This document shows positions 1-64,000 of a stretch of 64,000 nucleotides of DNA, piece by piece. Each line of letters opens with the position of its first letter. The stretch's first letter is position 1. A model generated the notes under the pieces. The model saw only the letters and a program-made list of their open reading frames with translations, ran no database searches and had not been told where the DNA came from. The translations under genes were made by a program, and so were the position numbers. The DNA is from Campylobacterales bacterium (GTDB taxonomy: Bacteria; Campylobacterota; Campylobacteria; Campylobacterales; Sulfurospirillaceae): contig JAFGFU010000013.1 in NCBI GenBank assembly GCA_016930915.1, positions 124,001 to 188,000 on the forward strand, in the 5' to 3' direction.

Positions 1-2
1 GT

Positions 3-413
3 GTCTTTGGATTTAAAAATGAGCTCATTCATGTCCTACTAAATCTCATTGGAAACTCTAAAGATGTTTTAGCCAGCAAAACCGAATTACCCCAGCGCAT
101 TATTCATATTATTGCCAAAGAGAACGAACAGGCGATTTATATTAATGTGATTGATAACGGTGGAGGCATAAAAAGTGATATTATTCCTAAAGTCTTTGAT
201 CCTTACTTTACCACCAAACATAAAAGTGTTGGAACAGGTATCGGACTTTTTATGTCAAAACAAATGGTTGAAAAACATATGGATGGCAAGATTACATGTA
301 AGAATATTCGCCATAAATTAAACACCACAAAACTCTGGTCTTGTGCCATGTTTACGATTACGATTCCTAAAAATTATCACTCCACTGAAGAGGTTAACCA
401 TGAACAAGCGTAA
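3..413 (+). CDS. Sensor histidine kinase, C-terminal part (truncated by window edge)
   Basis: Only the ATP-binding end of a histidine kinase is present; the reading frame is open from base 3. The N-box (ELIHVLLNLIGNSKD), the G1 box (DNGGG) and the G2 box (GTGIGLFMSK) of a HATPase domain are readable, with the typical phrase KVFDPYFTTK between them. The sensor and H-box lie outside the window, so the signal is unknown. The end overlaps the downstream response regulator by 14 bp, so the two are a translationally coupled pair. The kinase type (PAS kinases with an FDPYFTTK motif) resembles the one at 55045-56595. Confidence 0.9.
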   Translation, partial: VFGFKNELIHVLLNLIGNSKDVLASKTELPQRIIHIIAKENEQAIYINVIDNGGGIKSDIIPKVFDPYFTTKHKSVGTGIGLFMSKQMVEKHMDGKITCKNIRHKLNTTKLWSCAMFTITIPKNYHSTEEVNHEQA

Positions 414-1074
414 TTTTGAATTATTAGGAAGCTTTAGTGTACTCTATCTTGAAGATGAAGTTGATTTACTCAAACACACAACCTCTATTTTAGAAGATTT
501 TGTCAAAGTGATTTATCCAGCTTCTAACATTGATGAAGCATGTACGATTATCAAACAAGAAAAAGTCGATGTTATTATCACCGATATTCATCTAAAATAT
601 GGCAATGGGCTTGATTTTTTACGCAAAATCAAAAACGACTTAGACTTAGAAATTCCCTCCATTGTCACTACCGCTTTTAGCGATACGGAGTACCTTTTAG
701 ATGCCATAAAATTGCGTGTCGATAACTACTTGATTAAACCCGTCAACATCAAAGAGCTTTTAAATTCCTTGCACGATGTTCTGCTTCCTAAAATTCAAGC
801 CAAAGAGATTGAACGCTCGTACAATATTATTAAAACTATCTCCGCCGTGACCGATAGCAAACAGGTTGAAATTATTCGTTTTATCATTAAAAATTTAGAC
901 AATGAAAATATGCTCAATTACTCTTACAGTGAAATTATGGAGCAAGTTGACGTGAGCAAACCCACGGTGATTAAACTCTTTAAACAACTCGGTGATCAAG
1001 GGATTTTGACCAAAATTCAAAATAAAAAATACTGTTTTGACGAAACAAAACTTCCGCTTCCGGAGGATGCATGA
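400..1074 (+). CDS. Response regulator, REC plus C-terminal helix-turn-helix
   Basis: The 224-residue protein starts at ATG 400, which follows a GAAGAGG ribosome site and overlaps the kinase stop. An upstream in-frame ATG at 343 lies deep inside the kinase and is unlikely. Residues about 12-125 are a receiver domain with the acidic pair (LEDE), the phosphoacceptor Asp in IITDIHL and the conserved Lys in LIKPV. Residues about 150-215 (YSEIMEQVDVSKPTVIKLFKQL) look like a winged or simple helix-turn-helix resembling MarR/GntR-type recognition helices, not the OmpR type. It is coupled to the partial kinase upstream and overlaps selA by ATGA, so it shares a transcript with selA-selB. The target genes are not visible. 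Confidence 0.85.
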   Translation: MNKRNFELLGSFSVLYLEDEVDLLKHTTSILEDFVKVIYPASNIDEACTIIKQEKVDVIITDIHLKYGNGLDFLRKIKNDLDLEIPSIVTTAFSDTEYLLDAIKLRVDNYLIKPVNIKELLNSLHDVLLPKIQAKEIERSYNIIKTISAVTDSKQVEIIRFIIKNLDNENMLNYSYSEIMEQVDVSKPTVIKLFKQLGDQGILTKIQNKKYCFDETKLPLPEDA

Positions 1075-2405
1075 ATTACCTAAGAGCCCTTCCAAAAATT
1101 GACAAATGCCTAAGCCATCCGCTCTTTGAAGGGTGCAATCCTACTTTACTGATGAAAATAGCACGCACACACATAGAAGCCCTCCGCCATGCGCTCCTAC
1201 ATAAAGAGATTGACAGCTTTGAAGAAGAGGCATTAATGGATAAAATCAAAAAGGCATACGATCAACTGTTTGAACCCTCTTTAAAACCTCTTATCAATGC
1301 CACAGGCGTTATTTTACACACCAATATGGGCAGAAGTCTTATCTCTAAAACCCTGCTTGATCGTGCAAGTTCAGTCATTTGCAACTACTCAAATCTTGAA
1401 TACAACCTAGAAGAAGGGTGCCGAGGCGAACGCTATGAGCATGTGAGTCACCATCTCAAAACCCTCTTAGGCGTAGAAGATGTTTTGGTGGTCAATAACA
1501 ACGCTTCAGCTGTTTTTCTTATCTTAAACACCTTTGCCAAACAAAAAGAAGTCGTCGTCTCACGAGGTGAATTGGTCGAAATTGGAGGGAGTTTTCGTAT
1601 TCCTGAAGTGATGAAACACAGCGGTGCGCTTTTGTGCGAAGTGGGAGCAACCAATAAAACGAAAAAACGTGATTATGAAAACGCTATCAATGAAAACACG
1701 GTAATGCTTATGAAAGTGCACCAGTCCAACTTCTCCATTGAGGGGTTTAGTGAAGCGGTTGCGTATGAGGAGATTAAAGCGCTTGCAAGCCAACACGCCC
1801 TCTTAGACTACTATGACCTTGGCAGTGGCTATCTTCCAAAACTCCCTTACAACTTAGGCAATCGTGAGCACTCCTTAGGCGAAATTCTTACATGTAATCC
1901 CTCCCTCATTAGCTTTAGTGGCGATAAACTCTTTGGCAGCGTGCAAGCAGGCATTATTGCAGGGCGTGCGGATTTGATTGCAACGCTTAAACAAAACCAA
2001 CTTCTACGGATGCTTCGTGTCGATAAAATTACGCTGAGCCTTTTAGAAGAGAGTATTAAAGCTTATCTCAAAGAAGAGTGGGAGAGTATTCCTACCTTGT
2101 GGTTACTCTTTCGAAGCATTGAAGAACTCAGTCAAAGAGCTTTACATGTAAAAGAGGCGGTGGGTAAAGCGTATTGTGACATCATGCCAAGTGAAACCTA
2201 TATGGGAGGTGGCACTCTGCCTAATCGAAAATTTCCTACCATAGCTTTACATGTAAAAGGAAAAGCAACCGTTTTGGAGAGAAAATTTCGTGAAAAATTA
2301 GTCATTGGTCGCATTGAAGAAGATAAATTTCTACTCGATTTTCGCACCATTCTTCCGCACAATGAAGTGCTTTTAATTGACATCATTAAACAGATAGTAG
2401 GATAA
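1071..2405 (+). CDS. selA: L-seryl-tRNA(Sec) selenium transferase
   Basis: SelA converts seryl-tRNA(Sec) to selenocysteyl-tRNA(Sec) with selenophosphate; it is a cytosolic PLP enzyme. At 444 residues it is close to the usual 450-465. The N-terminal tRNA-binding part (LPKIDKCLSHPLF), the ATGVILHTNMGR segment and the PLP lysine in SFSGDKLFG (Lys286) are all visible. It overlaps the preceding regulator by 4 bp (ATGA), and selB follows after 3 bp. Two TTTACATGTAAA palindromes lie inside the gene (2141 and 2246), each read as LHVK. The selenocysteine tRNA gene is not in the window, and I saw no selenoprotein here. Confidence 0.97.
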   Translation: MNYLRALPKIDKCLSHPLFEGCNPTLLMKIARTHIEALRHALLHKEIDSFEEEALMDKIKKAYDQLFEPSLKPLINATGVILHTNMGRSLISKTLLDRASSVICNYSNLEYNLEEGCRGERYEHVSHHLKTLLGVEDVLVVNNNASAVFLILNTFAKQKEVVVSRGELVEIGGSFRIPEVMKHSGALLCEVGATNKTKKRDYENAINENTVMLMKVHQSNFSIEGFSEAVAYEEIKALASQHALLDYYDLGSGYLPKLPYNLGNREHSLGEILTCNPSLISFSGDKLFGSVQAGIIAGRADLIATLKQNQLLRMLRVDKITLSLLEESIKAYLKEEWESIPTLWLLFRSIEELSQRALHVKEAVGKAYCDIMPSETYMGGGTLPNRKFPTIALHVKGKATVLERKFREKLVIGRIEEDKFLLDFRTILPHNEVLLIDIIKQIVG

Positions 2406-2408
2406 TAT

Positions 2409-4244
2409 ATGCAATACAGTATTGTTGGAACCGCAGGTCACGTTGACCATGGAAAAACCGCACTCATCACTGCTCTTACAGGCTTTGAAGGCGATAGTTT
2501 AGAAGAGGAAAAGCGCCGAGGCATTACCATAAATCTAAGCTTTTCTTCCATGCAAAACGAAGAAAAAAATGTGGCATTCATAGATGTACCAGGACATGAG
2601 AAACTCTTAAAAAACATGATTGCAGGCGCTTTTGGTTTTGATGCCAGCTTGGTAGTGGTTGATGCCAACGAGGGTCTTATGCCCCAAAGTAAAGAGCATT
2701 TAGAGATTCTCAATCTTTTACATGTAAAGAATATTATCGTAGCACTTACCAAAAAAGATCTTGCCAGTGAAGCCATCATTGAAGAGCGAAAATTTGAAAT
2801 CATTGAGCATTTTAAAACCCTCAAAAACCTTCACTTAGTCGAAATTATTCCTGTGAGTATTTATGAGCCCTCCAGCATTGAAAGACTCAAAAACGCCCTC
2901 TTTGCCCTCCCTGTGACTCCTAAAAAGAGTAACGGGCTTTTTCGCTACTACGTCGATAGAAGTTTTTCTATCGCAGGTGCGGGTACGGTTGTCACAGGAA
3001 CGGTTTTGGATGGAACCATTAAAGTAGGAGAGAAAATTTACGCTCCCGAACTTGAAAAAGAGTTCCTGATTCGTAACCTCCAAGTGCATGACCACGATGT
3101 AGAGTCTGCTTATGCGTCTCAGCGAACTGCTATTAATCTTCAAAGTGCCCAAAAAACCTCATTTGAAAAAGGGGCTTTACTGTGTAAAAAAGGGTACATC
3201 AGAGGGTTTGATGTAGCAGACGTATGGCTAGAGAGCATCGGAGGGCACAGCCTTAAACATAACAGCAAAGTCATTATGTATGTAGGTACGAAACAAGTTG
3301 AAGCACGTATTCTCTTTTATGAAACTGAAGAATCGACTACATCTGGTTATGCTAAATTGCAATTTAACCATACCCTCTTTTTAGTCTACGATGAACCCTT
3401 TATTATCTGTGCGAGTGGGCGAACCATTGGTGGAGGACGCATTCTTAATCCCATCAACGACCCCATGAAAAAGAAACTCAAACTTGAACTGCTCAAAGCA
3501 CTCAATGAAAAAGCTTATAAAAGTGCCTTTTCGATATTAGTTCACATGCACAAACACGGCTTTGGACTCATCTCCTCGAACCAACGCTTTGGACTCAATC
3601 ACGATGAAGCCCTTACTATTGCACGGGAGATGGAGAATGTTTTTGTGGATGAAAAAGGTTTAGTTCTTTACCCCATTCAAATGCAAAACGAATTGGAGAG
3701 CATTATTCGAGGAATTTATGCGAAAAACAGCTATGCCCTACTCTCTGCAACATCGCTCTCCCTCAAACTCAAATGGGCAAGTGCGCTCTTTATTGAGCAT
3801 GTGCTTAAAAAACTCAGCGCAGAGGGAATGCTTGATTTTGTGAATGGTGTGTATAAAAATGCGAATATTGACATTGACAACCTTGAAACACTCATTGAAG
3901 ATAGGATTTATGGCATTTTACAGCAAGGTGAATTTACGCCAGATGCTCCTTATAATATCTACGATGATTTAGACATTGACCGTAAAATGGGCGATGATGC
4001 ACTTAAAAGCCTCACCCGTGCCAAAAAAGTGGTGCGCCTAGAGCACAACCTTTTTATCACCACACCAGCACTCAGCGCCATGATGGCTCATTTACGTGAG
4101 ATTATGCGCAAAGAAAATGGCATTGAGATTAAAAATTTTAAAGAACACTTCGATATGAGTCGAAAATATCTCGTTGCTTACCTTGATTACCTTGATAATT
4201 TTGACGACATTAAGAAAGAGGGAAACCGTCGTATCTTTCTCTAA
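2409..4244 (+). CDS. selB: Selenocysteine-specific elongation factor
   Basis: SelB delivers Sec-tRNA to UGA codons marked by a SECIS element. At 611 residues it matches the family (E. coli about 614). The GTPase domain is clear: P-loop GHVDHGKT at residues 10-17, switch element RRGITINLSF, DVPGHEK, and a TKKD base-recognition motif. The EF-Tu-like beta-barrel domains follow, and the C-terminal third is the winged-helix array that binds SECIS RNA in known SelBs. It lies 3 bp behind selA in one operon. The operon ends in a perfect hairpin at 4272-4303. Confidence 0.97.
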   Translation: MQYSIVGTAGHVDHGKTALITALTGFEGDSLEEEKRRGITINLSFSSMQNEEKNVAFIDVPGHEKLLKNMIAGAFGFDASLVVVDANEGLMPQSKEHLEILNLLHVKNIIVALTKKDLASEAIIEERKFEIIEHFKTLKNLHLVEIIPVSIYEPSSIERLKNALFALPVTPKKSNGLFRYYVDRSFSIAGAGTVVTGTVLDGTIKVGEKIYAPELEKEFLIRNLQVHDHDVESAYASQRTAINLQSAQKTSFEKGALLCKKGYIRGFDVADVWLESIGGHSLKHNSKVIMYVGTKQVEARILFYETEESTTSGYAKLQFNHTLFLVYDEPFIICASGRTIGGGRILNPINDPMKKKLKLELLKALNEKAYKSAFSILVHMHKHGFGLISSNQRFGLNHDEALTIAREMENVFVDEKGLVLYPIQMQNELESIIRGIYAKNSYALLSATSLSLKLKWASALFIEHVLKKLSAEGMLDFVNGVYKNANIDIDNLETLIEDRIYGILQQGEFTPDAPYNIYDDLDIDRKMGDDALKSLTRAKKVVRLEHNLFITTPALSAMMAHLREIMRKENGIEIKNFKEHFDMSRKYLVAYLDYLDNFDDIKKEGNRRIFL

Positions 4245-4271
4245 ACTCCATTAAACTTCTCAATTTTCTTT

Positions 4272-4303
4272 AAGGAAAGATTTTACATGTAAAATCTTTC
4301 CTT
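4272..4303. terminator. Perfect 32-bp palindrome after selB, built around TTTACATGTAAA
   Basis: The 16 bases from 4272 are exactly mirrored by the next 16. The genome-wide palindrome TTTACATGTAAA is the centre (4282-4293) and the arms add AAGGAAAGA/TCTTTCCTT-type pairing. It sits 28 bp after the selB stop and is followed by a weakly T-rich stretch (ATTCTTC), so it is plausibly the operon terminator. The rest of the 4245-4504 spacer is AT-rich and holds the promoter of the next gene. Confidence 0.65.
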
Positions 4304-4425
4304 ATTCTTCAATTTAAAACAAAATTACCTATTTTAGGGACTTAAAAATTTTTAAAAGAATGCTCACTTTTCCATATATTATGAAAAAAGTAACACCTTT
4401 TGAGCGAAACAAATTTTTTACTCAT

Positions 4426-4442
4426 ATCTCACATTAAATATC
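4426..4442 (+). promoter_or_regulatory. 17-bp element shared by both flavoprotein reductase promoters, copy 1
   Basis: ATCTCACATTAAATATC lies 79 bp before the ATG at 4505. It matches 15 of 17 bases with ATCTTACATTAAACATC at 9401-9417, which is 77 bp before the second flavoprotein gene. In both cases the element ends 12 bp before a -10-like hexamer (TAGAAT at 4455-4460; TATAAT at 9430-9435), so it covers the -35 region, where an activator would bind. The binding protein is not known; the two Asp-less regulators nearby are candidates. Confidence 0.65.
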
Positions 4443-4504
4443 ACAGCTAGTTGTTAGAATTAAGCTTGAAGTAAAAAACAATTTAAATAAAGAGGAGATT
4501 TACC

Positions 4505-6070
4505 ATGAGTAAAGAGATGATGTCAAGACGTGACGCTCTTAAGTTAGGTGTTCTAGGTGCGGGAGCTGCGATGCTGAGTGCGAGTCAAGCAATGGCGGCG
4601 GCACCCACAGAAAAAGATGTTAAATTTGATGAAGAATACGATGTAATCGTTGTTGGTTCAGGTTTTGCAGGTCTGGCAGCTGCATCAAAAGCAGCAGAGA
4701 GAGGCTTAAAAGTTCTGATTTTAGAGAAAATGGGTCGTGTGGGTGGCAACTCTGTTATTAACGGTGGTGCATTTGCAGTTCCAAACAATAGAGATCAAAA
4801 ACAATTTGGTATTGAAGATTCTGCAGAACTCTTTATTAAAGATGCACTTAAAGCGGGTCTTGGTATTAACCACGTTGAGATGCTAGAAGTTATCGGTAAA
4901 CGTGCACAAGAGACATATGACTTTGCGGTTAAATGTGGTGCGACATTCCAAGCAGGTAAAAAACCAACATGGTTTGGTGGTCACTCTGTTGCAAGAACTA
5001 TTGTTACGTCAAACATGAGCGGTTCTGCGATCATTCAACCAATGGCTGCATTTGTTGAGAAACTTCCTGGTTGTAAATTGATGACACGTACAAAATTTGA
5101 TGATTTTGTAATGAGTGCTGATGGTACAAGTGTTGTGGGTGTTACAGCTAGAACAAACTACCGTTTTGACAACAAACTCTTAAGTGACGATGTTGAAAAC
5201 AAATCAGGTGAGAAAAAAGTTTACCGTGCGAAAAAAGGTGTTATTTTGGCAAGTGGTGGTTTTTCTATGGATAAAGTCTATAGACAACTTCAAGACCCAC
5301 GTATCATTCCTACACAAGATGCAACCAACCATGAGGGTGCAACAGCGGGTGCAATGCTTAAAGCCTTCCAAATCGGAGCACTTCCTGTGCATATTGACTG
5401 GATTCAACAAGGACCATGGGCAAGCCCAGATGAGAGAGGTTTTGGTGTAGCACCACTTCTAACTCAACAAGGTCTTTTTGTAAAAGGTGTTGCGGTTGAT
5501 GTTAGAAACGGTAAACGTTTTATGAACGAAATGGCAGATAGAAAAACAAGAGCAGACGCTGAGTATGTTATCTTACACCAAGATCCAAAAGCATTCCCAG
5601 TAGCCATTGGTACGTATAACACCTTTGATGAGCAAGTCTATGCAGCGGTTGAAAAAGGTCTTGCATCTGGCGTTATGAAAAAATTTGACACCCTTGATGC
5701 ATTAGCAGCTAACTACAAAATCCCAGCCGATGCACTTAAAGAGACCATCAAAAAATACAACGAAGATGCTAAAAATGGCGTTGAAGATCAATTCAAAAAA
5801 CAATCACTCAAAGATGTAAAAGGCAAAGAAGCGATTGAAATGAAAGGACCATTCTACGGTATTCGTTTGATGCCAAAACCTCACCATACTATGGGTGGTT
5901 TAAAAATCAATGTCAAAGCACAAGTTATCTCAGCAAACACAAATAAACCAATCCCAGGTCTTTATGCCGCAGGCGAAGTCACAGGTGGAACACACGGTGC
6001 AAGCCGATTGGGTAGTTGTGCGATTGCAGATTGTCTTGTATTTGGTATGGTAGCAGGAGAAAACATCTAA
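4505..6070 (+). CDS. Periplasmic Tat-exported flavoprotein reductase (FccA / fumarate-methacrylate reductase family)
   Basis: A flavoprotein of 521 residues that probably reduces an activated C=C bond in the periplasm as a terminal electron acceptor. A Tat signal (SRRDALKLG) is at residues 8-16. The FAD Rossmann motif GSGFAGLAAA is near residue 52, followed by the long FAD-binding reach and the C-terminal AAGEVTGGTHGASRLG segment typical of FccA, Fcc3 and UrdA. It has no haem domain; the haems are supplied by the next two genes, as in Wolinella FccABC. The family's HHTMGG and active-site Arg regions are present. However, the AHPT-type motif of fumarate reductases is replaced by WIQQGPWAS, so the substrate may not be fumarate. 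A strong GAGGAG ribosome site precedes ATG 4505. Confidence 0.88.
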   Translation: MSKEMMSRRDALKLGVLGAGAAMLSASQAMAAAPTEKDVKFDEEYDVIVVGSGFAGLAAASKAAERGLKVLILEKMGRVGGNSVINGGAFAVPNNRDQKQFGIEDSAELFIKDALKAGLGINHVEMLEVIGKRAQETYDFAVKCGATFQAGKKPTWFGGHSVARTIVTSNMSGSAIIQPMAAFVEKLPGCKLMTRTKFDDFVMSADGTSVVGVTARTNYRFDNKLLSDDVENKSGEKKVYRAKKGVILASGGFSMDKVYRQLQDPRIIPTQDATNHEGATAGAMLKAFQIGALPVHIDWIQQGPWASPDERGFGVAPLLTQQGLFVKGVAVDVRNGKRFMNEMADRKTRADAEYVILHQDPKAFPVAIGTYNTFDEQVYAAVEKGLASGVMKKFDTLDALAANYKIPADALKETIKKYNEDAKNGVEDQFKKQSLKDVKGKEAIEMKGPFYGIRLMPKPHHTMGGLKINVKAQVISANTNKPIPGLYAAGEVTGGTHGASRLGSCAIADCLVFGMVAGENI

Positions 6071-6072
6071 TC

Positions 6073-6513
6073 ATGCGTAGCAAAAAAACTCTTTTTTCTA
6101 TAGGAGTTTTTCTTCTTCTAAGCGCTATGTCTCTTATTGGCAGCGAGGCGGCAACTCCGTCTCCTGCAAAAGAGATACCTATTAGTGCAGAAATGAAAGA
6201 AAAGTTTCCTATCAAAGCCCACCATGCCAAACTCTCATTGAAGTGTACAGATTGTCATGAGAATCAAGGCGACAACCCTGAAAATTTTAAATTGATTGGG
6301 GATGAGGGATGTCTCTCCTGTCATAAGTCAAAAGTATATTTGGCAGAGCGACTTAAATTTATGGATACATTACATGTCAATCCGCACAATTCCATTCACG
6401 ATGGTCCAAAACTTTATTGTGATGAGTGTCACTTTGAACACCAAAAATCTGACAATATGTGTTTAAGCTGCCACAGTAATGATGTGAAGCTATGGATGAG
6501 GGAGACACCATGA
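6073..6513 (+). CDS. Periplasmic tetrahaem cytochrome c (FccB-like)
   Basis: Four haem c sites (CTDCH, CLSCH, CDECH, CLSCH) lie in 146 residues behind an N-terminal signal peptide (LFSIGVFLLLSAM). The arrangement resembles the small tetrahaem domain of Shewanella flavocytochrome c and Wolinella FccB. It would pass electrons from the membrane cytochrome to the flavoprotein. I chose ATG 6073, 2 bp after the flavoprotein stop, because the longer in-frame start at 6016 lies inside the previous gene and lacks the signal peptide position. It overlaps the next gene by ATGA. Confidence 0.9.
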   Translation: MRSKKTLFSIGVFLLLSAMSLIGSEAATPSPAKEIPISAEMKEKFPIKAHHAKLSLKCTDCHENQGDNPENFKLIGDEGCLSCHKSKVYLAERLKFMDTLHVNPHNSIHDGPKLYCDECHFEHQKSDNMCLSCHSNDVKLWMRETP

Positions 6514-7142
6514 TGAAAAAAATTCTTTTGTTTATCAAGAGCAAACTTTTCCTCTTTGGCGCAGCGGGTGTGTTCATTGGTCTTTTGTTTTCTCTTGCAA
6601 TGTATGAGGGACTTCATCGAACCAGTGATGATAAGTTTTGTATTGTCTGTCATGAAATGGCTCCTATGGTGGCAGCGTATCATAATGATGTACACGGTGG
6701 AGCTGGTAAAACAGGTATTAAAGTTACCTGTGTCACGTGTCACTTACCACATGACAATGTTCTAGCATACATTGCAACCAAAGCTAGAAATGGTGTGGTT
6801 GAAGGTGCTATTCACTTTTTTGGTAATCCTGATGCTATTGATTGGCATGCAAACCGTGCTAACAAAGAGCATTTTGTGGAAGATGAGGGATGTATTGGTT
6901 GTCATACCAACTACAAAACCAATACCAACATCAGTGCTAAAGGTTTAAAAATGCATGCGCATTATGAGAGCCTTAAAAACACTGATAAAAAGATTGGATG
7001 TGCTTCATGCCACGCAGAAGTAGGACATCATGGGCTTAAATCAATGTTGAACTATTACAAACCTGAGTATCCTTATTACAACGGTAAATTAGATAAGCAA
7101 AAAGAGGAAGTTGAGAAAAAACTCAGCGAAACTTTGAAGTAA
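6510..7142 (+). CDS. NapC/NrfH-family membrane tetrahaem cytochrome c, quinol dehydrogenase (FccC-like)
   Basis: A 210-residue protein with one N-terminal membrane anchor (LFLFGAAGVFIGLLFSLAMY) followed by four haem c sites: CIVCH, CVTCH, CIGCH and CASCH. NapC/NrfH proteins take electrons from menaquinol and hand them to periplasmic partners, here the tetrahaem cytochrome and the flavoprotein. ATG 6510 overlaps the previous stop (ATGA); ATG 6513 is an alternative. With the two upstream genes it forms a complete menaquinol-to-acceptor chain. It is followed by a small hairpin at 7141-7162. Confidence 0.92.
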   Translation: MMKKILLFIKSKLFLFGAAGVFIGLLFSLAMYEGLHRTSDDKFCIVCHEMAPMVAAYHNDVHGGAGKTGIKVTCVTCHLPHDNVLAYIATKARNGVVEGAIHFFGNPDAIDWHANRANKEHFVEDEGCIGCHTNYKTNTNISAKGLKMHAHYESLKNTDKKIGCASCHAEVGHHGLKSMLNYYKPEYPYYNGKLDKQKEEVEKKLSETLK

Positions 7143-7162
7143 CGGGCACAAGGCAGCCCGTT
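7141..7162 (+). terminator. Small GC-rich hairpin after the cytochrome operon
   Basis: AACGGGC and GCCCGTT form a 7-bp stem with an 8-base loop directly at the stop codon of the NapC-like gene. There is only a short T stretch afterwards (TTGCCTCTTT), so it may be a weak terminator or a 3' end stabiliser, leaving some readthrough into the porin gene. Confidence 0.45.
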
Positions 7163-7244
7163 GCCTCTTTAGGTTTACAGTAGCGATGGGCAGGTTTACT
7201 TTACTTTGTGGAACACACAAAGATAAATGGAACAAGGAAGAAAT

Positions 7245-8561
7245 ATGAAACTCGTTAAATTATCTCTTGCAGCGCTCATCACACTTGGCAGTATGGCGCA
7301 AGCAGCAGACACTCTTGCCGATGCATTTAAAAACGGCAAAACCACTGGCGAATTACGTTTTGTCTACACCGCAGGCTCAGAGAGCGATGCAACAACACAA
7401 ACCAATCCCGTCAATAATGTCAATGTTGGTTCCGTCGCCGCAGAACTCAAATACGTCACCGATAGTTTGTATGGCTTTAAACTCGGTATGGCATTTCAAT
7501 CCGCACATGACTTAGGATTCCATAAGCATGATAACACAGGCACGGGTGCAGTCCAAATCGCTAGCGAAGATGATGAACGTAACTCTGTCAGTACAACCCT
7601 TCTCTCAGAAGCGTACATTCAGTACACCTACTCCAAATCAAACATTATGATTGGTCGTCAAAAAATCAAAACACCTCTTATCATGACCAGTTCTGCGTTT
7701 GCTTTGGAAGACTCGTTTGATGCAGCGGTATTAACCATCAATGAAATTCCTGATACCATGGTTAAACTCATGTACATTCAAGATTGGCAAATGCGTTATG
7801 GCAGTGATGCACGAAACACACCAACCCAAAAAGACGACCACTTAAAAGATGGCATTTACTCACTTTTCTTTGTCAACAAAAGCATTAAGGGCTTAAAAGT
7901 TGATGGTCAATACATGACAACCAATGAAGATGCACGTTTTTACGATGCGCCTGTGTTTGTTGGTGCTGGTGGGTATGACCAATACTATTTACAAGCAGAA
8001 TACAAACTACCGATTAGCTTCCCTCTTTCATTAGCAATGACTTATGCGGGTGCTGATTATGATAGTAACATTATGAGAATACCTGCTCCTAATTCTACGA
8101 CAGTGGGTGGTGATGATGCACGACTCTATGGCTTTAAAGTCGGTACTGAACTCTCTGGTGTAAAAGTCAATGTGGCGTACACCACGGTGGATGAAGAAGC
8201 TAACTTCCCAGGAACATTTGGTCACGTGCCTGATACCATTGCATATACCGATATGCTGACTAACAATGCTATTTTTGCGGGTGTCGATGCGTACTCTGTT
8301 GAAGCCATTTATGGTTTTGGAGTCCCTGGTCTTAGCACAGGTTTAAAATACGCACATTATGACCAAAGTGACAAAGGTATTGCCAACGCTGGTATGAATC
8401 TTGATGGCGCCGATGAGATTAATCTCGACCTCAAATATGCCTTTAGTGGTGCATTAAAAGGATTCTCTACACGTCTATGGGCAGGTTATGGTACGTATGA
8501 TCACGTTTCAGGAGATGATGATTTCCTTTATGGACGTTTTTACCTTAAATACAATTTCTAA
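7245..8561 (+). CDS. Outer-membrane porin, OprD-like family of Campylobacterota
   Basis: 438 residues with a signal peptide (LVKLSLAALITLGSMAQAA), followed by alternating beta-strand-like sequence and a C-terminal Phe (YLKYNF), the outer-membrane beta-barrel signature. It probably admits the substrate of the upstream reductase. I chose ATG 7245 because it has an AAGGAAG ribosome site; an in-frame ATG at 7227 lacks one. A small inverted repeat CTTTGTG/CACAAAG lies just upstream. Family assignment beyond porin is uncertain. Confidence 0.85.
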   Translation: MKLVKLSLAALITLGSMAQAADTLADAFKNGKTTGELRFVYTAGSESDATTQTNPVNNVNVGSVAAELKYVTDSLYGFKLGMAFQSAHDLGFHKHDNTGTGAVQIASEDDERNSVSTTLLSEAYIQYTYSKSNIMIGRQKIKTPLIMTSSAFALEDSFDAAVLTINEIPDTMVKLMYIQDWQMRYGSDARNTPTQKDDHLKDGIYSLFFVNKSIKGLKVDGQYMTTNEDARFYDAPVFVGAGGYDQYYLQAEYKLPISFPLSLAMTYAGADYDSNIMRIPAPNSTTVGGDDARLYGFKVGTELSGVKVNVAYTTVDEEANFPGTFGHVPDTIAYTDMLTNNAIFAGVDAYSVEAIYGFGVPGLSTGLKYAHYDQSDKGIANAGMNLDGADEINLDLKYAFSGALKGFSTRLWAGYGTYDHVSGDDDFLYGRFYLKYNF

Positions 8562-8576
8562 TTTTTCCTCTTTTAA

Positions 8577-8608
8577 GGTTTGGCATAAATATGCCAAACC
8601 CTTTTTTA
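8577..8608 (+). terminator. Rho-independent terminator of the porin gene
   Basis: An 11-bp perfect stem (GGTTTGGCATA / TATGCCAAACC) with a tiny AA loop is followed by CTTTTTTATTT, 15 bp after the porin stop. Confidence 0.85.
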
Positions 8609-8609
8609 T

Positions 8610-8650
8610 TTCTTTACATGTAAAACTTTTTAGGCTTTACATGTAAAGAA
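8610..8650. repeat. Inverted pair of TTTACATGTAAA palindromes
   Basis: Two copies (8613-8624 and 8636-8647) are flanked so that the 16-base block beginning TTTCTTTACATG is repeated in inverse orientation after an 11-base spacer. The pair could fold as two small hairpins or one long stem. It lies between the porin terminator and the following regulator gene, in what would be the leader of that gene. Confidence 0.7.
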
Positions 8651-8672
8651 ATTCTCTCCTAATGGATACGTA

Positions 8673-9332
8673 ATGAAAATATTTGTCCTTGAATCTGATA
8701 AAACCCTACAAGATAGCATAGACACCTGCCTCAACAACTGCCGTTTAAAAATCACCATTCGCAAAGCCTACAATAAACAAGAACTGTTTGATGAATCATC
8801 TCATTTAGAAGAGTATGCTTTGTTTGTACTCAATCTCAAAAATCCAGCCGACCCTCGAGTGATGGATTTTATTCGAGAGAACGGAGGGTATGCCCCTATT
8901 TTACTGCTATTGGAGCCCATGGGAGAGCCTTTAATGCTTAAAACTCTTTATTATCTTGGCTATAACGATGTGATTATTAAACCTTTTTATGTTGAAGAGA
9001 TGGTTTTTCGTATCTATAAACTCTGTGAAATTTGGAATAATGACGTCTTCTTTTTACGCAATGGTATGTATTTTGATTGCAAGCAAGGAATGTTTATTAC
9101 CAAAGATGAACCTATACTCCTTGGTCGGAAAGAGTCCTTACTGCTTAAATGCCTCTTCTTAAAATCGCCTCATGTGGTAACGTGGAATGAGATTATTTCC
9201 TTTGTCTACCATAATGAAATCATCACACAAGAGCGTATTCGAGCGCTTGTCAAACAACTTCGTAGCAAACTTCCACTCGATTGTATTAAAACCGTCAATG
9301 GAAAAGGATATCAAATTCTTACAACACTTTAA
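8673..9332 (+). CDS. Atypical OmpR-like response regulator lacking the phosphoacceptor Asp
   Basis: 219 residues: a degenerate receiver domain (1-120) and a C-terminal winged helix (about 130-218, ending KTVNGKGYQIL, the OmpR-type wing). The site that is LLDL in normal receivers reads VLNLKNP, so the phosphoacceptor is Asn54. One acidic residue (Asp9) and the Lys of IIKPF remain. Phosphorylation is therefore unlikely, and no partner kinase is adjacent. Related Asp-less regulators (for example HP1043/CosR in Campylobacterota) are known to act without phosphorylation. It probably controls the neighbouring reductase genes. Confidence 0.85.
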   Translation: MKIFVLESDKTLQDSIDTCLNNCRLKITIRKAYNKQELFDESSHLEEYALFVLNLKNPADPRVMDFIRENGGYAPILLLLEPMGEPLMLKTLYYLGYNDVIIKPFYVEEMVFRIYKLCEIWNNDVFFLRNGMYFDCKQGMFITKDEPILLGRKESLLLKCLFLKSPHVVTWNEIISFVYHNEIITQERIRALVKQLRSKLPLDCIKTVNGKGYQILTTL

Positions 9333-9400
9333 ATACTTTTCTAAAATTTAGCTAAAAAAGTCTCTTTTTAAATCGTTTTTTCAATAAGCGTTCAAAAAAA

Positions 9401-9417
9401 ATCTTACATTAAACATC
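9401..9417 (+). promoter_or_regulatory. 17-bp element shared by both flavoprotein reductase promoters, copy 2
   Basis: ATCTTACATTAAACATC lies 77 bp before ATG 9478 and 12 bp before TATAAT (9430-9435). It is the counterpart of 4426-4442, with 15 of 17 bases the same and an identical distance to the -10. Confidence 0.65.
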
Positions 9418-9477
9418 TTAATTAATTAGTATAATTCAGCTAGAAATAATAATACCACTTTAAAAAAAGGAGTTACA

Positions 9478-11037
9478 ATGAGTCAAGAGACCATGTCAAG
9501 ACGTGATGCTCTCAAATTAGGTGCACTAGGAGCAGCTGGTGCCATGCTTAGCGCAAGCCAAGCAATGGCAGCAGCACCCACAGAAAAAGATGTTAAATTT
9601 GATGAAGAATACGATGTTGTCGTAATCGGTACAGGTTTTTCAGGTCTAGCAGCTGCGGCTAAAGCGGCTGAGAGAGGCTATAAAGTTCTTATTTTAGAAA
9701 AAATGGGACGTGTTGGTGGAAATTCTGTTATTAACGGTGGCGGTATGGCCGTTCCTATGAACAAATACCAAAAGAAACATGGTATTGAGGATTCGGGTGA
9801 AAAATTTATTGCCGATTGTTTAAAAGCGGGTTTGGGTATTAACCATGTTGAAATGCTTCAAACCATTGTTAAACGCTCTAACGATGCTCTTGAGTTTGCG
9901 CTTAAATGCGGTGCAAAATTTCAAGATGTTAAACCTGCATGGTTTGGTGGTCACTCCGCACCTCGTACCTTAGTCACTGAAAACATGAGTGGTTCAGGCA
10001 TTATTCAACCTATGGCAGCGTTTGTTGAAAAATTACCAGGGTGCAAGATTCTTACACGTGCTAAAATGGATGACTTTGTCATGAGTAATGATGGTACCGC
10101 TGTTTTAGGTGTCACTGCACGTATTAACTACCGCTTCGATAAAAATTTACTCAATGACGATATTGAAAATAAAAGCGGCGAGAAAAAAGTATACCGTGCG
10201 AAAAAAGGTGTTATTCTAGCCAGCGGTGGTTTTGCGATGGATAAAGTTTTTAGAAAAATGCAAGACCCTAGAATTGCAGAAGATCAAGATGCAACCAACC
10301 ACGATGGCGCAACTGCAGGTGCAATGCTTAAAGCCTTCCAAATTGGTGCAATGCCTGTGCATATTGACTGGATTCAACAAGGACCATGGGCAAGCCCAGA
10401 TGAGAGAGGTTTTGGTGTAGCCCCACTTCTAACCCAACAAGGTCTTTTTGTTCACGGAATCGCTGTAGATGTGAGAAACGGTAAACGTTTTATGAACGAA
10501 ATGGCCGATCGTAAAACAAGAGCGGACGCTGAGTATGTCATTTTAAGAGAAGCGCCAAAAGCATATCCCGTTGTTATTGGTACCTACAATACTTTTGGAC
10601 CACAAATCTATCCTCAAGTCGACAAAGGCTTAGCAACAGGCGTTATGAAAAAATTTGATACGCTTGATGCTTTAGCAGCGAACTACAAAATCCCAACTGA
10701 TGCACTGAAAGAGAGTGTTAAAAAATACAATGAAACAGCTCTTGCAGGAAAGGAGGATGAATTTAAAAAACAAACCCTTAAAGATTTAAAGGCTGCCCCT
10801 ATTGATATGAAAGGGCCTTTTTACGCGATTCGTTTGATGCCAAAACCTCACCATACAATGGGTGGTTTAAAAATTGATACCAGTGCACGTGTTATTTCTG
10901 CTAATACCAACAAACCAATTCCTGGTCTGTTTGCAGCAGGCGAAGTGACTGGAGGGACACATGGTGCAAGCCGTTTAGGTACGGTTGCTGTTACGGATTG
11001 TTTAACCTTTGGCTTAATTGCAGGAGAGACCATCTAA
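9478..11037 (+). CDS. Second periplasmic Tat-exported flavoprotein reductase (FccA family paralogue)
   Basis: 519 residues, collinear and very similar to the product of 4505-6070, with the same Tat signal (SRRDALKLG), FAD motif (GTGFSGLAAAAKAAERG), WIQQGPWAS segment, HHTMGG and GGTHGASRLG. Differences are scattered and include the final segment (GTVAVTDC instead of GSCAIADC). No cytochromes follow, so it presumably draws electrons from the tetrahaem pair of the first copy. It has its own promoter (TATAAT 9430-9435), an AAGGAG ribosome site and its own downstream regulator gene, which suggests duplication of a flavoprotein-regulator module. The substrate is unknown. Confidence 0.88.
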   Translation: MSQETMSRRDALKLGALGAAGAMLSASQAMAAAPTEKDVKFDEEYDVVVIGTGFSGLAAAAKAAERGYKVLILEKMGRVGGNSVINGGGMAVPMNKYQKKHGIEDSGEKFIADCLKAGLGINHVEMLQTIVKRSNDALEFALKCGAKFQDVKPAWFGGHSAPRTLVTENMSGSGIIQPMAAFVEKLPGCKILTRAKMDDFVMSNDGTAVLGVTARINYRFDKNLLNDDIENKSGEKKVYRAKKGVILASGGFAMDKVFRKMQDPRIAEDQDATNHDGATAGAMLKAFQIGAMPVHIDWIQQGPWASPDERGFGVAPLLTQQGLFVHGIAVDVRNGKRFMNEMADRKTRADAEYVILREAPKAYPVVIGTYNTFGPQIYPQVDKGLATGVMKKFDTLDALAANYKIPTDALKESVKKYNETALAGKEDEFKKQTLKDLKAAPIDMKGPFYAIRLMPKPHHTMGGLKIDTSARVISANTNKPIPGLFAAGEVTGGTHGASRLGTVAVTDCLTFGLIAGETI

Positions 11038-11069
11038 AACCTCACTGTTTTTTGTTTTTTACTTCAAAA

Positions 11070-11093
11070 GGAAGCTTTACATGTAAAGCTTCC
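11070..11093. terminator. Perfect 24-bp palindrome after the second flavoprotein gene
   Basis: GGAAGC/GCTTCC arms extend the central TTTACATGTAAA (11076-11087) into a 12-bp perfect stem, 32 bp after the stop. There is no strong T tract on either side immediately after it, so it may block or slow transcription rather than be a textbook terminator. Confidence 0.55.
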
Positions 11094-11126
11094 GCCACCA
11101 TTTTTTTAAGCCATTTTGATCATATT

Positions 11127-11162
11127 ATAAGAAATTTCTTAATTTTTAAATATAAGAAATTT
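11127..11162 (+). promoter_or_regulatory. Direct repeat upstream of the second Asp-less regulator
   Basis: ATAAGAAATTT occurs at 11127-11137 and 11152-11162. The first copy extends into the palindrome AAGAAATTTCTT. The repeats lie 85-120 bp before ATG 11247, a position suited to autoregulation. The region is very AT-rich, so chance is possible. Confidence 0.4.
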
Positions 11163-11246
11163 TTATCAAATTAAAAAATAAGCTATTTTTAGTTAAAATC
11201 TATAACCATACTTATTACATAAGATACAATAGAGTGGGGATTTGTT

Positions 11247-11909
11247 ATGAAAATCATACTTCTTGAACCAGATAAAGACTTAGCCAATAGACTAGATACT
11301 TATATTAATGGTTTGCGCTTAAAAATGAACGTAAAGAAGTTAACCAGCGAGACAGAACTCTTGCAAGAAAAAGCATTAAACACCTACTCGCTTTTTGTAC
11401 TAAATTTACAAGACCCGCTAAATCCAAATATATTAAAATTTATTAGAAATACTGGTGGCATTGCCCCTGTATTGCTTATTTTAGAAAAAAACCCTCATCC
11501 TTCTTTATTTAAGCCCCTTTATTATCTAGGCTACGACTGTGTTATTGTGAAAGATTTTTTACCTGAAGAGATTACATTTAGTATTTATAAACTATGTGAT
11601 ATTTGGAATGACAATAATTTTTTTATTGCTAAAGATGTCTATTTCGATGTCCAAAATGCAAAATTTGTCTACCACGACCATGACATTTTACTCGGTAAAA
11701 AAGAGACTCTGTTGCTGAAACACCTCTTTTTAAAATCACCACATATTGTCTCTTTTAATGAAATTGCTTCGTATGTTTATCATGATGAAATTGTGAGTGA
11801 AGAGAGAATGCGCTCTTTAGTAAGACAATTGCGCTCGAAAATCCCCTTTAATTTAATTGAAACCGTTAAAGGAGAAGGGTATAAAATCATCACTCATCCT
11901 GTTGCATAA
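11247..11909 (+). CDS. Second atypical OmpR-like regulator lacking the phosphoacceptor Asp
   Basis: 220 residues, a clear paralogue of 8673-9332: same N-terminus (LEPDKDL), same Asn in place of the phosphoacceptor Asp (VLNLQDP, Asn53), same spacing and the same OmpR-type winged helix ending TVKGEGYKI. The usual Lys of the receiver is also displaced (CVIVKDF). It follows the second flavoprotein gene as the first regulator follows the first reductase locus. A GTGGGG sequence lies 10 bp before ATG. There is no kinase nearby. Confidence 0.85.
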   Translation: MKIILLEPDKDLANRLDTYINGLRLKMNVKKLTSETELLQEKALNTYSLFVLNLQDPLNPNILKFIRNTGGIAPVLLILEKNPHPSLFKPLYYLGYDCVIVKDFLPEEITFSIYKLCDIWNDNNFFIAKDVYFDVQNAKFVYHDHDILLGKKETLLLKHLFLKSPHIVSFNEIASYVYHDEIVSEERMRSLVRQLRSKIPFNLIETVKGEGYKIITHPVA

Positions 11910-11932
11910 GATTTACATGTAAAGATTTTTAT

Positions 11933-12139
11933 CTACTTTTGACATAGCGCATCAAACCATTTTTCATTCTCTGCTGAGCGGTTTTCTTTAGACTTTAAAA
12001 GCGATTCTTTGATGGCAAGAAGATCACTCACTTCCAAAAATGAAATCACTGAAAATGAAGAAATGGGCGCATTTGGATCAGATTCTATGAGCCTTTCGAT
12101 TTCTTCTATAAGCCCCTGTTTATCGATGTTTTCGTGCAT
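11933..12139 (-). CDS. Small acidic protein of unknown function
   Basis: 68 residues starting MHENIDKQ, with an AAAGG ribosome site 9 bp before the chosen ATG. A start 15 codons earlier is possible but has no such site. It is mostly helical and charged (LIEEIERLIESDP, LLAIKESLLKSKE), with no membrane segment or Cys motif. It is convergent with the regulator upstream and divergent from the DsbC-like gene. I do not recognise the family. Small proteins of this kind occur in Campylobacterota, but nothing here shows a function. Confidence 0.55.
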   Translation of the reverse strand: MHENIDKQGLIEEIERLIESDPNAPISSFSVISFLEVSDLLAIKESLLKSKENRSAENEKWFDALCQK

Positions 12140-12234
12140 TAAAAACCTTTGGATTAACAATGTATTATTTTTTTTATTGTACAATACCTCTCATTTCATG
12201 CAGATTAGATTCTGCAAAATCATAAGGAAAATGA

Positions 12235-12954
12235 ATGAAAAAACAGATTTTATGGTTTGTTGCCCTGCTTTCTAGCACACTTTTTGCAGCAACAGACGCA
12301 CAAATTGTTGAACATTTCAAATCAACAATTCAAGTTCCCAATATCACAATCGAAGTGGTTTCTCGTAAAAAAGCGGATGGTATTGAGGGAATGGATTTTG
12401 TAACCCTAAACCTAAGTGATGGTACACGTTCTCAAAAATTGAGTATTTTTACCAAAGACGATCTCATCTTCCCTGATGTTATTAGCATTAAGCATGGTGG
12501 AAGCATTAAAGAGATGATGGAAATGGCTGAGCTTCAAAAAAATCTTTCTGCTCTTTACAAAAAAGAGGAAAAGAAAAATGTTGTTGCTTTAGGGAATGAC
12601 CCTAAAAAAGAGACTTTAGTTGTCTTTACTGACCCTGAGTGTCCTTACTGTAGACAAGAGTTAATGCAAATTGAACAACGTCTTACTACCAACAATATCA
12701 AGCTTATCTTTACACCGGTACATGCACGCAGCTCCTTAGAAAAATCCGTACTTATTTACAATGAGAGTGCTAAGGTTAAAAGCGATGCGGAAAAAATTAC
12801 CATTTTGAAAAAATACTTTGATGAAGCGGTCAGTTATGAGCAAAAAATCAGTGATCAAGAAGTGGGACGCATTGAAGCACTGAAACAAAAATATTTTGGC
12901 GCTGGCATTAAAGGCGTTCCGTTTATGGTACGTGAAAAAGAGCTTTTAAAATAA
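12235..12954 (+). CDS. Periplasmic thiol-disulfide interchange protein, DsbC/DsbG-like
   Basis: 239 residues with a signal peptide (QILWFVALLSSTLFAA), an N-terminal part that would be the dimerisation region, and a thioredoxin fold from about residue 125. The active site is CPYC (136-139) in FTDPECPYC and the cis-proline is in KGVPFMV near the C-terminus. It probably isomerises or reduces disulfides in the periplasm, which could serve cytochrome c maturation for the nearby multihaem proteins (inference). It is followed by a clear terminator hairpin. Confidence 0.85.
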   Translation: MKKQILWFVALLSSTLFAATDAQIVEHFKSTIQVPNITIEVVSRKKADGIEGMDFVTLNLSDGTRSQKLSIFTKDDLIFPDVISIKHGGSIKEMMEMAELQKNLSALYKKEEKKNVVALGNDPKKETLVVFTDPECPYCRQELMQIEQRLTTNNIKLIFTPVHARSSLEKSVLIYNESAKVKSDAEKITILKKYFDEAVSYEQKISDQEVGRIEALKQKYFGAGIKGVPFMVREKELLK

Positions 12955-12967
12955 ATATTCCCCTATA

Positions 12968-12989
12968 AGACGCTCTTTTAAGAGCGTCT
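12968..12989 (+). terminator. Terminator hairpin after the DsbC-like gene
   Basis: AGACGCTCTT / AAGAGCGTCT form a 10-bp perfect stem 13 bp after the stop, followed by a modest T-containing stretch. Confidence 0.7.
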
Positions 12990-13048
12990 ATACTCCATTT
13001 TAAGCAAACCTATGTAAAATAGTAAACTTTCATTCTAAAGAGGTTAGT

Positions 13049-14191
13049 ATGCTTAATATCATGCTTATAGCTGTTATTATCTTTTTACTGATTGCCTTGG
13101 TTCTGCTTTTTTTACGTCTTCAAAAACTCCAAAGAAACAACCTTGAAGAAGAGCATGAACGCTCTACGGAAGAGGAGATTTTTTTTGCTATTTCACTGCC
13201 CATTGCCTTCAAAAAAGAGCATCAATGGTATTACAATAAAGCCTTTAAAATTGCCTTTGCAGAACTCTTAAAACCTACCTTTGAAGCCCTTGAGACTTTA
13301 CCTCGCAATGGTAGCACTCTTTTAGAATTAATGTATGACAATAACATCCAAAAAGCAACGCTCATCCATAGCTCCAATTTTTTTAATCGACATAACACAG
13401 AAGTGTTCATGTATGCCCTAAATGATGTGGAAACGTTGCATAAACGAAAAACGCTTCTGCTGAAACAAAAAGAGCAGTGTGAACTTGCCCTTGAAAGCTG
13501 TGATGAAGCCCTTTGGGATTGGGATACTAAAAGCGATACCCTCTTTTACTCAACCAAATGGAAAAAAATCATGGGGTATGATGCGAACGATGAGGAACCA
13601 CATACACTCAATGCATGGCTTAATATGGTCGATGCCAAAGATATGGCACGTGTCAATGAAGCATTACGAAAGCACCTAGATGGAAATAGCCACTTTTTTT
13701 GCATTGAACATCGTCTTCGTAACAGTGAACCTGTACGCTGGACTATGGTTCGAGGTAAAGCGATTGTTGGCGCACAAAATCAAGCTATTCGTATGATTGG
13801 TACCGTTCGTGATATTACGAAAGAAAAATTAAAAGAGATGAAAGAGAACACCAAACAGCTACGCTTTAGTGCTTTTGTAGAGAATGTACCTTTTCTTGGA
13901 TTTATTAAAAATACGCAAGGACATTATATTTACGCCAATGCCTCTTTTCAAAAATTTGTTGGCTTTAAGTCATGGCATCATCGTAATGATACGCTACTTT
14001 TTGATCCTCCCACAGCTGAAAAGCTAACAGAAATAGAACGTTTATGCCGTTATGAAGGACTTTGTACTCATCAAATCGAACTACCTAATTTTGAGGGTGT
14101 ACCTATTCCTTTTGAGCTTCATACGTTCATCATAAACGAGGCAAATGAAAAACTTTTGTGTGGGCTTTATATTAACAAATCATTCAAATAA
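13049..14191 (+). CDS. Membrane-anchored PAS-domain protein without output domain
   Basis: 380 residues: one N-terminal membrane helix (about 3-23), a cytoplasmic linker, then two PAS modules at about 145-265 (WDWDTKSDTLFYSTKWKKI, PAC-like MIGTVRDITKEK) and 275-375 (NVPFLGFIKNTQGHYIYANASF). No kinase, GGDEF, EAL or methyl-accepting module follows, so it is a sensor without a visible effector. The OmpR-type pair begins 40 bp downstream on the same strand, so it may feed that system (inference). Confidence 0.75.
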   Translation: MLNIMLIAVIIFLLIALVLLFLRLQKLQRNNLEEEHERSTEEEIFFAISLPIAFKKEHQWYYNKAFKIAFAELLKPTFEALETLPRNGSTLLELMYDNNIQKATLIHSSNFFNRHNTEVFMYALNDVETLHKRKTLLLKQKEQCELALESCDEALWDWDTKSDTLFYSTKWKKIMGYDANDEEPHTLNAWLNMVDAKDMARVNEALRKHLDGNSHFFCIEHRLRNSEPVRWTMVRGKAIVGAQNQAIRMIGTVRDITKEKLKEMKENTKQLRFSAFVENVPFLGFIKNTQGHYIYANASFQKFVGFKSWHHRNDTLLFDPPTAEKLTEIERLCRYEGLCTHQIELPNFEGVPIPFELHTFIINEANEKLLCGLYINKSFK

Positions 14192-14231
14192 ACAGCGTAT
14201 CATTTTACGATAGTACAACAAAGGATACACC

Positions 14232-14909
14232 ATGCAACCCAATCTTTTAATGATTGAAGATGATACGGAACTTGCAGAAATTTTATCGAACTTTTTAAAA
14301 CGTTATAACATCAATGTCACAAACTACGAAGACCCTTATCTTGGCATCAGTGCCTTAAATCTTAAAAAATATGACCTTCTTATCCTTGATCTCTCCTTAC
14401 CTGGAATGGACGGGCTTGAAATTTGCAAAGAGATTCGAACTAAAAGCGATATTCCCATTATTATCTCCTCAGCACGCAGTGATTTGGAAGATAAAATTAT
14501 TGGATTAGAGCTAGGTGCGGATGATTATCTGCCAAAGCCTTACGAGCCTAAAGAGCTTTATGCTCGCATTATGAGTGTACTTAGACGTTATAAGAAAAGC
14601 AACAATCCCAATGAAGAAACACCTATGGCCTTAAACCTAAAAGAGGAGAGTCATACCATCTTTTTTCAAGGCACACCCCTTACGCTTACTCCAGCAGAGT
14701 TCGATGTCCTCGCCCATCTTATTAAAAAAAATAATTGCGTCGTCTCACGGGCTGAACTCTTAGGGAGTGCTCTAAGCCTGAATGAAGAGAATGAGAGCCG
14801 AAGTTTAGATGTGCTGATTAGTCGTATTCGAACTAAATTAGGAGAAAGCTCTAAAGAGCCAAAACTAATTCACTCCATACGAGGCATTGGGTATAGGTTA
14901 CAAGCATGA
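14232..14909 (+). CDS. OmpR-family response regulator (ArsR-like two-component type)
   Basis: 225 residues. The receiver has the acidic pair (IEDD), phosphoacceptor Asp in LILDLSLPGMDG, and Lys in LPKPYEP. The C-terminal OmpR/PhoB winged helix ends HSIRGIGYRL. It overlaps the kinase gene by ATGA. It closely resembles the regulator at 47708-48379, so the window carries two related pairs. Its position directly before the aryl polyene cluster makes control of that cluster possible but unproven. Confidence 0.92.
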   Translation: MQPNLLMIEDDTELAEILSNFLKRYNINVTNYEDPYLGISALNLKKYDLLILDLSLPGMDGLEICKEIRTKSDIPIIISSARSDLEDKIIGLELGADDYLPKPYEPKELYARIMSVLRRYKKSNNPNEETPMALNLKEESHTIFFQGTPLTLTPAEFDVLAHLIKKNNCVVSRAELLGSALSLNEENESRSLDVLISRIRTKLGESSKEPKLIHSIRGIGYRLQA

Positions 14910-16144
14910 AATGGTATCACTCGATTATTGCACGTATTTCGCTCATTTTTGCGCTTGCCCTTTTGGGTATTGGCGCTATCTTCTTTTCGCTTTTTATGCA
15001 TGAGAGGGAAACTACCCTAAGAAGCATGCATGACTACGCCCATGTTGCCATACGCTCTGCCATAGAGCCTCAAACACGCCAACTTGACCTTGCTAAGCTT
15101 GAAGAGTTGGGATTTAAAATTGTCGAGGACAAAGCGCTTATCCGCTCTATTCTTGAGCTTCCACAGCCTCCTAGAGCTCTTCCAATGCGTCATATGGAAG
15201 AGAGAATGCGCTTTCGAATGGACGTGGTGCCTTATGGTATGCATATGTTTGCCATTTTACATAAAAAAGAGACACCTGCAATGGTGATTCAACTTCCTTA
15301 CGAAAAAGAGCTTTTTCCACGACTGCTCTTTCCTCTGCTCACCTTTGCTTTTGTGATTTTTCTCTACATTGGTATTTTACGCAGTATTCTGCCTTTAAAA
15401 AAGTTACGTGAAGAGATTAAACACTTTGCCAATGGTCATTATGACATTACATGTAAAAGCAGTAAAAAAGATGAAATTGCCGCTCTTGCCAATGAATTTG
15501 ATGCCGCCGTTTCTAAAATAAAATCACTCAGAGATTCCAGACAGCTCTTTTTACGCAACATCATGCACGAGTTAAAAACGCCTATCACCAAAGGAAAACT
15601 TGCCTCTGAAATGATAGAAGATGCCACCTATGCCAAGATTTTGCAAAATGTTTTCAAACGACAAGAAGCACTTTTGGAAGAGTTTTCACGCATTGAAAAG
15701 CTCAGTGCCGATGAGTTAAAACTCGACATCAAGAGTTATCACATTGAAGATGTGGTGGAGTTTGCTTTGGATATTTTAGACGATAAAAAAGAGCACATTA
15801 CATGTAAACTTATTCCCACTGAAATGTGCGTTGATTTTGAGCTTTTTGGTGTTGCCTTAAAAAACCTGCTGGATAATGGCATAAACTACGCCAGTGACGG
15901 CAAGGTTTATCTTGAAAACGACCAAAACACCATTACCATTTCCAATCATGCCCCTGCACTAGAATTCTCGCTTGAGCGATACGCTGAGCCTTACTTTTTA
16001 GAAGGGAAGAAGCAAAAAAGCTCCCGAGGTTTGGGCTTTGGTCTTTTTATTACATGGCACGTCATTCGTTTGCATGGAATGAAATTAGAATACACCCACG
16101 AAAAAGACATCAACCATTTTCGCATCGTGCTTAAGAACGCTTAA
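14906..16144 (+). CDS. Sensor histidine kinase (ArsS-like)
   Basis: 412 residues: membrane helices at about 7-27 and 135-160 enclosing a periplasmic domain of about 105 residues rich in His, Met and Arg (PMRHMEERMRFRMD, YGMHMF). A HAMP-like segment, the H-box MHELKTPITKGKL and a HATPase domain (N-box LKNLLDNGINYA, G-box GLGFGLF) follow. The H-box phrasing is that of the Campylobacterota ArsS/RacS group. It partners the upstream regulator. Its 3' end overlaps the convergent methyltransferase gene by 14 bp. Two palindrome cores (15447, 15798) are read as TCK. Confidence 0.9.
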   Translation: MKWYHSIIARISLIFALALLGIGAIFFSLFMHERETTLRSMHDYAHVAIRSAIEPQTRQLDLAKLEELGFKIVEDKALIRSILELPQPPRALPMRHMEERMRFRMDVVPYGMHMFAILHKKETPAMVIQLPYEKELFPRLLFPLLTFAFVIFLYIGILRSILPLKKLREEIKHFANGHYDITCKSSKKDEIAALANEFDAAVSKIKSLRDSRQLFLRNIMHELKTPITKGKLASEMIEDATYAKILQNVFKRQEALLEEFSRIEKLSADELKLDIKSYHIEDVVEFALDILDDKKEHITCKLIPTEMCVDFELFGVALKNLLDNGINYASDGKVYLENDQNTITISNHAPALEFSLERYAEPYFLEGKKQKSSRGLGFGLFITWHVIRLHGMKLEYTHEKDINHFRIVLKNA

Positions 16145-17201
16145 GATACAGAAGGCTTTGGCATAGCCCTAAATGGTCATCAATCGCTTCTATCGTAAGC
16201 CCTGCACGTTCAATTAAAGCAATGAAATCTTTAGAGTGGTACATTTTACTGTATCCATTTGCCATAGCGGTAAAATAAGGCGAAGTATTAATAATACAAT
16301 AAGCCGAAGTTTCAAAACGCTGTCTGTCCCAAAACGGTTCCATAATGCAAAGCCGTGTATGCTCATCCATAGCCTCTTTGACTTTGCTTAAAATCCCCAC
16401 AATCATCTCTTCACTAAAACAGTCCAAAAACTGACTCATCCAGATAATATCAAAGCCTTTGGGAAAGTGGTGTTCTGGGGAGAGAACATTGGCAGGAAGC
16501 AGAGATATGCGCTTCTCTAAACCCTCGTTTTGAATGTTCACTTTTGCCAATGCAAGCTGTTCAGGCAAATCCATAATGCTGACATGTAAGGCTTCATCAC
16601 TCTTGGCTAAAAGCATCGAAAACTTACCCGTATTGCCTCCCACATCCAAAATGCGTTTGGGTTTGAGGGCAAGGAGTTTTTGCACCGCTTCAGCAAAAGC
16701 ACTATCGGAGTAGAAGTGATCAAAGTTAAACCAACTCTGTTGTGCCTCCTCTGGTAAAGAACTCAGGGCTGGATAGATGCTTTCCCATGAACCAAACACT
16801 TTTAAGCCCTCAGGTTTACCACTCACAATCGCTTTATCCAGCCAAAAAAGCCCTTGATAATTCACATGATGGTTGTAATTCATATTGGCAATGGTCATGG
16901 GGTCATTGAGTAAAAAGTAGCCTGTTTTGGTGATGAAATAGCGTTCATTTTCCTGCTTCACGATGTCTGCACTGAGTGATGTCTCTAACAGTGTGATGAG
17001 TCCATAACGGCTCAATCCTGTCTCTTCTACCAGTGCTTCAAGGCGCATTCCCTCTTTATGCTCATAAAGTGCCTTTAAAACCCCCAAATCCCTCATGGAG
17101 CGGGCGGTTTGAAAAATAATGGGTGCAAAAGCGATGCGCTGGGCGTTATACTGTGCTTCTAAAGCGGAGCAGGTATCATTCTCTTCAAAAAAACGGTTCA
17201 T
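16131..17201 (-). CDS. SAM-dependent O-methyltransferase of the aryl polyene cluster
   Basis: 356 residues: an N-terminal winged-helix dimerisation region (ALVEETGLSRYGLITLLE) and a class I methyltransferase fold with SAM motif LDVGGNTGKFSMLLA and motif DIIWMSQFLDCF. Methyltransferases of this layout are common in aryl polyene and flexirubin clusters, where they methylate the aryl head. It is divergent from the biosynthetic operon, with a shared 56-bp spacer. It converges on the kinase gene at its 3' end. Confidence 0.82.
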   Translation of the reverse strand: MNRFFEENDTCSALEAQYNAQRIAFAPIIFQTARSMRDLGVLKALYEHKEGMRLEALVEETGLSRYGLITLLETSLSADIVKQENERYFITKTGYFLLNDPMTIANMNYNHHVNYQGLFWLDKAIVSGKPEGLKVFGSWESIYPALSSLPEEAQQSWFNFDHFYSDSAFAEAVQKLLALKPKRILDVGGNTGKFSMLLAKSDEALHVSIMDLPEQLALAKVNIQNEGLEKRISLLPANVLSPEHHFPKGFDIIWMSQFLDCFSEEMIVGILSKVKEAMDEHTRLCIMEPFWDRQRFETSAYCIINTSPYFTAMANGYSKMYHSKDFIALIERAGLTIEAIDDHLGLCQSLLYLKRS

Positions 17202-17204
17202 TTT

Positions 17205-17233
17205 TTGCCTTTATTTAGCTATCTTTTTATAAT
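17205..17233 (+). promoter_or_regulatory. Sigma-70-like promoter of the aryl polyene operon
   Basis: TTGCCT (17205-17210), a 17-bp spacer and TATAAT (17228-17233) lie 25 bp before the GTG start at 17258. The same spacer must hold the promoter of the divergent methyltransferase gene. Confidence 0.65.
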
Positions 17234-17257
17234 ATACCATCTTATGTTGAAACTAAC

Positions 17258-17584
17258 GTGAAGGATAATACGATTTTAACCAATCTTTATACGCCCATAA
17301 CACTGGACTCATCTCCCATAAGTGTTGTCTTAAGCGATGCCCATCATCCCATTTTTCAAGCACATTTTCCTAACCATCCTTTGTTACCAGGATTTGTCTT
17401 GCTCGATATGAGTGCAGAGCTTTTACATGTAAAGATTAGGCATATTCAAAAAGCAAAGTTTCTCAAACCTATTTTGCCTAAAACAACCCTCTTTTTTGAC
17501 GTTACATGTAACGAAAAAAAGGTGAAAATCAACGTCAAAAATTCCAACGAGAAAGTGGCTGAACTCATCTATGAAACAGAGTGA
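17258..17584 (+). CDS. Hotdog-fold 3-hydroxyacyl-ACP dehydratase (ApeI-like)
   Basis: 108 residues with a FabA/FabZ-like core (HFPNHPLLPGFVLLDMSAE), in which the His and the downstream acidic residue would be catalytic. It would dehydrate the beta-hydroxy intermediate in each polyene extension cycle. The start is GTG without a strong ribosome site; no in-frame ATG is available upstream. The end overlaps the glycosyltransferase by 14 bp. Two palindromes (17422 and 17502) lie inside, in two different reading frames. Confidence 0.8.
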   Translation: MKDNTILTNLYTPITLDSSPISVVLSDAHHPIFQAHFPNHPLLPGFVLLDMSAELLHVKIRHIQKAKFLKPILPKTTLFFDVTCNEKKVKINVKNSNEKVAELIYETE

Positions 17585-18275
17585 TATTATCGTTGTTGTA
17601 CCTACCTACAACAACCCATTAACCATCCAAAACGTAGCCCAAGATGTCCTCTCTCATGGATATGAACTTATTATCGTCGATGACGGTTCAAGCACACCTG
17701 TGGCGTCACTGCTCACGCCCCATGAAAAGCTCACTCTCTTACGCCATGAAGCCAATCAAGGTAAAGGGGCCGCCATTATTACAGGAGCGAAAGAGGCGCA
17801 AAAACAAGGATACAATTATTTTATTAGCTTAGATGGCGATGGGCAACATTTAGCCAGTGAAATTGCCAAAATCATAGAAGCCTGCGATGGTGAGCATCAG
17901 ATTATCATTGGTGCACGCAATTTTGAGATTAACCATGTACCCAATGGCTCAAAATTTGGCAGATGGTTTAGCAATTTTTGGGCATGTTGGGACACCGAAC
18001 AGCACATTACCGATTCACTCTCAGGGTTTCGTCTCTACCCTACTTCTATTTTAGATTTGGTCATTGAGACCAAACGTTTTGATTGGGAGATGGAAGTATT
18101 GGTCAAACACGCATGGAAAAAAAGACTCATTAAAGAGGTGTTTGTGGAGTGCTATTACCCTAAGCCTGAAGAGAGGGTGAGCCATTTTAAAAAGTTTTGG
18201 GACACCGCTGCCATTGTTATGGTACACGTCAAACTCTTGCCTCGCAAATTTTACTTGAAAAAAAGATACCGATGA
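17571..18275 (+). CDS. Family 2 glycosyltransferase of the aryl polyene cluster
   Basis: 234 residues of a GT-A fold: VVVPTYNN at the N-terminus, IIVDDGSS, the DGDGQH metal-binding DXD motif and the SLSGFRLYP acceptor segment. In aryl polyene clusters such enzymes and the acyltransferase that follows are thought to build the lipid anchor that holds the pigment in the outer membrane. It overlaps both neighbours, so it is co-translated. Confidence 0.87.
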   Translation: MKQSDIIVVVPTYNNPLTIQNVAQDVLSHGYELIIVDDGSSTPVASLLTPHEKLTLLRHEANQGKGAAIITGAKEAQKQGYNYFISLDGDGQHLASEIAKIIEACDGEHQIIIGARNFEINHVPNGSKFGRWFSNFWACWDTEQHITDSLSGFRLYPTSILDLVIETKRFDWEMEVLVKHAWKKRLIKEVFVECYYPKPEERVSHFKKFWDTAAIVMVHVKLLPRKFYLKKRYR

Positions 18276-19135
18276 GTACAAAACAAAGAGGGAGTGGATG
18301 GAGCATTCGGCTCGTTTTTAATCTCTACAAAACCTTAGGGTACACCTTCATCTATTATCTCATGTACCCTGTCACTTTTTTTTATTTTTTAGTTGCACAT
18401 AACGTCAAAGAAGCACTTAAAGAGTACTATGCACATATTGGAGAGCCTTTTACGCTGTGGGGTTATTATGAACATTTACGTCACTTTGCCATTACCATGT
18501 GTGACCGCTTTATCTCCAAAGTAGAACCACAAAGCTACACCTTTATCATGGACAATCCAGAGCTTCTTTTAAGCAATGTCCAACAAGGCTCCATTTTGCT
18601 TTTATCACATTTTGGTGGTTGGGCAGCGGCTGGAAACTGTTTTAGTGGCTTTAAAATGAATGTCATTATGCAAGAAGCCCTCTTAGAGGAAATTAAAGCG
18701 ATTGAAGAATCTTTGGAGACTAAAAATAGTAATTTGAACATCATTGACCTTTCCAAAGGAGCTTCAAGTGTCTCACTTGAAATCGCCTCTGCACTGCTTA
18801 GAAATGAGAGCGTTGCAATGATGGCAGACCGTGCGACAGAACCTAAACATGCCAAAGAGCTCCTCTTTTTTGGCAAACCTGCCCTTTTCAATCAAAACCC
18901 TTTTGCTATTGCCTATAAAACGCAAAAACCTTTAATCGCCCTTGTGGTTATTTATGAAAAAGCCCGTACGTATCGTATAGAATGCATTAACTTAAGCATG
19001 AATAAAACCCATCATAAAAACGAAGAAATTGAAACCTCTATGCAACACTATGCTGATTTTTTAGCAGACGTAGTAAAGCGTTACCCTAAACAGTGGTTTA
19101 ATTTTTATCATTTTTGGAAAGAGAAAAGAACATGA
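18272..19135 (+). CDS. HtrB/LpxL-like lysophospholipid acyltransferase
   Basis: 287 residues with an N-terminal hydrophobic segment (YTFIYYLMYPVTFFYFLVAH), the SHFGGWAAAGN catalytic region and the MMADRATEPKHAKELLFFGKPA region typical of the lipid A acyltransferase superfamily. I chose ATG 18272, which overlaps the previous stop, not the track-long start at 18197. It is likely to acylate the lipid anchor of the aryl polyene. Confidence 0.85.
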   Translation: MSTKQRGSGWSIRLVFNLYKTLGYTFIYYLMYPVTFFYFLVAHNVKEALKEYYAHIGEPFTLWGYYEHLRHFAITMCDRFISKVEPQSYTFIMDNPELLLSNVQQGSILLLSHFGGWAAAGNCFSGFKMNVIMQEALLEEIKAIEESLETKNSNLNIIDLSKGASSVSLEIASALLRNESVAMMADRATEPKHAKELLFFGKPALFNQNPFAIAYKTQKPLIALVVIYEKARTYRIECINLSMNKTHHKNEEIETSMQHYADFLADVVKRYPKQWFNFYHFWKEKRT

Positions 19136-20652
19136 AACTAACCTTAAACAACCGTTATATTTCACTGGAAGAAATTACACAAGCGACGCAGATTTGCATC
19201 TCTAAAGAGCCTGCTTTTCAAGAGGCGTTTATGCTCGGTCATACCTTTTTAATGAATGAAATTAAAAAGGGCAAACCCATTTATGGCGTTACCACAGGTT
19301 ATGGGGCAAGCGGTAAAAACTACCTCACCTATGAGCAGAGTGCGATACTCCAACAAAACCTCTACCGTTTTCACGGGTGTGGCGTGGGCGCATCGCTGAG
19401 TATACAGGCTTCTCGCTACGCCCTTATATGCCGTCTTATCTCCCTTGCCAAAGGCAAATCAGGCATCTCCTATGCCCTCTTAGAGCGCTTGGAGCTTTTA
19501 CTGGAAAAAGAGATTATTCCTGTGATTCCCTCTTTAGGCTCAGTGGGAGCAAGTGGTGATTTGACACCCCTTTCCTATATTGCCGCCGTGATTGCGGGTG
19601 AGAGAGAGGTGTGGTTTGAGGGTAAAATCCAAAGCACACAAGCGGTGTATGAAACGCTAGGCATTACCCCTTATGTCTTTAAACCTAAAGAAGCACTAGC
19701 GATTATGAATGGCACGACCATTATGAGTGCCATTGCGCTATGTGCGCTGGAGCGTTTTGAAGTCATCCTCTCAAGTATGGAGTCTTTTGTCGCAGGCATG
19801 TTTGAGGTGCTTTTGGGCGATACCACACCACTGGACAGCTTTGTGCACGAAGCCAAACCTTTTAGCGGACAAATCCAAAGTGCCTCTAATATTCAAGCCA
19901 AAATTGAAGGCTCAAAACTCACCCATGGTAGAGATGACAGGTATGACAAATTTTTTGAGGACAATGACCTCAACATTCAAGACACCTACTCCATGCGTTG
20001 CGCACCTCAAGTCTTAGGGGTCATTCGTGATAATTTAGCCATTTCTAAAAAATGGGTGGAAGAGGAGATAAACTCGGTCAATGACAATCCACTCATTGAT
20101 GGTGTCAATCAAAAAATCTACACCTCAGGCAATTTTTACGGTGGCTACGTCGCTCATGCAATGGATACGCTGAAAATTTGTGCTGCCAACCTTGCCGATT
20201 TACTCGATAAAGAGTTTGCTCTTTTAGTGGATCATAAATTTAATCGGGGCATTGGTGAAAACCTTAAACTATCACAAGAGCCTTATTTTCACGGTTTTAA
20301 AGCGATGCAAATTACACTCAGTTCTCTCAGTGCTGATGTCATTAAAAACACCACCGCCGCTTCCATCCATTCACGCCCTACCGAATCACTCAATCAAGAC
20401 AAAGTAAGCATGGGAACCACCGCTGCACTGGATTTTAAAAAGATGATGGAGCCTTTGGAATTAATGCTTAGCATTGCTTTCATTGGACTTGCACAAGCAG
20501 TCGATATTCGAGGAGAAGAAAAAGTTTCCCCTTTCTTACTGAAAAGCTACACGACCCTTCGTAAAAAAGTGCCTGCCTTGATAGAAGATAGACGCATGGA
20601 TGTGGACATTGCGCAGGTTCAAAAGAAGCTTCATCGAGGAGTCTTTGCATGA
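19132..20652 (+). CDS. Aromatic amino acid ammonia-lyase (HAL/TAL/PAL family)
   Basis: 506 residues. The Ala140-Ser141-Gly142 triad in GSVGASGDLTPLSY forms the MIO cofactor. Also present are YGVTTGYG, YSMRCAPQVLG and NDNPLID. In flexirubin-type clusters it deaminates tyrosine (or phenylalanine) to the cinnamate-type starter. The selectivity loop reads NLYRFHGCGVG; the key pair is Phe-His, not His-Leu (classical tyrosine lyases), Phe-Leu (phenylalanine lyases) or Ser-His (histidine lyases and Flavobacterium johnsoniae TAL). Substrate preference is thus not obvious. ATG 19132 overlaps the previous stop. Confidence 0.92.
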   Translation: MKLTLNNRYISLEEITQATQICISKEPAFQEAFMLGHTFLMNEIKKGKPIYGVTTGYGASGKNYLTYEQSAILQQNLYRFHGCGVGASLSIQASRYALICRLISLAKGKSGISYALLERLELLLEKEIIPVIPSLGSVGASGDLTPLSYIAAVIAGEREVWFEGKIQSTQAVYETLGITPYVFKPKEALAIMNGTTIMSAIALCALERFEVILSSMESFVAGMFEVLLGDTTPLDSFVHEAKPFSGQIQSASNIQAKIEGSKLTHGRDDRYDKFFEDNDLNIQDTYSMRCAPQVLGVIRDNLAISKKWVEEEINSVNDNPLIDGVNQKIYTSGNFYGGYVAHAMDTLKICAANLADLLDKEFALLVDHKFNRGIGENLKLSQEPYFHGFKAMQITLSSLSADVIKNTTAASIHSRPTESLNQDKVSMGTTAALDFKKMMEPLELMLSIAFIGLAQAVDIRGEEKVSPFLLKSYTTLRKKVPALIEDRRMDVDIAQVQKKLHRGVFA

Positions 20653-21338
20653 AAAAAGTCCTCGTTACAGGAGCGACTGGGTGCATTGGTGAAGCCATTG
20701 TGCGCTATTTTGCACACGAGGGTTACTTTGTCTACATTCACTACAACACCCAAAAAGAAAAAGCGCAACATCTGCTTGAGAGCATTTCAAAAGGCGAAAT
20801 CATTCAATGCGATTTAACCAATCAAGAAGCGGTGAAGAGGGCTTTTGAATCGTTACATGTAAACGTTTTGGTCAATAATGCAGGCATTACCCGTGACAAA
20901 CTCTTCTTCTTTATGGAAGAGAGCGAATGGAGCGATGTCATAAACGCCAATCTGAACAGCCTCTTTTATGTCACCAAAGCCATTTTACCGCAGATGATAA
21001 AAGCCAAAGAGGGTTCCATTGTGAATGTCTCTTCTATCTCAGGGCTGGTGGGCAATGGCGGACAGGCAAACTACTCTGCCACCAAAGGGGGCATTAACGC
21101 CTTTACCAAAGCCTTATGCGTTGAAGTTGGACGCTACAACATTCGTGTCAATGCAGTAGCGCCTGGTGTTATTGAATCGGAGATGATTGAACATGTGGAT
21201 AAATCCATCACTCAAATTATTCCTTGCAAACGCTTAGGCAAACCCGAAGAAGTGGCTGAAGTCATCTTTTTTTTAGGCGATAAAGCCACTTACGTCAATG
21301 GCGAAGTGATTAACATCAGCGGCGGAATGGTGAGATAA
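20649..21338 (+). CDS. 3-ketoacyl-ACP reductase, FabG-like SDR (ApeQ-like)
   Basis: 229 residues of a classical short-chain dehydrogenase: NAD(P) motif TGATGCIG, NNAG, catalytic Ser in NVSSISG and YSATK. It would reduce the beta-keto group in polyene extension. ATGA overlap upstream and a single-base overlap downstream place it firmly in the operon. Confidence 0.92.
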   Translation: MKKVLVTGATGCIGEAIVRYFAHEGYFVYIHYNTQKEKAQHLLESISKGEIIQCDLTNQEAVKRAFESLHVNVLVNNAGITRDKLFFFMEESEWSDVINANLNSLFYVTKAILPQMIKAKEGSIVNVSSISGLVGNGGQANYSATKGGINAFTKALCVEVGRYNIRVNAVAPGVIESEMIEHVDKSITQIIPCKRLGKPEEVAEVIFFLGDKATYVNGEVINISGGMVR

Positions 21339-21871
21339 TGCAGATTCTTTTCTCATTCTTATACGCTCCCATTGTGGTTATTTTACTTAGCTATTTCAAC
21401 GTCAAAACCGTTGCTTTAGGACTTTGGGCTTTTGGGGTACTTTGGCTGTTGCTCCTAAAAAAGAGAAAACTTAAAACGCTTATTTTTCCCTTTTTTTATA
21501 TCGTCGTTGCCATTGGTGCGTTTATCATGGATGACTTTTTAGTCCTCAAATTTCTTCCGCTGCTTATCTCCTTAGCCTTTCTTTTTTTCCTTATTGCCAG
21601 CTATTTTGACAATGACTCAATTATTTTATATTTTGCAAAAAAACTACACAAACGTCCTTTAAACAGCAATGAAGAGGCGTACATTAACCGCTCAACGCTC
21701 TTTTGGATTGGCTTAGCATTTGTAAACATCCTTTTACATGTAACAATGTTGTTGCTCAAAAACGATAACTATTGGATTCTTTACTCCTCATTTGGCTGGT
21801 ATATGGTTTTTATCGTTGGGGGCGTTGTGCAGTTTTTACACCGTCACTTTGTCTTTTTAAAACGAGGCTAA
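21338..21871 (+). CDS. Polytopic membrane protein of the aryl polyene cluster (COG4648-like)
   Basis: 177 residues with about five to six membrane helices (FLYAPIVVILLSYF, FPFFYIVVAIGAFIM, LPLLISLAFLFFLIASYF and two C-terminal ones). Proteins of this size and profile recur in aryl polyene clusters between the reductase and the LolA-like gene. The function is unknown; a role in pigment transfer is an inference from context. Confidence 0.75.
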   Translation: MQILFSFLYAPIVVILLSYFNVKTVALGLWAFGVLWLLLLKKRKLKTLIFPFFYIVVAIGAFIMDDFLVLKFLPLLISLAFLFFLIASYFDNDSIILYFAKKLHKRPLNSNEEAYINRSTLFWIGLAFVNILLHVTMLLLKNDNYWILYSSFGWYMVFIVGGVVQFLHRHFVFLKRG

Positions 21872-21872
21872 G

Positions 21873-22361
21873 ATGACACTTAAATCTCTTGTTATCCTTT
21901 TTTGTTTTGCCCTCACTCTTTTTGCACATGAATCTTCCTCATTTAAAGAGAGACGCTACAGTTATGCTCTTGATAAAGATATCTTTTTTGAAGGCTTTAT
22001 TACCTTTAATGACGCCTCCATTATGATTGAGTATGTCAAACCTGAGAGTAAAGTTTTGACCTACTTTGAAGAGAAACTCTCCATTCAAGATGACAAGGGA
22101 TTTTGGAGTGTTGATGCCCAACAAATGCCCTCTTTGAGCTATTTGTTTATGATTATTAAAGCCGTACATGAACAAAACTCCCTTTTACTCGAGCGTTTTT
22201 TTGATGCGACCACACAAGAAAATCAGACCAAACTCCTTCCTAAAGAAGCAGTAGCACATGTTCTTGAAGAGGTCATCATTACGTATCAAAATAAGCGTCT
22301 TCACTCTTTACATGTAAAAATGAAAAACAAAGATAGGATTGAGATTGAAATTTTGGATTAA
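21873..22361 (+). CDS. Periplasmic LolA-like carrier
   Basis: 162 residues with a signal peptide (SLVILFCFALTLFAHES) and a LolA-type beta-rich body (FKERRYSYALDKDIFFEGFITF). It probably ferries the lipidic pigment through the periplasm to the outer membrane. It overlaps the MMPL exporter gene, its presumed partner, by 23 bp. Confidence 0.75.
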   Translation: MTLKSLVILFCFALTLFAHESSSFKERRYSYALDKDIFFEGFITFNDASIMIEYVKPESKVLTYFEEKLSIQDDKGFWSVDAQQMPSLSYLFMIIKAVHEQNSLLLERFFDATTQENQTKLLPKEAVAHVLEEVIITYQNKRLHSLHVKMKNKDRIEIEILD

Positions 22362-24459
22362 ATCCCTTAATATCATACTTTTTTGTTTAGTACTTTTGGT
22401 GTTTTTACTCCTAAAAGAGCGCATTCATCTCTCTTCAAACCTGAGTGCTTTTTTACCTGAAAATCAGAGTAAAACGCTTTTAGATATGTATGCAAAATTT
22501 AACCACACCACGGAAGTTTTTATTGCCAGCGAGGGCTTTGATAAAGCTTCTTTAGAGCGAATAAAAAACCTTGAAGAAAAACTCACACGCTCCTCTTTTT
22601 TAGAACTTAAAAGCGATATTTTACCCAATGCAAAACGCTTAGAATACCAACACCAAAATGCTTTTTATCTCAAAACCTTTCAACCTAAACCGTCCAATGA
22701 AATTGCAACCACGCTCCAAACACTCTATGAAGGCATTGTACACAACCCTTTTTATACCACCATTGATCCCTATGATCCGCTGGGTTATTTTAGTGCACCC
22801 CCTGAAAACAAAAACATCCTGATACGCAATGCTCATTTAGCATTGGGCAACTTTGGCTATCTCAGCATTTTTAAGCTCAATCCGAATCAGACACAGCAGA
22901 ACTATGAAGAGCTCTACCATTTTGTCCATGAAAATATCAAGGGTGTTGATAATATTAGGCTCTTTAGCCCTGCTTTTTATTTTGTTGAAAATGCACAGAA
23001 AATTAAAAGCGATGTCACTCTTTTAGTCTGTGTTTCAAGTGCCCTTTTGGTGCTTTTATATCTTTTGTTTATTAAAAATATCGGATTGCTTTTTAACACC
23101 TTACTGAGCCTTGCAAGCTCGGTTATGCTCTCATTTATTCTGCTTTCTTTTGTTTGGGATGATATTTCGCTTTTTGTACTTGCTTTTGGAAGTGCCATCA
23201 GTACCGTAGCCATTGATTATATGTTTCATCACTATTTACATGGGCATTATGAAAGGCCTCTGGGTTTTAACAAAACAGTCTTTTTTGGATTTTTTACAAC
23301 GCTGGGTGGATTTTTTATTTTTGGATTTGTGGATTTTTTACTGATTCAGCAACTCTGCCTTTTTTCGATGCTCTCTCTCACCTTTAGTTACCTTCACTTT
23401 GCATTTATCTATCCTATAATTGGCTTTGGCAAAGCACCCGATTTTGCTTTTTTTAAACGAACCTTTGTCTTACCTTATCGTCTTATTACTATTATTTCCC
23501 TTCTGATTATTATTGCGACACTTCCTTTTGTACGTATCAATACCAATCTTCGCTCTTTAGATTACCACAATCAAAAGCTCCTTACAGATGAGCTCTTTTT
23601 TAAACAACAGATGAAAGAAGTAGGTACAACACCTATCTTAATTGAAGCGCAAAGCCTAGATGCCTTAGTTGAAAAAAGTCGTTTGATTGCACAAAAAAGT
23701 CCACATGCCCTCCTTCCTCTCTCCTTTTTAATGGATAAAAAAAGCTTTGAGACGAAAGCGAAAGTATTGAAAGATTTTGATTTTAGTAGCACCCAAAAAA
23801 TAGTTTTAGAAGAAGCAAAAAAACAAGGTTTTAGAGACAATTTTTTTAAACACGCCTACAATGCCTCACTGCTTCATCCAACTTTTACCCCTATAACACA
23901 CGAACTCCTTGAATCAATGGGGATTCATGTGCTCACCCATCAAGGCATATTCTACACCTTAGGTATGGTCAAAGCAAACGATGTTGCAATGCTGGAAGCC
24001 CAAAACTTAGCCCATAGCATGGAGACACAAACACTTTTTAGTAAAGCTTTAGCGGGCGTACAAAACGAGTTGGTGTGGTGTGGCATTTTAAGTGCTACGC
24101 TTCTTTGTCTGATACTTCTATGGATATACCCTAACGCTTTAATGCTCTGCTTTAGCTTTATTCTCTTTCCCATCGCACTTATTTTACTCTCACTGATAGG
24201 AGAGAGTCTCTCTTTAATGCATCTTTTTATGCTTTTTATTGTCATGGCACTGAGCATTGATTATGGAATTTATAAAGCAGACGCTAAAGCACAAAGCAGT
24301 GCAACACACAATGCCATTTTCTTCTCGCTTTTAAGCACCTTTGCAGGATTTGGCGTCTTAATTTTTAGCCGTATTGGCGCACTTGAACACATTGGCTGGG
24401 TGGCAAGTGTAGGGGTTTTTGCCCTATTTTTACTACTGTTAGGGAGAGAAAAGCAATGA
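22339..24459 (+). CDS. MMPL/RND-family exporter of the aryl polyene cluster
   Basis: 706 residues with two sets of membrane helices separated by large periplasmic loops. These include an N-terminal helix (LNIILFCLVLLVFLLL), LLFNTLLSLASSVMLSFILLSF, and a C-terminal set with the MALSIDYGIY motif typical of MMPL proteins. It would move the lipid-anchored pigment out of the inner membrane. The start codon is TTG at 22339 (or TTG 22345), inside the previous gene; no ATG is available near the expected N-terminus. Confidence 0.85.
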   Translation: MRLKFWIKSLNIILFCLVLLVFLLLKERIHLSSNLSAFLPENQSKTLLDMYAKFNHTTEVFIASEGFDKASLERIKNLEEKLTRSSFLELKSDILPNAKRLEYQHQNAFYLKTFQPKPSNEIATTLQTLYEGIVHNPFYTTIDPYDPLGYFSAPPENKNILIRNAHLALGNFGYLSIFKLNPNQTQQNYEELYHFVHENIKGVDNIRLFSPAFYFVENAQKIKSDVTLLVCVSSALLVLLYLLFIKNIGLLFNTLLSLASSVMLSFILLSFVWDDISLFVLAFGSAISTVAIDYMFHHYLHGHYERPLGFNKTVFFGFFTTLGGFFIFGFVDFLLIQQLCLFSMLSLTFSYLHFAFIYPIIGFGKAPDFAFFKRTFVLPYRLITIISLLIIIATLPFVRINTNLRSLDYHNQKLLTDELFFKQQMKEVGTTPILIEAQSLDALVEKSRLIAQKSPHALLPLSFLMDKKSFETKAKVLKDFDFSSTQKIVLEEAKKQGFRDNFFKHAYNASLLHPTFTPITHELLESMGIHVLTHQGIFYTLGMVKANDVAMLEAQNLAHSMETQTLFSKALAGVQNELVWCGILSATLLCLILLWIYPNALMLCFSFILFPIALILLSLIGESLSLMHLFMLFIVMALSIDYGIYKADAKAQSSATHNAIFFSLLSTFAGFGVLIFSRIGALEHIGWVASVGVFALFLLLLGREKQ

Positions 24460-25637
24460 ACATTACCATCATCAACGATGATCAAACCCAAAGCGTTTAT
24501 AAGAGTGAAACGCTCTTTGATGAAACACTTAAAGACGCTATCATACCTATTGCTTCGACGAGCAAAAAAGAGAGTGCGATTGCTATTTTAAAAGCCTATC
24601 TCTCAGGGGCAAAGCCTATTTTGTACGATCAAGATAACACGGCTCTTGCGCAAAAAGTAGCTTCTTTTGATACCTCTTTGCTAAGCTCGATTGATTTTGC
24701 CGCTATGTTTTTTACCTCAGGTAGTACAGGTTCTCCCACAGGAGCGTTTAAAACCAAAGAAAATATTGAGACGGACATGGAAGCTCTGCTAAGAGAATTT
24801 GGAAATTTTAGCGTTGAAAATGTCGTAGCCACGGTTCCTTTTATTCATATTTATGGCTTTTTAGCTGCACTCCTTCTACCCTTAAAACTGAACAAACCGC
24901 TTTTGTTTAAAGAGCATTTTCTACCCCATGATTTGTTGGCATGTGCCACAAAAAACACACTCATTGTCACCACACCGCTTTACATCAAATCCCTTTTACG
25001 CCTTAATGAGCCTAAAGATTTGAGTCAGACCATTTTTATTAGCTCCACAGGACCTCTAAGTAGCGATATCGCCAAAGCGTTTTGTGACACCTTTAACACC
25101 ACACTCATTCAGCTTTTTGGCTCAACCGAAACAGGAAGCATCGCTTTTAAAAAGCAAGACGATACCTTTTGGACGCCTTTTCACGGGGTTGAAGTCTCTT
25201 TGAACGCCAAAGAGCTTTTACATGTAAGCTCTCCGTTTATTTCGCATCAACTGTGGCAAGAGGGTTTGGTGGAGACAGGAGGTGCGATTCAAAGTTTTGA
25301 TTACGCATTGATTGAAAATGGCAAATTTCAACTTTTAGGACGAAGCAATACCATTGTTAAAATTGCGGGAAAACGCTATGCCACCACACAAATAGAAGAG
25401 ATCTTAGAGCGTATGGAAGGTGTCAATAAAGTCCTTGCAAACGTAAAACATATGGAAAATGAGCTCAAAGATGAAGTGGTAGAGCTGTTCATTGAAAGTA
25501 CGAAAGAGATAAACTTAAGAGAGATTCAACACATACTCAAAGAGAGCTTAGGGCATATAAATATTCCTCTAAAACTTTACAGAGTTGAGAAGATTGAAAC
25601 GTCACTGATGGGTAAAAAGATGATGCCTTTGCTTTAA
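24456..25637 (+). CDS. AMP-dependent acyl/aryl-ACP ligase (ApeH-like)
   Basis: 393 residues of an adenylate-forming enzyme: P-loop TSGSTGSPTG, FGSTETG, and the GRSNTIVKIAGKR motif with the catalytic Lys near the C-terminus. It would activate the cinnamate-type starter and load it on the ACP. It is shorter than most ligases (usually 450-550), as in aryl polyene clusters. ATGA overlap with the exporter gene. A hairpin follows the stop at once. Confidence 0.88.
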   Translation: MNITIINDDQTQSVYKSETLFDETLKDAIIPIASTSKKESAIAILKAYLSGAKPILYDQDNTALAQKVASFDTSLLSSIDFAAMFFTSGSTGSPTGAFKTKENIETDMEALLREFGNFSVENVVATVPFIHIYGFLAALLLPLKLNKPLLFKEHFLPHDLLACATKNTLIVTTPLYIKSLLRLNEPKDLSQTIFISSTGPLSSDIAKAFCDTFNTTLIQLFGSTETGSIAFKKQDDTFWTPFHGVEVSLNAKELLHVSSPFISHQLWQEGLVETGGAIQSFDYALIENGKFQLLGRSNTIVKIAGKRYATTQIEEILERMEGVNKVLANVKHMENELKDEVVELFIESTKEINLREIQHILKESLGHINIPLKLYRVEKIETSLMGKKMMPLL

Positions 25638-25658
25638 AAGAGTTCTTGCAGAACTCTT
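25638..25658 (+). terminator. Hairpin immediately after the AMP ligase
   Basis: AAGAGTTCT / AGAACTCTT, a 9-bp perfect stem with a TGC loop, begins right at the stop codon. There is no T tract, so termination is uncertain. Confidence 0.5.
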
Positions 25659-25782
25659 AACACACCTTTAAAGCGAAGCTCTAAAGGCTACGTTAACACT
25701 GGGTAATCTTCGGCAGAAAGCCCGCACACCCTTGGTGCTTTTCCTTCTCGCAAAATGAGTTTTGCAAGAAGTCTAAAGAAAA
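25659..25782. other. Gene-free stretch with internal inverted repeat, possible structured RNA
   Basis: No ORF is convincing. It contains CTTCTCGCAAAA TGAG TTTTGCAAGAAG (about 25744-25772), an 11-12-bp inverted repeat with one G-T pair, and a less AT-rich core (GGGTAATCTTCGGCAGAAAGC). It lies between two terminators facing each other. I do not recognise a known RNA family. Confidence 0.35.
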
Positions 25783-25803
25783 AAGAGGCTGAGCGCCTCT
25801 TTG
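25783..25803 (-). terminator. Rho-independent terminator of the small lipoprotein gene
   Basis: On the minus strand, AAAGAGGC / GCCTCTTT with a 5-base loop is followed by a T run; it begins 3 bp after the lipoprotein stop. Confidence 0.85.
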
Positions 25804-25805
25804 GA

Positions 25806-26204
25806 TTACAACATACTTAGCTGAACTTGAATCGCTTTATTAAGGTTTTGAATCCATCCGTTGTAGTTTTTATGAATGGTATTTTCTGCTGGATTATAAT
25901 CAAGCGCTGTACTATCTTGATACGTAATACTGTATTCATTGGCATTATACGTAATCAGCACAACAGCAACATGTTTACGCAATGTAAGGACACCTTGAAT
26001 TTTACCACTATTAACTTTTTTCATCACCCAACCAAGACTTCCACCTGCTTGAATAATAGCTCTCTCTACCTCTTGAACCGTTGCTTTATTGGTGCTGTTC
26101 ATGGCAACCGCTGTATTATTGATATTCTGTACAGGAGCTGCGGTACATCCCACAAACGCTAACGTGGCTAACGCCGCTATGAATAACATCTTAAACTTTC
26201 TCAT
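25806..26204 (-). CDS. Small lipoprotein of unknown function
   Basis: 132 residues with a lipoprotein signal (MLFIAALATLAFVGC). The lipid-modified Cys is followed by TAAP, so outer-membrane sorting is likely. The mature part has an alpha-helix (VQEVERAIIQAGGSLGW) and beta segments with Lys-His (LTLRKHVAVVLITYN). The AAAGG site points to the ATG at 26204 and not the one two codons earlier. It interrupts the aryl polyene arm on the opposite strand, with its own terminator. I cannot assign a role. Confidence 0.75.
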   Translation of the reverse strand: MRKFKMLFIAALATLAFVGCTAAPVQNINNTAVAMNSTNKATVQEVERAIIQAGGSLGWVMKKVNSGKIQGVLTLRKHVAVVLITYNANEYSITYQDSTALDYNPAENTIHKNYNGWIQNLNKAIQVQLSML

Positions 26205-26360
26205 GCCCATCCTTTAAAAAAATTTAAGCTTATTGTATTGAGTGAAAGGTTAAAAATAACTGAGCCAAACCCCATCAATCCTTATGATTTGCGCCTCTCA
26301 AAGCAATCTATAATTGAAAATTCATTACACTAATAAACAATACATAGTAAAAGAGAGTTT

Positions 26361-27224
26361 ATGGCGATTCACATTACCCATCTTCTAAAACGTTACTCGA
26401 AAAATGTCGTTTTAGACCATTTAGATTTAAGCATCAAACAAGGCTCTATCTTTGGTCTTTTAGGCCCTAATGGTGCAGGAAAAACCACCCTTGTTTCCAT
26501 TTTAAATTTTCTTATTCCCAAAGATGCAGGGAAAATTACGATTTTAGGGCATGACTGGGATAAAAACCAAAAAGAGATCAAATCTCTGTGTAGCCTCGTT
26601 CCCCAATCTTATGCCTTTTATCCAACGCTGAGTGCTTATGAAAACTTAGAATTTTTTGGTGCACTCCATGGACTTAAACATAAAGATTTGAGCCGTCAAA
26701 TTGCCTATGCCCTAGAGATGACGGCACTGGAAAAATACCGCCATAAACGTGCTGAGAGCTTTTCTGGAGGACTTAAACGACGGCTAAATATTGCTATTGG
26801 GCTCTTAAATAACCCTAAAATACTTTATCTTGATGAGCCAACTGTGGGTATTGACCCTCAATCTCGCCACTATATTTTAAATGTGATTAAAAAAATCAAC
26901 CAAAGCGAGGGAACGACCATTATTTATACCTCACACTACATGGATGAGATAGAGTATCTTTGCGATGATATTGCCATTTTAGACCACGGAAAAATTATGT
27001 TCCACCAAAGCAAAGAGGAGCTCATGAAAAATGACCACATCGCCACACTGCATTTAAGCGATGAGAGCCAAAAAGAGATCAACCTCTACGAAAATTACGA
27101 TGCGCTGGTGGACGTTTTTTGTGAAATCAAAGAAAAATCGTTACATGTAAAAGAGCTTCAACTGCCTAAAAACAGTTTAGAAGATCTCTTTTTATCATTG
27201 ACAAAAAAAGAGCTGAGGGATTAA
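26361..27224 (+). CDS. ABC transporter ATP-binding protein (ABC-2 export type)
   Basis: 287 residues with Walker A (GPNGAGKTT), signature (FSGGLKRRL), Walker B (ILYLDEPT) and H-loop (TSHYMDE). It pairs with the permease that starts at its stop. Such ABC-2 pairs are regular members of flexirubin clusters, but their cargo is not established. One palindrome core (27141) is read as LHVK. Confidence 0.92.
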   Translation: MAIHITHLLKRYSKNVVLDHLDLSIKQGSIFGLLGPNGAGKTTLVSILNFLIPKDAGKITILGHDWDKNQKEIKSLCSLVPQSYAFYPTLSAYENLEFFGALHGLKHKDLSRQIAYALEMTALEKYRHKRAESFSGGLKRRLNIAIGLLNNPKILYLDEPTVGIDPQSRHYILNVIKKINQSEGTTIIYTSHYMDEIEYLCDDIAILDHGKIMFHQSKEELMKNDHIATLHLSDESQKEINLYENYDALVDVFCEIKEKSLHVKELQLPKNSLEDLFLSLTKKELRD

Positions 27225-28384
27225 TGCTGTACCATACTTTAAAAAAAGAGTTTCTACTTATTTTACGCAATCAACACGCACTCATTGTACTCTTTGTGAT
27301 GCCAACTCTGTTTATTATTATCATGTCTTTAGCGCTTCAAAACACCTATGCTAATAAATACGATGTCAAACTCAACATTGGTGTTCAAAGCGAAAGTAAT
27401 GCCTCCGCTTTTGGCGCTTTTATGGATAAGCTCAATCAAAACCAATTTTTCAACTTTCGCCTCATTGAAAATGAAACCGTCATTGAAGAGGCACTCTCTA
27501 CTAAAACCTACGATTTTATTCTCTCTATGACACCTAATTTTATGGAAAATATTGTCAAAAATGAAGAAGCGTCCATTCAAATCATCTCACGCTCGGATGT
27601 CGCTTACCAACAAGTTGCCTTTTTAAAACAGTTTTTGAGTCTTAAAATGGCAGAGATGGTCATTGAAAATTTTTCAACCGTTCTCAACCTCAAATCAGCG
27701 ACACAAGCAAGCTTTGAAGAGAAAATTACCCATACGTATCTCCTTAAAGACAACCATCCCACACAAATCACCTCCGTACAACACAGTGTCCCTTCATGGC
27801 TTATTTTTTCGATGTTTTTTATTCTCATCCCTATCTCCAACACCTTTATTAACGAGAAAAATTTTGGCACCATGGACAAACTTCGCAGCATGAATATCCC
27901 CTTAAGTGGCGTTATGCTTGGAAAATTTATTCCCTATTTTGTGATGAATCAGTTACAGGTTTTTTGTATGCTCTTAGTGGGTATGTATCTCTTACCTCTT
28001 TTAGGAGGCGATGCGCTTGTGATTCAAGGAAGTCTCTTTTTGCTTATGCTCATCTCTGCTGTTGTTTCCATTGCGGCGATTTCCTTTGCACTGAGTATTG
28101 CGACCATCAGTAACAGCAGTGAAATGGCAACGATTTTGGGCGGAACGTCCAATATCATGCTTTCAGCACTGGGAGGCATTATGGTGCCTAAAATTGTGAT
28201 GCCAAAACTGATGCAAGATATTTCAGAAATTTCGCCTATGTCTTGGGCACTCGATAGCTTTTTGGAGGTTATTGTCAATGGTGGCAGTTTTGGAGACATT
28301 CAACATGCGCTTTTCAAACTCCTTACCTTTGCCCTTTGCTTTTTTAGCCTTGCTTACCTTATACTTAAATACAGGAGAGATTAA
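27224..28384 (+). CDS. ABC-2 type transporter permease
   Basis: 386 residues: one N-terminal membrane helix (ALIVLFVMPTLFIIIMSLAL), a large extracytoplasmic domain (about 45-180), then a block of five C-terminal helices (WLIFSMFFILIPISNTFI to the C-terminus). This is the layout of DrrB/YhhJ-like permeases. It overlaps the ATPase gene by one base. The ACP gene begins 3 bp after its stop. Confidence 0.9.
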   Translation: MLYHTLKKEFLLILRNQHALIVLFVMPTLFIIIMSLALQNTYANKYDVKLNIGVQSESNASAFGAFMDKLNQNQFFNFRLIENETVIEEALSTKTYDFILSMTPNFMENIVKNEEASIQIISRSDVAYQQVAFLKQFLSLKMAEMVIENFSTVLNLKSATQASFEEKITHTYLLKDNHPTQITSVQHSVPSWLIFSMFFILIPISNTFINEKNFGTMDKLRSMNIPLSGVMLGKFIPYFVMNQLQVFCMLLVGMYLLPLLGGDALVIQGSLFLLMLISAVVSIAAISFALSIATISNSSEMATILGGTSNIMLSALGGIMVPKIVMPKLMQDISEISPMSWALDSFLEVIVNGGSFGDIQHALFKLLTFALCFFSLAYLILKYRRD

Positions 28385-28387
28385 ACT

Positions 28388-28654
28388 ATGACCCAAACCC
28401 CTAATGCACTCAAACAAGAACTCAAAGAACTCATTTTAAAAGAGTGTGACAAAGAAGAGTTTAGTCCTGAAGATATTGACGATGATGCGCCTCTTTTTGG
28501 CTCAGATGCGCCTTTGCAACTTGATTCTATGGATGCACTTCAAATCTCTATGGCACTCAAAGAGAAGTACGGTATAGAGATTACCGATAGTAAAAAAATT
28601 CGCTCTATTATGGCAAATATTAATACCCTAGCAACCTTTATTGAGGCACGATGA
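28388..28654 (+). CDS. Acyl carrier protein (aryl polyene arm)
   Basis: 88 residues. The phosphopantetheine Ser lies in LQLDSMDALQ (D-S-M motif). The N-terminal stretch KEELILK-ECDKEEFSPEDIDDDAPLFG is of the type found in aryl polyene ACPs and resembles the second ACP at 41194-41445. It would carry the growing polyene. ATGA overlap with the ketosynthase gene. Confidence 0.9.
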   Translation: MTQTPNALKQELKELILKECDKEEFSPEDIDDDAPLFGSDAPLQLDSMDALQISMALKEKYGIEITDSKKIRSIMANINTLATFIEAR

Positions 28655-29808
28655 AAAAAAACAAAGCGTACATAACAGGTGCTTCGTTATGGTGTGCTTT
28701 GGGCAATACCTCTCATGAAATCACTCCTGCCTTGCGTGCTATTCATGCTCAAAACTATGAAACTTTTTTAAAAAAGCATTTTGCACAAAAGCCCTATTAT
28801 CACCTCTTAGAATCATTTGAATCTGAAGAGAAAAAACTCTATGCATGTATTGATGATGTCGTAAAAAAAGCTATTGAAGCAGCAAAATTAGACAAGGAAG
28901 AACAGGCTGAATTAGCCATTTTTATTGGCTCAACAGCTATGGGAATTTCTTTAAATGAAGAGAGCTATACACGCTACCAATTGACACAAGAAGGAAAAGC
29001 GTTTGAGCATGTTGGGTATGGCTACTTAGGTGAATACCTTGAAACGTTGACGCACTCCAAACATAAAGCACTTTTGTTTTCCACTGCCTGTACCTCTAGC
29101 GTTAATGCTCTTGCCTATGCATCTAAAATGATTGAGCAAGGCGTCATTTCAAAAGCGTTGGTTTTAGGCATTGAACTGTTTAATCAAACCACCTACAATG
29201 GCTTTTCTTCTTTAATGCTCCTCTCTAAAAGCAATATCTACCGTCCTTTTGATGAAAAAAGCGATGGAATTATTTTAGGAGAGGGGTGTTCAGCGCTTAT
29301 ACTCGAAAATCAACCCAAACACACAGATGATTTTTACTACAAAAGTTCAAAAAATATCTGCGATATTTACAGTGAAACCACAAGCGATCCCTCAGGTGAG
29401 CCTATTTTTGAAACGATGGATGGTGCACTTAAGGCAGCGCATCTTCACTTACATGACATCAATCTTATTAAAGCCCATGCCACGGGGAGTGAAAATAACA
29501 ACACTTCCGAAGCCAATGCCCTTAATCTTCTATTTGAAAAATATAAGACACACGCCCCTGTGACAGCATTAAAACCTTTTATTGGACATACGTTAGGGGC
29601 GAGTGGATGCAATGAAATTGCTTTAATGCTCTTATGCGCTAAAGAGGGCTTTCTTCCTCATACTTTAGGATTTGAAAAAGGAACACCCAAGACAAGCTTC
29701 ACACCCATGCGTGAGCCTTTTACATGTAAAGATAAACCTCTCTCCATACTTTTCAATTTTGTCGCCTTTGGGGGAAATACCACTTCCCTCATTTTGGCAC
29801 GAGATTAG
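28651..29808 (+). CDS. Beta-ketoacyl-ACP synthase (ApeO/ApeR-like)
   Basis: 385 residues with the Cys-His-His triad: Cys147 in STACTSS, His in KAHATGSEN and His in IGHTLGASG. It would elongate the aryl-primed chain. The gene immediately downstream encodes a short ketosynthase-like partner without the Cys, so the two probably form a ketosynthase/chain-length-factor pair. Confidence 0.9.
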   Translation: MKKNKAYITGASLWCALGNTSHEITPALRAIHAQNYETFLKKHFAQKPYYHLLESFESEEKKLYACIDDVVKKAIEAAKLDKEEQAELAIFIGSTAMGISLNEESYTRYQLTQEGKAFEHVGYGYLGEYLETLTHSKHKALLFSTACTSSVNALAYASKMIEQGVISKALVLGIELFNQTTYNGFSSLMLLSKSNIYRPFDEKSDGIILGEGCSALILENQPKHTDDFYYKSSKNICDIYSETTSDPSGEPIFETMDGALKAAHLHLHDINLIKAHATGSENNNTSEANALNLLFEKYKTHAPVTALKPFIGHTLGASGCNEIALMLLCAKEGFLPHTLGFEKGTPKTSFTPMREPFTCKDKPLSILFNFVAFGGNTTSLILARD

Positions 29809-29816
29809 GAGAGAAG

Positions 29817-30551
29817 ATGTATATTCACCATACTTATGAACTTTTAGAGCCTACTCAAGAGCTCACACTTTATAAACAAAAGCTAGCTTCTTTATGTAAA
29901 ATCAATCTCAGACGTGCCAATAAATTTAACCTTTTAGCCGTTTATGGCGCGCTCTCATGCCTTCAAAACAAAAACTTTTCTTCCAATATGGGTATCTACG
30001 TTGCTACCGAATATGGACCCGTAGAGAGTATGGTTTCTGTGTTAGAGCAGGTCAGTAAAAAAGATGGCATCATTATGCCTTTTGATTTTTTAGGCATCAA
30101 TACCAATGCCAGTTTTTACATCGCTCAAGCCCTCAAAGCAAAGGGGAAACATATGATGCTTACCGCACACCAACAAAGCTTTGAAAAAGCCCTTGAGTTA
30201 GCCTATTTTGATGTGACATACGCTGATGTGGAAGACGCCTTAATTGGGCAGGTTGAAGCCTCTTTGGAGTTTTTAAAACCCCTACACCAACCCTCTGACG
30301 AAGAGGTGTGTTTCGATAAAAGCTGTTGGATTTACGCCAACCAAAACCCTACAAATGCTCTGGCAAAAATTGAGCGTATCGAGAGCTTTGAGAGCATAGA
30401 AAAAGCAGAAGAACACCACCATACCACACTAAGTCTCACCTCTTTTTGGGAGCAACTTCAGAGCGTAAAAGAGAAAGAGATATCTTTACATGTAAAAAGC
30501 GATGAACGTGGAAAATGTATGGTTATCACACTTGTCAAACCACATTATTAA
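29817..30551 (+). CDS. Ketosynthase-like chain-length factor (ApeC-like)
   Basis: 244 residues resembling the N-terminal half of a ketosynthase (NKFNLLAVYGALSCLQ; GIYVATEYGPVESMV) with no active-site Cys-His-His set. In aryl polyene systems the ApeC-type subunit is inactive alone and pairs with the ketosynthase. It starts 8 bp after that gene. A palindrome at 30485 near the 3' end is read as LHVK. Confidence 0.78.
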   Translation: MYIHHTYELLEPTQELTLYKQKLASLCKINLRRANKFNLLAVYGALSCLQNKNFSSNMGIYVATEYGPVESMVSVLEQVSKKDGIIMPFDFLGINTNASFYIAQALKAKGKHMMLTAHQQSFEKALELAYFDVTYADVEDALIGQVEASLEFLKPLHQPSDEEVCFDKSCWIYANQNPTNALAKIERIESFESIEKAEEHHHTTLSLTSFWEQLQSVKEKEISLHVKSDERGKCMVITLVKPHY

Positions 30552-30561
30552 AGGAGTTTTT

Positions 30562-32055
30562 ATGAGAATTTTTCGTGTTGGGCTTACGCTCTTGCTTACA
30601 ACGTTCTCTTTATATGCTATCTCTGATGCGGATATCTGCAAAGAGGTAGAAAAGATTTCTCAGGAATCTAAACTCATCTATGAAAAATTTGATGATACAA
30701 AACATGCTTTAATTCTTTTAAACAACACAGAGTTTCGACGAATTCTCACTACAAAACCTTCATGCATGGATGAGAAAACGCACCTGCGATACTTAGAACA
30801 ATACGCCCTTTATCTCTCAAAAACAGCAGATTACCACACTCCTAGATACCTTGAGCCTCTCATGAAAATGTACCCCGAAAGTGCCCTATTTCATAAACTG
30901 CTTGGCAATTTTTATCAAAAAGAGTTTGAAAAACACACCCTCCCAAAAATGAGAGATTCTGCACTAGAATCTTATAAACGCTACATCGAATTTGCCACCA
31001 AAGAAAAACAAAAAATTGATCAAGATATTCAAGAGTTTGTCAAACACGGTGGTCTTAAAAAAGCACAAAGCACGTGGGCAGACCAACTAAACATCTCACG
31101 TGATATTCCTAAAAATGCCTTTAAAGCACACTACATCGATACAACCAATCCTAAAAAAATTGTTGCGTCTGAAATAGTTACAGAGATTAATGTCAATTAT
31201 CCCTACAAAGATTTTCACAACATTGATTCAGGTCACTTTGGGGGTTACTGGGTAGGAAATATTGAGTCTAAAACTGATGAAAAAAAGGTCTTTTACATCT
31301 CATTTAGCAACTCTAAATTGCGCCTTATTATCGATGGATATATCGTGTATGAAGGTCAAAGCAATGTTGAAATTCCCTATACCTTCACCAAAGGCTTTCA
31401 CAAAGTAGAAATCGAATACCTCAACGGATGGCATACCACCACCTTAGCCGTAAAAATCTTACCTGAAATCACAAAATACACGCAACAAGAACTCAAAGAG
31501 CGTCTCAATCTTCTTGAAAAAAACGAATTAGCATTTTGGTATGTTGGCGTCCATGAGAGTAAAAACAAAGACAATAGCATTAACATTACGCTTCAAAAAT
31601 CAGATAAACCTGTGGTATTACTCTTAGAATCACACCGTGCGAGTACATGGAAAATTAACAATCCTCTTCAGACAAACGTAAAAGCTATTCTGATTCACTC
31701 AAGCACACCCCAAAGCAGTATTGAAGGAGAAATCGATAAAAACACACCTATTTTATACAGCCAAAATAGGTTAGCAACAGGCTACAAACTCTTTCAAAAA
31801 TGCAGTTGTATCTCAGGGCATTTTCATTGTGAAGATGGCATGTTTTCACCCAAATCCTTCATTTTTGCACCTGAGGGTCAAACAATCAGTGGCTTTAGTG
31901 GCGCATACAGTATCCATGAGTTAAGTGTCCCTCAGGAAATAATGGACGATGAAAAATACGCACAGATAGAAGCACAAAAAGAGAAAAATGAGGCGCAAAG
32001 AAAAGAGTGTTCTCAAAATAAAAATGAGAACTTTGATACGATTTTTAAAAAATAA
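30562..32055 (+). CDS. Secreted protein of unknown function with TPR-like helices
   Basis: 497 residues from ATG 30562 (AAGGAG site 6 bp upstream). Signal peptide VGLTLLLTTFSLYAIS. The middle part has a helical repeat-like stretch (PLMKMYPESALFHKLLGNFYQKEFEKH). The part around residues 240-310 is beta-rich (KVFYISFSNSKLRLIIDGYIVYEG; FHKVEIEYLNGW), reminiscent of a PA14-type fold. C-terminal Cys pair (FQKCSCISGHFHC). It sits at the end of the aryl polyene plus arm, but may not belong to it. No function can be given. Confidence 0.72.
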   Translation: MRIFRVGLTLLLTTFSLYAISDADICKEVEKISQESKLIYEKFDDTKHALILLNNTEFRRILTTKPSCMDEKTHLRYLEQYALYLSKTADYHTPRYLEPLMKMYPESALFHKLLGNFYQKEFEKHTLPKMRDSALESYKRYIEFATKEKQKIDQDIQEFVKHGGLKKAQSTWADQLNISRDIPKNAFKAHYIDTTNPKKIVASEIVTEINVNYPYKDFHNIDSGHFGGYWVGNIESKTDEKKVFYISFSNSKLRLIIDGYIVYEGQSNVEIPYTFTKGFHKVEIEYLNGWHTTTLAVKILPEITKYTQQELKERLNLLEKNELAFWYVGVHESKNKDNSINITLQKSDKPVVLLLESHRASTWKINNPLQTNVKAILIHSSTPQSSIEGEIDKNTPILYSQNRLATGYKLFQKCSCISGHFHCEDGMFSPKSFIFAPEGQTISGFSGAYSIHELSVPQEIMDDEKYAQIEAQKEKNEAQRKECSQNKNENFDTIFKK

Positions 32056-32080
32056 AACCACTCTACTAAAAGGAATAGAT

Positions 32081-32503
32081 ATGAAAACAACATGGGCTAT
32101 CACAAGCACTCTGAGTCTGCTTTTATTAACAGGGTGTTCCATTAAACAGGAGATAAAACCTGTTGGAGCGATAGAAGTTAAAGAGGTGTGCATCATCCAA
32201 AATCCAGCGGTGCTCAACAATTTCCTACCCGTCTATCAGCAAGCACTGATTGAAAAAGGGTATAAGCCTATCCTCAAGCAATCCCCAGATAACATGAATG
32301 TTTGTCCGATCACCTCAACCTACACCGCAAACTGGCGTTGGGATATGGCACTTTATATGGCATACGCCAACATCAAAGTCTATAAAAATGGTGTTTTAAG
32401 TGGTGAGGCTACCTATGATTCCCTAAGTGGAAGTGCCAATATGGGAAAATTCATCAACGGTGAAACTAAAATCAAAGAACTGGTTGGACAACTTTACCCC
32501 TAA
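32081..32503 (+). CDS. Small lipoprotein (Sbal_3080-like)
   Basis: 140 residues with a lipoprotein signal (STLSLLLLTGC). The mature sequence (CIIQNPAVLNNFLPVYQQALIEKGY) resembles the small lipoprotein family named after Shewanella Sbal_3080; the function of that family is unknown. AAAGGA site precedes ATG 32081; it follows the previous gene by 25 bp. Confidence 0.7.
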   Translation: MKTTWAITSTLSLLLLTGCSIKQEIKPVGAIEVKEVCIIQNPAVLNNFLPVYQQALIEKGYKPILKQSPDNMNVCPITSTYTANWRWDMALYMAYANIKVYKNGVLSGEATYDSLSGSANMGKFINGETKIKELVGQLYP

Positions 32504-32558
32504 GCTCTCTTTTTACATGTAAAGAGTTTCTCTTTACATGTAACACCTATCATGCGTC

Positions 32559-33473
32559 TTAGTATTTTTTTCCTACGCAAGTAAGTAACTCTTTTTCATC
32601 AATCTCTTCCACTAAAGGTTTTAGACTCTTAAGTGTAAAAAGTTTCAAACTCTCGCTTTTGAGCGCTTTAAGTTCGGAGCTAAATCCGCTTTTACTAAAA
32701 ATAATATACATATCAGGCTCAAGTTCAGCCAAAGCGCACTGCTCTTTGAGTTTAGCAAATTCACTCTTTTTCACTTTACTGTTCGTATAGCGACAACTCC
32801 CAGCAATGAGTTTTCCAGATTGGCTCTTGGCTAAAATATCGATTTCTGAATTTTTATCCCAATAACCGCCTATCTCGACAATTTTATCTTCTTGAAAAAC
32901 GTGTTGCAAAAAGGCTTTTGCAAGGTTTTGAAAAACAATATCACTCAAACCCTGTTCACGGTTACTAAACGCTTTTTCAACCTCACTAAAATCATTCTCT
33001 TTAATCGTTTTATAATAAGGCGAAACAAAGGCAAACCAAAAACGCATAAACGGTGTTTGAAAGCGAAGTTTCTCAGAGTTATCATCCTCTTCTCTTAAGG
33101 GACGCTCCAACGAATACTCACGCTCCACCAAACCACTGCGTAAGAGCGCATGTAACGCCTCATTGCCCTCTTCTCTGCTTAAACGTGCCCGTTTATAAGA
33201 AGAAAAAAGACGTCCATCACCCGTAGCACAGGCACTTAAAAGGGCGTGGCTTAGTTTATTGCTATGCGTCAATTTAGTCATATCGGCATGAATATAGGTG
33301 TAATTCTTTAAGATTTTATGGCAAATCAGCTCAAAAAGCGGTTTTGTGGTATCTACATTCCACTGCGTACCCCCAAACACACTAAAATAGTCAATGGCAA
33401 CCTCAAGGTCACTCAGTTTATTTTGAAGGTAAAATGAGCGAAATTGCTCTAAAAACGTAGGATGTGTAGACAT
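32559..33473 (-). CDS. DUF234-type protein (C-terminal half of an archaeal-type ATPase, no P-loop)
   Basis: 304 residues. The middle (FQTPFMRFWFAFVSPYY) is the signature of the DUF234 region that normally follows an AAA-type ATPase. The C-terminus has a restriction-endonuclease-like core (EIDILAKSQSGKLIAGSCRY). The N-terminal P-loop ATPase is absent, and no ATPase fragment is next to it, so it is a stand-alone form. The function is unknown; a nuclease-like role is inferred from the fold signs only. It is convergent with the lipoprotein gene. Confidence 0.7.
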   Translation of the reverse strand: MSTHPTFLEQFRSFYLQNKLSDLEVAIDYFSVFGGTQWNVDTTKPLFELICHKILKNYTYIHADMTKLTHSNKLSHALLSACATGDGRLFSSYKRARLSREEGNEALHALLRSGLVEREYSLERPLREEDDNSEKLRFQTPFMRFWFAFVSPYYKTIKENDFSEVEKAFSNREQGLSDIVFQNLAKAFLQHVFQEDKIVEIGGYWDKNSEIDILAKSQSGKLIAGSCRYTNSKVKKSEFAKLKEQCALAELEPDMYIIFSKSGFSSELKALKSESLKLFTLKSLKPLVEEIDEKELLTCVGKKY

Positions 33474-33508
33474 TTAAAACCCTTTACAACGAAATATGGT
33501 AACGCAAT

Positions 33509-34300
33509 TTAACAAAAAAGCTGTGGCATTTTAGGGGTAGCACAATTCGTATACAACCTCACCCCAATGGCTTTCCATGCCTCATCTTCGATAACCCTTA
33601 CCTCATGAGGACACGCTCTAATACACGCACAACAGCGAATACAAAGCGAAGCCTCTGTCACCACCTCATGACTCACCTCAATCGCCCCAGTCGGACATAC
33701 ACTCTCACACAATCCGCACAATGTACATGCCACCCTACTCACAGGAGCAACGCTATTGGCTGGCATGCCGTTTTTATAAGGGAAATTTCCAGGCACGTCA
33801 ATCTCCACGCCCACAACACTTTCTAACGCAGCGATTTTACTTACTACTGCTTCGCCAAATGCTTTTGCACACGCCATATCAGAACTATCAGGTCTTCCCT
33901 GCGCTACTGGAAATTCCGCCGTTGAAAAAGAGTGTTCTCCTATAAAAGATGCCCCCGCCACAGGAACAAATCCCTGTTCAATGACCAAATGTTTCAGCTC
34001 CAAAAGCGCATCCTCAAATTCACGGTTACCATAAACCACCACGATAACCACTGGCGTATGCTCACCCTTAAGCTTTCTAAATCGCTCCACCGCATGAACA
34101 GGTAAACGCCCCGCATAAACAGGTGCGCCTATGATTACCACCTCTTCAGAGCCAAAGCACATCGCTTCAGCGTGTGTGGGAAGTGTCATATCTATGAACG
34201 TTGATGCTTGAATATCCATCCCAGAAGCAATACTCTCTAACACCGTTTTGGTTGTACGGGTAGGTGAAAAACCTACCATACTCATCTTTCTTATGTTCAC
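33509..34300 (-). CDS. EFR1-type flavodoxin-ferredoxin fusion
   Basis: 263 residues: a flavodoxin-like FMN domain (FSPTRTTKTVLESIASGM; IIGAPVYAGRLP) and a C-terminal pair of 4Fe-4S motifs (CTLCGLCESVCPTGAI and CIRCCACIRACPHEV). Proteins of this type shuttle low-potential electrons. Its place at the end of the DarA-DarB arm suggests a redox step in the pigment pathway, but no operon overlap shows this. A palindrome (34311) lies between it and the BtrH-like gene. Confidence 0.85.
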   Translation of the reverse strand: MNIRKMSMVGFSPTRTTKTVLESIASGMDIQASTFIDMTLPTHAEAMCFGSEEVVIIGAPVYAGRLPVHAVERFRKLKGEHTPVVIVVVYGNREFEDALLELKHLVIEQGFVPVAGASFIGEHSFSTAEFPVAQGRPDSSDMACAKAFGEAVVSKIAALESVVGVEIDVPGNFPYKNGMPANSVAPVSRVACTLCGLCESVCPTGAIEVSHEVVTEASLCIRCCACIRACPHEVRVIEDEAWKAIGVRLYTNCATPKMPQLFC

Positions 34301-34324
34301 GTGTTTTCCTTTTACATGTAAAAA

Positions 34325-35320
34325 CTACTCAAGCGCTTTTAAAAGCCTAAATGCCTTCTCTTCGTACGTTGAAGCCTCTATGAGTTTAGTGGCTATTTTT
34401 TGGGTATTGAGACTCTGGGGCTTTTTACTTCCCTCCACACAGTAGAGCGCAAACTCTCTTAACGCACTACCTGATTTTACCAGAAGCGCTGAGGCTTCTT
34501 CTAAGAGCATTTCATTCAAACCATAACCCTTTGCCTCTTGCAAAAATGCTGCGTAAACAAAGCGAAATCCACCGCCTCCCGTGCCAATCTCTTCTTGCAT
34601 GCGTACAATATGAGTGAGGTAATTCTTCACGTAACGCTGATTCTCTTCTGTTTGAAGACTTAGAATTTTTTGGGCTAATTTTTGCATCCCTTTTACCCCA
34701 GCAAAGGGAAAAGGCGTGAGCATCGCTTTAGCATTTTTCACAATGGCTTTGTGTAAGATGGCATGCATATCCACCTCTTGTGGCATGTTCTTAGGATAGT
34801 ACATAAACCCTTTGGGCGCAAAAACACCTTTGGCAAAACGAGCCTTACTTAGCCCCTCTTGCGAACACACCACCGCTTCTTCAAAAACGGGATCGGAGAT
34901 ACGATAGTTCTCCTCTTCCATACCATAGACCAAAAGATTGTGGGCATTAAAGTGAAAACGCATATCTTTGGGAAAATAGGGCAGATAATAGACCGAAGTT
35001 TGAAGCCCGACGATTTTTCCCTCTTTTACCAAATCTTTAAGCGCTTCATTCGCCTCTTTTTCACCTTTAAATGTCTGCGTTTTCATCGTTACATGTAAGG
35101 ATTTTGAAAGCGTTTTAATAATGCTTTTGGGCAGGCTTCGATAGGCGATTAAGGGAAGATTATTAACCTTCACAAAGGGCAGATAGACAAAGCTTAAGGC
35201 ATGTGCTAGACCAAACGCCATGGGTTCACTTAAAGGAAATCCATACGCTGAAAAAAGCGTTGCCATCACACCACTTTCACAGTGGGCAAATTGGGCGTGT
35301 TTAAAAGGCATTGGGGTCAA
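34325..35320 (-). CDS. BtrH-like N-terminal-domain protein, putative acyl-ACP transferase
   Basis: 331 residues with the N-terminal Cys-His region of the BtrH/papain-like family (FAHCESGVMATLF; HFNAHNLLVYGMEEENYRISDP). BtrH moves an acyl chain from an ACP to an acceptor amine in butirosin biosynthesis. Relatives are standard members of flexirubin-type clusters, where they could join the polyene acid to the dialkylresorcinol (inference). It overlaps the next gene by ATGA on the minus strand. Confidence 0.82.
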   Translation of the reverse strand: MTPMPFKHAQFAHCESGVMATLFSAYGFPLSEPMAFGLAHALSFVYLPFVKVNNLPLIAYRSLPKSIIKTLSKSLHVTMKTQTFKGEKEANEALKDLVKEGKIVGLQTSVYYLPYFPKDMRFHFNAHNLLVYGMEEENYRISDPVFEEAVVCSQEGLSKARFAKGVFAPKGFMYYPKNMPQEVDMHAILHKAIVKNAKAMLTPFPFAGVKGMQKLAQKILSLQTEENQRYVKNYLTHIVRMQEEIGTGGGGFRFVYAAFLQEAKGYGLNEMLLEEASALLVKSGSALREFALYCVEGSKKPQSLNTQKIATKLIEASTYEEKAFRLLKALE

Positions 35321-35703
35321 TGAAACTCCTTTAGTTCTCTCAGAGAAATCGAAAAAGCATCAGCGTAGCGTTGTAAAAGCGCATCACTCATGCGCTTGAA
35401 AACACGCATTTTAAGATGACGCTTGACTCGAAATTGAAACATACCCACCGCACTTGCTAAGGTTGGCAAATCCATGCGATTTTCGTACATGTAAAACGCA
35501 ATGGGCGAATCCTCACCCTTTTGAATGCGCTCCAAACACTCTTTTTTAAGTATTTCATACTCTTCCACGGCGACTTGGGTTGCAAACTCTTCCACAGAGC
35601 TTCCATAGTTATAGCGCTCAAAAGTACCCTGCTCATTTTGAGCGTACATCACCTTTTGCATTCCCTCAAGGGTTTCATTTTTTTCGTGCGGAATCTCTAT
35701 CAT
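35317..35703 (-). CDS. Small helical protein with XRE-like helix-turn-helix features, DAR cluster
   Basis: 128 residues. The C-terminal half (LASAVGMFQFRVKRHLKMRVFKR... ISLRELKEF) resembles an XRE-type helix-turn-helix. It lies between the DarB-like and BtrH-like genes, with an overlap on one side and no gap on the other, so it is translated with them. It could be a regulator or a small accessory protein; I do not recognise it. A palindrome core (35486) is read as YMY, with the base that would create a stop changed. Confidence 0.7.
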   Translation of the reverse strand: MIEIPHEKNETLEGMQKVMYAQNEQGTFERYNYGSSVEEFATQVAVEEYEILKKECLERIQKGEDSPIAFYMYENRMDLPTLASAVGMFQFRVKRHLKMRVFKRMSDALLQRYADAFSISLRELKEFH

Positions 35704-36846
35704 TTAGACCACTTCTAGCAACATAAACGCGGTGGAAAAACGCCCACTCTCAGGGACATAACACAAAATCTTCTCCCCTTTTTGAAGTCTGTTGGAGTGA
35801 AATAACTCCTCAAGCATAATGTAAATGGAAGCCGAACCTGTGTTGCCACAATAGGGTAAATTGGTAAACCACTTCTCATAGGGTATCTCAAGCCCTGCTT
35901 CAACCATCCCCGCATAGAGTTTATCTCTAAAGAAATGTGAGGAGTAGTGTGGTAAAAAATAATCTATCTCTTTCTCCACCAACACTCTTTTGCCTAAGAT
36001 TTTTTTCAAAGGTTTCACTACCGTGTACTCAACGATATTTTCATTCAAAAGTTTAACATCTTGCGCAATGCTTAAAAGCGATTTTTCCATAATTTCCGCT
36101 TGCGTGTAATTACGCCAGCCCACGGGCTTTGCATCTACTATCTCGCATCCGCTGTACATACACGTTGGCATTTGCCCTGCATAGGAGAGCAGTTCTATCC
36201 ACTCTATTTTTAACGAGAGTTTGTCTACGTTAGGCTTGTTTTGGAGCAACATCGCTCCTGCACCATCGGAGAGCATCCAGCGTAAAAAATCTTTCTCAAA
36301 CGCTAAGGTCGGATTGGCTTCTAAAAGCGCCCACTGTTTGGACTCTTCTTCAAAATTTTGCGCCCTAAGTGCTAGAGAGGCTGTCTCTGAACCTGTGGCA
36401 ACACCGCTTTCACACTCCCCACTTTTAATCGCATAATAGACATATTTTAAAGCATTCATCCCGCTTAAACAAATGCCTGACGCACTGAGGGTTTCAATTT
36501 CATTGAGACCAAGCTCTCCTTGCACCATTAAGGTATGGTTGGGCATGAGCTGATCTGGCATGGTTGTCCCACATGAGAGCACTTCCATTGCTTCAAGCCC
36601 AAAGTGTTCGTTTTGAAGTTTTTTAATCGCATTTGCCGTAATTTGCGCATTGGAAAAAAGCGCTTTTTGCGTTCCTTTTTCCAACACATAGTAGCGCTGT
36701 TTAATCCCATTACTGCGTAATACAATTGCTTTTGCTTTGGATTTTTTACCGCCAATGTAGCCTAAATACTCCTCCATCTCATCGTTAGAAACAGGCTCGT
36801 TGGGCATAAAAGTTTGAATATCGTTAATGTAAATTGCGTTGTTCAT
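35704..36846 (-). CDS. darB: Ketosynthase III-like DarB (cyclohexanedione-forming enzyme)
   Basis: 380 residues of a FabH-like fold: active-site Cys126 in SASGICLSG, the His in PHYSSHFF and Asn in GNTGSAS. DarB joins two acyl units, with cyclisation, to a 2,5-dialkylcyclohexane-1,3-dione, which DarA then aromatises to a dialkylresorcinol. Its immediate neighbour is the DarA homologue, with an ATGA overlap, which makes the assignment strong. Confidence 0.88.
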   Translation of the reverse strand: MNNAIYINDIQTFMPNEPVSNDEMEEYLGYIGGKKSKAKAIVLRSNGIKQRYYVLEKGTQKALFSNAQITANAIKKLQNEHFGLEAMEVLSCGTTMPDQLMPNHTLMVQGELGLNEIETLSASGICLSGMNALKYVYYAIKSGECESGVATGSETASLALRAQNFEEESKQWALLEANPTLAFEKDFLRWMLSDGAGAMLLQNKPNVDKLSLKIEWIELLSYAGQMPTCMYSGCEIVDAKPVGWRNYTQAEIMEKSLLSIAQDVKLLNENIVEYTVVKPLKKILGKRVLVEKEIDYFLPHYSSHFFRDKLYAGMVEAGLEIPYEKWFTNLPYCGNTGSASIYIMLEELFHSNRLQKGEKILCYVPESGRFSTAFMLLEVV

Positions 36847-37790
36847 GATGCTAAAAATTCCTTGAGTTTATAGGTATCTGAGCCTGAAGGAAGCTCATAA
36901 AAAGCTTTTTCTTTCTCCACTGCTGTTTTATTTATTTTTCGATAGAGCGTTTGAATAAGCATATTTAAAGGCACAACCGTAATAATCATTGCCACCAAAA
37001 AAAGCGTATACAGCCAAATAAACGCATGGCGTTTCAGCTCCCCTTGTTTGGAAAATGCCCGAATGAGTTTTCCCCAAATCGTAAAACTGCGTGTGCCAAT
37101 CTTTTCACTGCGAATAAGCTTCTCATCCACATTCACCGCTCCTAAGCCCTTGCATAAAGGCTTAAAGCGTTTCTCTTCATCGTTTTGCAACCCTTGATGA
37201 ATCGCACGACCAAAACGAGAAGCACGCTCTATCTCCTCTTCACTAATCCCCGCTTTAGGCAATCCCCAAAACGCCTCTTTTTTACCCGTCAACATCCAGC
37301 GAGGCGTGGTGATAAACGTCGCCAAAGAGCTTCCTTGATCGACCAAAACAATGTTATCTATGAGCTTTGCGCCTATGGCATTTAAAAGCATTTTCACTTT
37401 TTCTTGCGCCATAATCCACATATTGCGACACCCAATAACGGTTATTACAGGGGTATTGGAAAGTTTTTCTTTGGCATAGGCTGATTTTAAAAAAGCGGTG
37501 ATAGGAATAGAGGGAGAGAGAAACCACACCTGATAGGCTAAAATAACCACATCATAAACGTTTTCATCGGCTTCAAAAGGCTCTATTTCACACGGCTCAA
37601 GCGCAACCGCTTCAGGAAAGACCCCCATAAATGTTAAAAAATCCCATGGAAATGGGTAGGCTTTGGTAGGCTTAATGGTACGATGCACTATCTCATAACA
37701 TTCTGCTTCGCTCAAAGGAGCAAGCATGGAGTGAAGCACCTCGTTTAATTGCCCACTTTGTGAATATGAAACGACTAAAATTTTCTTCAC
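36843..37790 (-). CDS. darA: Dialkylresorcinol-forming flavodoxin-like DarA
   Basis: 315 residues. The N-terminus (KKILVVSYSQSGQLNEVL) is the FMN-binding flavodoxin-like start characteristic of the DarA family. Further features are YQVWFLSPSIPITAFL, and a C-terminal membrane helix pair region (FIWLYTLFLVAMIITVVPLNML). DarA oxidises the ring made by DarB to the resorcinol. The overlap with darB indicates a common transcript with the second ACP/ketosynthase set. Confidence 0.88.
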   Translation of the reverse strand: MKKILVVSYSQSGQLNEVLHSMLAPLSEAECYEIVHRTIKPTKAYPFPWDFLTFMGVFPEAVALEPCEIEPFEADENVYDVVILAYQVWFLSPSIPITAFLKSAYAKEKLSNTPVITVIGCRNMWIMAQEKVKMLLNAIGAKLIDNIVLVDQGSSLATFITTPRWMLTGKKEAFWGLPKAGISEEEIERASRFGRAIHQGLQNDEEKRFKPLCKGLGAVNVDEKLIRSEKIGTRSFTIWGKLIRAFSKQGELKRHAFIWLYTLFLVAMIITVVPLNMLIQTLYRKINKTAVEKEKAFYELPSGSDTYKLKEFLAS

Positions 37791-37798
37791 GTTTGTTC

Positions 37799-39112
37799 CT
37801 ATCGTCCTAAAATTTCTTTGCCATGAATACGTTTAGCGTTTATCTCAGAGAGAGAATAAATCACCCGTGAGGGAGTCACTGCCACAATGGGCTTAGCACG
37901 ACTTTGCATTTTCACTCCCGCTAAATTCAAACGGCTGTTGTAGAGTTTAAAACTCCCTACAATATCACTCGCCACAATCGAAAGTGCCGAATTTTCAACC
38001 CGCAAAGGGGCATCTTTGTTTTCAATGACACTGTTCAGTATTTCTACCTCAGCATTAAAGAGACTTAAATTCTCAACGATGGCATTTTCAATGACCACTT
38101 TTTGCGAATCATAAATGACAAGGTTTTTAATGCGACCAGAGTAACGCTGATTGGAGACATGGCGCACTTTAATGGTGTAAGCGTCTTTGCCCATTTTAGG
38201 GGGAGGCGTTGCAACCATTTTACCTTCAAGATGTGCCAAAAGCACAGCATAAAACTCCCTCTCGTGTGAGAGCATCGGCACATGGGCGGCTTCTGGAAGG
38301 ATAGCAAGTGTGGAGTGAGGCATGAGTTTATCCAAAACATAGCCTGTTTGAACAGGTGCAATTTCATCCCTCTTTCCCCAAATAATCGTGGTTTTTTGCA
38401 AAACACTTTGAGGAATGGTATTGAAACTGGTTTGCACCAACGCCACAGCGGCAATGGTAGCAGGCGTTCCTCCCAAAACACTCTCTCTAAGGGTGGGAGA
38501 GTTTAAAACACGCTCCATGTTTTCCATTTTTGCATTGATTTTATCACTCATTCTGTCAATAAAACGATTGAGTTTTTGTGACTGAATCCCTTGAAAAAGC
38601 TCTCCTTGCTCTTCAAAAAAGTGATTGACCTTGCGATGGGTTAAAAAGTTACTGTACGCTAAAGGATGCAAAATTCCCGCCGCATCGACCAACACCAAAC
38701 TCTCCACATCCAAAGGGTACATATGCGTATAATAAAGCGCAATGGCTCCTCCCATCGAATGCCCCACTAAATGAAAAGGACGTTTGAGATAGGTTTGGGT
38801 AAGAAAACGAATCACTTTGGCATAATTTTCAGGCGAATAAAGCTCATTGGATTTACTCGAGTTTCCAAATCCTGGCAAATCAAAACGAACCACATAGTAC
38901 TCTTTTTCCAAAAGGGCAACAGTACCTTCCCAAATGGTAGAAGCCTCATCCCCTAAGCCATGCACTAAGACAACTGCTTTGTTTTTGGGATTGCCTGAAG
39001 TTTGCAGATAGACAGAACTGTTAAACACAGGCTCTGTGACGTAAACACCCTTCAAGGTACTAGCAGATAAAACACTCACAAATATCAAGCACCAAAGAGA
39101 AAAAAGTCGCAT
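37799..39112 (-). CDS. Secreted alpha/beta hydrolase with a beta-helix-like C-terminal tail
   Basis: 437 residues: signal peptide (LFSLWCLIFVSVLSAS), an alpha/beta hydrolase domain (GLGDEASTIWEGT; nucleophile Ser in GHSMGGA; acid and His near PEAAHVPMLSHERE). From about residue 305 a tail with repeating beta-like units (NLVIYDSQKVVIENAIVENL, EILNSVIENKDAPLRVENSA) follows that looks like a right-handed beta helix. The hydrolase could act on the esterified pigment or its precursor, in the periplasm or outer membrane. The tail is unusual. Confidence 0.8.
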   Translation of the reverse strand: MRLFSLWCLIFVSVLSASTLKGVYVTEPVFNSSVYLQTSGNPKNKAVVLVHGLGDEASTIWEGTVALLEKEYYVVRFDLPGFGNSSKSNELYSPENYAKVIRFLTQTYLKRPFHLVGHSMGGAIALYYTHMYPLDVESLVLVDAAGILHPLAYSNFLTHRKVNHFFEEQGELFQGIQSQKLNRFIDRMSDKINAKMENMERVLNSPTLRESVLGGTPATIAAVALVQTSFNTIPQSVLQKTTIIWGKRDEIAPVQTGYVLDKLMPHSTLAILPEAAHVPMLSHEREFYAVLLAHLEGKMVATPPPKMGKDAYTIKVRHVSNQRYSGRIKNLVIYDSQKVVIENAIVENLSLFNAEVEILNSVIENKDAPLRVENSALSIVASDIVGSFKLYNSRLNLAGVKMQSRAKPIVAVTPSRVIYSLSEINAKRIHGKEILGR

Positions 39113-39113
39113 C

Positions 39114-39464
39114 TTACGCCTCTTGAAGAGCTATCATCACCGTACCATCGGCAATTTTTTTATCACCCTCATACGCTTCAAAAAAGAGCTCAGAAGTCAT
39201 GCCAAACACGCCTTTGTGTTCACACTGCATCACTAAAACGTTCTTTGTTGGTTTTACATGTAAAGAAATATCCTTCATCAAAACCAAAAACCCCATGCGA
39301 GGTGTTTCATCCGCACCAAACGCTCCAAAAGATTGCGCAGCAGCTTCTACAATCATAGCAAGTGTAGGAGAAAAGGGAAATTCACAAAGCACCTTGGCTC
39401 TGTTTTCCGTGCATTCTAGTATCTCTTTGGCAAAGCGAATGGGCGCTAAATGAGGGAGATTCAT
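39114..39464 (-). CDS. Hotdog-fold dehydratase (ApeP-like)
   Basis: 116 residues starting MNLPHLAPIRFAKEIL, behind a GGAGG site; the previous gene's stop overlaps it (ATGA). FPFSPTLAMIVEAAAQSFGAF matches the hydrophobic core of ApeP/FabZ-like dehydratases. It is a second dehydratase beside the one at 17258, in the set ACP, ketosynthase, ketosynthase-like, dehydratase. One palindrome (39253) is read as LHVK. Confidence 0.8.
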   Translation of the reverse strand: MNLPHLAPIRFAKEILECTENRAKVLCEFPFSPTLAMIVEAAAQSFGAFGADETPRMGFLVLMKDISLHVKPTKNVLVMQCEHKGVFGMTSELFFEAYEGDKKIADGTVMIALQEA

Positions 39465-40102
39465 AACACAACCTCCACCACACACGCTTTTTTCTCTGCT
39501 TCTTGCGCAAGGAAAAGCATTTCACTTATCGAAGCAGGAATCCCCTTTGTGGCACTTTGTTCCACACGAAGATTGGCTTCCATACTCGTGTGACGCACAA
39601 CCAATGCCACCGCACTCTCCAAATAATCAATACAACGGTTCACCTCAGCAATGCGAGGCATATTGAGGGTTTCAAAACAGACCAAAAGCAACACGTCCCC
39701 ATCAAGCGCTTTGAGTGCTCCTGCTTTTAAAACAGCCCGTGCGGTTTTATCCCCACTTGAGAGTGTCAAAATCTCACTCTGATTGTGTGTCAAAATGGAG
39801 AGATAGGAAACGGCGGTGTTGTACACAGAGTTTTGAAAATCACTCGGGCTCAAAGCAGTTTCTTCTTTGATGGATTCAAGCAACGATGCTGTAACCCCTA
39901 ACTCGCCATACGCACTTCCACACACGATACGACCCTTTTCAAACTCTTCCAAAGAGCCTAAGAGTTCCACTAACAGTTTTGAAGCAGGTGTAAGCCTTCG
40001 TCTTAGCATCATATTGGGTACCAGCTCTTTGATACGAGGTGTGGGCGCACTGCTTTCTCCCAAAAGATAGGCACTGCTTAAAATCTCTAAATTAATCCGC
40101 AT
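39461..40102 (-). CDS. Ketosynthase-like subunit without the active-site Cys (second chain-length factor)
   Basis: 213 residues with a ketosynthase N-terminal-like profile (MRRRLTPASKLLVELLGSL; VCGSAYGELGVTASLLES; FQNSVYNTAVSYLSILT) and no Cys-His-His triad. It parallels the subunit at 29817-30551. ATG 40102 overlaps the ketosynthase stop by 11 bp. It probably pairs with the ketosynthase at 40092-41207. Confidence 0.75.
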   Translation of the reverse strand: MRINLEILSSAYLLGESSAPTPRIKELVPNMMLRRRLTPASKLLVELLGSLEEFEKGRIVCGSAYGELGVTASLLESIKEETALSPSDFQNSVYNTAVSYLSILTHNQSEILTLSSGDKTARAVLKAGALKALDGDVLLLVCFETLNMPRIAEVNRCIDYLESAVALVVRHTSMEANLRVEQSATKGIPASISEMLFLAQEAEKKACVVEVVL

Positions 40103-41207
40103 CGTAAACCCCAAAAAGCAGTGAGGTGTTATTACCACCAAAGGCCAAAGAGTTACTCATCGCATACCGAAAAGCGTGGGCAATAGGTTCAGATACAAAC
40201 GATATAGTTTGATTTTCAGGGTTGGTGAGCTGAGTGTTAGGCGGAATTATTTGCTTTTGAAGCGCCATTGCGCAAATAATCGCTTCCAAAGCCCCCGCCG
40301 CCCCTAACGTATGCCCTGTAATCGACTTGGTGGAACTCACCAAAGGACGATTGCTAAAGAGTGTCGCAATAGCACACGCTTCACTGCTGTCGTTGGCTAA
40401 GGTTCCAGTGCCATGTGCGTTAATATACCCCACAGCATCCAGCGCAACGCCCTCACACGCTAAAGCATTTTGCATCGCAATCATCGCACCTTTTCCATCG
40501 GGACACGGATGTGTCATATGATGCGCATCTGAACTGTATCCAACGCCTTTGACTTGCACACATCCTTTTTGGGGTGCATCTTCAAGAAGCAAAACCGCAA
40601 TCCCCTCAGAAACATTCATCCCCTCACGCTTCAGATCAAACGGACAACATGGCTGTGTGCTCAACACACCCAATGAGTGAAAGCCTAACACAGTCGTGTA
40701 CGAAAGTGTGTCAAATCCTACGACCAATACACGCCGATACACCCCTTTTTTAATCACCTCATACGCATACCCTAGAGCATTGGCACTCGATGTACAGGCG
40801 GTGGAAAAAGAGAGGTCATCTCTAAAATCATAAATGTTTTGCAAGGATGAGGCGATGGAGTGAATGACATGACGTTTAGGATCAACAGCGCTGTACACAT
40901 GGTCACGAAAAAAGAGGTTCTCAGTCGTTTGCATACCTCCTACGGAGGAGCCTACAACCAAAAGCGTGTCATGAAAATCCTCTAAGCCTCTTTGCAGGCG
41001 AACACGTTCACACACCTCATGTAAAAGATTCTCTAACGTCCTATCCAAAGCCATTTTGCCCAATGCAACGGCTTTTTCCTTAACATATCCCTCATAAATT
41101 CCAATACCACTTTGATGCGCACAAATGGCTTCAAATAAAGCTTCACTGCTTAGACCTGCGCAACACGCAGACTCAAATGCCGTAATAAAAACACTATTTT
41201 GATGCAT
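40092..41207 (-). CDS. Beta-ketoacyl-ACP synthase (second set, DAR arm)
   Basis: 371 residues with Cys138 in STACTSSANALG, His in NAHGTGTLANDSSEA and His in SITGHTLGAAGALE. I chose ATG 41207, overlapping the ACP gene by 14 bp; a TTG 12 bp earlier is possible. It forms one operon with the ACP, the Cys-less partner and the dehydratase. It would make the acyl chain that DarB condenses. Confidence 0.9.
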   Translation of the reverse strand: MHQNSVFITAFESACCAGLSSEALFEAICAHQSGIGIYEGYVKEKAVALGKMALDRTLENLLHEVCERVRLQRGLEDFHDTLLVVGSSVGGMQTTENLFFRDHVYSAVDPKRHVIHSIASSLQNIYDFRDDLSFSTACTSSANALGYAYEVIKKGVYRRVLVVGFDTLSYTTVLGFHSLGVLSTQPCCPFDLKREGMNVSEGIAVLLLEDAPQKGCVQVKGVGYSSDAHHMTHPCPDGKGAMIAMQNALACEGVALDAVGYINAHGTGTLANDSSEACAIATLFSNRPLVSSTKSITGHTLGAAGALEAIICAMALQKQIIPPNTQLTNPENQTISFVSEPIAHAFRYAMSNSLAFGGNNTSLLFGVYDAD

Positions 41208-41445
41208 TAATAAAATCAAGCAAACTTTTTACAGTGGCAAAAATAGCCTGATACTCTTTAGAATCGACGATTTTAATACCAAATTCTTTATCAATCGTTA
41301 GCACCAACTCAATTGAATCTACTGAATCCAATCCTAATCCCTCTTCCCCAAACAAAGGCATTTCATCATCAATATCTTCAGGCGTCATATCTTCTAGTTT
41401 TAAGTTACGAATTAAAATTTCTTTGAGTGTTGTTATATCAACCAT
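41194..41445 (-). CDS. Acyl carrier protein (second set, DAR arm)
   Basis: 83 residues with the attachment Ser in LGLDSVDSIELVL. It resembles the ACP at 28388. It is the first gene of the minus-strand operon that runs down to at least DarA/DarB. A GGGCAATGG context precedes ATG 41445; the promoter must lie in 41446-41814. Confidence 0.92.
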   Translation of the reverse strand: MVDITTLKEILIRNLKLEDMTPEDIDDEMPLFGEEGLGLDSVDSIELVLTIDKEFGIKIVDSKEYQAIFATVKSLLDFINASK

Positions 41446-41814
41446 TGCCCGCTAACCTTTACATTCAATTTTGTGTTTAAGTGTACTTTAATATCACTTT
41501 TAATTTTATAAAAAATAAGCATGGCGTAACATTTATATGACATTTTTCTCTCAAAAAACTTTTACATGTAAAACCACTTTCAAACCTTAATATTGTTTTA
41601 ATATAATTCCACTATAATGCCCTTAATTTCAGAACTTCATTAAAAAAGAACTTCACCTAAAACCTACCAGATTTGAGATGCCCTCAGTGAGTATGTAGGT
41701 TTTTGCATACGATATTGACGGGTTCATTCCCCATTAAAATTTTTATGTACATGAGTTTTGTGCTTGATGCACCTTAGTTTTGTTTTGAAAAAATTTATAA
41801 TAATGGAATAAAAC
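41446..41814. promoter_or_regulatory. Divergent intergenic region with a structured leader before the helicase gene
   Basis: 369 bases without a gene between the ACP (minus) and the DEAD-box helicase (plus). It has a TTTACATGTAAA palindrome (41561) and a 9-bp stem AAAACCTAC / GTAGGTTTT (41659-41667 with 41695-41703) enclosing a smaller CTCAGTGAG hairpin. The stem lies about 110 bp before the helicase ATG, so it could belong to a long 5' leader, as is known for other cold-shock helicases. TATAAT-like AT stretches occur near 41598. Confidence 0.45.
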
Positions 41815-43566
41815 ATGCAAACATTTGAATCCTTTGGTCTCCACCAAGATATTCTCAAAGCCGTCACAGAGGCAGGCTTTACAGAGCCAAGCCCCGTACA
41901 AGCAGAGGCAATCCCTCTCGTTCTTCAAGGACACGACATCGTCGCACAAGCTCAAACAGGTACAGGAAAAACCGCTGCATTTGGTCTTCCAACCATGAGT
42001 ATGATTGACGCAAGTCAAAACAGAGTCCAACTTTTAGTTATAACACCTACTCGCGAACTAGCCACACAAGTCAGCGATGAGCTTTACTCATTAGGACGTT
42101 TTTGTGGTATTAAAACCGTGACCATTTATGGTGGTAGTTCTTACAGCCGTCAAATTGGTCTTATCGAAAAAGGGGCAAGCGTTATTGTCGCAACCCCTGG
42201 TCGTATGTTAGACCTACTTAAAAACGGCAGACTCCCAGGTTTTGCACCTAAAATGGTTGTCTTAGATGAAGCGGATGAGATGCTGGACATGGGCTTTTTA
42301 GAGGATATTGAAGAGATTTTTACGTACCTTCCAAAAGAGCGTCAAACGCTTCTTTTCTCAGCAACAATGCCTGAGCCTATTAAACGTCTTGCGAGTAAAA
42401 TTTTACACGAACCAAAATTTGTCAGCATCACACCAAAAGATCATACCACCAACGAAGATATTGAGCAACTCTACTATGTGATTAATGAGTATGAGAGAGA
42501 CGATGCGATGATTCGTCTTTTGGATGCTTTAGAGCCTGAGAAATCCATCGTATTTTGCCGTACCAAAAAAGAGGTCGATAGACTCTCCACACAACTGATG
42601 GCAGTAGGGTATGCCGCAAAAGGACTTCATGGGGATATGGAGCAAAACCAACGTGAGAGCGTCATTAAAGCATTTCGTAGTTCACAAATCGAAATCCTTG
42701 TAGCAACCGATGTAGCAGCACGTGGTCTTAACGTTGCGGACATCAGCCACGTTTTCAACTACCATATGCCATTTGATCCAGAGAGTTATGTACATAGAAT
42801 TGGACGAACAGGACGTGCGGGTAAAAAAGGTACAGCGATTACGCTTGTAACACCTATTGAGTTTCACTCAATGCAGAGAATTGGTAAAAAAGTTGGCTCA
42901 AAAATGGAGCACAGAATTGTGCCAAGTTTACGAGACGTTAAAGAGAATAAGCTCGTTAAAATTGCTGATGATATTAAAAATGCTGATGTTAACGAGAGCG
43001 CAAGCAAACTCTTAACCCTTTTAGAAGAAGAGATGGATATGTCACAAATCGCACTTAAACTTCTCTCTAACCTTTTAAAAGAGAACAATCCAGTCGGTCC
43101 AGATAAGATTGGTTTAGATAAAAAAACCTTAGAAAATGTGGTTAAAAACATTGAAGAGCGTGAAAACAGCCGTGGCGGACGTAGCGGTTATAGAGGAAAC
43201 TCAGGTGGTAGAAGCAGTGGCGGTTATAGAGGAAGCTCTAGTGGAAGCCGTGATGGCGGTAGCTACAGAGGAACGTCAAGTGGTTCACGTGATGGTGGCG
43301 GATACAAAGGCTCTAACCCTAGAGATGCTGGAAGCAGAGACTCACGTCCTCCACGAGGTGACAGCGCACCACGTGGTGAGAGCCGTAACCCATTTGCCAA
43401 AGAGGGTGGATCAACAGGTTCACGTGATGGTGGCGGATACAAAGGTACTCGTGATGGTGATAGCAGACCACCACGTGCTCCAAGAGCTGATAGACCAAGC
43501 GCACCCCGTAGCGATGCAGGTCGTGCTCCAAAAGCCGCTCCTCGTAACGCTTACAAAAAAGATTAA
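41815..43566 (+). CDS. DEAD-box RNA helicase with a long RGG/SR-rich tail
   Basis: 583 residues. All helicase motifs are present: Q-motif region, AQTGTGKT, PTRELA, VLDEADEMLD, SAT, HRIGRTGRAG. From about residue 445 the tail is low-complexity Gly-Arg-Ser-Asp (repeats of GSRDGGGYKG, RPPR) that probably binds RNA. DeaD/CsdA/RhlE-type proteins unwind RNA during ribosome assembly and cold growth. It overlaps the convergent MerP-like gene by 4 bp. An alternative-frame ORF over the tail is a shadow. Confidence 0.93.
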   Translation: MQTFESFGLHQDILKAVTEAGFTEPSPVQAEAIPLVLQGHDIVAQAQTGTGKTAAFGLPTMSMIDASQNRVQLLVITPTRELATQVSDELYSLGRFCGIKTVTIYGGSSYSRQIGLIEKGASVIVATPGRMLDLLKNGRLPGFAPKMVVLDEADEMLDMGFLEDIEEIFTYLPKERQTLLFSATMPEPIKRLASKILHEPKFVSITPKDHTTNEDIEQLYYVINEYERDDAMIRLLDALEPEKSIVFCRTKKEVDRLSTQLMAVGYAAKGLHGDMEQNQRESVIKAFRSSQIEILVATDVAARGLNVADISHVFNYHMPFDPESYVHRIGRTGRAGKKGTAITLVTPIEFHSMQRIGKKVGSKMEHRIVPSLRDVKENKLVKIADDIKNADVNESASKLLTLLEEEMDMSQIALKLLSNLLKENNPVGPDKIGLDKKTLENVVKNIEERENSRGGRSGYRGNSGGRSSGGYRGSSSGSRDGGSYRGTSSGSRDGGGYKGSNPRDAGSRDSRPPRGDSAPRGESRNPFAKEGGSTGSRDGGGYKGTRDGDSRPPRAPRADRPSAPRSDAGRAPKAAPRNAYKKD

Positions 43567-43844
43567 TTTTTCGCTTTCATTGAGGTGCGTGATTCTATCA
43601 CGCCCTCATACCCCGTCGTTTTGACCGCATCCAAATAGACTTTATCTTCAATTCCCTCTTTAGCAACAATCACTGCTTTTTTACTCTGAAGCGTGACTTT
43701 AAGGCTCTCAACACCCTCTACTTTTTTAAGTGCTTTTTTCACCGCTGTGGTGCATAAAGGGCAGTGCATCCCTGAAACCAAAATCACCACCTCCTCTTGT
43801 GCGTATAACACGCTTGCCATTAAAAGCATGAAAATATACCTCAT
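43563..43844 (-). CDS. Periplasmic heavy-metal-associated (MerP-like) protein
   Basis: 93 residues: signal peptide (YIFMLLMASVLYAQ) and an HMA domain with the metal site GMHCPLC. It ends SRTSMKAKN. It is co-translated with the MerT-like gene upstream (ATGA overlap). MerP binds mercury or another soft metal and hands it to MerT. No reductase or regulator is present in the window. Confidence 0.85.
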   Translation of the reverse strand: MRYIFMLLMASVLYAQEEVVILVSGMHCPLCTTAVKKALKKVEGVESLKVTLQSKKAVIVAKEGIEDKVYLDAVKTTGYEGVIESRTSMKAKN

Positions 43845-44173
43845 TCATTCCCTTCTAAAAAAAACTGAGCAAACTCAGGATAGATCAAAATCACTAAAAT
43901 AACCCCTAAAACCATGGCGTACATCCACGCATAAAGCTTACGTTTTTGAAGATTACATGTAAAGCATTGTGCCGTGTAACTTCGCCATGAAAACCATAAA
44001 ATCAGTAAAGAAAACAGAGAAAGCGGAATACGAAAGGGGCTGAGCGACTCAGCAAAACTCAAAAATCCAAACGAAATGCCAAAGAGCAAAAAGAGCAGAG
44101 GCGGCAAGCAACATGTCGTTGCTAAAACCGCCGTAAAAAGCGCTGTAAGGATGCTCAGCATCTCTTTTTTCAT
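43841..44173 (-). CDS. MerT-like membrane transporter
   Basis: 110 residues with three hydrophobic segments: the first carries the metal-binding Cys pair (LATTCCLPPLLFLLFG) and a later loop carries CFTCN. This matches MerT. It sits directly after the Tat-exported transglutaminase gene (stop to start without a gap). Metal specificity cannot be read from the sequence. Confidence 0.82.
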   Translation of the reverse strand: MKKEMLSILTALFTAVLATTCCLPPLLFLLFGISFGFLSFAESLSPFRIPLSLFSLLILWFSWRSYTAQCFTCNLQKRKLYAWMYAMVLGVILVILIYPEFAQFFLEGNE

Positions 44174-45262
44174 TTAGCGTTTCTCTTGTGAGATAAAGCT
44201 GTAACGAAAAGAGGCTGGAGCGTAATAGTCTAAGACTTCATCTTCCACCTCAGCGTATGGGTATCCAAACATATTGAGCGGTGTTTGGGCGGGTTTTGGC
44301 TCTAAAATAAAATCACGTGCGGTGTTGTATCCCATCCAGTTCATCTCCCAATTTCCAAAGAAATAGGCACGTACCTCTTTAACGAGTGGGTCATTGAGGG
44401 TCATTTTCTCTGTTAAAATCACTTTAGCGACATCGGCTGGATCACACGGAACCCATCCACATCCATTAATGTAAAACTCCGCTCGACAATGCTCTGCGCC
44501 AGTAATTTTGGCTAAGCCATTTTCATCACTGCTTCCGCATGCTTTTGAAAAACGAGAACTGCCCAAACGAATTCCAAACATCTCACGAGCAGGCACACCC
44601 ACACTTCTTAAAAGTGCGACAAACACAGAGCTGATGTCCGTACACTTCCCGCCCATCATGTTTTGCTCGATGGCTTTGCCCGCATCACCGACACCACACC
44701 CAATGACACTATCATCTCGGTGCATATTTTCCGTAACCCATGCGTAAATCGCTTTGGCTTTTTCAAGCGGTGTTTTAGCTTCAGCCGTAATTTTCAACGC
44801 CAACTCTTTGACTTTACCACTGGTTGGAATGTGCGCAGTCGGTTGGAGATAATGGGCAACCTCTTTAGGGTATTTGGTTGAAGCCGTAGCTTTTGAAAGG
44901 TCAGCATTGCGCTCATACGTGGTCATGGTATAGCTCACCTCTAAAAGTTTTTCACCACCATTTTTCCACTGGGCATAAAGCGTTCTGGCGTTGTAGCTGT
45001 TTTTATCGGTAACAAAGGCTGTGGTCGCATTGGAGCTAAATTTAAAATCGCTCACCTTTTGAAATGCACTCTCTAATGGCAGGGGAATCCAAAGTTTTGT
45101 AAGCCCTGTGAGATTTTCATGTTGCAGGTTATAACTGTTCGTGACATGAAAAATACGTTTCTTTCCTTTTGGTTCGCTTGCTTCTAAAATAGAAACTTGA
45201 GGCAGTATCACCCCCGTAGCACCTAGGGCAACACACCCTTTCATAAATGCTCTTCTTTGCAT
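44174..45262 (-). CDS. Tat-exported transglutaminase-like cysteine peptidase
   Basis: 362 residues from ATG 45262, chosen because of an AAGGA site 8 bp upstream; an ATG seven codons earlier lacks one. Tat signal (MQRRAFMKG) at the N-terminus. The transglutaminase core has Cys in MGGKCTDISSVFVALLRSVG, His in TGAEHCRAEFYINGCGW, and Asp in PCDPADV. It would act in the periplasm. It heads an operon with the MerT/MerP-like genes, but the link to metal handling is only contextual. Confidence 0.85.
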   Translation of the reverse strand: MQRRAFMKGCVALGATGVILPQVSILEASEPKGKKRIFHVTNSYNLQHENLTGLTKLWIPLPLESAFQKVSDFKFSSNATTAFVTDKNSYNARTLYAQWKNGGEKLLEVSYTMTTYERNADLSKATASTKYPKEVAHYLQPTAHIPTSGKVKELALKITAEAKTPLEKAKAIYAWVTENMHRDDSVIGCGVGDAGKAIEQNMMGGKCTDISSVFVALLRSVGVPAREMFGIRLGSSRFSKACGSSDENGLAKITGAEHCRAEFYINGCGWVPCDPADVAKVILTEKMTLNDPLVKEVRAYFFGNWEMNWMGYNTARDFILEPKPAQTPLNMFGYPYAEVEDEVLDYYAPASFRYSFISQEKR

Positions 45263-45429
45263 TGAAAAATCCTTAGATGTCATGTAGCACGAAAGAAGGA
45301 AACACAGTGGTCGTAAGAAGAAAAAGAAGTTTTACGAGTTATGTCAGTCTAAGCCTTAGACGCCGTGCATGAGAGATTTTACATTTTCAAATCTTAAAAT
45401 CGTCATATTTAGAAAAGTTACATTTTCCA

Positions 45430-46401
45430 TTAAGCTTTTTTAAGAAGATAGAGATACTCGTAAATATGGTACTTATGTGCTTTATTTTTGTAGGCTTTAA
45501 AACGGTGATGCGGTATTTTAACAAACGAAAAATCACCATATTTTTTCATCATTTTCTCAATCGCTTCGTGCGACAACAGCCCCTCATCGTTGTAGCTTAA
45601 AACCACGTAGGAGAACGCCGCTTTTTGAATAATCTCTTCTAAGGCACACAGCGCCGTGGTGGCTTTGCAATAGCGTGAACTCACATAGTCCCTCACTCCT
45701 GTTTTGCCTTTGGGTACAAAGGTATCGTACTGCGCAATGGTGTTTAAGAGATGATAATTCGCCCCGTACTGCCTGCGATTGTACGGTGGGTCAAGGTAGA
45801 GAATGTCCCCTTTAAGCTTTGAGATAAGCACATTAGCATCTTCACAAAAAACCTGATGGAGTGCATGGTTTGGTGTGTAAGGAAGTGGCTTTAAACGCAT
45901 AGCCTCACACGCTTGAGGTTTAAGTTTTTTTAAAAAAGCACTGTACACCGAAGCGGTATTTGCCACCGTATCTGCACTGCACAGCAACGAGGCAAGCAGG
46001 TAAAAGTAGAGCATCTCATCGTTTTTATACGCCTCAATACCCTGACGTAGGGCATCAATTTTTTGCGCATTTTCATCGGAGAAATACCCTCTGCCACTGC
46101 TCTTAGAATAGTGCGTAAAAAGCCATCCTTGCACAGGAGTAAGCGCATTAAGCGCTTCTATTGTTTTATCAACGCCTTCTAGCACACCCGTTTGCAACTG
46201 TGCTTTGTTCAACACATAACTGTAATACTCCATGTCATTGCTAAGAACCAGCGCACCTTTTTGCGCAAAAAAACTTCCCACTACCCCGCTTCCTGCAAAC
46301 AAATCGCAGACGACTTTTCCCTGTAACGAGTCCTCGCTCAGCGCTAAAATGTGTTTTTCAAGAAAGGGTAAAAGCTTTGCTTTGGAGCCTATATAGTTCA
46401 T
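45430..46401 (-). CDS. DNA adenine methyltransferase (D12 class), orphan
   Basis: 323 residues with the SAM motif DLFAGSGVVGSFF and the catalytic DPPY motif (ILYLDPPYNRRQYG), typical of the alpha-class N6-adenine enzymes (Dam/M.DpnII-like fold). No endonuclease or specificity gene is adjacent, so it is an orphan here. The recognition sequence cannot be read from the protein. A palindrome (46444) lies in the spacer between it and the sensor kinase gene. Confidence 0.83.
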   Translation of the reverse strand: MNYIGSKAKLLPFLEKHILALSEDSLQGKVVCDLFAGSGVVGSFFAQKGALVLSNDMEYYSYVLNKAQLQTGVLEGVDKTIEALNALTPVQGWLFTHYSKSSGRGYFSDENAQKIDALRQGIEAYKNDEMLYFYLLASLLCSADTVANTASVYSAFLKKLKPQACEAMRLKPLPYTPNHALHQVFCEDANVLISKLKGDILYLDPPYNRRQYGANYHLLNTIAQYDTFVPKGKTGVRDYVSSRYCKATTALCALEEIIQKAAFSYVVLSYNDEGLLSHEAIEKMMKKYGDFSFVKIPHHRFKAYKNKAHKYHIYEYLYLLKKA

Positions 46402-46458
46402 TATTTTCCTACACGGTTTTTTATATCATAGCAAAAAAATCACTTTACATGTAAAGAG

Positions 46459-47715
46459 TTATAAGCTGATTTTAAACCCGTTTTTGCCTTCTACATGTAA
46501 ATACTCTAAAACAAATCCATGCTTCACGATAATGGCATTAGCAATGTAAAGCCCTAGCCCTAAACCTGCACTTGAGCTCTCCACCGCACGGTTAAACGGG
46601 CGGGAAAAGTCCATCTTCTCTTTGGCAATTTCCTCACCCACACTCTCAATGCACACCATCCCCTCTTCAATACGTACATCCACCGTGTGCGTCGAGTGCT
46701 TAAGAGCATTGTCCAAAAGATTTTTCAACGCCGTGGCAAAAAGCTCAAAATCAATCAAAATAAGAGAAACAAACTCTTGTGAATGCACCTCAATACGGCT
46801 CGTATCGCACAGCAGTAAATCCCTCGCATGGTCTAGCACATCGATCATCCGATACGCCTTTGGCTCTAAAACCCACTCGTTGGAGCTTAGTTTTTCCACC
46901 TTCACCATCTCTTCTAAAAGCGTCTCTAAGCGCTCAAAAATGCGCTCCATTTGGCTTTGGTGTTTGGCATTTTCTAAACTATGGCAGACTATTTTACCCT
47001 TCATAATGGGTGTTTTAAGCTCATGCAAGATATTGCGTAAAAAAAGCGTTCGTGCCTCTTTGAGGTGGTGAATTTTCTCCATGGCGTGATTAAACTCAAC
47101 CGCAATTTCACCCAATTCATCCTCACTCTCCACCCCAATGGCTTGAAATTTTTTTGCATTTCCCACATCTTCGATAGCACGTTTAAGATGACGCAGTCGC
47201 AAAAGTTTTCGAAGCACCACACTAAAAAAGAGCACCATCAAAAGGTTAATCACCACCCCTAAAATCCATACACGCTCAGGACGAAACACTCCCTCATCTT
47301 CTAAAACAATCCGTTCATCAACCAACCACATGGGCGGTGGCGGTGGCATACCAAACTCTTTAAAACCATGCGGAGGAGGTGGTGGCGGTGGGAAGCCTTG
47401 CTTAGGCACAAAATAGAGCTTTTTTTCATAGCGCATCATCTCAAATAAAGGGTCTTCCAAAAGAAGCTCTCCGCTTTCGTAGAGCGTTTGCGCTGGCATA
47501 GAACTTATCCTTACATGTAAAGGTTTTAGCTGTTCATTGAGCGTTTCAAAGGAAACATCTTGGGAGAGCCTTACTGCCATGATAAAACGCTGAAACGCAA
47601 AGTAGTTTAACTCACTGTTTTGACGTTTATACTCCAACGCCAACGCAAGGTTAATCACCACCAAACACAACGCAAAAAAGAGGGAAATAAGGGTAATGAT
47701 GGAAATTTTACGCAT
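46459..47715 (-). CDS. Sensor histidine kinase with a polyproline periplasmic domain
   Basis: 418 residues from ATG 47715 (overlaps the regulator stop by 8 bp). Membrane helices at about 5-25 and 155-175; the periplasmic loop has two proline runs (PPPPPPHGF and MPPPPPMW). HAMP, H-box LHELKTPIMKGKI and HATPase (LKNLLDNALKH; SAGLGLGLY) follow. It is a paralogue of the kinase at 14906-16144, with the same type of H-box. The paired regulator is the next gene upstream. Confidence 0.88.
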   Translation of the reverse strand: MRKISIITLISLFFALCLVVINLALALEYKRQNSELNYFAFQRFIMAVRLSQDVSFETLNEQLKPLHVRISSMPAQTLYESGELLLEDPLFEMMRYEKKLYFVPKQGFPPPPPPPHGFKEFGMPPPPPMWLVDERIVLEDEGVFRPERVWILGVVINLLMVLFFSVVLRKLLRLRHLKRAIEDVGNAKKFQAIGVESEDELGEIAVEFNHAMEKIHHLKEARTLFLRNILHELKTPIMKGKIVCHSLENAKHQSQMERIFERLETLLEEMVKVEKLSSNEWVLEPKAYRMIDVLDHARDLLLCDTSRIEVHSQEFVSLILIDFELFATALKNLLDNALKHSTHTVDVRIEEGMVCIESVGEEIAKEKMDFSRPFNRAVESSSAGLGLGLYIANAIIVKHGFVLEYLHVEGKNGFKISL

Positions 47716-48379
47716 TAACAAACTTATAACCAACCCCTCGCACAGAGAGAATAAAACGAGGTTTTTTGGGGTCATCGCCTATTTTTTGGCGAATTCTACC
47801 CATAATGACATCAATGCTTTTCAAACTGCTCTCATACTTGATGGAACCAATGTTTAGCAAAAGCTCTTCTCGAGAAATAACATACCCCTCTTTTTTGAGC
47901 ATATACAAGACAATGTCATACTCTGCTTGGGTGAGTTTGAGTGCTTCTTTGCCACGCTTGATGGTATGGCGCTCCTCATCGACACAAAACGTCACAGAGC
48001 TCACCTCTTCAACGCTACTGCGCCGCCTTAGAATGGCTCGAAGCCTAAACGCTAACTCTCGTGGGTCATAAGGTTTGGGTAAAAAGTCATCCGCCCCTCG
48101 CTCAAAACCCATCACTTTGTCGTTCATATCTGAGCGTGCGGAGGAGATAATAATTGGAAGATTTGGCAAGCTTTGATGCACAATACGGCAAATCTCAAGC
48201 CCATCAATTTGTGGTAAGGAGAGGTCAAGTACAAGTGCGTCAAACACGCCATTTTGCAAAGCAGTTAAACCCTCCAAAGGGCTCAAAGCTAGGCTGGTTT
48301 GAATCTGCTCTTTTAAGAGAGATTCTTGCAAAAGTTGACCCAATTCTACGTCATCTTCAATCATCAATATATTCATCAT
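47708..48379 (-). CDS. OmpR-family response regulator (ArsR-like)
   Basis: 223 residues: acidic pair IEDD, phosphoacceptor Asp in LVLDLSLPQIDG, Lys in LPKPYDP, and an OmpR-type winged helix ending LSVRGVGYKF. The kinase gene follows with an overlap. A TATAAT sits only a few bases before the ATG (48385-48390 on the minus strand), so the transcript may be nearly leaderless. A direct repeat with 11-bp period lies just above it, consistent with autoregulation. Confidence 0.92.
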   Translation of the reverse strand: MMNILMIEDDVELGQLLQESLLKEQIQTSLALSPLEGLTALQNGVFDALVLDLSLPQIDGLEICRIVHQSLPNLPIIISSARSDMNDKVMGFERGADDFLPKPYDPRELAFRLRAILRRRSSVEEVSSVTFCVDEERHTIKRGKEALKLTQAEYDIVLYMLKKEGYVISREELLLNIGSIKYESSLKSIDVIMGRIRQKIGDDPKKPRFILSVRGVGYKFVNA

Positions 48380-48400
48380 GCCTGATTATAACGAAGATAA

Positions 48401-48420
48401 AGTAAACCAAAAGTAACACC
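48401..48420 (-). promoter_or_regulatory. 11-bp-phased direct repeat before the response regulator gene
   Basis: On the plus strand AGTAAACCAAA and AGTAACACCAA follow each other without a gap, so the half-site AGTAA recurs after 11 bp (48401 and 48412). It covers the -35 area of the TATAAT near 48388. OmpR-type regulators usually bind such phased half-sites. A similar pair lies before the EF-hand gene. Confidence 0.5.
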
Positions 48421-48448
48421 AAACCACGCTTTGCTTAGAGCGTGGTTT
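48421..48448 (-). terminator. Hairpin after the EF-hand gene
   Basis: AAACCACGCT / AGCGTGGTTT, a 10-bp stem with an 8-base loop, lies just after the EF-hand stop. The T tract on the minus strand is weak. Confidence 0.65.
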
Positions 48449-48453
48449 AGGGT

Positions 48454-49377
48454 TTAAGCGCTTAAACTAAACGATGAGCTTGAAAGTGAGCTTTGCGTTG
48501 CGTATCGTGAAACGATTTGCGCTAAAAGCGCACTCATCAAAGAATCCTCTGTTGAGCTAGCCTTTGCAACCTCTTCTGTGCCAATGCTGTCGGCTTTAGT
48601 CGATTCTTTATAGGCTTGCGCTTCTGCTGAACTTACTTTGCCATCTTCATTGGTATCGGCTTCGTCAAAATTTTCAACGATAGACTCCAACAACGAAGCA
48701 AGATTGCTATCGGTTTTAGTAGCATCGTTTGCCATAGCGGTAAGCTCCGCTGCGGTGTATCCCTCTGCCTCTTCTGTATCACTGGAAACAGAAGATGGTG
48801 GGGGTGGTGGAGGCATAGCACCAGAGCTTGCAACATTGCTTGCCTCCGTGGTGTCTGTACTCTCGTTTGAAGCCTCTTGGTATGCCATCGCTTCAGCAGA
48901 AGTAACTTTACCATCTCCATCGCTATCAGCCGCATCGAAGTTTTCAACCACTGATGCCAACAAAGAAGCCAAATTGCTATCACTTGAGCCAACCTCTTCT
49001 GCCATTGCAGTAAGCTCCTCTTGTGTATAACCTGTGTCTTCTTCACTGTTAGATGGTGGCGGAGGTGGTGGGGGCATACCACCTGCTGCCATGGTAGAAC
49101 TACTTTGCGAAAGCGAAGCACTGAGCTCCACTTCTGAAATGGTGCCATCGCCATCACTGTCCAATGACGAAAAAGCGCTACTAATAGCACTTTCATCGCT
49201 TATAGAGAGTGCTAGGGCAGCACTACTAAATTCCGCACTATCAACCGAACCACTGCTATCAGAGTCCATAGAAGTAAGCAACGCTTCTGCAAAATCTGAA
49301 TTACTAGAGCGATTCGAGCTGGTCGTGCTACCGTACGAAAGGTAGGTTTCGTAGAGAGAACTTGAACCAACGGTCAT
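48454..49377 (-). CDS. EF-hand protein with polyproline linkers and internal duplication
   Basis: 307 residues from ATG 49377, which has a very strong AAAGGAGGAG site. Four EF-hand loops: DSDSSGSVDSAE, DSDGDGTISEVE, DSDGDGKVTSAE, DTNEDGKVSSAE. Two long units of about 85 residues, each starting GYT.EELTAMA and ending in an EF-hand, are tandem copies joined by Met-polyproline linkers (MPPPPPPP; MPPPPPP). No signal peptide is seen. Ser is very abundant. It may bind Ca2+; the function is unknown. The neighbouring kinase has similar proline runs. Confidence 0.85.
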   Translation of the reverse strand: MTVGSSSLYETYLSYGSTTSSNRSSNSDFAEALLTSMDSDSSGSVDSAEFSSAALALSISDESAISSAFSSLDSDGDGTISEVELSASLSQSSSTMAAGGMPPPPPPPSNSEEDTGYTQEELTAMAEEVGSSDSNLASLLASVVENFDAADSDGDGKVTSAEAMAYQEASNESTDTTEASNVASSGAMPPPPPPSSVSSDTEEAEGYTAAELTAMANDATKTDSNLASLLESIVENFDEADTNEDGKVSSAEAQAYKESTKADSIGTEEVAKASSTEDSLMSALLAQIVSRYATQSSLSSSSFSLSA

Positions 49378-49434
49378 AGTCTCCTCCTTTGTTTGGCTTG
49401 GGAAATTTCCCACATGCCATCCTAATACCAAAGC

Positions 49435-49450
49435 GGTAAACGGTGGGTAA
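49435..49450 (-). promoter_or_regulatory. 11-bp-phased GGTAA repeat upstream of the EF-hand gene
   Basis: GGTAA occurs at 49435-49439 and 49446-49450 (plus-strand reading), exactly 11 bp apart, 58-73 bp before the EF-hand ATG. It resembles the pair before the response regulator gene (AGTAA with an 11-bp step), so both may be targets of the regulator at 47708-48379. Confidence 0.45.
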
Positions 49451-49545
49451 CATTTTTACATGTAAAGATTTATGGCAAAAATGGCTATGAAAACTTTAAC
49501 GACCAACGAGGTACAATGACGCTACCAATTTAAGAGAGCTTAAGT

Positions 49546-50373
49546 ATGAATCAGTCTAATGTGGTTGTTTATAACGATGGAGAAATCGAGCTAAAAGTTT
49601 CTGTGAATGAAGAAACACTATGGTTAAATGCAGAAGATATTGCTTATATTTTTAACGTAAAACGACCTGCTATCGTTAAGCATATCGGAAATATCTATAA
49701 AGATGAGGAACTGATGGAAAATGTAACCTGTTCCATTTTGGAACAAGTTGCGAAAGATGGAAAAGTCAGGAAAATAAATTTCTATAACCTCGATATGATT
49801 ATCTCTCTTGGCTATCGTGTCAATTCAAAAAAAGCGACAAAATTTCGCCAATGGGCAACATCCGTACTCAAAAACTACATCCAAAACGGCTACGCACTCA
49901 ATTCACATAAAATCACAGAACAACGCTTATCAAGCCTTGAAAAAGATGTGGAGACTATCAAATCTCACATCAAAAACAACACGCTTGAAATGAAAGAAGG
50001 CATCTTTTTTAATGGACAAGTATTTGACGCATATGCTCTTTTGTCCGACCTCATCAAACGTGCCAAAGTCTCCATCACATTGATAGACAACTACATTGAT
50101 GAGTCTATCTTGACCCTCTTTTCAAAAAATAAAAGTGTAAAATTCACCATTTACACGGGGAACATCACCAAACAACTCCAATTAGACATTGAAAAATACA
50201 ACAAACAATACGGCAATCTTGAAGTGAAAACTACTCAAAACTTTCACGATAGATTTCTCATTTGCGATGAGAGCGTGTATCATTTCGGGGCAAGTTTGAA
50301 AGATTTAGGCAAAAAAGTATTTGCGGTCAATCCGATGAATATTCACGCACATGAACTATTAAAAAATGTATAG
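49546..50373 (+). CDS. RhuM/ORF6N-type DNA-binding protein with C-terminal PLD-like domain
   Basis: 275 residues. The N-terminal half (LWLNAEDIAYIFNVKRPAIVKHI; KINFYNLDMIISLGYRVNSKKATKFRQWA) is the RhuM/virulence-protein family that is related to phage ORF6N/KilA DNA-binding domains. The C-terminal half (ITLIDNYIDESILTLFSKN; FHDRFLICDESVYHFGASLKD) carries a phospholipase D-like His-x-x-Phe-x-x-Asp nuclease-type motif. This pairing is typical of mobile or defence-related genes. It stands alone between two minus-strand units. Confidence 0.82.
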   Translation: MNQSNVVVYNDGEIELKVSVNEETLWLNAEDIAYIFNVKRPAIVKHIGNIYKDEELMENVTCSILEQVAKDGKVRKINFYNLDMIISLGYRVNSKKATKFRQWATSVLKNYIQNGYALNSHKITEQRLSSLEKDVETIKSHIKNNTLEMKEGIFFNGQVFDAYALLSDLIKRAKVSITLIDNYIDESILTLFSKNKSVKFTIYTGNITKQLQLDIEKYNKQYGNLEVKTTQNFHDRFLICDESVYHFGASLKDLGKKVFAVNPMNIHAHELLKNV

Positions 50374-50530
50374 GAATTGTTAATGATTGGCTCAAAGAAG
50401 CGCTCAACATTTGCATTTCAAAATGCTACTCCCGACAAAAAATTATCAACCCGATTATGAAACCATAAATACCTTTATCTCCGCCATGTAAAAAAGATTT
50501 TTTTAACATTTCCTTTTTACATGTAACGCT
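50374..50530. other. Gene-poor spacer between the RhuM-like gene and the GTPase operon
   Basis: 157 bases. There is no convincing ORF. It contains an 11-base copy of the palindrome (TTTACATGTAA, 50516-50526) and a T-rich tract on the RhuM side. I saw no terminator with a strong stem. Confidence 0.5.
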
Positions 50531-52321
50531 TTACACTGGGGCTTGAAGGTACATTTTATCGAGGTTTTTGCCTATAAAAACCAAAAACATCTCATGCACT
50601 TGGTCTTCGTGTTGAGGGACAAATTCATAGGTACCGTTTACATATTGCACCACCGATTGCGTGGATTCATTTTCAAACTGCACAATCCCTTTCAGCCGAA
50701 CAATCGTGGAAGGAAGATGGTTCAAATAGGCTTCAAATCGCTCTTTGCTTAAAGGACGAGGAATGCTTAGCTTTAAACTAGAGATATGGTCGTGCAGATG
50801 GGTATGAATGACCTCATCCTCTTCCGCAACCAAAGAAGCAATCTGCGCAGTGGTCGCATGCAAGGAAAGTGCAAGGGCATGGGGGTGGACATCACACTGA
50901 ATGGTTCGAATCACCTTAGCACATCGGTTGTTTTCGTATAAAAAGTGCTCTGCTTTTACTATCGCTTCTTCGCTCATTCTGTCTATTTTGTTGAGCAGTA
51001 TAATATCCGCAGCGCGAATCTGGTCAAGAAAAATCGCATACTCTCCCGCCAAATCAAAGAGCGTAGCCCCATCCACCACCGTAACAATCGCTTCCAACTC
51101 CACCACATCTTCAAGCTCATGAAGTTCAGATAAGAGATTAAAAGGGTTTGCCACCCCTGTGGTTTCTAGTAAAATGGTATCGGGATAGGTTTTGCTCATG
51201 AGCGTATTCACTCCTGCTCGAAGCTGTCCTGCCAAAGAGCAGCACACACACCCCTCATCCATCTCCACGAGTGAATAATCATAATCGACCAGTTTCCCAT
51301 CCAACCCCGTTTTGCCTATCTCATTTTGAATAATCCCCACAAAACGGTTTTTTTCGGTCTCATACTCAATGTAATTTTGTAAAAAGTTCGTCTTCCCTGA
51401 ACCCAAAAATCCAGTCACCACCACCATTTTAGGTTTTACGCCACGACCAGTGGTACGGGCAACACTGCCTAAAGGAGTTTCAGAAAGATCATACCACGGT
51501 GCTTTTTGCAAAAAGGCATTGAGGCTCATGCGCTCATGGATCACCTCCACATGTCGCCCCATCAAAAGCTGCTCCATAGAATCATCAAAAGAGTCATCCC
51601 CATATCCTAGCGCAATGAAAAGCTTAAGGGTTGGCGCATCTTCTTTACATGTAAAGACCCCTTTGCCATTGTACATCATGCTCTGCTCTCGTTTTTTAAA
51701 CAGCTCAAAGTACGAGGGTGCCTCCGTGGCAATACGAGAAAGCGTGGTGTTAAGAAAATTCATCAAAGGAAGCAGCAAACGAAACGAAGGCAGGTCTTTA
51801 TCTAAACCCTCAGGCTCAACCACATAACGCTTATCATACGATAAAACACCCTCTTTAGCGTACACACGATCTCTCAAAAATGTCTCATAAAAAAGCAATA
51901 AAGCATGCGTTGCAAAGTTTACATGTAACGATAAACTTGCAATATAAAACTGCCCAAAAAGCTCAGGATAAAGCGCAAAAGAGCGTATCTTTTCACGGTA
52001 ATCTTTATCCTGCGAAACCAACGCTTCACTGAGTGAAAATTTATCGAGTAAGGCTTCTTCGGGATTGGGAAAATAGTAAAGATGAAACCGTCCAAACCCA
52101 TCCCTTACCTCTGCTAACACCATCCCAAAAATACCTTCAAATTGGTCAAACTTGAGCGTCCAACACTCTGTGGGTTGTTGGCACAGATACATCCCTTTAT
52201 AACCTGTAAGCTTTTTTAACATACCATCGTATGAGCCTTTGATGAGCACGGAGCGCATAAACGCTCGATAATCCTCAAATGAGCCATCAAACGACGAAGG
52301 ATAAAGTTCCACAAGATTCAT
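50531..52321 (-). CDS. COG0523-family GTPase with a long unknown N-terminal domain
   Basis: 596 residues from ATG 52321 (GAGGAG site). Residues 1-295 match nothing I recognise. From residue 298 a CobW/COG0523 GTPase begins: P-loop GFLGSGKT (304-311), metal site CVCC (358-361) in EGCVCCSL, NKID and a C-terminal domain. COG0523 proteins are metal chaperones for Zn, Co or Ni. Most family members are about 300-400 residues, so this is a fusion. It follows the periplasmic metallo-beta-lactamase gene, with a hairpin in between. Confidence 0.85.
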   Translation of the reverse strand: MNLVELYPSSFDGSFEDYRAFMRSVLIKGSYDGMLKKLTGYKGMYLCQQPTECWTLKFDQFEGIFGMVLAEVRDGFGRFHLYYFPNPEEALLDKFSLSEALVSQDKDYREKIRSFALYPELFGQFYIASLSLHVNFATHALLLFYETFLRDRVYAKEGVLSYDKRYVVEPEGLDKDLPSFRLLLPLMNFLNTTLSRIATEAPSYFELFKKREQSMMYNGKGVFTCKEDAPTLKLFIALGYGDDSFDDSMEQLLMGRHVEVIHERMSLNAFLQKAPWYDLSETPLGSVARTTGRGVKPKMVVVTGFLGSGKTNFLQNYIEYETEKNRFVGIIQNEIGKTGLDGKLVDYDYSLVEMDEGCVCCSLAGQLRAGVNTLMSKTYPDTILLETTGVANPFNLLSELHELEDVVELEAIVTVVDGATLFDLAGEYAIFLDQIRAADIILLNKIDRMSEEAIVKAEHFLYENNRCAKVIRTIQCDVHPHALALSLHATTAQIASLVAEEDEVIHTHLHDHISSLKLSIPRPLSKERFEAYLNHLPSTIVRLKGIVQFENESTQSVVQYVNGTYEFVPQHEDQVHEMFLVFIGKNLDKMYLQAPV

Positions 52322-52337
52322 ACCATTCTCCTCAAAA

Positions 52338-52366
52338 AAGAGCCAAAGCGTCACACTTTGGCTCTT
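52338..52366 (-). terminator. Terminator-like hairpin between the MBL and GTPase genes
   Basis: AAGAGCCAAAG / CTTTGGCTCTT, an 11-bp perfect stem with a 7-base loop, is followed on the minus strand by TTTTTTGAGG, so it looks like a rho-independent terminator. The ribosome site of the GTPase gene follows directly, so it probably attenuates rather than ends the operon. Confidence 0.7.
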
Positions 52367-52371
52367 CAAAT

Positions 52372-53532
52372 TTACCCAAAAGTGAGTGTATCTCCATTGC
52401 CCAAATAGGCATGACTTTTAGAGCGATGTTGCGCCGTACCTTTAACCACAGGATAACCTGCTCGTATAAATTTTTCTGCCGTTAAAAGTCCCGTACAGTG
52501 GTTACACCCAATAATATCAAATCCCCATTTTCCAAGAGAAATAACCAAATCATCGTACTTTGGATCCCAATCATCAAATGGGGAGATGTGAAGCCCACCG
52601 TAAATACCGTGCATTTTGTCATTGTCGTATTTAAGCTCATTCTTTGCCGTGGTAATAAACTGAATAATCCCTTGATGGCAACACCCAGAAATGCTCACCA
52701 AACCCTTATCTTTAACATTGGCAAAGATAGACTGTTCGCCAAACACCCGTGAGATAATAGGCACATCAAACGTATAGGTACAAAGACCTGGTTCGATGTC
52801 ATTTTTACCTTTTTTATGCACGACCAACTCACCCTTATGACCTGAATCTTTGATGTACTGTAAACCCTCTTTGTAAAAACCATCAGGGATGATGATTTTG
52901 ATGTTAGGAGCGTACTTCATCGTTACAGGCAATCCCCAAAAATGGTCAAAGTGCTCATGCGAAATAATCAAAGCCTCGATTTCATTGTTCGCAAGCATCT
53001 TATCAATGCCCTCACGCTTAAAGCATTGATCCATCCACTCATACGACCAACCGCTATCTAAAAGGTATTTTTTCTTTACACCGTCTAAACGTTCAATCTC
53101 AATGAGGGCAGCAAAGCCCCCTGCATTTTCAGGGTGGATGCTATTGGCTTTCACAATTTTCCATGCCTCTTCAAGATTATGCGGAAGCAAATGCTTAATT
53201 TTAGCAATCCCCCTCGCATAACTTCCTTTCGCAAGTCCTGAGCCATCGCCAAAGGGAGGCCAATTGTAAAGGTATTGGTCAACCAAGAGTCCACCAGCCC
53301 CTTTCATATCCCCCATCAAAATGGAGTTATCAAACCAACTGGTCTCTGAGATATTGGTAATTTTCACACTTTTACATGCACCAAAGTCCGCCATTTTACG
53401 CTCAACCTCAGGCAAAAAGAAGGAACGCATTGGCGAATACGAGAAGATTCCCATGGTCGCCATCGTTCCAAAACCAAGCCCTGTGACTGCGCCCTTTAGA
53501 AAATCCCGTCTTGTTGTTTGTTCTGTTGACAT
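52372..53532 (-). CDS. Tat-exported metallo-beta-lactamase-fold hydrolase (COG1237-like)
   Basis: 386 residues from ATG 53532 (AAGGAG site). Tat signal TRRDFLKG at about 7-14. Metal-binding motif SHEHFDH (His192, His194, Asp196, His197), then SGCCHQG, GGLHISPFD and GCNHCTG, an arrangement that fits the COG1237 group (dihydropterin-phosphate synthase-like MBL proteins). The substrate is unknown. It follows the membrane protein by 10 bp and precedes the metal GTPase, so a metal-dependent periplasmic function served by that GTPase is a reasonable guess. Confidence 0.83.
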   Translation of the reverse strand: MSTEQTTRRDFLKGAVTGLGFGTMATMGIFSYSPMRSFFLPEVERKMADFGACKSVKITNISETSWFDNSILMGDMKGAGGLLVDQYLYNWPPFGDGSGLAKGSYARGIAKIKHLLPHNLEEAWKIVKANSIHPENAGGFAALIEIERLDGVKKKYLLDSGWSYEWMDQCFKREGIDKMLANNEIEALIISHEHFDHFWGLPVTMKYAPNIKIIIPDGFYKEGLQYIKDSGHKGELVVHKKGKNDIEPGLCTYTFDVPIISRVFGEQSIFANVKDKGLVSISGCCHQGIIQFITTAKNELKYDNDKMHGIYGGLHISPFDDWDPKYDDLVISLGKWGFDIIGCNHCTGLLTAEKFIRAGYPVVKGTAQHRSKSHAYLGNGDTLTFG

Positions 53533-53542
53533 GATTTTCTCC

Positions 53543-54931
53543 TTATTTAAAGATAATGAGCGCTGAGCCCATGAATGGGATAAGATAGACAATCACAAAA
53601 TAAAGCGCTACCCCAGCAAGTGTTCCACCTGCAACCCCTTTGTAAAACGAACCACTCAAAGCAACACGCTCATAACTCACATGCGTAATGGGTGCTTTTT
53701 CACTCGCTTCTGCCAAACGCCATCCTGGCCAGCCATCCATAAACCAGTAGTTAATCAACATAATATTAATCAACCAAATCAAAGGAATCATCGGAAACTG
53801 TTGAGGATGAGAGAATCCTTCTTGTGTACCTAAAAAGAGATGCGCTGTTTTATAATAGACATAATAAAGCACCACCGCTCCTGCAATAGAAGCAACCGTT
53901 CGTAAAAAGACATTCATCACTTTACTGTACGCATTAAAGCCATTTTTCATGTAAAAATGCATGTAAAGGGCTGGTAAAAGCCAAAAAATTGCCATTTCAC
54001 CCACATGCAACCAACGCCAATCAGGTGATGCGTCACGTCTGGTTCCTCGAATCGCCTCACCCCAGACTAATTCTTGTGCAAAGTAGAGAAAGAAGCTAAG
54101 CGCTACGGCAATGACAATAATGCCAAAGAAAGAAGCAACACGACGAAGCCATGGTGTTTCGATCATAGAGAAAGGATAACGCTCCCAAATCGTCTCATGC
54201 ATCCAGACAATCACCGTACAACACATAATCCATGCAATGTTAAAGTTACCATGCACAGTTCCTGCAAAATCTTCCCACCACGGAGGTGTAATCGCCGCAA
54301 ATTTTTGCCATGGATCAAATAAAATCGCCATATGAGAGTGAAACGCCACAAAATAGACAATCACACTGATAAAAAAGGTAAACATCAAAATAGAGAAACC
54401 TTTGACAGGCTGAGCAAGTTTATCCCACGGTGAACTCTCCATCGCTACCACCCACGCAGGACTGAGCCACGAAGCAATCGCTGCAAACATCAAAATCGCT
54501 TGTGCGGAGTATTCAAGAGCGTAAAACTCAACAATGCCCTCTTTCGTAAGACGCTCAGGACTAAAGTACGCAATCGCATACTCGCCTAAAATCGTCTCAA
54601 AAAACCCTTTAAGCACAATCATAAACAACGCCACGGTGAGTGTCGTTAAGATGACACCCTTTAAAACAGGATGCGTATTTTTCAGCCACGACCTACTAAA
54701 AGGCCAAAAGTCAAAAATGTAGGCAATCCAAATCATAATGACCAACAGCCAACGACACCACATGTACCCTACATACGGCGTGTACATACGCATAATACCC
54801 CTTGGGTCTTGAAATATCCACCATGAGACATAAAACAATGTCAAGACAAAAAGAGTATTGAGCAGTATGGGTAAAGGACCACTAAAACGCTTCACCAAAC
54901 TTCTCTCTTCGAGATAAAGCGGTGTTTCCAT
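53543..54931 (-). CDS. Polytopic membrane protein of unknown function
   Basis: 462 residues from ATG 54931 (TAGGAGG site). Ten to twelve membrane helices; many Trp, His and Met within or next to the helices (VYFVAFHSHMAILFDPW; FNIAWIMCCTVIVWMHETIWERYPF; WLHVGEMAIFWLLPALYMHFYM). I do not recognise the family. It heads the operon with the Tat-exported MBL protein and the COG0523 GTPase and stands 114 bp after the two-component pair, with a repeat array in between. Confidence 0.72.
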   Translation of the reverse strand: METPLYLEERSLVKRFSGPLPILLNTLFVLTLFYVSWWIFQDPRGIMRMYTPYVGYMWCRWLLVIMIWIAYIFDFWPFSRSWLKNTHPVLKGVILTTLTVALFMIVLKGFFETILGEYAIAYFSPERLTKEGIVEFYALEYSAQAILMFAAIASWLSPAWVVAMESSPWDKLAQPVKGFSILMFTFFISVIVYFVAFHSHMAILFDPWQKFAAITPPWWEDFAGTVHGNFNIAWIMCCTVIVWMHETIWERYPFSMIETPWLRRVASFFGIIVIAVALSFFLYFAQELVWGEAIRGTRRDASPDWRWLHVGEMAIFWLLPALYMHFYMKNGFNAYSKVMNVFLRTVASIAGAVVLYYVYYKTAHLFLGTQEGFSHPQQFPMIPLIWLINIMLINYWFMDGWPGWRLAEASEKAPITHVSYERVALSGSFYKGVAGGTLAGVALYFVIVYLIPFMGSALIIFK

Positions 54932-54985
54932 GAAAAACCTCCTACAATAATATTTTAAATGCATGAAGTTATTATAGGAGGAGAG

Positions 54986-55051
54986 TGTCTGGGGATTGTC
55001 TCACTTAAAAAGAAGAAAAGAAGAAAAAATGTCTCGCAAATGTCTCACTTA
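54986..55051 (-). promoter_or_regulatory. Four-copy TGTCT(C) repeat array before the membrane protein/MBL/GTPase operon
   Basis: TGTCT begins at 54986, 54997, 55030 and 55041 on the plus strand, with steps of 11, 33 and 11 bp, i.e. whole helical turns. The second and fourth copies share the longer TGTCTCACTTA (11 of 11 identical). The array lies 55-120 bp before the membrane protein ATG and partly overlaps the stop of the kinase gene. It is a probable binding site for the response regulator at 56580-57290. Confidence 0.65.
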
Positions 55052-56595
55052 GGAAGTATAATGGTAAAAACAGCACCACCATCTTCGTTGTGTACTTTTA
55101 ACACACCCCGACAGTGCTCTTCCACCACGGTTTTTGACATACACAAGCCTACACCTGTACCATCTTTATGGAGCTTTGTTGAAAAATACGCCTCAAAAAT
55201 TTTCTCAAATAACGCCTCTTCAATCCCTCCAGCGTTATCTCTGATTTCTAAAAAAAGAAAGCGAGAATCGCAATACGTCCGAATCCAGATGGTGGGTTCT
55301 TTAATGCCATTATCCATCAATGCATCTTCTGCGTTTTTGATAATATTTAAAATAACTTGCGCTAACTCATTGCCATAGGTCTCAATTTCTTCGTTACATG
55401 TAAACTCTGTGACAATAGAGATATTTTTTGTTGTCAAAAGCGGTTTGGTGATGGTGAGCGTTTTTTCAACCAACGCCTCTAAACTCACCCTCTCTTTTTG
55501 TTTGAGTGATTTAAAGAAATTGCGAAAATCATCAATCGTTTTAGAGAGATGCAACACATACCCCTCAATATGCTCAACCTCCTCTTGAAACGCTTCTTTT
55601 TCTATCTCATCCATCTCAATACGTGCCAATAAATAACTCGTAGTTGCCCCAATCGCAGCTAAGGGTTGTCGCCATTGATGGGCTATCATACTGAGCATCT
55701 CACCCATTTGAATAAGGCGGGATTGGTACTGAAGCTGTTTATCTTTTTCACGCAATTTTTCAAGCTGGATTTGCACCTCTTGATGGAGAGTTTCATTGAG
55801 CTGTTTGATTTTTCGCTCATTCTCTTTTTGTTTGGTGATATCAAGCGTCGTTCCTATCAATTTAATGGGTACACCATTCTCATCATAAATCGCTTTACGG
55901 TAAGTATTAATAAACACCCGACGCCCATCTTGACGCATAATTTCATAATCCAACACCTCACTCTTTCCACTTTGCAAGGCTTTTTCATTGATGGTATACA
56001 TTCTCTTCAAATCTTTAGAACTCAAATAGCGTTGAAAAGAGCTAAGTGTTGGTAAAAAGGTATGTGGGTCTTCTCCATAAATGCGGTACATCTCCTCAGA
56101 CCACTTCATCTGGTGTGTTTCATCCAACAAAATTTCCCAACTTCCAAAATGCGCAATCGCCTCCGCATTTTTCAAAAGTGCTTCACTTTGCCTCAAACGC
56201 TCTTGAGTCTCAATGCGCTCTGTGATATCACTAATCGTCCATAACACTTCTTCATTGGTAGGTATCGAATCTCCAGCAATACGAAGCCAAATCATCTTTC
56301 CATTTTTGTGTTTAAAAGGATATTCTAAATTAAGCGCTTCATTTTGCCTCACTTTATTAAAAGCTATCTCAGCAAAATTGACATACGCCGCATACGATAA
56401 ATGTAATTCAAACGCTGAATGATTTAAAATCTCATCAGCGCTATAACCAAAGATTTTACAAAACGCTTCATTGGCTTCAATAATTAAACGCTCTTTATCG
56501 ACAATAAAAATCCCCACACCGCTGTTGCTAAAGAGTTGCTCAAACCGTTCGGCTTTTTGTTTAAGGCTTACCGTACTACTTAAAGATGAAGCCAT
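55045..56595 (-). CDS. Soluble PAS-PAS histidine kinase
   Basis: 516 residues with no membrane helix. PAS1 at about 15-125 (NSGVGIFIVDKERLIIEANEAF), PAS2 at about 140-255 (FGSWEILLDETHQMKW; GTTLDITKQKEN), a coiled-coil, H-box MIAHQWRQPLAAIG, and HATPase (N-box VILNIIKNAEDAL, G-box DGTGVGLCMSK). It senses a cytoplasmic signal, possibly redox or metal state (inference). It overlaps the regulator gene by 16 bp and probably drives the operon at 50531-54931. Confidence 0.9.
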   Translation of the reverse strand: MASSLSSTVSLKQKAERFEQLFSNSGVGIFIVDKERLIIEANEAFCKIFGYSADEILNHSAFELHLSYAAYVNFAEIAFNKVRQNEALNLEYPFKHKNGKMIWLRIAGDSIPTNEEVLWTISDITERIETQERLRQSEALLKNAEAIAHFGSWEILLDETHQMKWSEEMYRIYGEDPHTFLPTLSSFQRYLSSKDLKRMYTINEKALQSGKSEVLDYEIMRQDGRRVFINTYRKAIYDENGVPIKLIGTTLDITKQKENERKIKQLNETLHQEVQIQLEKLREKDKQLQYQSRLIQMGEMLSMIAHQWRQPLAAIGATTSYLLARIEMDEIEKEAFQEEVEHIEGYVLHLSKTIDDFRNFFKSLKQKERVSLEALVEKTLTITKPLLTTKNISIVTEFTCNEEIETYGNELAQVILNIIKNAEDALMDNGIKEPTIWIRTYCDSRFLFLEIRDNAGGIEEALFEKIFEAYFSTKLHKDGTGVGLCMSKTVVEEHCRGVLKVHNEDGGAVFTIILPK

Positions 56596-57290
56596 CGTAG
56601 TTTATACCCTTCCCCATAGATACTTTGTATCAAATCGCATCCTAATTTTTGGCGCAAACGAGACAAAAGGTTACGTACCCGTTTGTTATCACTAAGATCA
56701 TCATCAAACACGGCTATTTCTATCTCTTCACTGGAAAAAATACGCTGTTTTGAAGAAGTCAGCAAATCAAACAAAGCACGTTCATGCCTGCTTAATTTAA
56801 TCTCCCGCTCCTCTTGACATAAACATTGCGTTGCCCTCTCCCAATAATACCCTTCAATCATCAAAAGCATATGCCCTTTTTCGTGAGGCAAAACCTTAAC
56901 AATCTTTTCAAGAATCGATACAATCTCATGAAATCCATACGGCTTTAAGATATAGCCTGAAATGCCTTGCTCAATCGTTTTAAGAAAGTACTCGGTGGTG
57001 TCATACGCAGAGAAAATCACAATAGGAATGGATGGATTGAGCTTGCGTATGGCTTCAATCATACCCAAGCCATCCATCTTTGGCATCGTAATATCGGTAA
57101 AAATAAAATCAAAGGACTCCTGATTAAAGCATTGAAGACCCTCTAACCCATCGTGTGCTTCAACAACATCTTTAAAGTAGAGTCGAAGCATCTTAGAGGT
57201 TTGAATTCTAACATCAGGGTCATCTTCCACATAAAGAACACGCTTACTCTTACATGCCTCTTTAAGCGATAAAAGCACTTCTGAATCCAT
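56580..57290 (-). CDS. Response regulator of the PAS kinase
   Basis: 236 residues. Receiver with YVEDD, phosphoacceptor Asp in FIFTDITMPKMDG and Lys in ILKPYG. C-terminal OmpR-like winged helix ending QSIYGEGYKLRW. It is expressed with the kinase. NspC's gene ends 27 bp upstream, with a palindrome (57301) in that spacer. Confidence 0.9.
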   Translation of the reverse strand: MDSEVLLSLKEACKSKRVLYVEDDPDVRIQTSKMLRLYFKDVVEAHDGLEGLQCFNQESFDFIFTDITMPKMDGLGMIEAIRKLNPSIPIVIFSAYDTTEYFLKTIEQGISGYILKPYGFHEIVSILEKIVKVLPHEKGHMLLMIEGYYWERATQCLCQEEREIKLSRHERALFDLLTSSKQRIFSSEEIEIAVFDDDLSDNKRVRNLLSRLRQKLGCDLIQSIYGEGYKLRWLHL

Positions 57291-57317
57291 TTTTTTCCTT
57301 TTTACATGTAAAGAATA

Positions 57318-58460
57318 TTAATTGCGTCTTTTATACTCATCGTACCCAAAATGACTCACGACTTCATACGCTCCATCTTTTCGCAAAACGGCTAAATCAG
57401 GTAATTTCACGCCATTAAAGGTCGTATTTTTCACGATGGTGTAGTGAATCATATCTTCAAAAATAAGTTTATCACCAATGCTTAGGGGGGCGTCAAAACT
57501 GTAATCCCCCATAATATCCCCCGCCAAACACGTAGGGCCTCCAAGGCGGTACATGTAAGGCTTTTCACCCACGTCACCCGCACCGCGAATCGCCGCACGA
57601 TAGGGCATGGCAAGGGTGTCAGGCATATGTGCCTCAGCGGAAATATCAAGAATGGCGATGTCCATGCCATTATGCACGATGTCCAAAACACTCGCCACCA
57701 ATGGACCTGTCTGCCAGCCTACTGCTTCCCCAGGTTCTAAATAAACCGTAATGCCATTGTATCGTTTCCTAAAATCTTGAATCAGCGCAATGAGTTTTTC
57801 CACATCATACCCCTCACGGGTAATGTGATGCCCTCCTCCAAAGTTAATCCATTTCATACGAGGAATCAACTCGCCAAAACGCTCCTCAAAGCCTTTGAGA
57901 ACTGCTTCAAGCGCACTGGAGTCCTGCTCACAAAGAGCGTGAAAATGAAGCCCCTCAATGCCCTCAAGCTTGTCGTAGTGCATATTTTCTTTGGTGATGC
58001 CCAAGCGACTGTAAAGAGCGCACGGGTTGTACAAATCCACAGGAGAAGAGGAAACCTCAGGGTTAAGTCTGAGTCCGCAACTGGTTTTGCCGATGGCTTT
58101 TGCTTTATATTTTTCCCATTGGTTAAACGAGTTAAAGATAAGATGGTCACTCAAAGCGATGACCTCATCGATGTCCTCTTCTTTGTACGCTGGAGAGTAG
58201 GTGCACACCGAGCCTTTGAAAAACTCTTTAGCGAACTTAGCTTCATGTAAACCGCTGCACGTACAGCCACGGAGGTATTTATCTACCAAAGGAGCTAGTG
58301 CTTTAAACGCAAAGCCTTTAAGCGCGAGTAAAATGGTCGCACCTGAACGCTCAGCGACCTCTTTTAATAGCTTCAAATTTTCTTCTAAAAGTGCCTCTTC
58401 GCAAACATACGCAGGCGTGTTTACCTGCGCTAAAACCGTTTCAATTTTGCTTATTTTCAT
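57318..58460 (-). CDS. nspC: Carboxynorspermidine decarboxylase
   Basis: 380 residues of the alanine-racemase-fold PLP decarboxylases. Lys in LLALKGF binds PLP; HFHALCE, FGGGHHIT, LEPGEAVG and SAEAHMPDTL match NspC. It makes spermidine or norspermidine from the carboxy precursor. In Campylobacterota this is the usual route. The partner dehydrogenase gene lies at 61235-62449, separated by two other genes. Confidence 0.92.
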   Translation of the reverse strand: MKISKIETVLAQVNTPAYVCEEALLEENLKLLKEVAERSGATILLALKGFAFKALAPLVDKYLRGCTCSGLHEAKFAKEFFKGSVCTYSPAYKEEDIDEVIALSDHLIFNSFNQWEKYKAKAIGKTSCGLRLNPEVSSSPVDLYNPCALYSRLGITKENMHYDKLEGIEGLHFHALCEQDSSALEAVLKGFEERFGELIPRMKWINFGGGHHITREGYDVEKLIALIQDFRKRYNGITVYLEPGEAVGWQTGPLVASVLDIVHNGMDIAILDISAEAHMPDTLAMPYRAAIRGAGDVGEKPYMYRLGGPTCLAGDIMGDYSFDAPLSIGDKLIFEDMIHYTIVKNTTFNGVKLPDLAVLRKDGAYEVVSHFGYDEYKRRN

Positions 58461-58588
58461 GATTATTTTCTCCGATTTTTACTCATATATTGTAACATCT
58501 TTCCCCTTAACAAAAAAATCTCATTTAAATCCTAGAAATATAGGATAATATAAAACTTAATTATATAGATTATGAGGAAAGGGAAGAG

Positions 58589-60313
58589 ATGCAAGGATTA
58601 AGTCTTAAAATTAAAGCACTGGTTTTGTTCATCATTGGCATTGGAATGCTAACCTTAACATCACTAGGGGTAACTTATTATCAATCCAAGTCACTTGTGA
58701 GTGTACAAACGAATGATGAGAGAGAACTCATTTTGGAAATGACGAAAAATGAATTGAAAGCTTTTACTATGATGGCGCAAAGTGGTATTGAAGAGCTATA
58801 TAAAAAAAGTTTAGATTCAACTATTGATACAAAAACCAAAGAAGCGTACCAGAATGAAGCCATTAAACGCCTTGAGCAGTTACGTTATGCTGAAGATGGC
58901 TATTTTTTTGCCTATAAAAAAAGTGGACAAAATTACACCTATGCGTTTCATGGTGCACAGCCTAAACTTAAGGATTCAGTTATTAAATTAGATGTTAAAG
59001 ACTCTAAAGGAAAAATATATCGTCAAGAAATCATTAATGAATCACTTAAAAATACAAACAGTGGTGCATTTGTCACTTATAACTATCCACACCCTATCAC
59101 CAAACAAAATGCTGATAAGCTCACCTATGCAAAATACCTTAAAGAATGGGATTGGATTTTAGTGTCTGGCACTTATATTGATGGAATTGAGGCACATGTA
59201 GAAAAACAAAATATCAAAATATCATCTAATATCAATACAATGATTCTTTCCATGATTATTATTACTTCAATACTCGCACTTTTTATTGTGGGAATTATTT
59301 ACTTCTTAATCAATAAAATGATAGCTTTGCCTTTAGTTAATCTCAAAAATACTGCACACAATTTAGCCGTAGGTGATGGAGACTTAACAAAAACGCTTGA
59401 AGTTAAAACCAATGATGAAATTGGTGAAGCTTCGCATGAAATCAATAATTTCATTGAAAAAGTACGCTCCACTGTCGCTTTAGCCAAAGAGACCAGCAGT
59501 GAAAATGCTTCTATTGCACATGAACTATCCACAACAACTTTGCAAGTAGGTAAACGGGTAGAAGAATCTACTTCTATCATCTCCCAAGCAACCCATATGT
59601 CACATGAAACAAAAGAAGAACTACTCCTTTCTTTAGAAGAAGCAAAAGAGAGTAAAGAAGAGGTCATCAAAGCAAATAATGAGCTCAAAAGTGCCCGTGA
59701 GCACATTGAGCTTTTGGGAAGACGTGTGCAAAACAGTGCGGAAACTGAGATGGAATTAGCACACCGTATTCAACAACTAAGCTCCGATGCTGAGCAAGTT
59801 AAAAATGTCTTAACGGTGATTAGAGATATTGCAGATCAAACCAATCTTTTAGCCCTTAACGCCGCCATAGAAGCAGCAAGAGCGGGCGAGCATGGACGTG
59901 GTTTCGCGGTTGTAGCCGATGAGGTGCGAAAACTAGCAGAGCGTACGCAAAAAAGTTTGGTGGAAATTAACGCAACCATTAATGTCATTGTCCAATCCAT
60001 CAACGATAGCAGTGAGCAGATGAACCACAACTCACAAGAGATTCAAGAGCTTTCAACCATAGCACGTGATGTCGAAGAGAAAATTAACATTACGGCTGAC
60101 ATCATGGAAATTGCAACAAATCTCAATGATAAAACCGTAGAAGATTATATAAAAACGGGCGATAAAATAGACATTATCGTAAGCAAAATTGAGGAAATAA
60201 ATACCCTTTCAACCCAAAATACCAGAAGTGTCGAAGAGATTGCGGGAGCGAGTGAACATCTTAATTCTCTCACTGAAAAACTGAATGGCATTTTAAATAA
60301 ATTTAGAACCTAA
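58589..60313 (+). CDS. Methyl-accepting chemotaxis protein with Cache sensor
   Basis: 574 residues: membrane helix (about 8-30), a single-Cache periplasmic domain ([36 protein letters not shown]), membrane helix (about 213-237), HAMP, and the signalling hairpin with [35 protein letters not shown] split into two blocks in the conserved tip. The ligand is likely a small carboxylate or similar (inference from the Cache type). It is alone on the plus strand between polyamine genes. An inverted repeat ATCCTA-6-TAGGAT (58529-58546) lies in its upstream region. Confidence 0.93.
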
Positions 60314-60317
60314 AGAC

Positions 60318-60339
60318 GAAGCCTCTTAAATGAGGCTTC
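60318..60339. terminator. Bidirectional terminator between MCP and SDR genes
   Basis: GAAGCCTC / GAGGCTTC, an 8-bp stem with a 6-base loop, between the stops of two convergent genes (60313 and 60340). It is followed by TT on the plus side. Confidence 0.7.
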
Positions 60340-61167
60340 TTACTCTCCTGCTTTTCGTGCCACATAATCCATCATGGTTGTTGGGAAAATGCGTTTTAAT
60401 ACCGCAAAGAGCTTAGTAGGAAAGGTCACACCATACCGTGCTTTGGGGTTCTTTGTTTCTATGGCTTTTACTAAAACCTCTAAAACTGCTTCCGCACCTA
60501 GTGTAAAAGGGGCATCACCACTCCCCTCCAAACGCCGAAGCGTTTTGGCATACACCTCTTGATGCGCAGAGTTTTTTTGGTCGATATGCTCTAAAAATTT
60601 GGCGAGTGCATTTTTACGAAAATCACTCCGAATGGGACCAGGTTCAATCAAAATAACCTCAACACCACTGCCGTACAACTCCAGTCGCATCGTATCGGCT
60701 AATCCTTCAATGGCAAATTTGGAAGCGTTGTATGCTCCTCGATAACTCATTGCCACAAACCCTAAAATGGAACTGTTATAGATGATGCGCCCGTTTTTTT
60801 GTGTGCGCATATACGGCAAAACGAGATTGGTGAGCTCTTGCGTTCCAAAGACGTTAGTCTCAAACTGCTCCCTTAAAACATTGCGCTTCAAATCTTCCAC
60901 AGCTCCAGGTTGACCGTAAGCGCCGTTGTTAAAAAGCACATCAATGCGACCACCCGTTTGTGAGAGCATCCATTCAAGCGCTACATGTAAACTTTGCGAA
61001 TTGCACAAATCCAGTTTAAAAGCATTAAGCCCTTCGGCTTGCAAACGCTTTACATCTTCATCCTTGCGACACGTCGCAAAAACGGTGTAACCAAGTTTTT
61101 TGAGTCCGTGCGCACAGGTATAACCAATACCTGAAGAACAGCCCGTAATAAGAATGAATTTTGACAC
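60340..61167 (-). CDS. Short-chain dehydrogenase/reductase, unknown substrate
   Basis: 275 residues with TGCSSGIGY, NNGAYGQ, catalytic Ser in YNSSILG and YNASK. It belongs to the classical SDRs of the retinol-dehydrogenase-like oxidoreductase type. It follows the carboxynorspermidine dehydrogenase gene on the minus strand, separated by two TTTACATGTAAA palindromes and a hairpin, so it may have its own promoter. A palindrome core (60982) is read as LHVA-like residues in ALEWML region. Confidence 0.82.
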   Translation of the reverse strand: MSKFILITGCSSGIGYTCAHGLKKLGYTVFATCRKDEDVKRLQAEGLNAFKLDLCNSQSLHVALEWMLSQTGGRIDVLFNNGAYGQPGAVEDLKRNVLREQFETNVFGTQELTNLVLPYMRTQKNGRIIYNSSILGFVAMSYRGAYNASKFAIEGLADTMRLELYGSGVEVILIEPGPIRSDFRKNALAKFLEHIDQKNSAHQEVYAKTLRRLEGSGDAPFTLGAEAVLEVLVKAIETKNPKARYGVTFPTKLFAVLKRIFPTTMMDYVARKAGE

Positions 61168-61201
61168 GATTCGCCTTTACATGTAAAAGAACAAGAAGGG
61201 T

Positions 61202-61225
61202 GAGAGCTTTACATGTAAAGCTCTC
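61202..61225. terminator. Perfect 24-bp palindrome after the carboxynorspermidine dehydrogenase gene
   Basis: GAGAGC / GCTCTC arms extend TTTACATGTAAA (61208-61219) to a 12-bp perfect stem, 9 bp after the stop of the dehydrogenase (minus strand). A second palindrome follows at 61176-61187. It is the third case of the iterated palindrome forming the core of a perfect hairpin. Confidence 0.6.
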
Positions 61226-61234
61226 AAAATAGCA

Positions 61235-62449
61235 TTATTTGACTTCGAAAGTCTCTTCAGGTTTCATCTCAATAATTTTCCAAGGAAGCCCTTGAACATT
61301 GAGCTCATCCATAAACGGTTTGGCGTCGAATTGTTCCATGTTGAACACACCTTTGCCACTCCATTTGCCCTCTAACATCATCTTAGCGCCAATCATCGCA
61401 GGTACACCTGTGGTGTAACTGACCGCTTGAGCACCCGTTTCACGGTAACACTCTTGGTGGTCACAGACATTGTAGATATAGATTTTGCGTTTTTTGCCAT
61501 CTTTTAGACCTTCAAAAACACAGCCAATATTGGTAAAACCAACGGTTCGTGGGCCCAAACTTGCAGGGTCTGGGAGCAAAGTTTTGAGAAATTCCATCGG
61601 AACGATTTTCATGCCCTTGTGTTCGACTTCATCAATGCGAAGCATGCCCACGTTTTCCAAACATTTCATATGGGTCAGATAACTTTGTCCAAAGGTCATA
61701 AAAAAGCGAATACGCTTCAAGCCTTTAATGTTTAAAACAAGGGATTCTAACTCTTCGTGGTAGAGCAAATAACTGTCTTTTGGCCCAACTTCTGGGTAAT
61801 CCCACACCATTTTCACAGACACAGGCTCTGTTTCTATCCACTCACCATTCTCCCAGTATCTTCCTTTTGAGCTTACTTCTCGAAGATTTATCTCTGGGTT
61901 GAAATTGGTCGCAAACGCATAGCCATGATCCCCTGCGTTACAATCTAAAATGTCGATGCTCTCGATGCTGTCAAAAAGGTATTGCTGTGCGTAGGCACAA
62001 AAAACATTCGTAACACCTGGATCAAATCCACTGCCCAAAAGTGCCATAATACCCGCATCTTTAAAAGCTTTATCTCGTGCCCATTGCTCTTTATACTCAA
62101 ATTTTGCCAAGTCGGGATGCTCATAGTTTGCGGTATCAAGGTAAGGCACTTTTGTTTTTACACACGCATCCATGATGGTCAAATCTTGATATGGAAGTGC
62201 GATGTTTAGCACGAGTGCTGGCTTTACTTGTTCAATCAATGCGACCAGTGCGTCCACATCGTCCGCATCAATCGCTGCGGTTTCAATGTTTACATGTAAA
62301 GACTCTTTAATCTCCGCTGCGATTTGGTCGCACTTTGATTTGGTTCTGCTTGCTAAGACGATTTTTGAAAACACGCCACTGTTCATTGCGCATTTTTTAG
62401 TGACCACACGGCTCACGCCGCCCGCACCAATAATTAATACTGTTGCCAT
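61235..62449 (-). CDS. Carboxynorspermidine synthase/dehydrogenase (saccharopine dehydrogenase family)
   Basis: 404 residues from ATG 62449 (AAAAGGA site); an in-frame ATG 7 codons upstream lacks one. NAD(P) motif IIGAGGVSRVV at the N-terminus, then LASRTKSKCDQIAAEI, LLGSGFDPGVTNVF, YPEVGPKDSYLLYHEE. This is the CASDH type that condenses aspartate semialdehyde with a diamine to the carboxy-polyamine, the substrate of NspC. One palindrome (62289) is read as LHVN. Confidence 0.9.
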   Translation of the reverse strand: MATVLIIGAGGVSRVVTKKCAMNSGVFSKIVLASRTKSKCDQIAAEIKESLHVNIETAAIDADDVDALVALIEQVKPALVLNIALPYQDLTIMDACVKTKVPYLDTANYEHPDLAKFEYKEQWARDKAFKDAGIMALLGSGFDPGVTNVFCAYAQQYLFDSIESIDILDCNAGDHGYAFATNFNPEINLREVSSKGRYWENGEWIETEPVSVKMVWDYPEVGPKDSYLLYHEELESLVLNIKGLKRIRFFMTFGQSYLTHMKCLENVGMLRIDEVEHKGMKIVPMEFLKTLLPDPASLGPRTVGFTNIGCVFEGLKDGKKRKIYIYNVCDHQECYRETGAQAVSYTTGVPAMIGAKMMLEGKWSGKGVFNMEQFDAKPFMDELNVQGLPWKIIEMKPEETFEVK

Positions 62450-62548
62450 GATTTTCCTTTTAGGTTTCATTATGAGGCTTCTTTAATAAAAGCTATGCAC
62501 CATAGCCATTATCAAAAAAGCCTATTATATGTCTTGTTTATTACTGTT

Positions 62549-63139
62549 TTATTTCAAAGAGTTTATGACGATGTGCGCTAACTCCAACGCTCGTGCACGG
62601 TGCGAAAAGGTTTTTTTCACGCTCTCGTCCAATTCACCTAGCGTTTTATCATAGCCGTAGGGCATAAACATCGGGTCATACCCAAAGCCGTTATTACCTC
62701 TAGCTTCTGTTATTACATTGCCATGCATCCAGCCATGCACACAAAATTCACCCTTAGCACATACAAGAGCAATTGCTGCGGTGTAAAATGCGGGTGTTTT
62801 TGCTACACCTTTTTCTTTCAAAGTTGCAATGAGTTTGTTTAAATTTGCTTCTGAAGTAGCTCCCACGCCCGCATAACGAGCACTGTAAATACCAGGTGTT
62901 CCACCGAGTATGGGCACGCTAATGCCACTATCATCACTCAGCACCATAGCGTTTTTATCGCTCAGTTTTTCATACACGGCACGTGCTTTTATCAGCGCAT
63001 TTTCTTTAAACGTAACTCCCGTCTCTTCAATTTCAAAAGGCTCCATAATATCGCTGTATGCCACCACTTCATACTCGCTAATCCACGAGCGAAACTCTTT
63101 AACTTTGCCTTGATTGGACGTAGCTAATACAATTCTCAA
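62549..63139 (-). CDS. rdgB: RdgB/HAM1 non-canonical purine NTP pyrophosphatase
   Basis: 196 residues: [10 protein letters not shown] at the N-terminus, [23 protein letters not shown] and NGFGYDPMF, the ITPase signature. It removes dITP, dXTP and ITP from the nucleotide pool. 48 bp from the MltA gene on the same strand. Confidence 0.95.
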
Positions 63140-63187
63140 CGCTCATTCCCCCTGCTTATATACGCTTTTATTCTATCCATTTTTTGT

Positions 63188-64000
63188 TTAAAACTTCGGC
63201 TCCATAATCCACACTTCCAATGGCGCTTTAAGCTCACCAGCAACCCATTTGGCTCGTTCCCCATATCCCATAAACATATCCGCACGGTTTGGCCCCTTAA
63301 TCGCCCCACCCGTGTCTTGCGCAAAAACAAACTTTTCAACCTTATACTGAGGCGATTCACTCTTAAGTGCTAAAAGTGAGCCTAGAGGAATAAATGCTCT
63401 ATCCACTGCCACAGAACGCTCAGGCGTTAACACAACGCCCAAACTTCCCGTTGCTTTTTGCTCCATTTTGCGAAAGAAGACATAACTAGGGTTGGTATTT
63501 AAAAGTTCATCGATTTTAGAAGGATGCGCCTCAAGCCACGCTTTAATTTTCTGCATGGAGACCTCTTCAGGAGTTGCAAAAATTCCTCTATTGACCATCT
63601 CTCGTCCGAGTGATTTATACTTATGTCCGTTACTATCGGCGTAGCCTATAAACATCACTCGTCCATCTTCAAGCTCTACTCTGCCTGAGCCTTGTACTTC
63701 CATAAAAAAGAGATCTATTTTATCATCTACATAACACAAAATCTCTGCTTTCATCTTATGCTTGGCAATTTCTGCTCTCGTAAAATAAGGAACAACTTTC
63801 CCTTTTACTGAGCGCCCACGCATTTTTGCGTCATTTTCACCTACAATTTTAATCAAATCTTTGGGTTTGCCATAAACAGGATAAGCAAAGCGTTTACTCT
63901 TTTTCATACTTCCATGCAAAAGTGGTTCATAATAACCTGTAAGCATAGAGCGTTGCTCGTTGGGCTCAACCTTTTTAAGTACAAAAGCGTTTTGAAAAAA
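63188..64000 (-). CDS. MltA-family lytic transglycosylase, 5' end cut by window edge
   Basis: The frame is open up to base 64000, so at least 270 residues are present. The MltA and 3D-domain motifs are clear: LTGYYEPLLHGS, DLFFMEVQGSGRVEL, GYADSNGHKY, GSLGVVLTPERSVAVDRAFIPLGS and AQDTGGAIKGPNRADMFMGYG with the catalytic Asp region. It cleaves peptidoglycan to anhydro-muropeptides. The lipoprotein signal lies outside the window. Confidence 0.9.
   Translation of the reverse strand, partial: FFQNAFVLKKVEPNEQRSMLTGYYEPLLHGSMKKSKRFAYPVYGKPKDLIKIVGENDAKMRGRSVKGKVVPYFTRAEIAKHKMKAEILCYVDDKIDLFFMEVQGSGRVELEDGRVMFIGYADSNGHKYKSLGREMVNRGIFATPEEVSMQKIKAWLEAHPSKIDELLNTNPSYVFFRKMEQKATGSLGVVLTPERSVAVDRAFIPLGSLLALKSESPQYKVEKFVFAQDTGGAIKGPNRADMFMGYGERAKWVAGELKAPLEVWIMEPKF

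Follow-up and report, generated by a model that had tools for sequence, protein, structure and literature searches.

Gene content and organization of the locus

The minus strand between positions 50531 and 57290 of the window (the whole 64-kb stretch of DNA that was analysed) carries five genes, all present as originally predicted. They encode a response regulator (RR), a histidine kinase (HK), a polytopic membrane protein (MP), a metallo-beta-lactamase-fold protein (MBL), and a long GTPase. Their tight spacing is likewise borne out: the HK and RR genes share 16 bp at the RR stop codon, and gaps of 10 bp and 50 bp separate MP from MBL and MBL from the GTPase, respectively. The features are as follows:

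56580..57290, minus strand: RR, OmpR/PhoB-type response regulator with receiver and winged-helix domains (Pfam Response_reg 1.6e-25, Trans_reg_C 2.1e-11)
55045..56595, minus strand: HK, soluble PAS-PAS histidine kinase (Pfam PAS_3, PAS_9, HisKA, HATPase_c)
55030..55045, minus strand: predicted distal half-site pair AGACATTTGCGAGACA, 11-bp step (window count; conserved across Sulfurospirillum loci)
54986..55001, minus strand: predicted proximal half-site pair AGACAATCCCCAGACA, lying 9 nt upstream of the -10 hexamer (window count; conserved in related loci)
54971..54976, minus strand: candidate -10 hexamer TATAAT of the MP-MBL-GTPase operon (sequence; conserved in related loci)
53543..54931, minus strand: MP, polytopic membrane protein, type I of a new superfamily (AF2 model and homologues)
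52372..53532, minus strand: MBL, Tat-targeted COG1237-type metallo-beta-lactamase-fold predicted hydrolase (metal ligands intact)
51438..52321, minus strand: N-terminal domain of the long GTPase, unnamed, perhaps helix-grip-like (AF2, co-occurrence, stand-alone homologues)
50531..51437, minus strand: COG0523 (CobW-type) GTPase domain and CobW_C (Walker A GFLGSGKT, CVCC metal motif)

Three reading frames extend upstream of the starts adopted here. That of MP is open from 54964, but its homologues begin at METPLY, and the start was therefore placed at 54931; that of MBL reaches 53592, with a conserved start (MSTEQ) that places the first codon at 53532; and that of the GTPase (50531-52321, minus strand) reaches 52369.

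Co-occurrence of the effector genes

The original prediction hinged on the co-occurrence elsewhere of the three effector genes (MP, MBL, and GTPase) and proposed a neighbourhood search with MP and MBL as joint queries. Co-occurrence is what public genomes show: MBL comes next after MP in all 78 loci with room for it, and the GTPase comes after the MP-MBL pair, in the same order and on the same strand, in 68 of 76. Of the eight loci lacking an adjacent GTPase, three encode the fused protein at a greater distance or on the opposite strand, or have it mis-clustered, while in four the N-terminal domain of the GTPase (N-domain) occurs as a stand-alone protein. The same 11 of 60 relatives have MP, the N-domain, and the long form of MBL, which among the relatives tested is found only alongside the other two; in one Desulfovibrio order (199 genomes), all 50 MP-bearing genomes have the N-domain. 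Distances also co-vary (Mantel r 0.81-0.82 versus at most 0.18 in permutations), as they would also do through common descent.

The hosts are widely spread anaerobes, among them gut bacteria of the Bilophila, Desulfovibrio, and Sutterella types as well as sulfate reducers, purple bacteria, and Campylobacterota. A weak MP match in a further Campylobacterota genome was taken as false because the reading frame looks like LptG, and no plasmid carriage was found. Judged by gene order and content, the three effector genes are one system recurring across phyla; genes found almost always together in unrelated anaerobes probably encode one undiscovered cell-envelope machine. We found no paper joining MP, MBL, and the GTPase, and the passages searched in the proteome and transcriptome papers on S. 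multivorans (PMC4585668, PMC7755780) do not mention these proteins.

The membrane protein

MP is 56-99% identical to its counterparts in 80 loci of many phyla, with a median identity across phyla of 0.63. Its AF2 model (pLDDT 82.8, pTM 0.87) has 11 transmembrane helices rather than the 12 originally proposed. The periplasmic loops are best conserved, with 45 of 89 positions at at least 95%, versus 28 of 98 cytoplasmic positions; that the conserved face is periplasmic we infer from the modelled helices and the positive-inside rule, the latter giving only a modest bias. MP belongs to a membrane protein superfamily newly recognized here, comprising types I, II, and III. Of an H-x-x-E pair, H320 does not vary in any of the three types, and E323 is almost invariant.

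The claim that MP is not assignable to a described family held up. The window MP has no family match in Pfam or NCBIfam and none among PDB sequences; 69 homologues gave no consistent match to family models (best E 3e-4, single member), and type II and type III MPs no convincing one. Fold searches (lowest Foldseek E 0.16, VIA Z no higher than 4.3) point to no clear PDB fold. The alternative complex III membrane subunits ActC and ActF recur among the best Foldseek rows, but at E values no better than 0.16, TM-scores of 0.15-0.18, and an rmsd of about 20 Å these are not meaningful matches; an alternative complex III or GPCR-like fold was set aside, the rows being superficial. The Trp/His-rich periplasmic loops suggested that MP may be related to copper monooxygenases (AmoC/PmoC). 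Pfam AmoC was compared with the 69 MPs at E 1 with no match; the host genomes were also searched for AmoC, but without a positive control.

The metallo-beta-lactamase-fold protein

By its family motifs (HxHxDH and downstream histidines), MBL is a COG1237-type protein with predicted hydrolytic activity. The core and the motifs HxHxDH, GC-x-H, GGxH, and HC(T/S)G align with those of COG1237 hydrolases of known structure (PDB 7dck, 2p4z, 3h3e), although the sequence match is no better than E 1.5e-11. The ligands H212, H214, D216, H217, H306, H335, and H365 align with theirs and are invariant in the homologues. MBL differs from these hydrolases in being Tat-targeted, probably N-anchored, and provided with an insertion before the core.

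MBL has the mark of a Tat substrate, a twin-arginine motif ahead of a hydrophobic stretch: 78 of the 82 MBL cluster sequences contain a twin-arginine-type motif, and there are weak TAT_signal matches. These signals have RRxF and SYSP in common and lack an AxA site, and they probably stay uncleaved as a membrane anchor. The proposed Tat-exported hydrolase thus stands as regards signal and metal ligands, but probably as an anchored rather than a released protein. Type II MBLs can have an AxA-like cleavage site, so anchoring is not universal.

The long GTPase and its N-terminal domain

The GTPase matches Pfam cobW (3.4e-38, 131.5 bits) and CobW_C (4.5e-14, 52.5 bits), and it has the G3E GTPase domain, the CxCC motif (kept in homologues), and the C-terminal domain that define COG0523. 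These it shares with CobW, YjiA, ZigA, and the nitrile hydratase activator; unlike them, it has an extra N-terminal domain. The long COG0523 GTPase of the original prediction is thereby confirmed, its length being due to this unnamed domain of ~300 residues, which has no Pfam model and also exists as a separate protein. The AF2 model of the N-domain (pLDDT 93) perhaps resembles the helix-grip/START superfamily: helix-grip proteins make up nearly all of the top VIA rows, at weak similarity (Z at most 5.5, rmsd 4.4 over 128 residues).

Type II operons and some Rhodospirillaceae lack the GTPase; there the N-domain is found by itself, which makes the GTPase an accessory and the N-domain a core component. 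The module core, as defined by gene content, is MP, MBL, and N-domain. No MBL or N-domain gene lies near type III MPs, and MP can therefore function in their absence. A metal GTPase serving an exported metalloenzyme would fit this gene set. A lactamase partner is not mentioned in the running text of the survey of COG0523 (PMC2770081).

Regulation

Four TGTCT copies (54986, 54997, 55030, 55041) lie ahead of MP, with the predicted steps of 11, 33, and 11 bp. AGACA-N6-AGACA occurs twice in the window, both times at the array, where 0.12 matches are expected from shuffles, and the array is kept in related loci. Genome-wide, the looser TGTCT-N4-8-TGTCT pattern is not enriched (7 and 4 versus 6 and 5 in controls); we therefore regard the array as a local site and dropped the idea of a genome-wide regulon. 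In sequence terms it is a conserved, PhoB-box-like predicted regulatory site, with tandem 11-bp direct repeats ahead of a -10 hexamer as in PhoB-type promoters. Likeness to PhoB/OmpR control extends to the winged-helix regulator and to the two 11-bp-spaced direct half-site pairs, the proximal one just before the hexamer; the half-site here, however, is AGACA, and the kinase is a soluble protein containing two PAS domains. The RR gene lies adjacent in most Campylobacterota loci. Regulators are swapped between lineages, GntR together with a PAS protein, or else sigma-54 PAS activators, being used elsewhere, so the PAS kinase, proposed as part of the system, is present at this locus but does not belong to the core.

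Proposed function and alternatives

We tentatively favour, with somewhat less than even confidence, a trans-envelope complex, a three-part inner-membrane/periplasmic module of anaerobes in which MBL works on the periplasmic face of MP. The sequences themselves show the gene order, the co-occurrence, the domain content, the intact metal ligands, and the conserved regulatory site; what follows on complex formation, on loading with metal, on transport or catalysis, and on the class of substrate is inferred. MBL would fold and acquire its metals in the cytoplasm, aided in type I systems by the dedicated COG0523 GTPase. The folded protein would then be exported by Tat, its uncleaved, glycine-rich signal helix anchoring it beside MP, and the two would jointly process one substrate at the periplasmic face of MP, which is invariant. 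MP would carry the product inward or hold a second catalytic site; as originally proposed, it may supply substrate or electrons. The cytoplasmic N-domain would be an acceptor or assembly factor on the inner side and, if it is a helix-grip domain, perhaps a binder of hydrophobic ligands. Where ExbB-ExbD-TonB genes are attached, the proton-motive force would probably drive outer-membrane import. At the present locus, the operon would be turned on via the AGACA array by the PAS kinase together with the PhoB-like regulator. Against this reading stand the type III MPs with neither of the partners nearby, the AxA-like sites that type II MBLs can have, the modest topology bias, the weak helix-grip likeness, the effect of common descent on the distances, and the lack of TonB genes in most loci, this one included.

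Alternatively, MP itself may be a membrane redox or metal enzyme, its H320-E323 pair, conserved glutamates and histidines, and Trp-rich periplasmic face holding a metal or quinone site, with MBL as the soluble catalytic or electron-accepting partner in an anaerobic oxidoreductase. The conservation of H320 and E323 across all types is consistent with this, the cross-phylum identity of MP may be likened to that of energy-converting enzymes, many hosts are respiratory anaerobes (per record titles), and one type II operon has a gene for a monohaem cytochrome c ahead of it. That cytochrome gene was seen only once, however; MP contains neither a haem-binding CXXCH nor a flavin or Fe-S motif and has no fold match to known redox membrane proteins, and the MBL ligands are of hydrolase type, so we consider such an enzyme rather unlikely.

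Metal acquisition or sparing appears more doubtful still: MP and TonB would import a metal or metallophore, the GTPase would distribute it, and MBL would release it. COG0523 proteins frequently take part in zinc homeostasis (PMC2770081), and ExbB-ExbD-TonB genes follow the GTPase in about 20 loci. The GTPase, however, is lacking in type II and some type I operons, and the regulators are PAS two-component systems, GntR-FCD proteins, or sigma-54 PAS activators, with no metal repressors among them. The CobW-type GTPase and the TonB genes could also suggest a corrinoid module for cobamide salvage or cobalt handling, as could a cobT gene immediately upstream of one type III MP, further corrinoid-pathway genes no more than 10 kb from some other MPs, and B12-dependent methylmalonyl-CoA mutase near three. 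Such proximity is weak evidence because corrinoid genes are common in these anaerobes; the GTPase scores 106 bits against a cut-off of 332 for TIGR02475, the CobW equivalog of cobalamin synthesis; and a cobalamin riboswitch was found in 0 of 15 loci scanned and nowhere in the window, so that corrinoid riboswitch control was dropped and a corrinoid role seems very improbable.

Returning to the three-part module, its existence is certain. It has no assigned purpose in the literature found, yet it is widespread in anaerobes, and its membrane protein is not covered by public family libraries. It offers a concrete candidate client for a metal-chaperone-type GTPase, an open question for most COG0523 subgroups. 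MP may found a new superfamily of membrane enzymes or transporters with a periplasmic metal site, and MP, MBL, and N-domain may constitute an undescribed energy- or nutrient-related pathway of gut, marine, and subsurface anaerobes, a possibility that we put a little short of even. With gene order, partners, and regulatory site now defined, the function is directly approachable in tractable species.

Gene set and recurrence

The five genes predicted to form a system share one strand and are placed and ordered as originally described:

56580-57290, minus strand: OmpR/PhoB-type response regulator (RR)
55045-56595, minus strand: PAS histidine kinase (HK)
53543-54931, minus strand: polytopic membrane protein (MP)
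52372-53532, minus strand: Tat-targeted metallo-beta-lactamase-fold hydrolase (MBL)
50531-52321, minus strand: long COG0523 protein (GTPase), with its N-terminal part (N-domain) at 51438-52321

In the window, the HK start and the RR stop overlap by 16 bp, and the gaps measured from conserved starts are 10 bp (MP-MBL) and 50 bp (MBL-GTPase). A RhuM/KilA-N-like gene (49546-50373) converges with the GTPase gene and is separated from the operon by two more genes in the close relative L115. At the other end (56580-58460), the window lacks the extra genes found between the regulator and nspC in the relatives L114 and L115, which encode YjiG/YjiH-like membrane proteins and an M20-type amidohydrolase.

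The effector genes are firmly established as one unit. An MP profile search of genome contigs yielded 110 coding loci, 80 of which were fetched; by record titles, these derive from Campylobacterota, Desulfobacterota, Deferribacteres, Alpha- and Betaproteobacteria, Bacteroidales, Spirochaetia and SAR324. Reading-frame clustering, with the window included, placed MP in 81 loci, against 79 for MBL and 71 for the long GTPase. Co-occurrence of the effector genes elsewhere was borne out: MBL directly follows MP in 78/78 loci with enough sequence, and the GTPase follows MP-MBL in 68/76. Among the eight exceptions, three contain the fused protein (L088, L092 and L101; mis-clustered, further downstream or on the opposite strand), four carry the N-domain as a separate protein upstream of MP (L073, L085, L089 and L090), and one remains (L091). 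MP, N-domain and long MBL occur in an identical set of 11 genomes among 60 host relatives, in which other MBL matches are weak and partial (25-37% identity). Across 199 genomes of one Desulfovibrio order, MP was found in 50, all 50 with the N-domain, and the N-domain occurs without MP in only two. Pairwise distances of MP, MBL and GTPase co-vary (r 0.81-0.82; permutations <=0.18), as expected of a unit that travels together. Its spread is patchy, with MP confirmed in 10 of 397 Campylobacterota and 2 of 398 in the phylum of Rhodobium; no plasmid carriage was found.

Approximately 20 loci have ExbB, ExbD and a short TonB after the GTPase, and in approximately 10 a small lipoprotein-like protein adjoins MBL or GTPase. 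A small exported protein, in which the domain IPEMKE...GPKGGKVEY is present once or twice and for which Pfam gave no convincing match, is encoded beside MBL or GTPase in L053, L054, L060, L080, L081, L092, L093, L094, L096 and L098.

Membrane protein superfamily

MP had been described as unassignable, and so it proved in the libraries searched: the window protein matches nothing in Pfam or NCBIfam, its 69 homologues have no consistent family match, profile searches of PDB sequences returned no relative, and fold searches with the model gave nothing convincing (Foldseek best E 0.16; VIA best Z 4.3). The 12 helices first counted become 11 long ones in the AlphaFold2 model (pLDDT 82.8, pTM 0.87). 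If the N-terminus is taken as inside, the outer loops are the best-conserved parts (45/89 positions at >=95%, versus 28/98 for the inner ones), with the motifs WWIFQDPRG, HSHM..PWQ, PPWWE, GxxxRGT..PDWRWLHVGE and KTxHLFLGTQxGFSHPQQFP.

A wider search added two types to that of the window (type I). In type II (L131, L132, L141 and L148-L151), the operon encodes MBL, MP and a stand-alone N-domain and lacks the GTPase. Type III (L142-L147 and L152-L154) is a separate protein of ~430 residues with neither MBL nor N-domain nearby; its neighbours include acyl-CoA synthetases (L146 and L147) and methylmalonyl-CoA mutase with MeaB (L143, L144 and L153). Profile comparisons match type I with type II (E 1.6e-73) and with type III (E 1.1e-16, 383 columns), which supports homology of the three types. 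Thirty positions are common to all, including the H-x-x-E pair H320/E323, the PxW of PPWWE and a cytoplasmic WPF motif; helix 11 is confined to type I. A WP[FI]..LxQPxxG-like motif occurs three times in type III, which hints at internal duplication.

Type III proteins form a highly conserved, stand-alone, unnamed family in Desulfobacterota-type genomes. Some type II operons encode a protein of 88-93 residues with a twin-arginine-like start between the MP and N-domain genes (L131:10601-10882; L141:10139-10405), and in L141 a monohaem cytochrome c (CLACH; 7162-7608) lies directly upstream of the operon.

Hydrolase and long GTPase

Sequence comparison assigns MBL to the COG1237-type hydrolases (7dck, E 1.5e-11; also 2p4z and 3h3e), and its metal ligands align in register with those of these proteins. 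In nearly all homologues a twin-arginine signal opens the sequence and leads into a glycine-rich stretch and a conserved SYSP-R segment, with no AxA cleavage site. We take this as a sign that the signal stays uncleaved as an anchor helix, which may pack against MP; in type II MBLs, the signal end can look more ordinary.

The GTPase half is an ordinary COG0523 protein, CxCC motif included; the CobW equivalog was rejected as its identity (106 bits versus a cut-off of 332). The N-domain (~300 residues, model pLDDT 93) gave nothing convincing with Foldseek alone, and nearly all of its top VIA hits have the helix-grip fold (among them PR-10, a CoxG-like protein and START domains), with Z only <=5.5. 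Its homology to the stand-alone type II proteins is firm (E 2.1e-25), and it is part of the core because it persists where the GTPase is lost.

Regulation

The predicted repeat array before the effector operon was recovered, with copies at 54986, 54997, 55030 and 55041. AGACA-N6-AGACA occurs twice in the whole window, both times at the array (0.12 expected), and TATAAT lies 9 nt past the end of the proximal repeat pair. Most Sulfurospirillum-type loci keep GAGACA-N5-GAGACA ... GAGACA-N5-CAGACA at a near-constant distance from MP, and Arcobacter-type loci have a related TAGACA form. Sites of PhoB-type activators have this same layout of array and TATAAT; the window's array would be such a site by its arrangement, and the regulator has the domain to match.

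PAS kinase and regulator are the control genes in Campylobacterota loci; a GntR-FCD regulator is found in 41 loci and a PAS protein in 35, and sigma-54 PAS activators are often near the module in Desulfobacterota. Since PAS-domain control recurs among lineages, the inducing signal is likely cytoplasmic. L134:7534-10757, where a PAS protein and a GntR regulator accompany the N-domain but MP, MBL and the GTPase domain are all missing, is likely an operon remnant.

A second OmpR-type two-component system (46459-49431) has a kinase with a Pro/His-rich stretch, PPPPPPPHGFKEFGMPPPPPMW, and neighbours a protein that has two PPPPPP stretches and repeats resembling EF-hands; together they may be a calcium- or metal-related pair.

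Novelty and possible function

By the libraries available, MBL and GTPase can be placed in known families, MP and the N-domain in none. Our search of the open-access literature found no paper joining MP, MBL and GTPase/N-domain, although subscription papers may differ. The module could alternatively be a redox enzyme, a metal-uptake system or a corrinoid system, against the last of which stands the absence of a cobalamin riboswitch from the window and the 15 loci scanned.

We tentatively propose that metals enter MBL in the cytoplasm, ahead of folded Tat export, an order of events that would account for the Tat signal as well as the GTPase. The exported MBL would then sit on the outer face of MP, and the common chemistry or recognition would be periplasmic, because the outer loops of MP are nearly invariant and its inner side is freer. 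The inner N-domain may take up a hydrophobic product or help assembly and, as the TonB genes suggest, some hosts may draw the substrate through the outer membrane.
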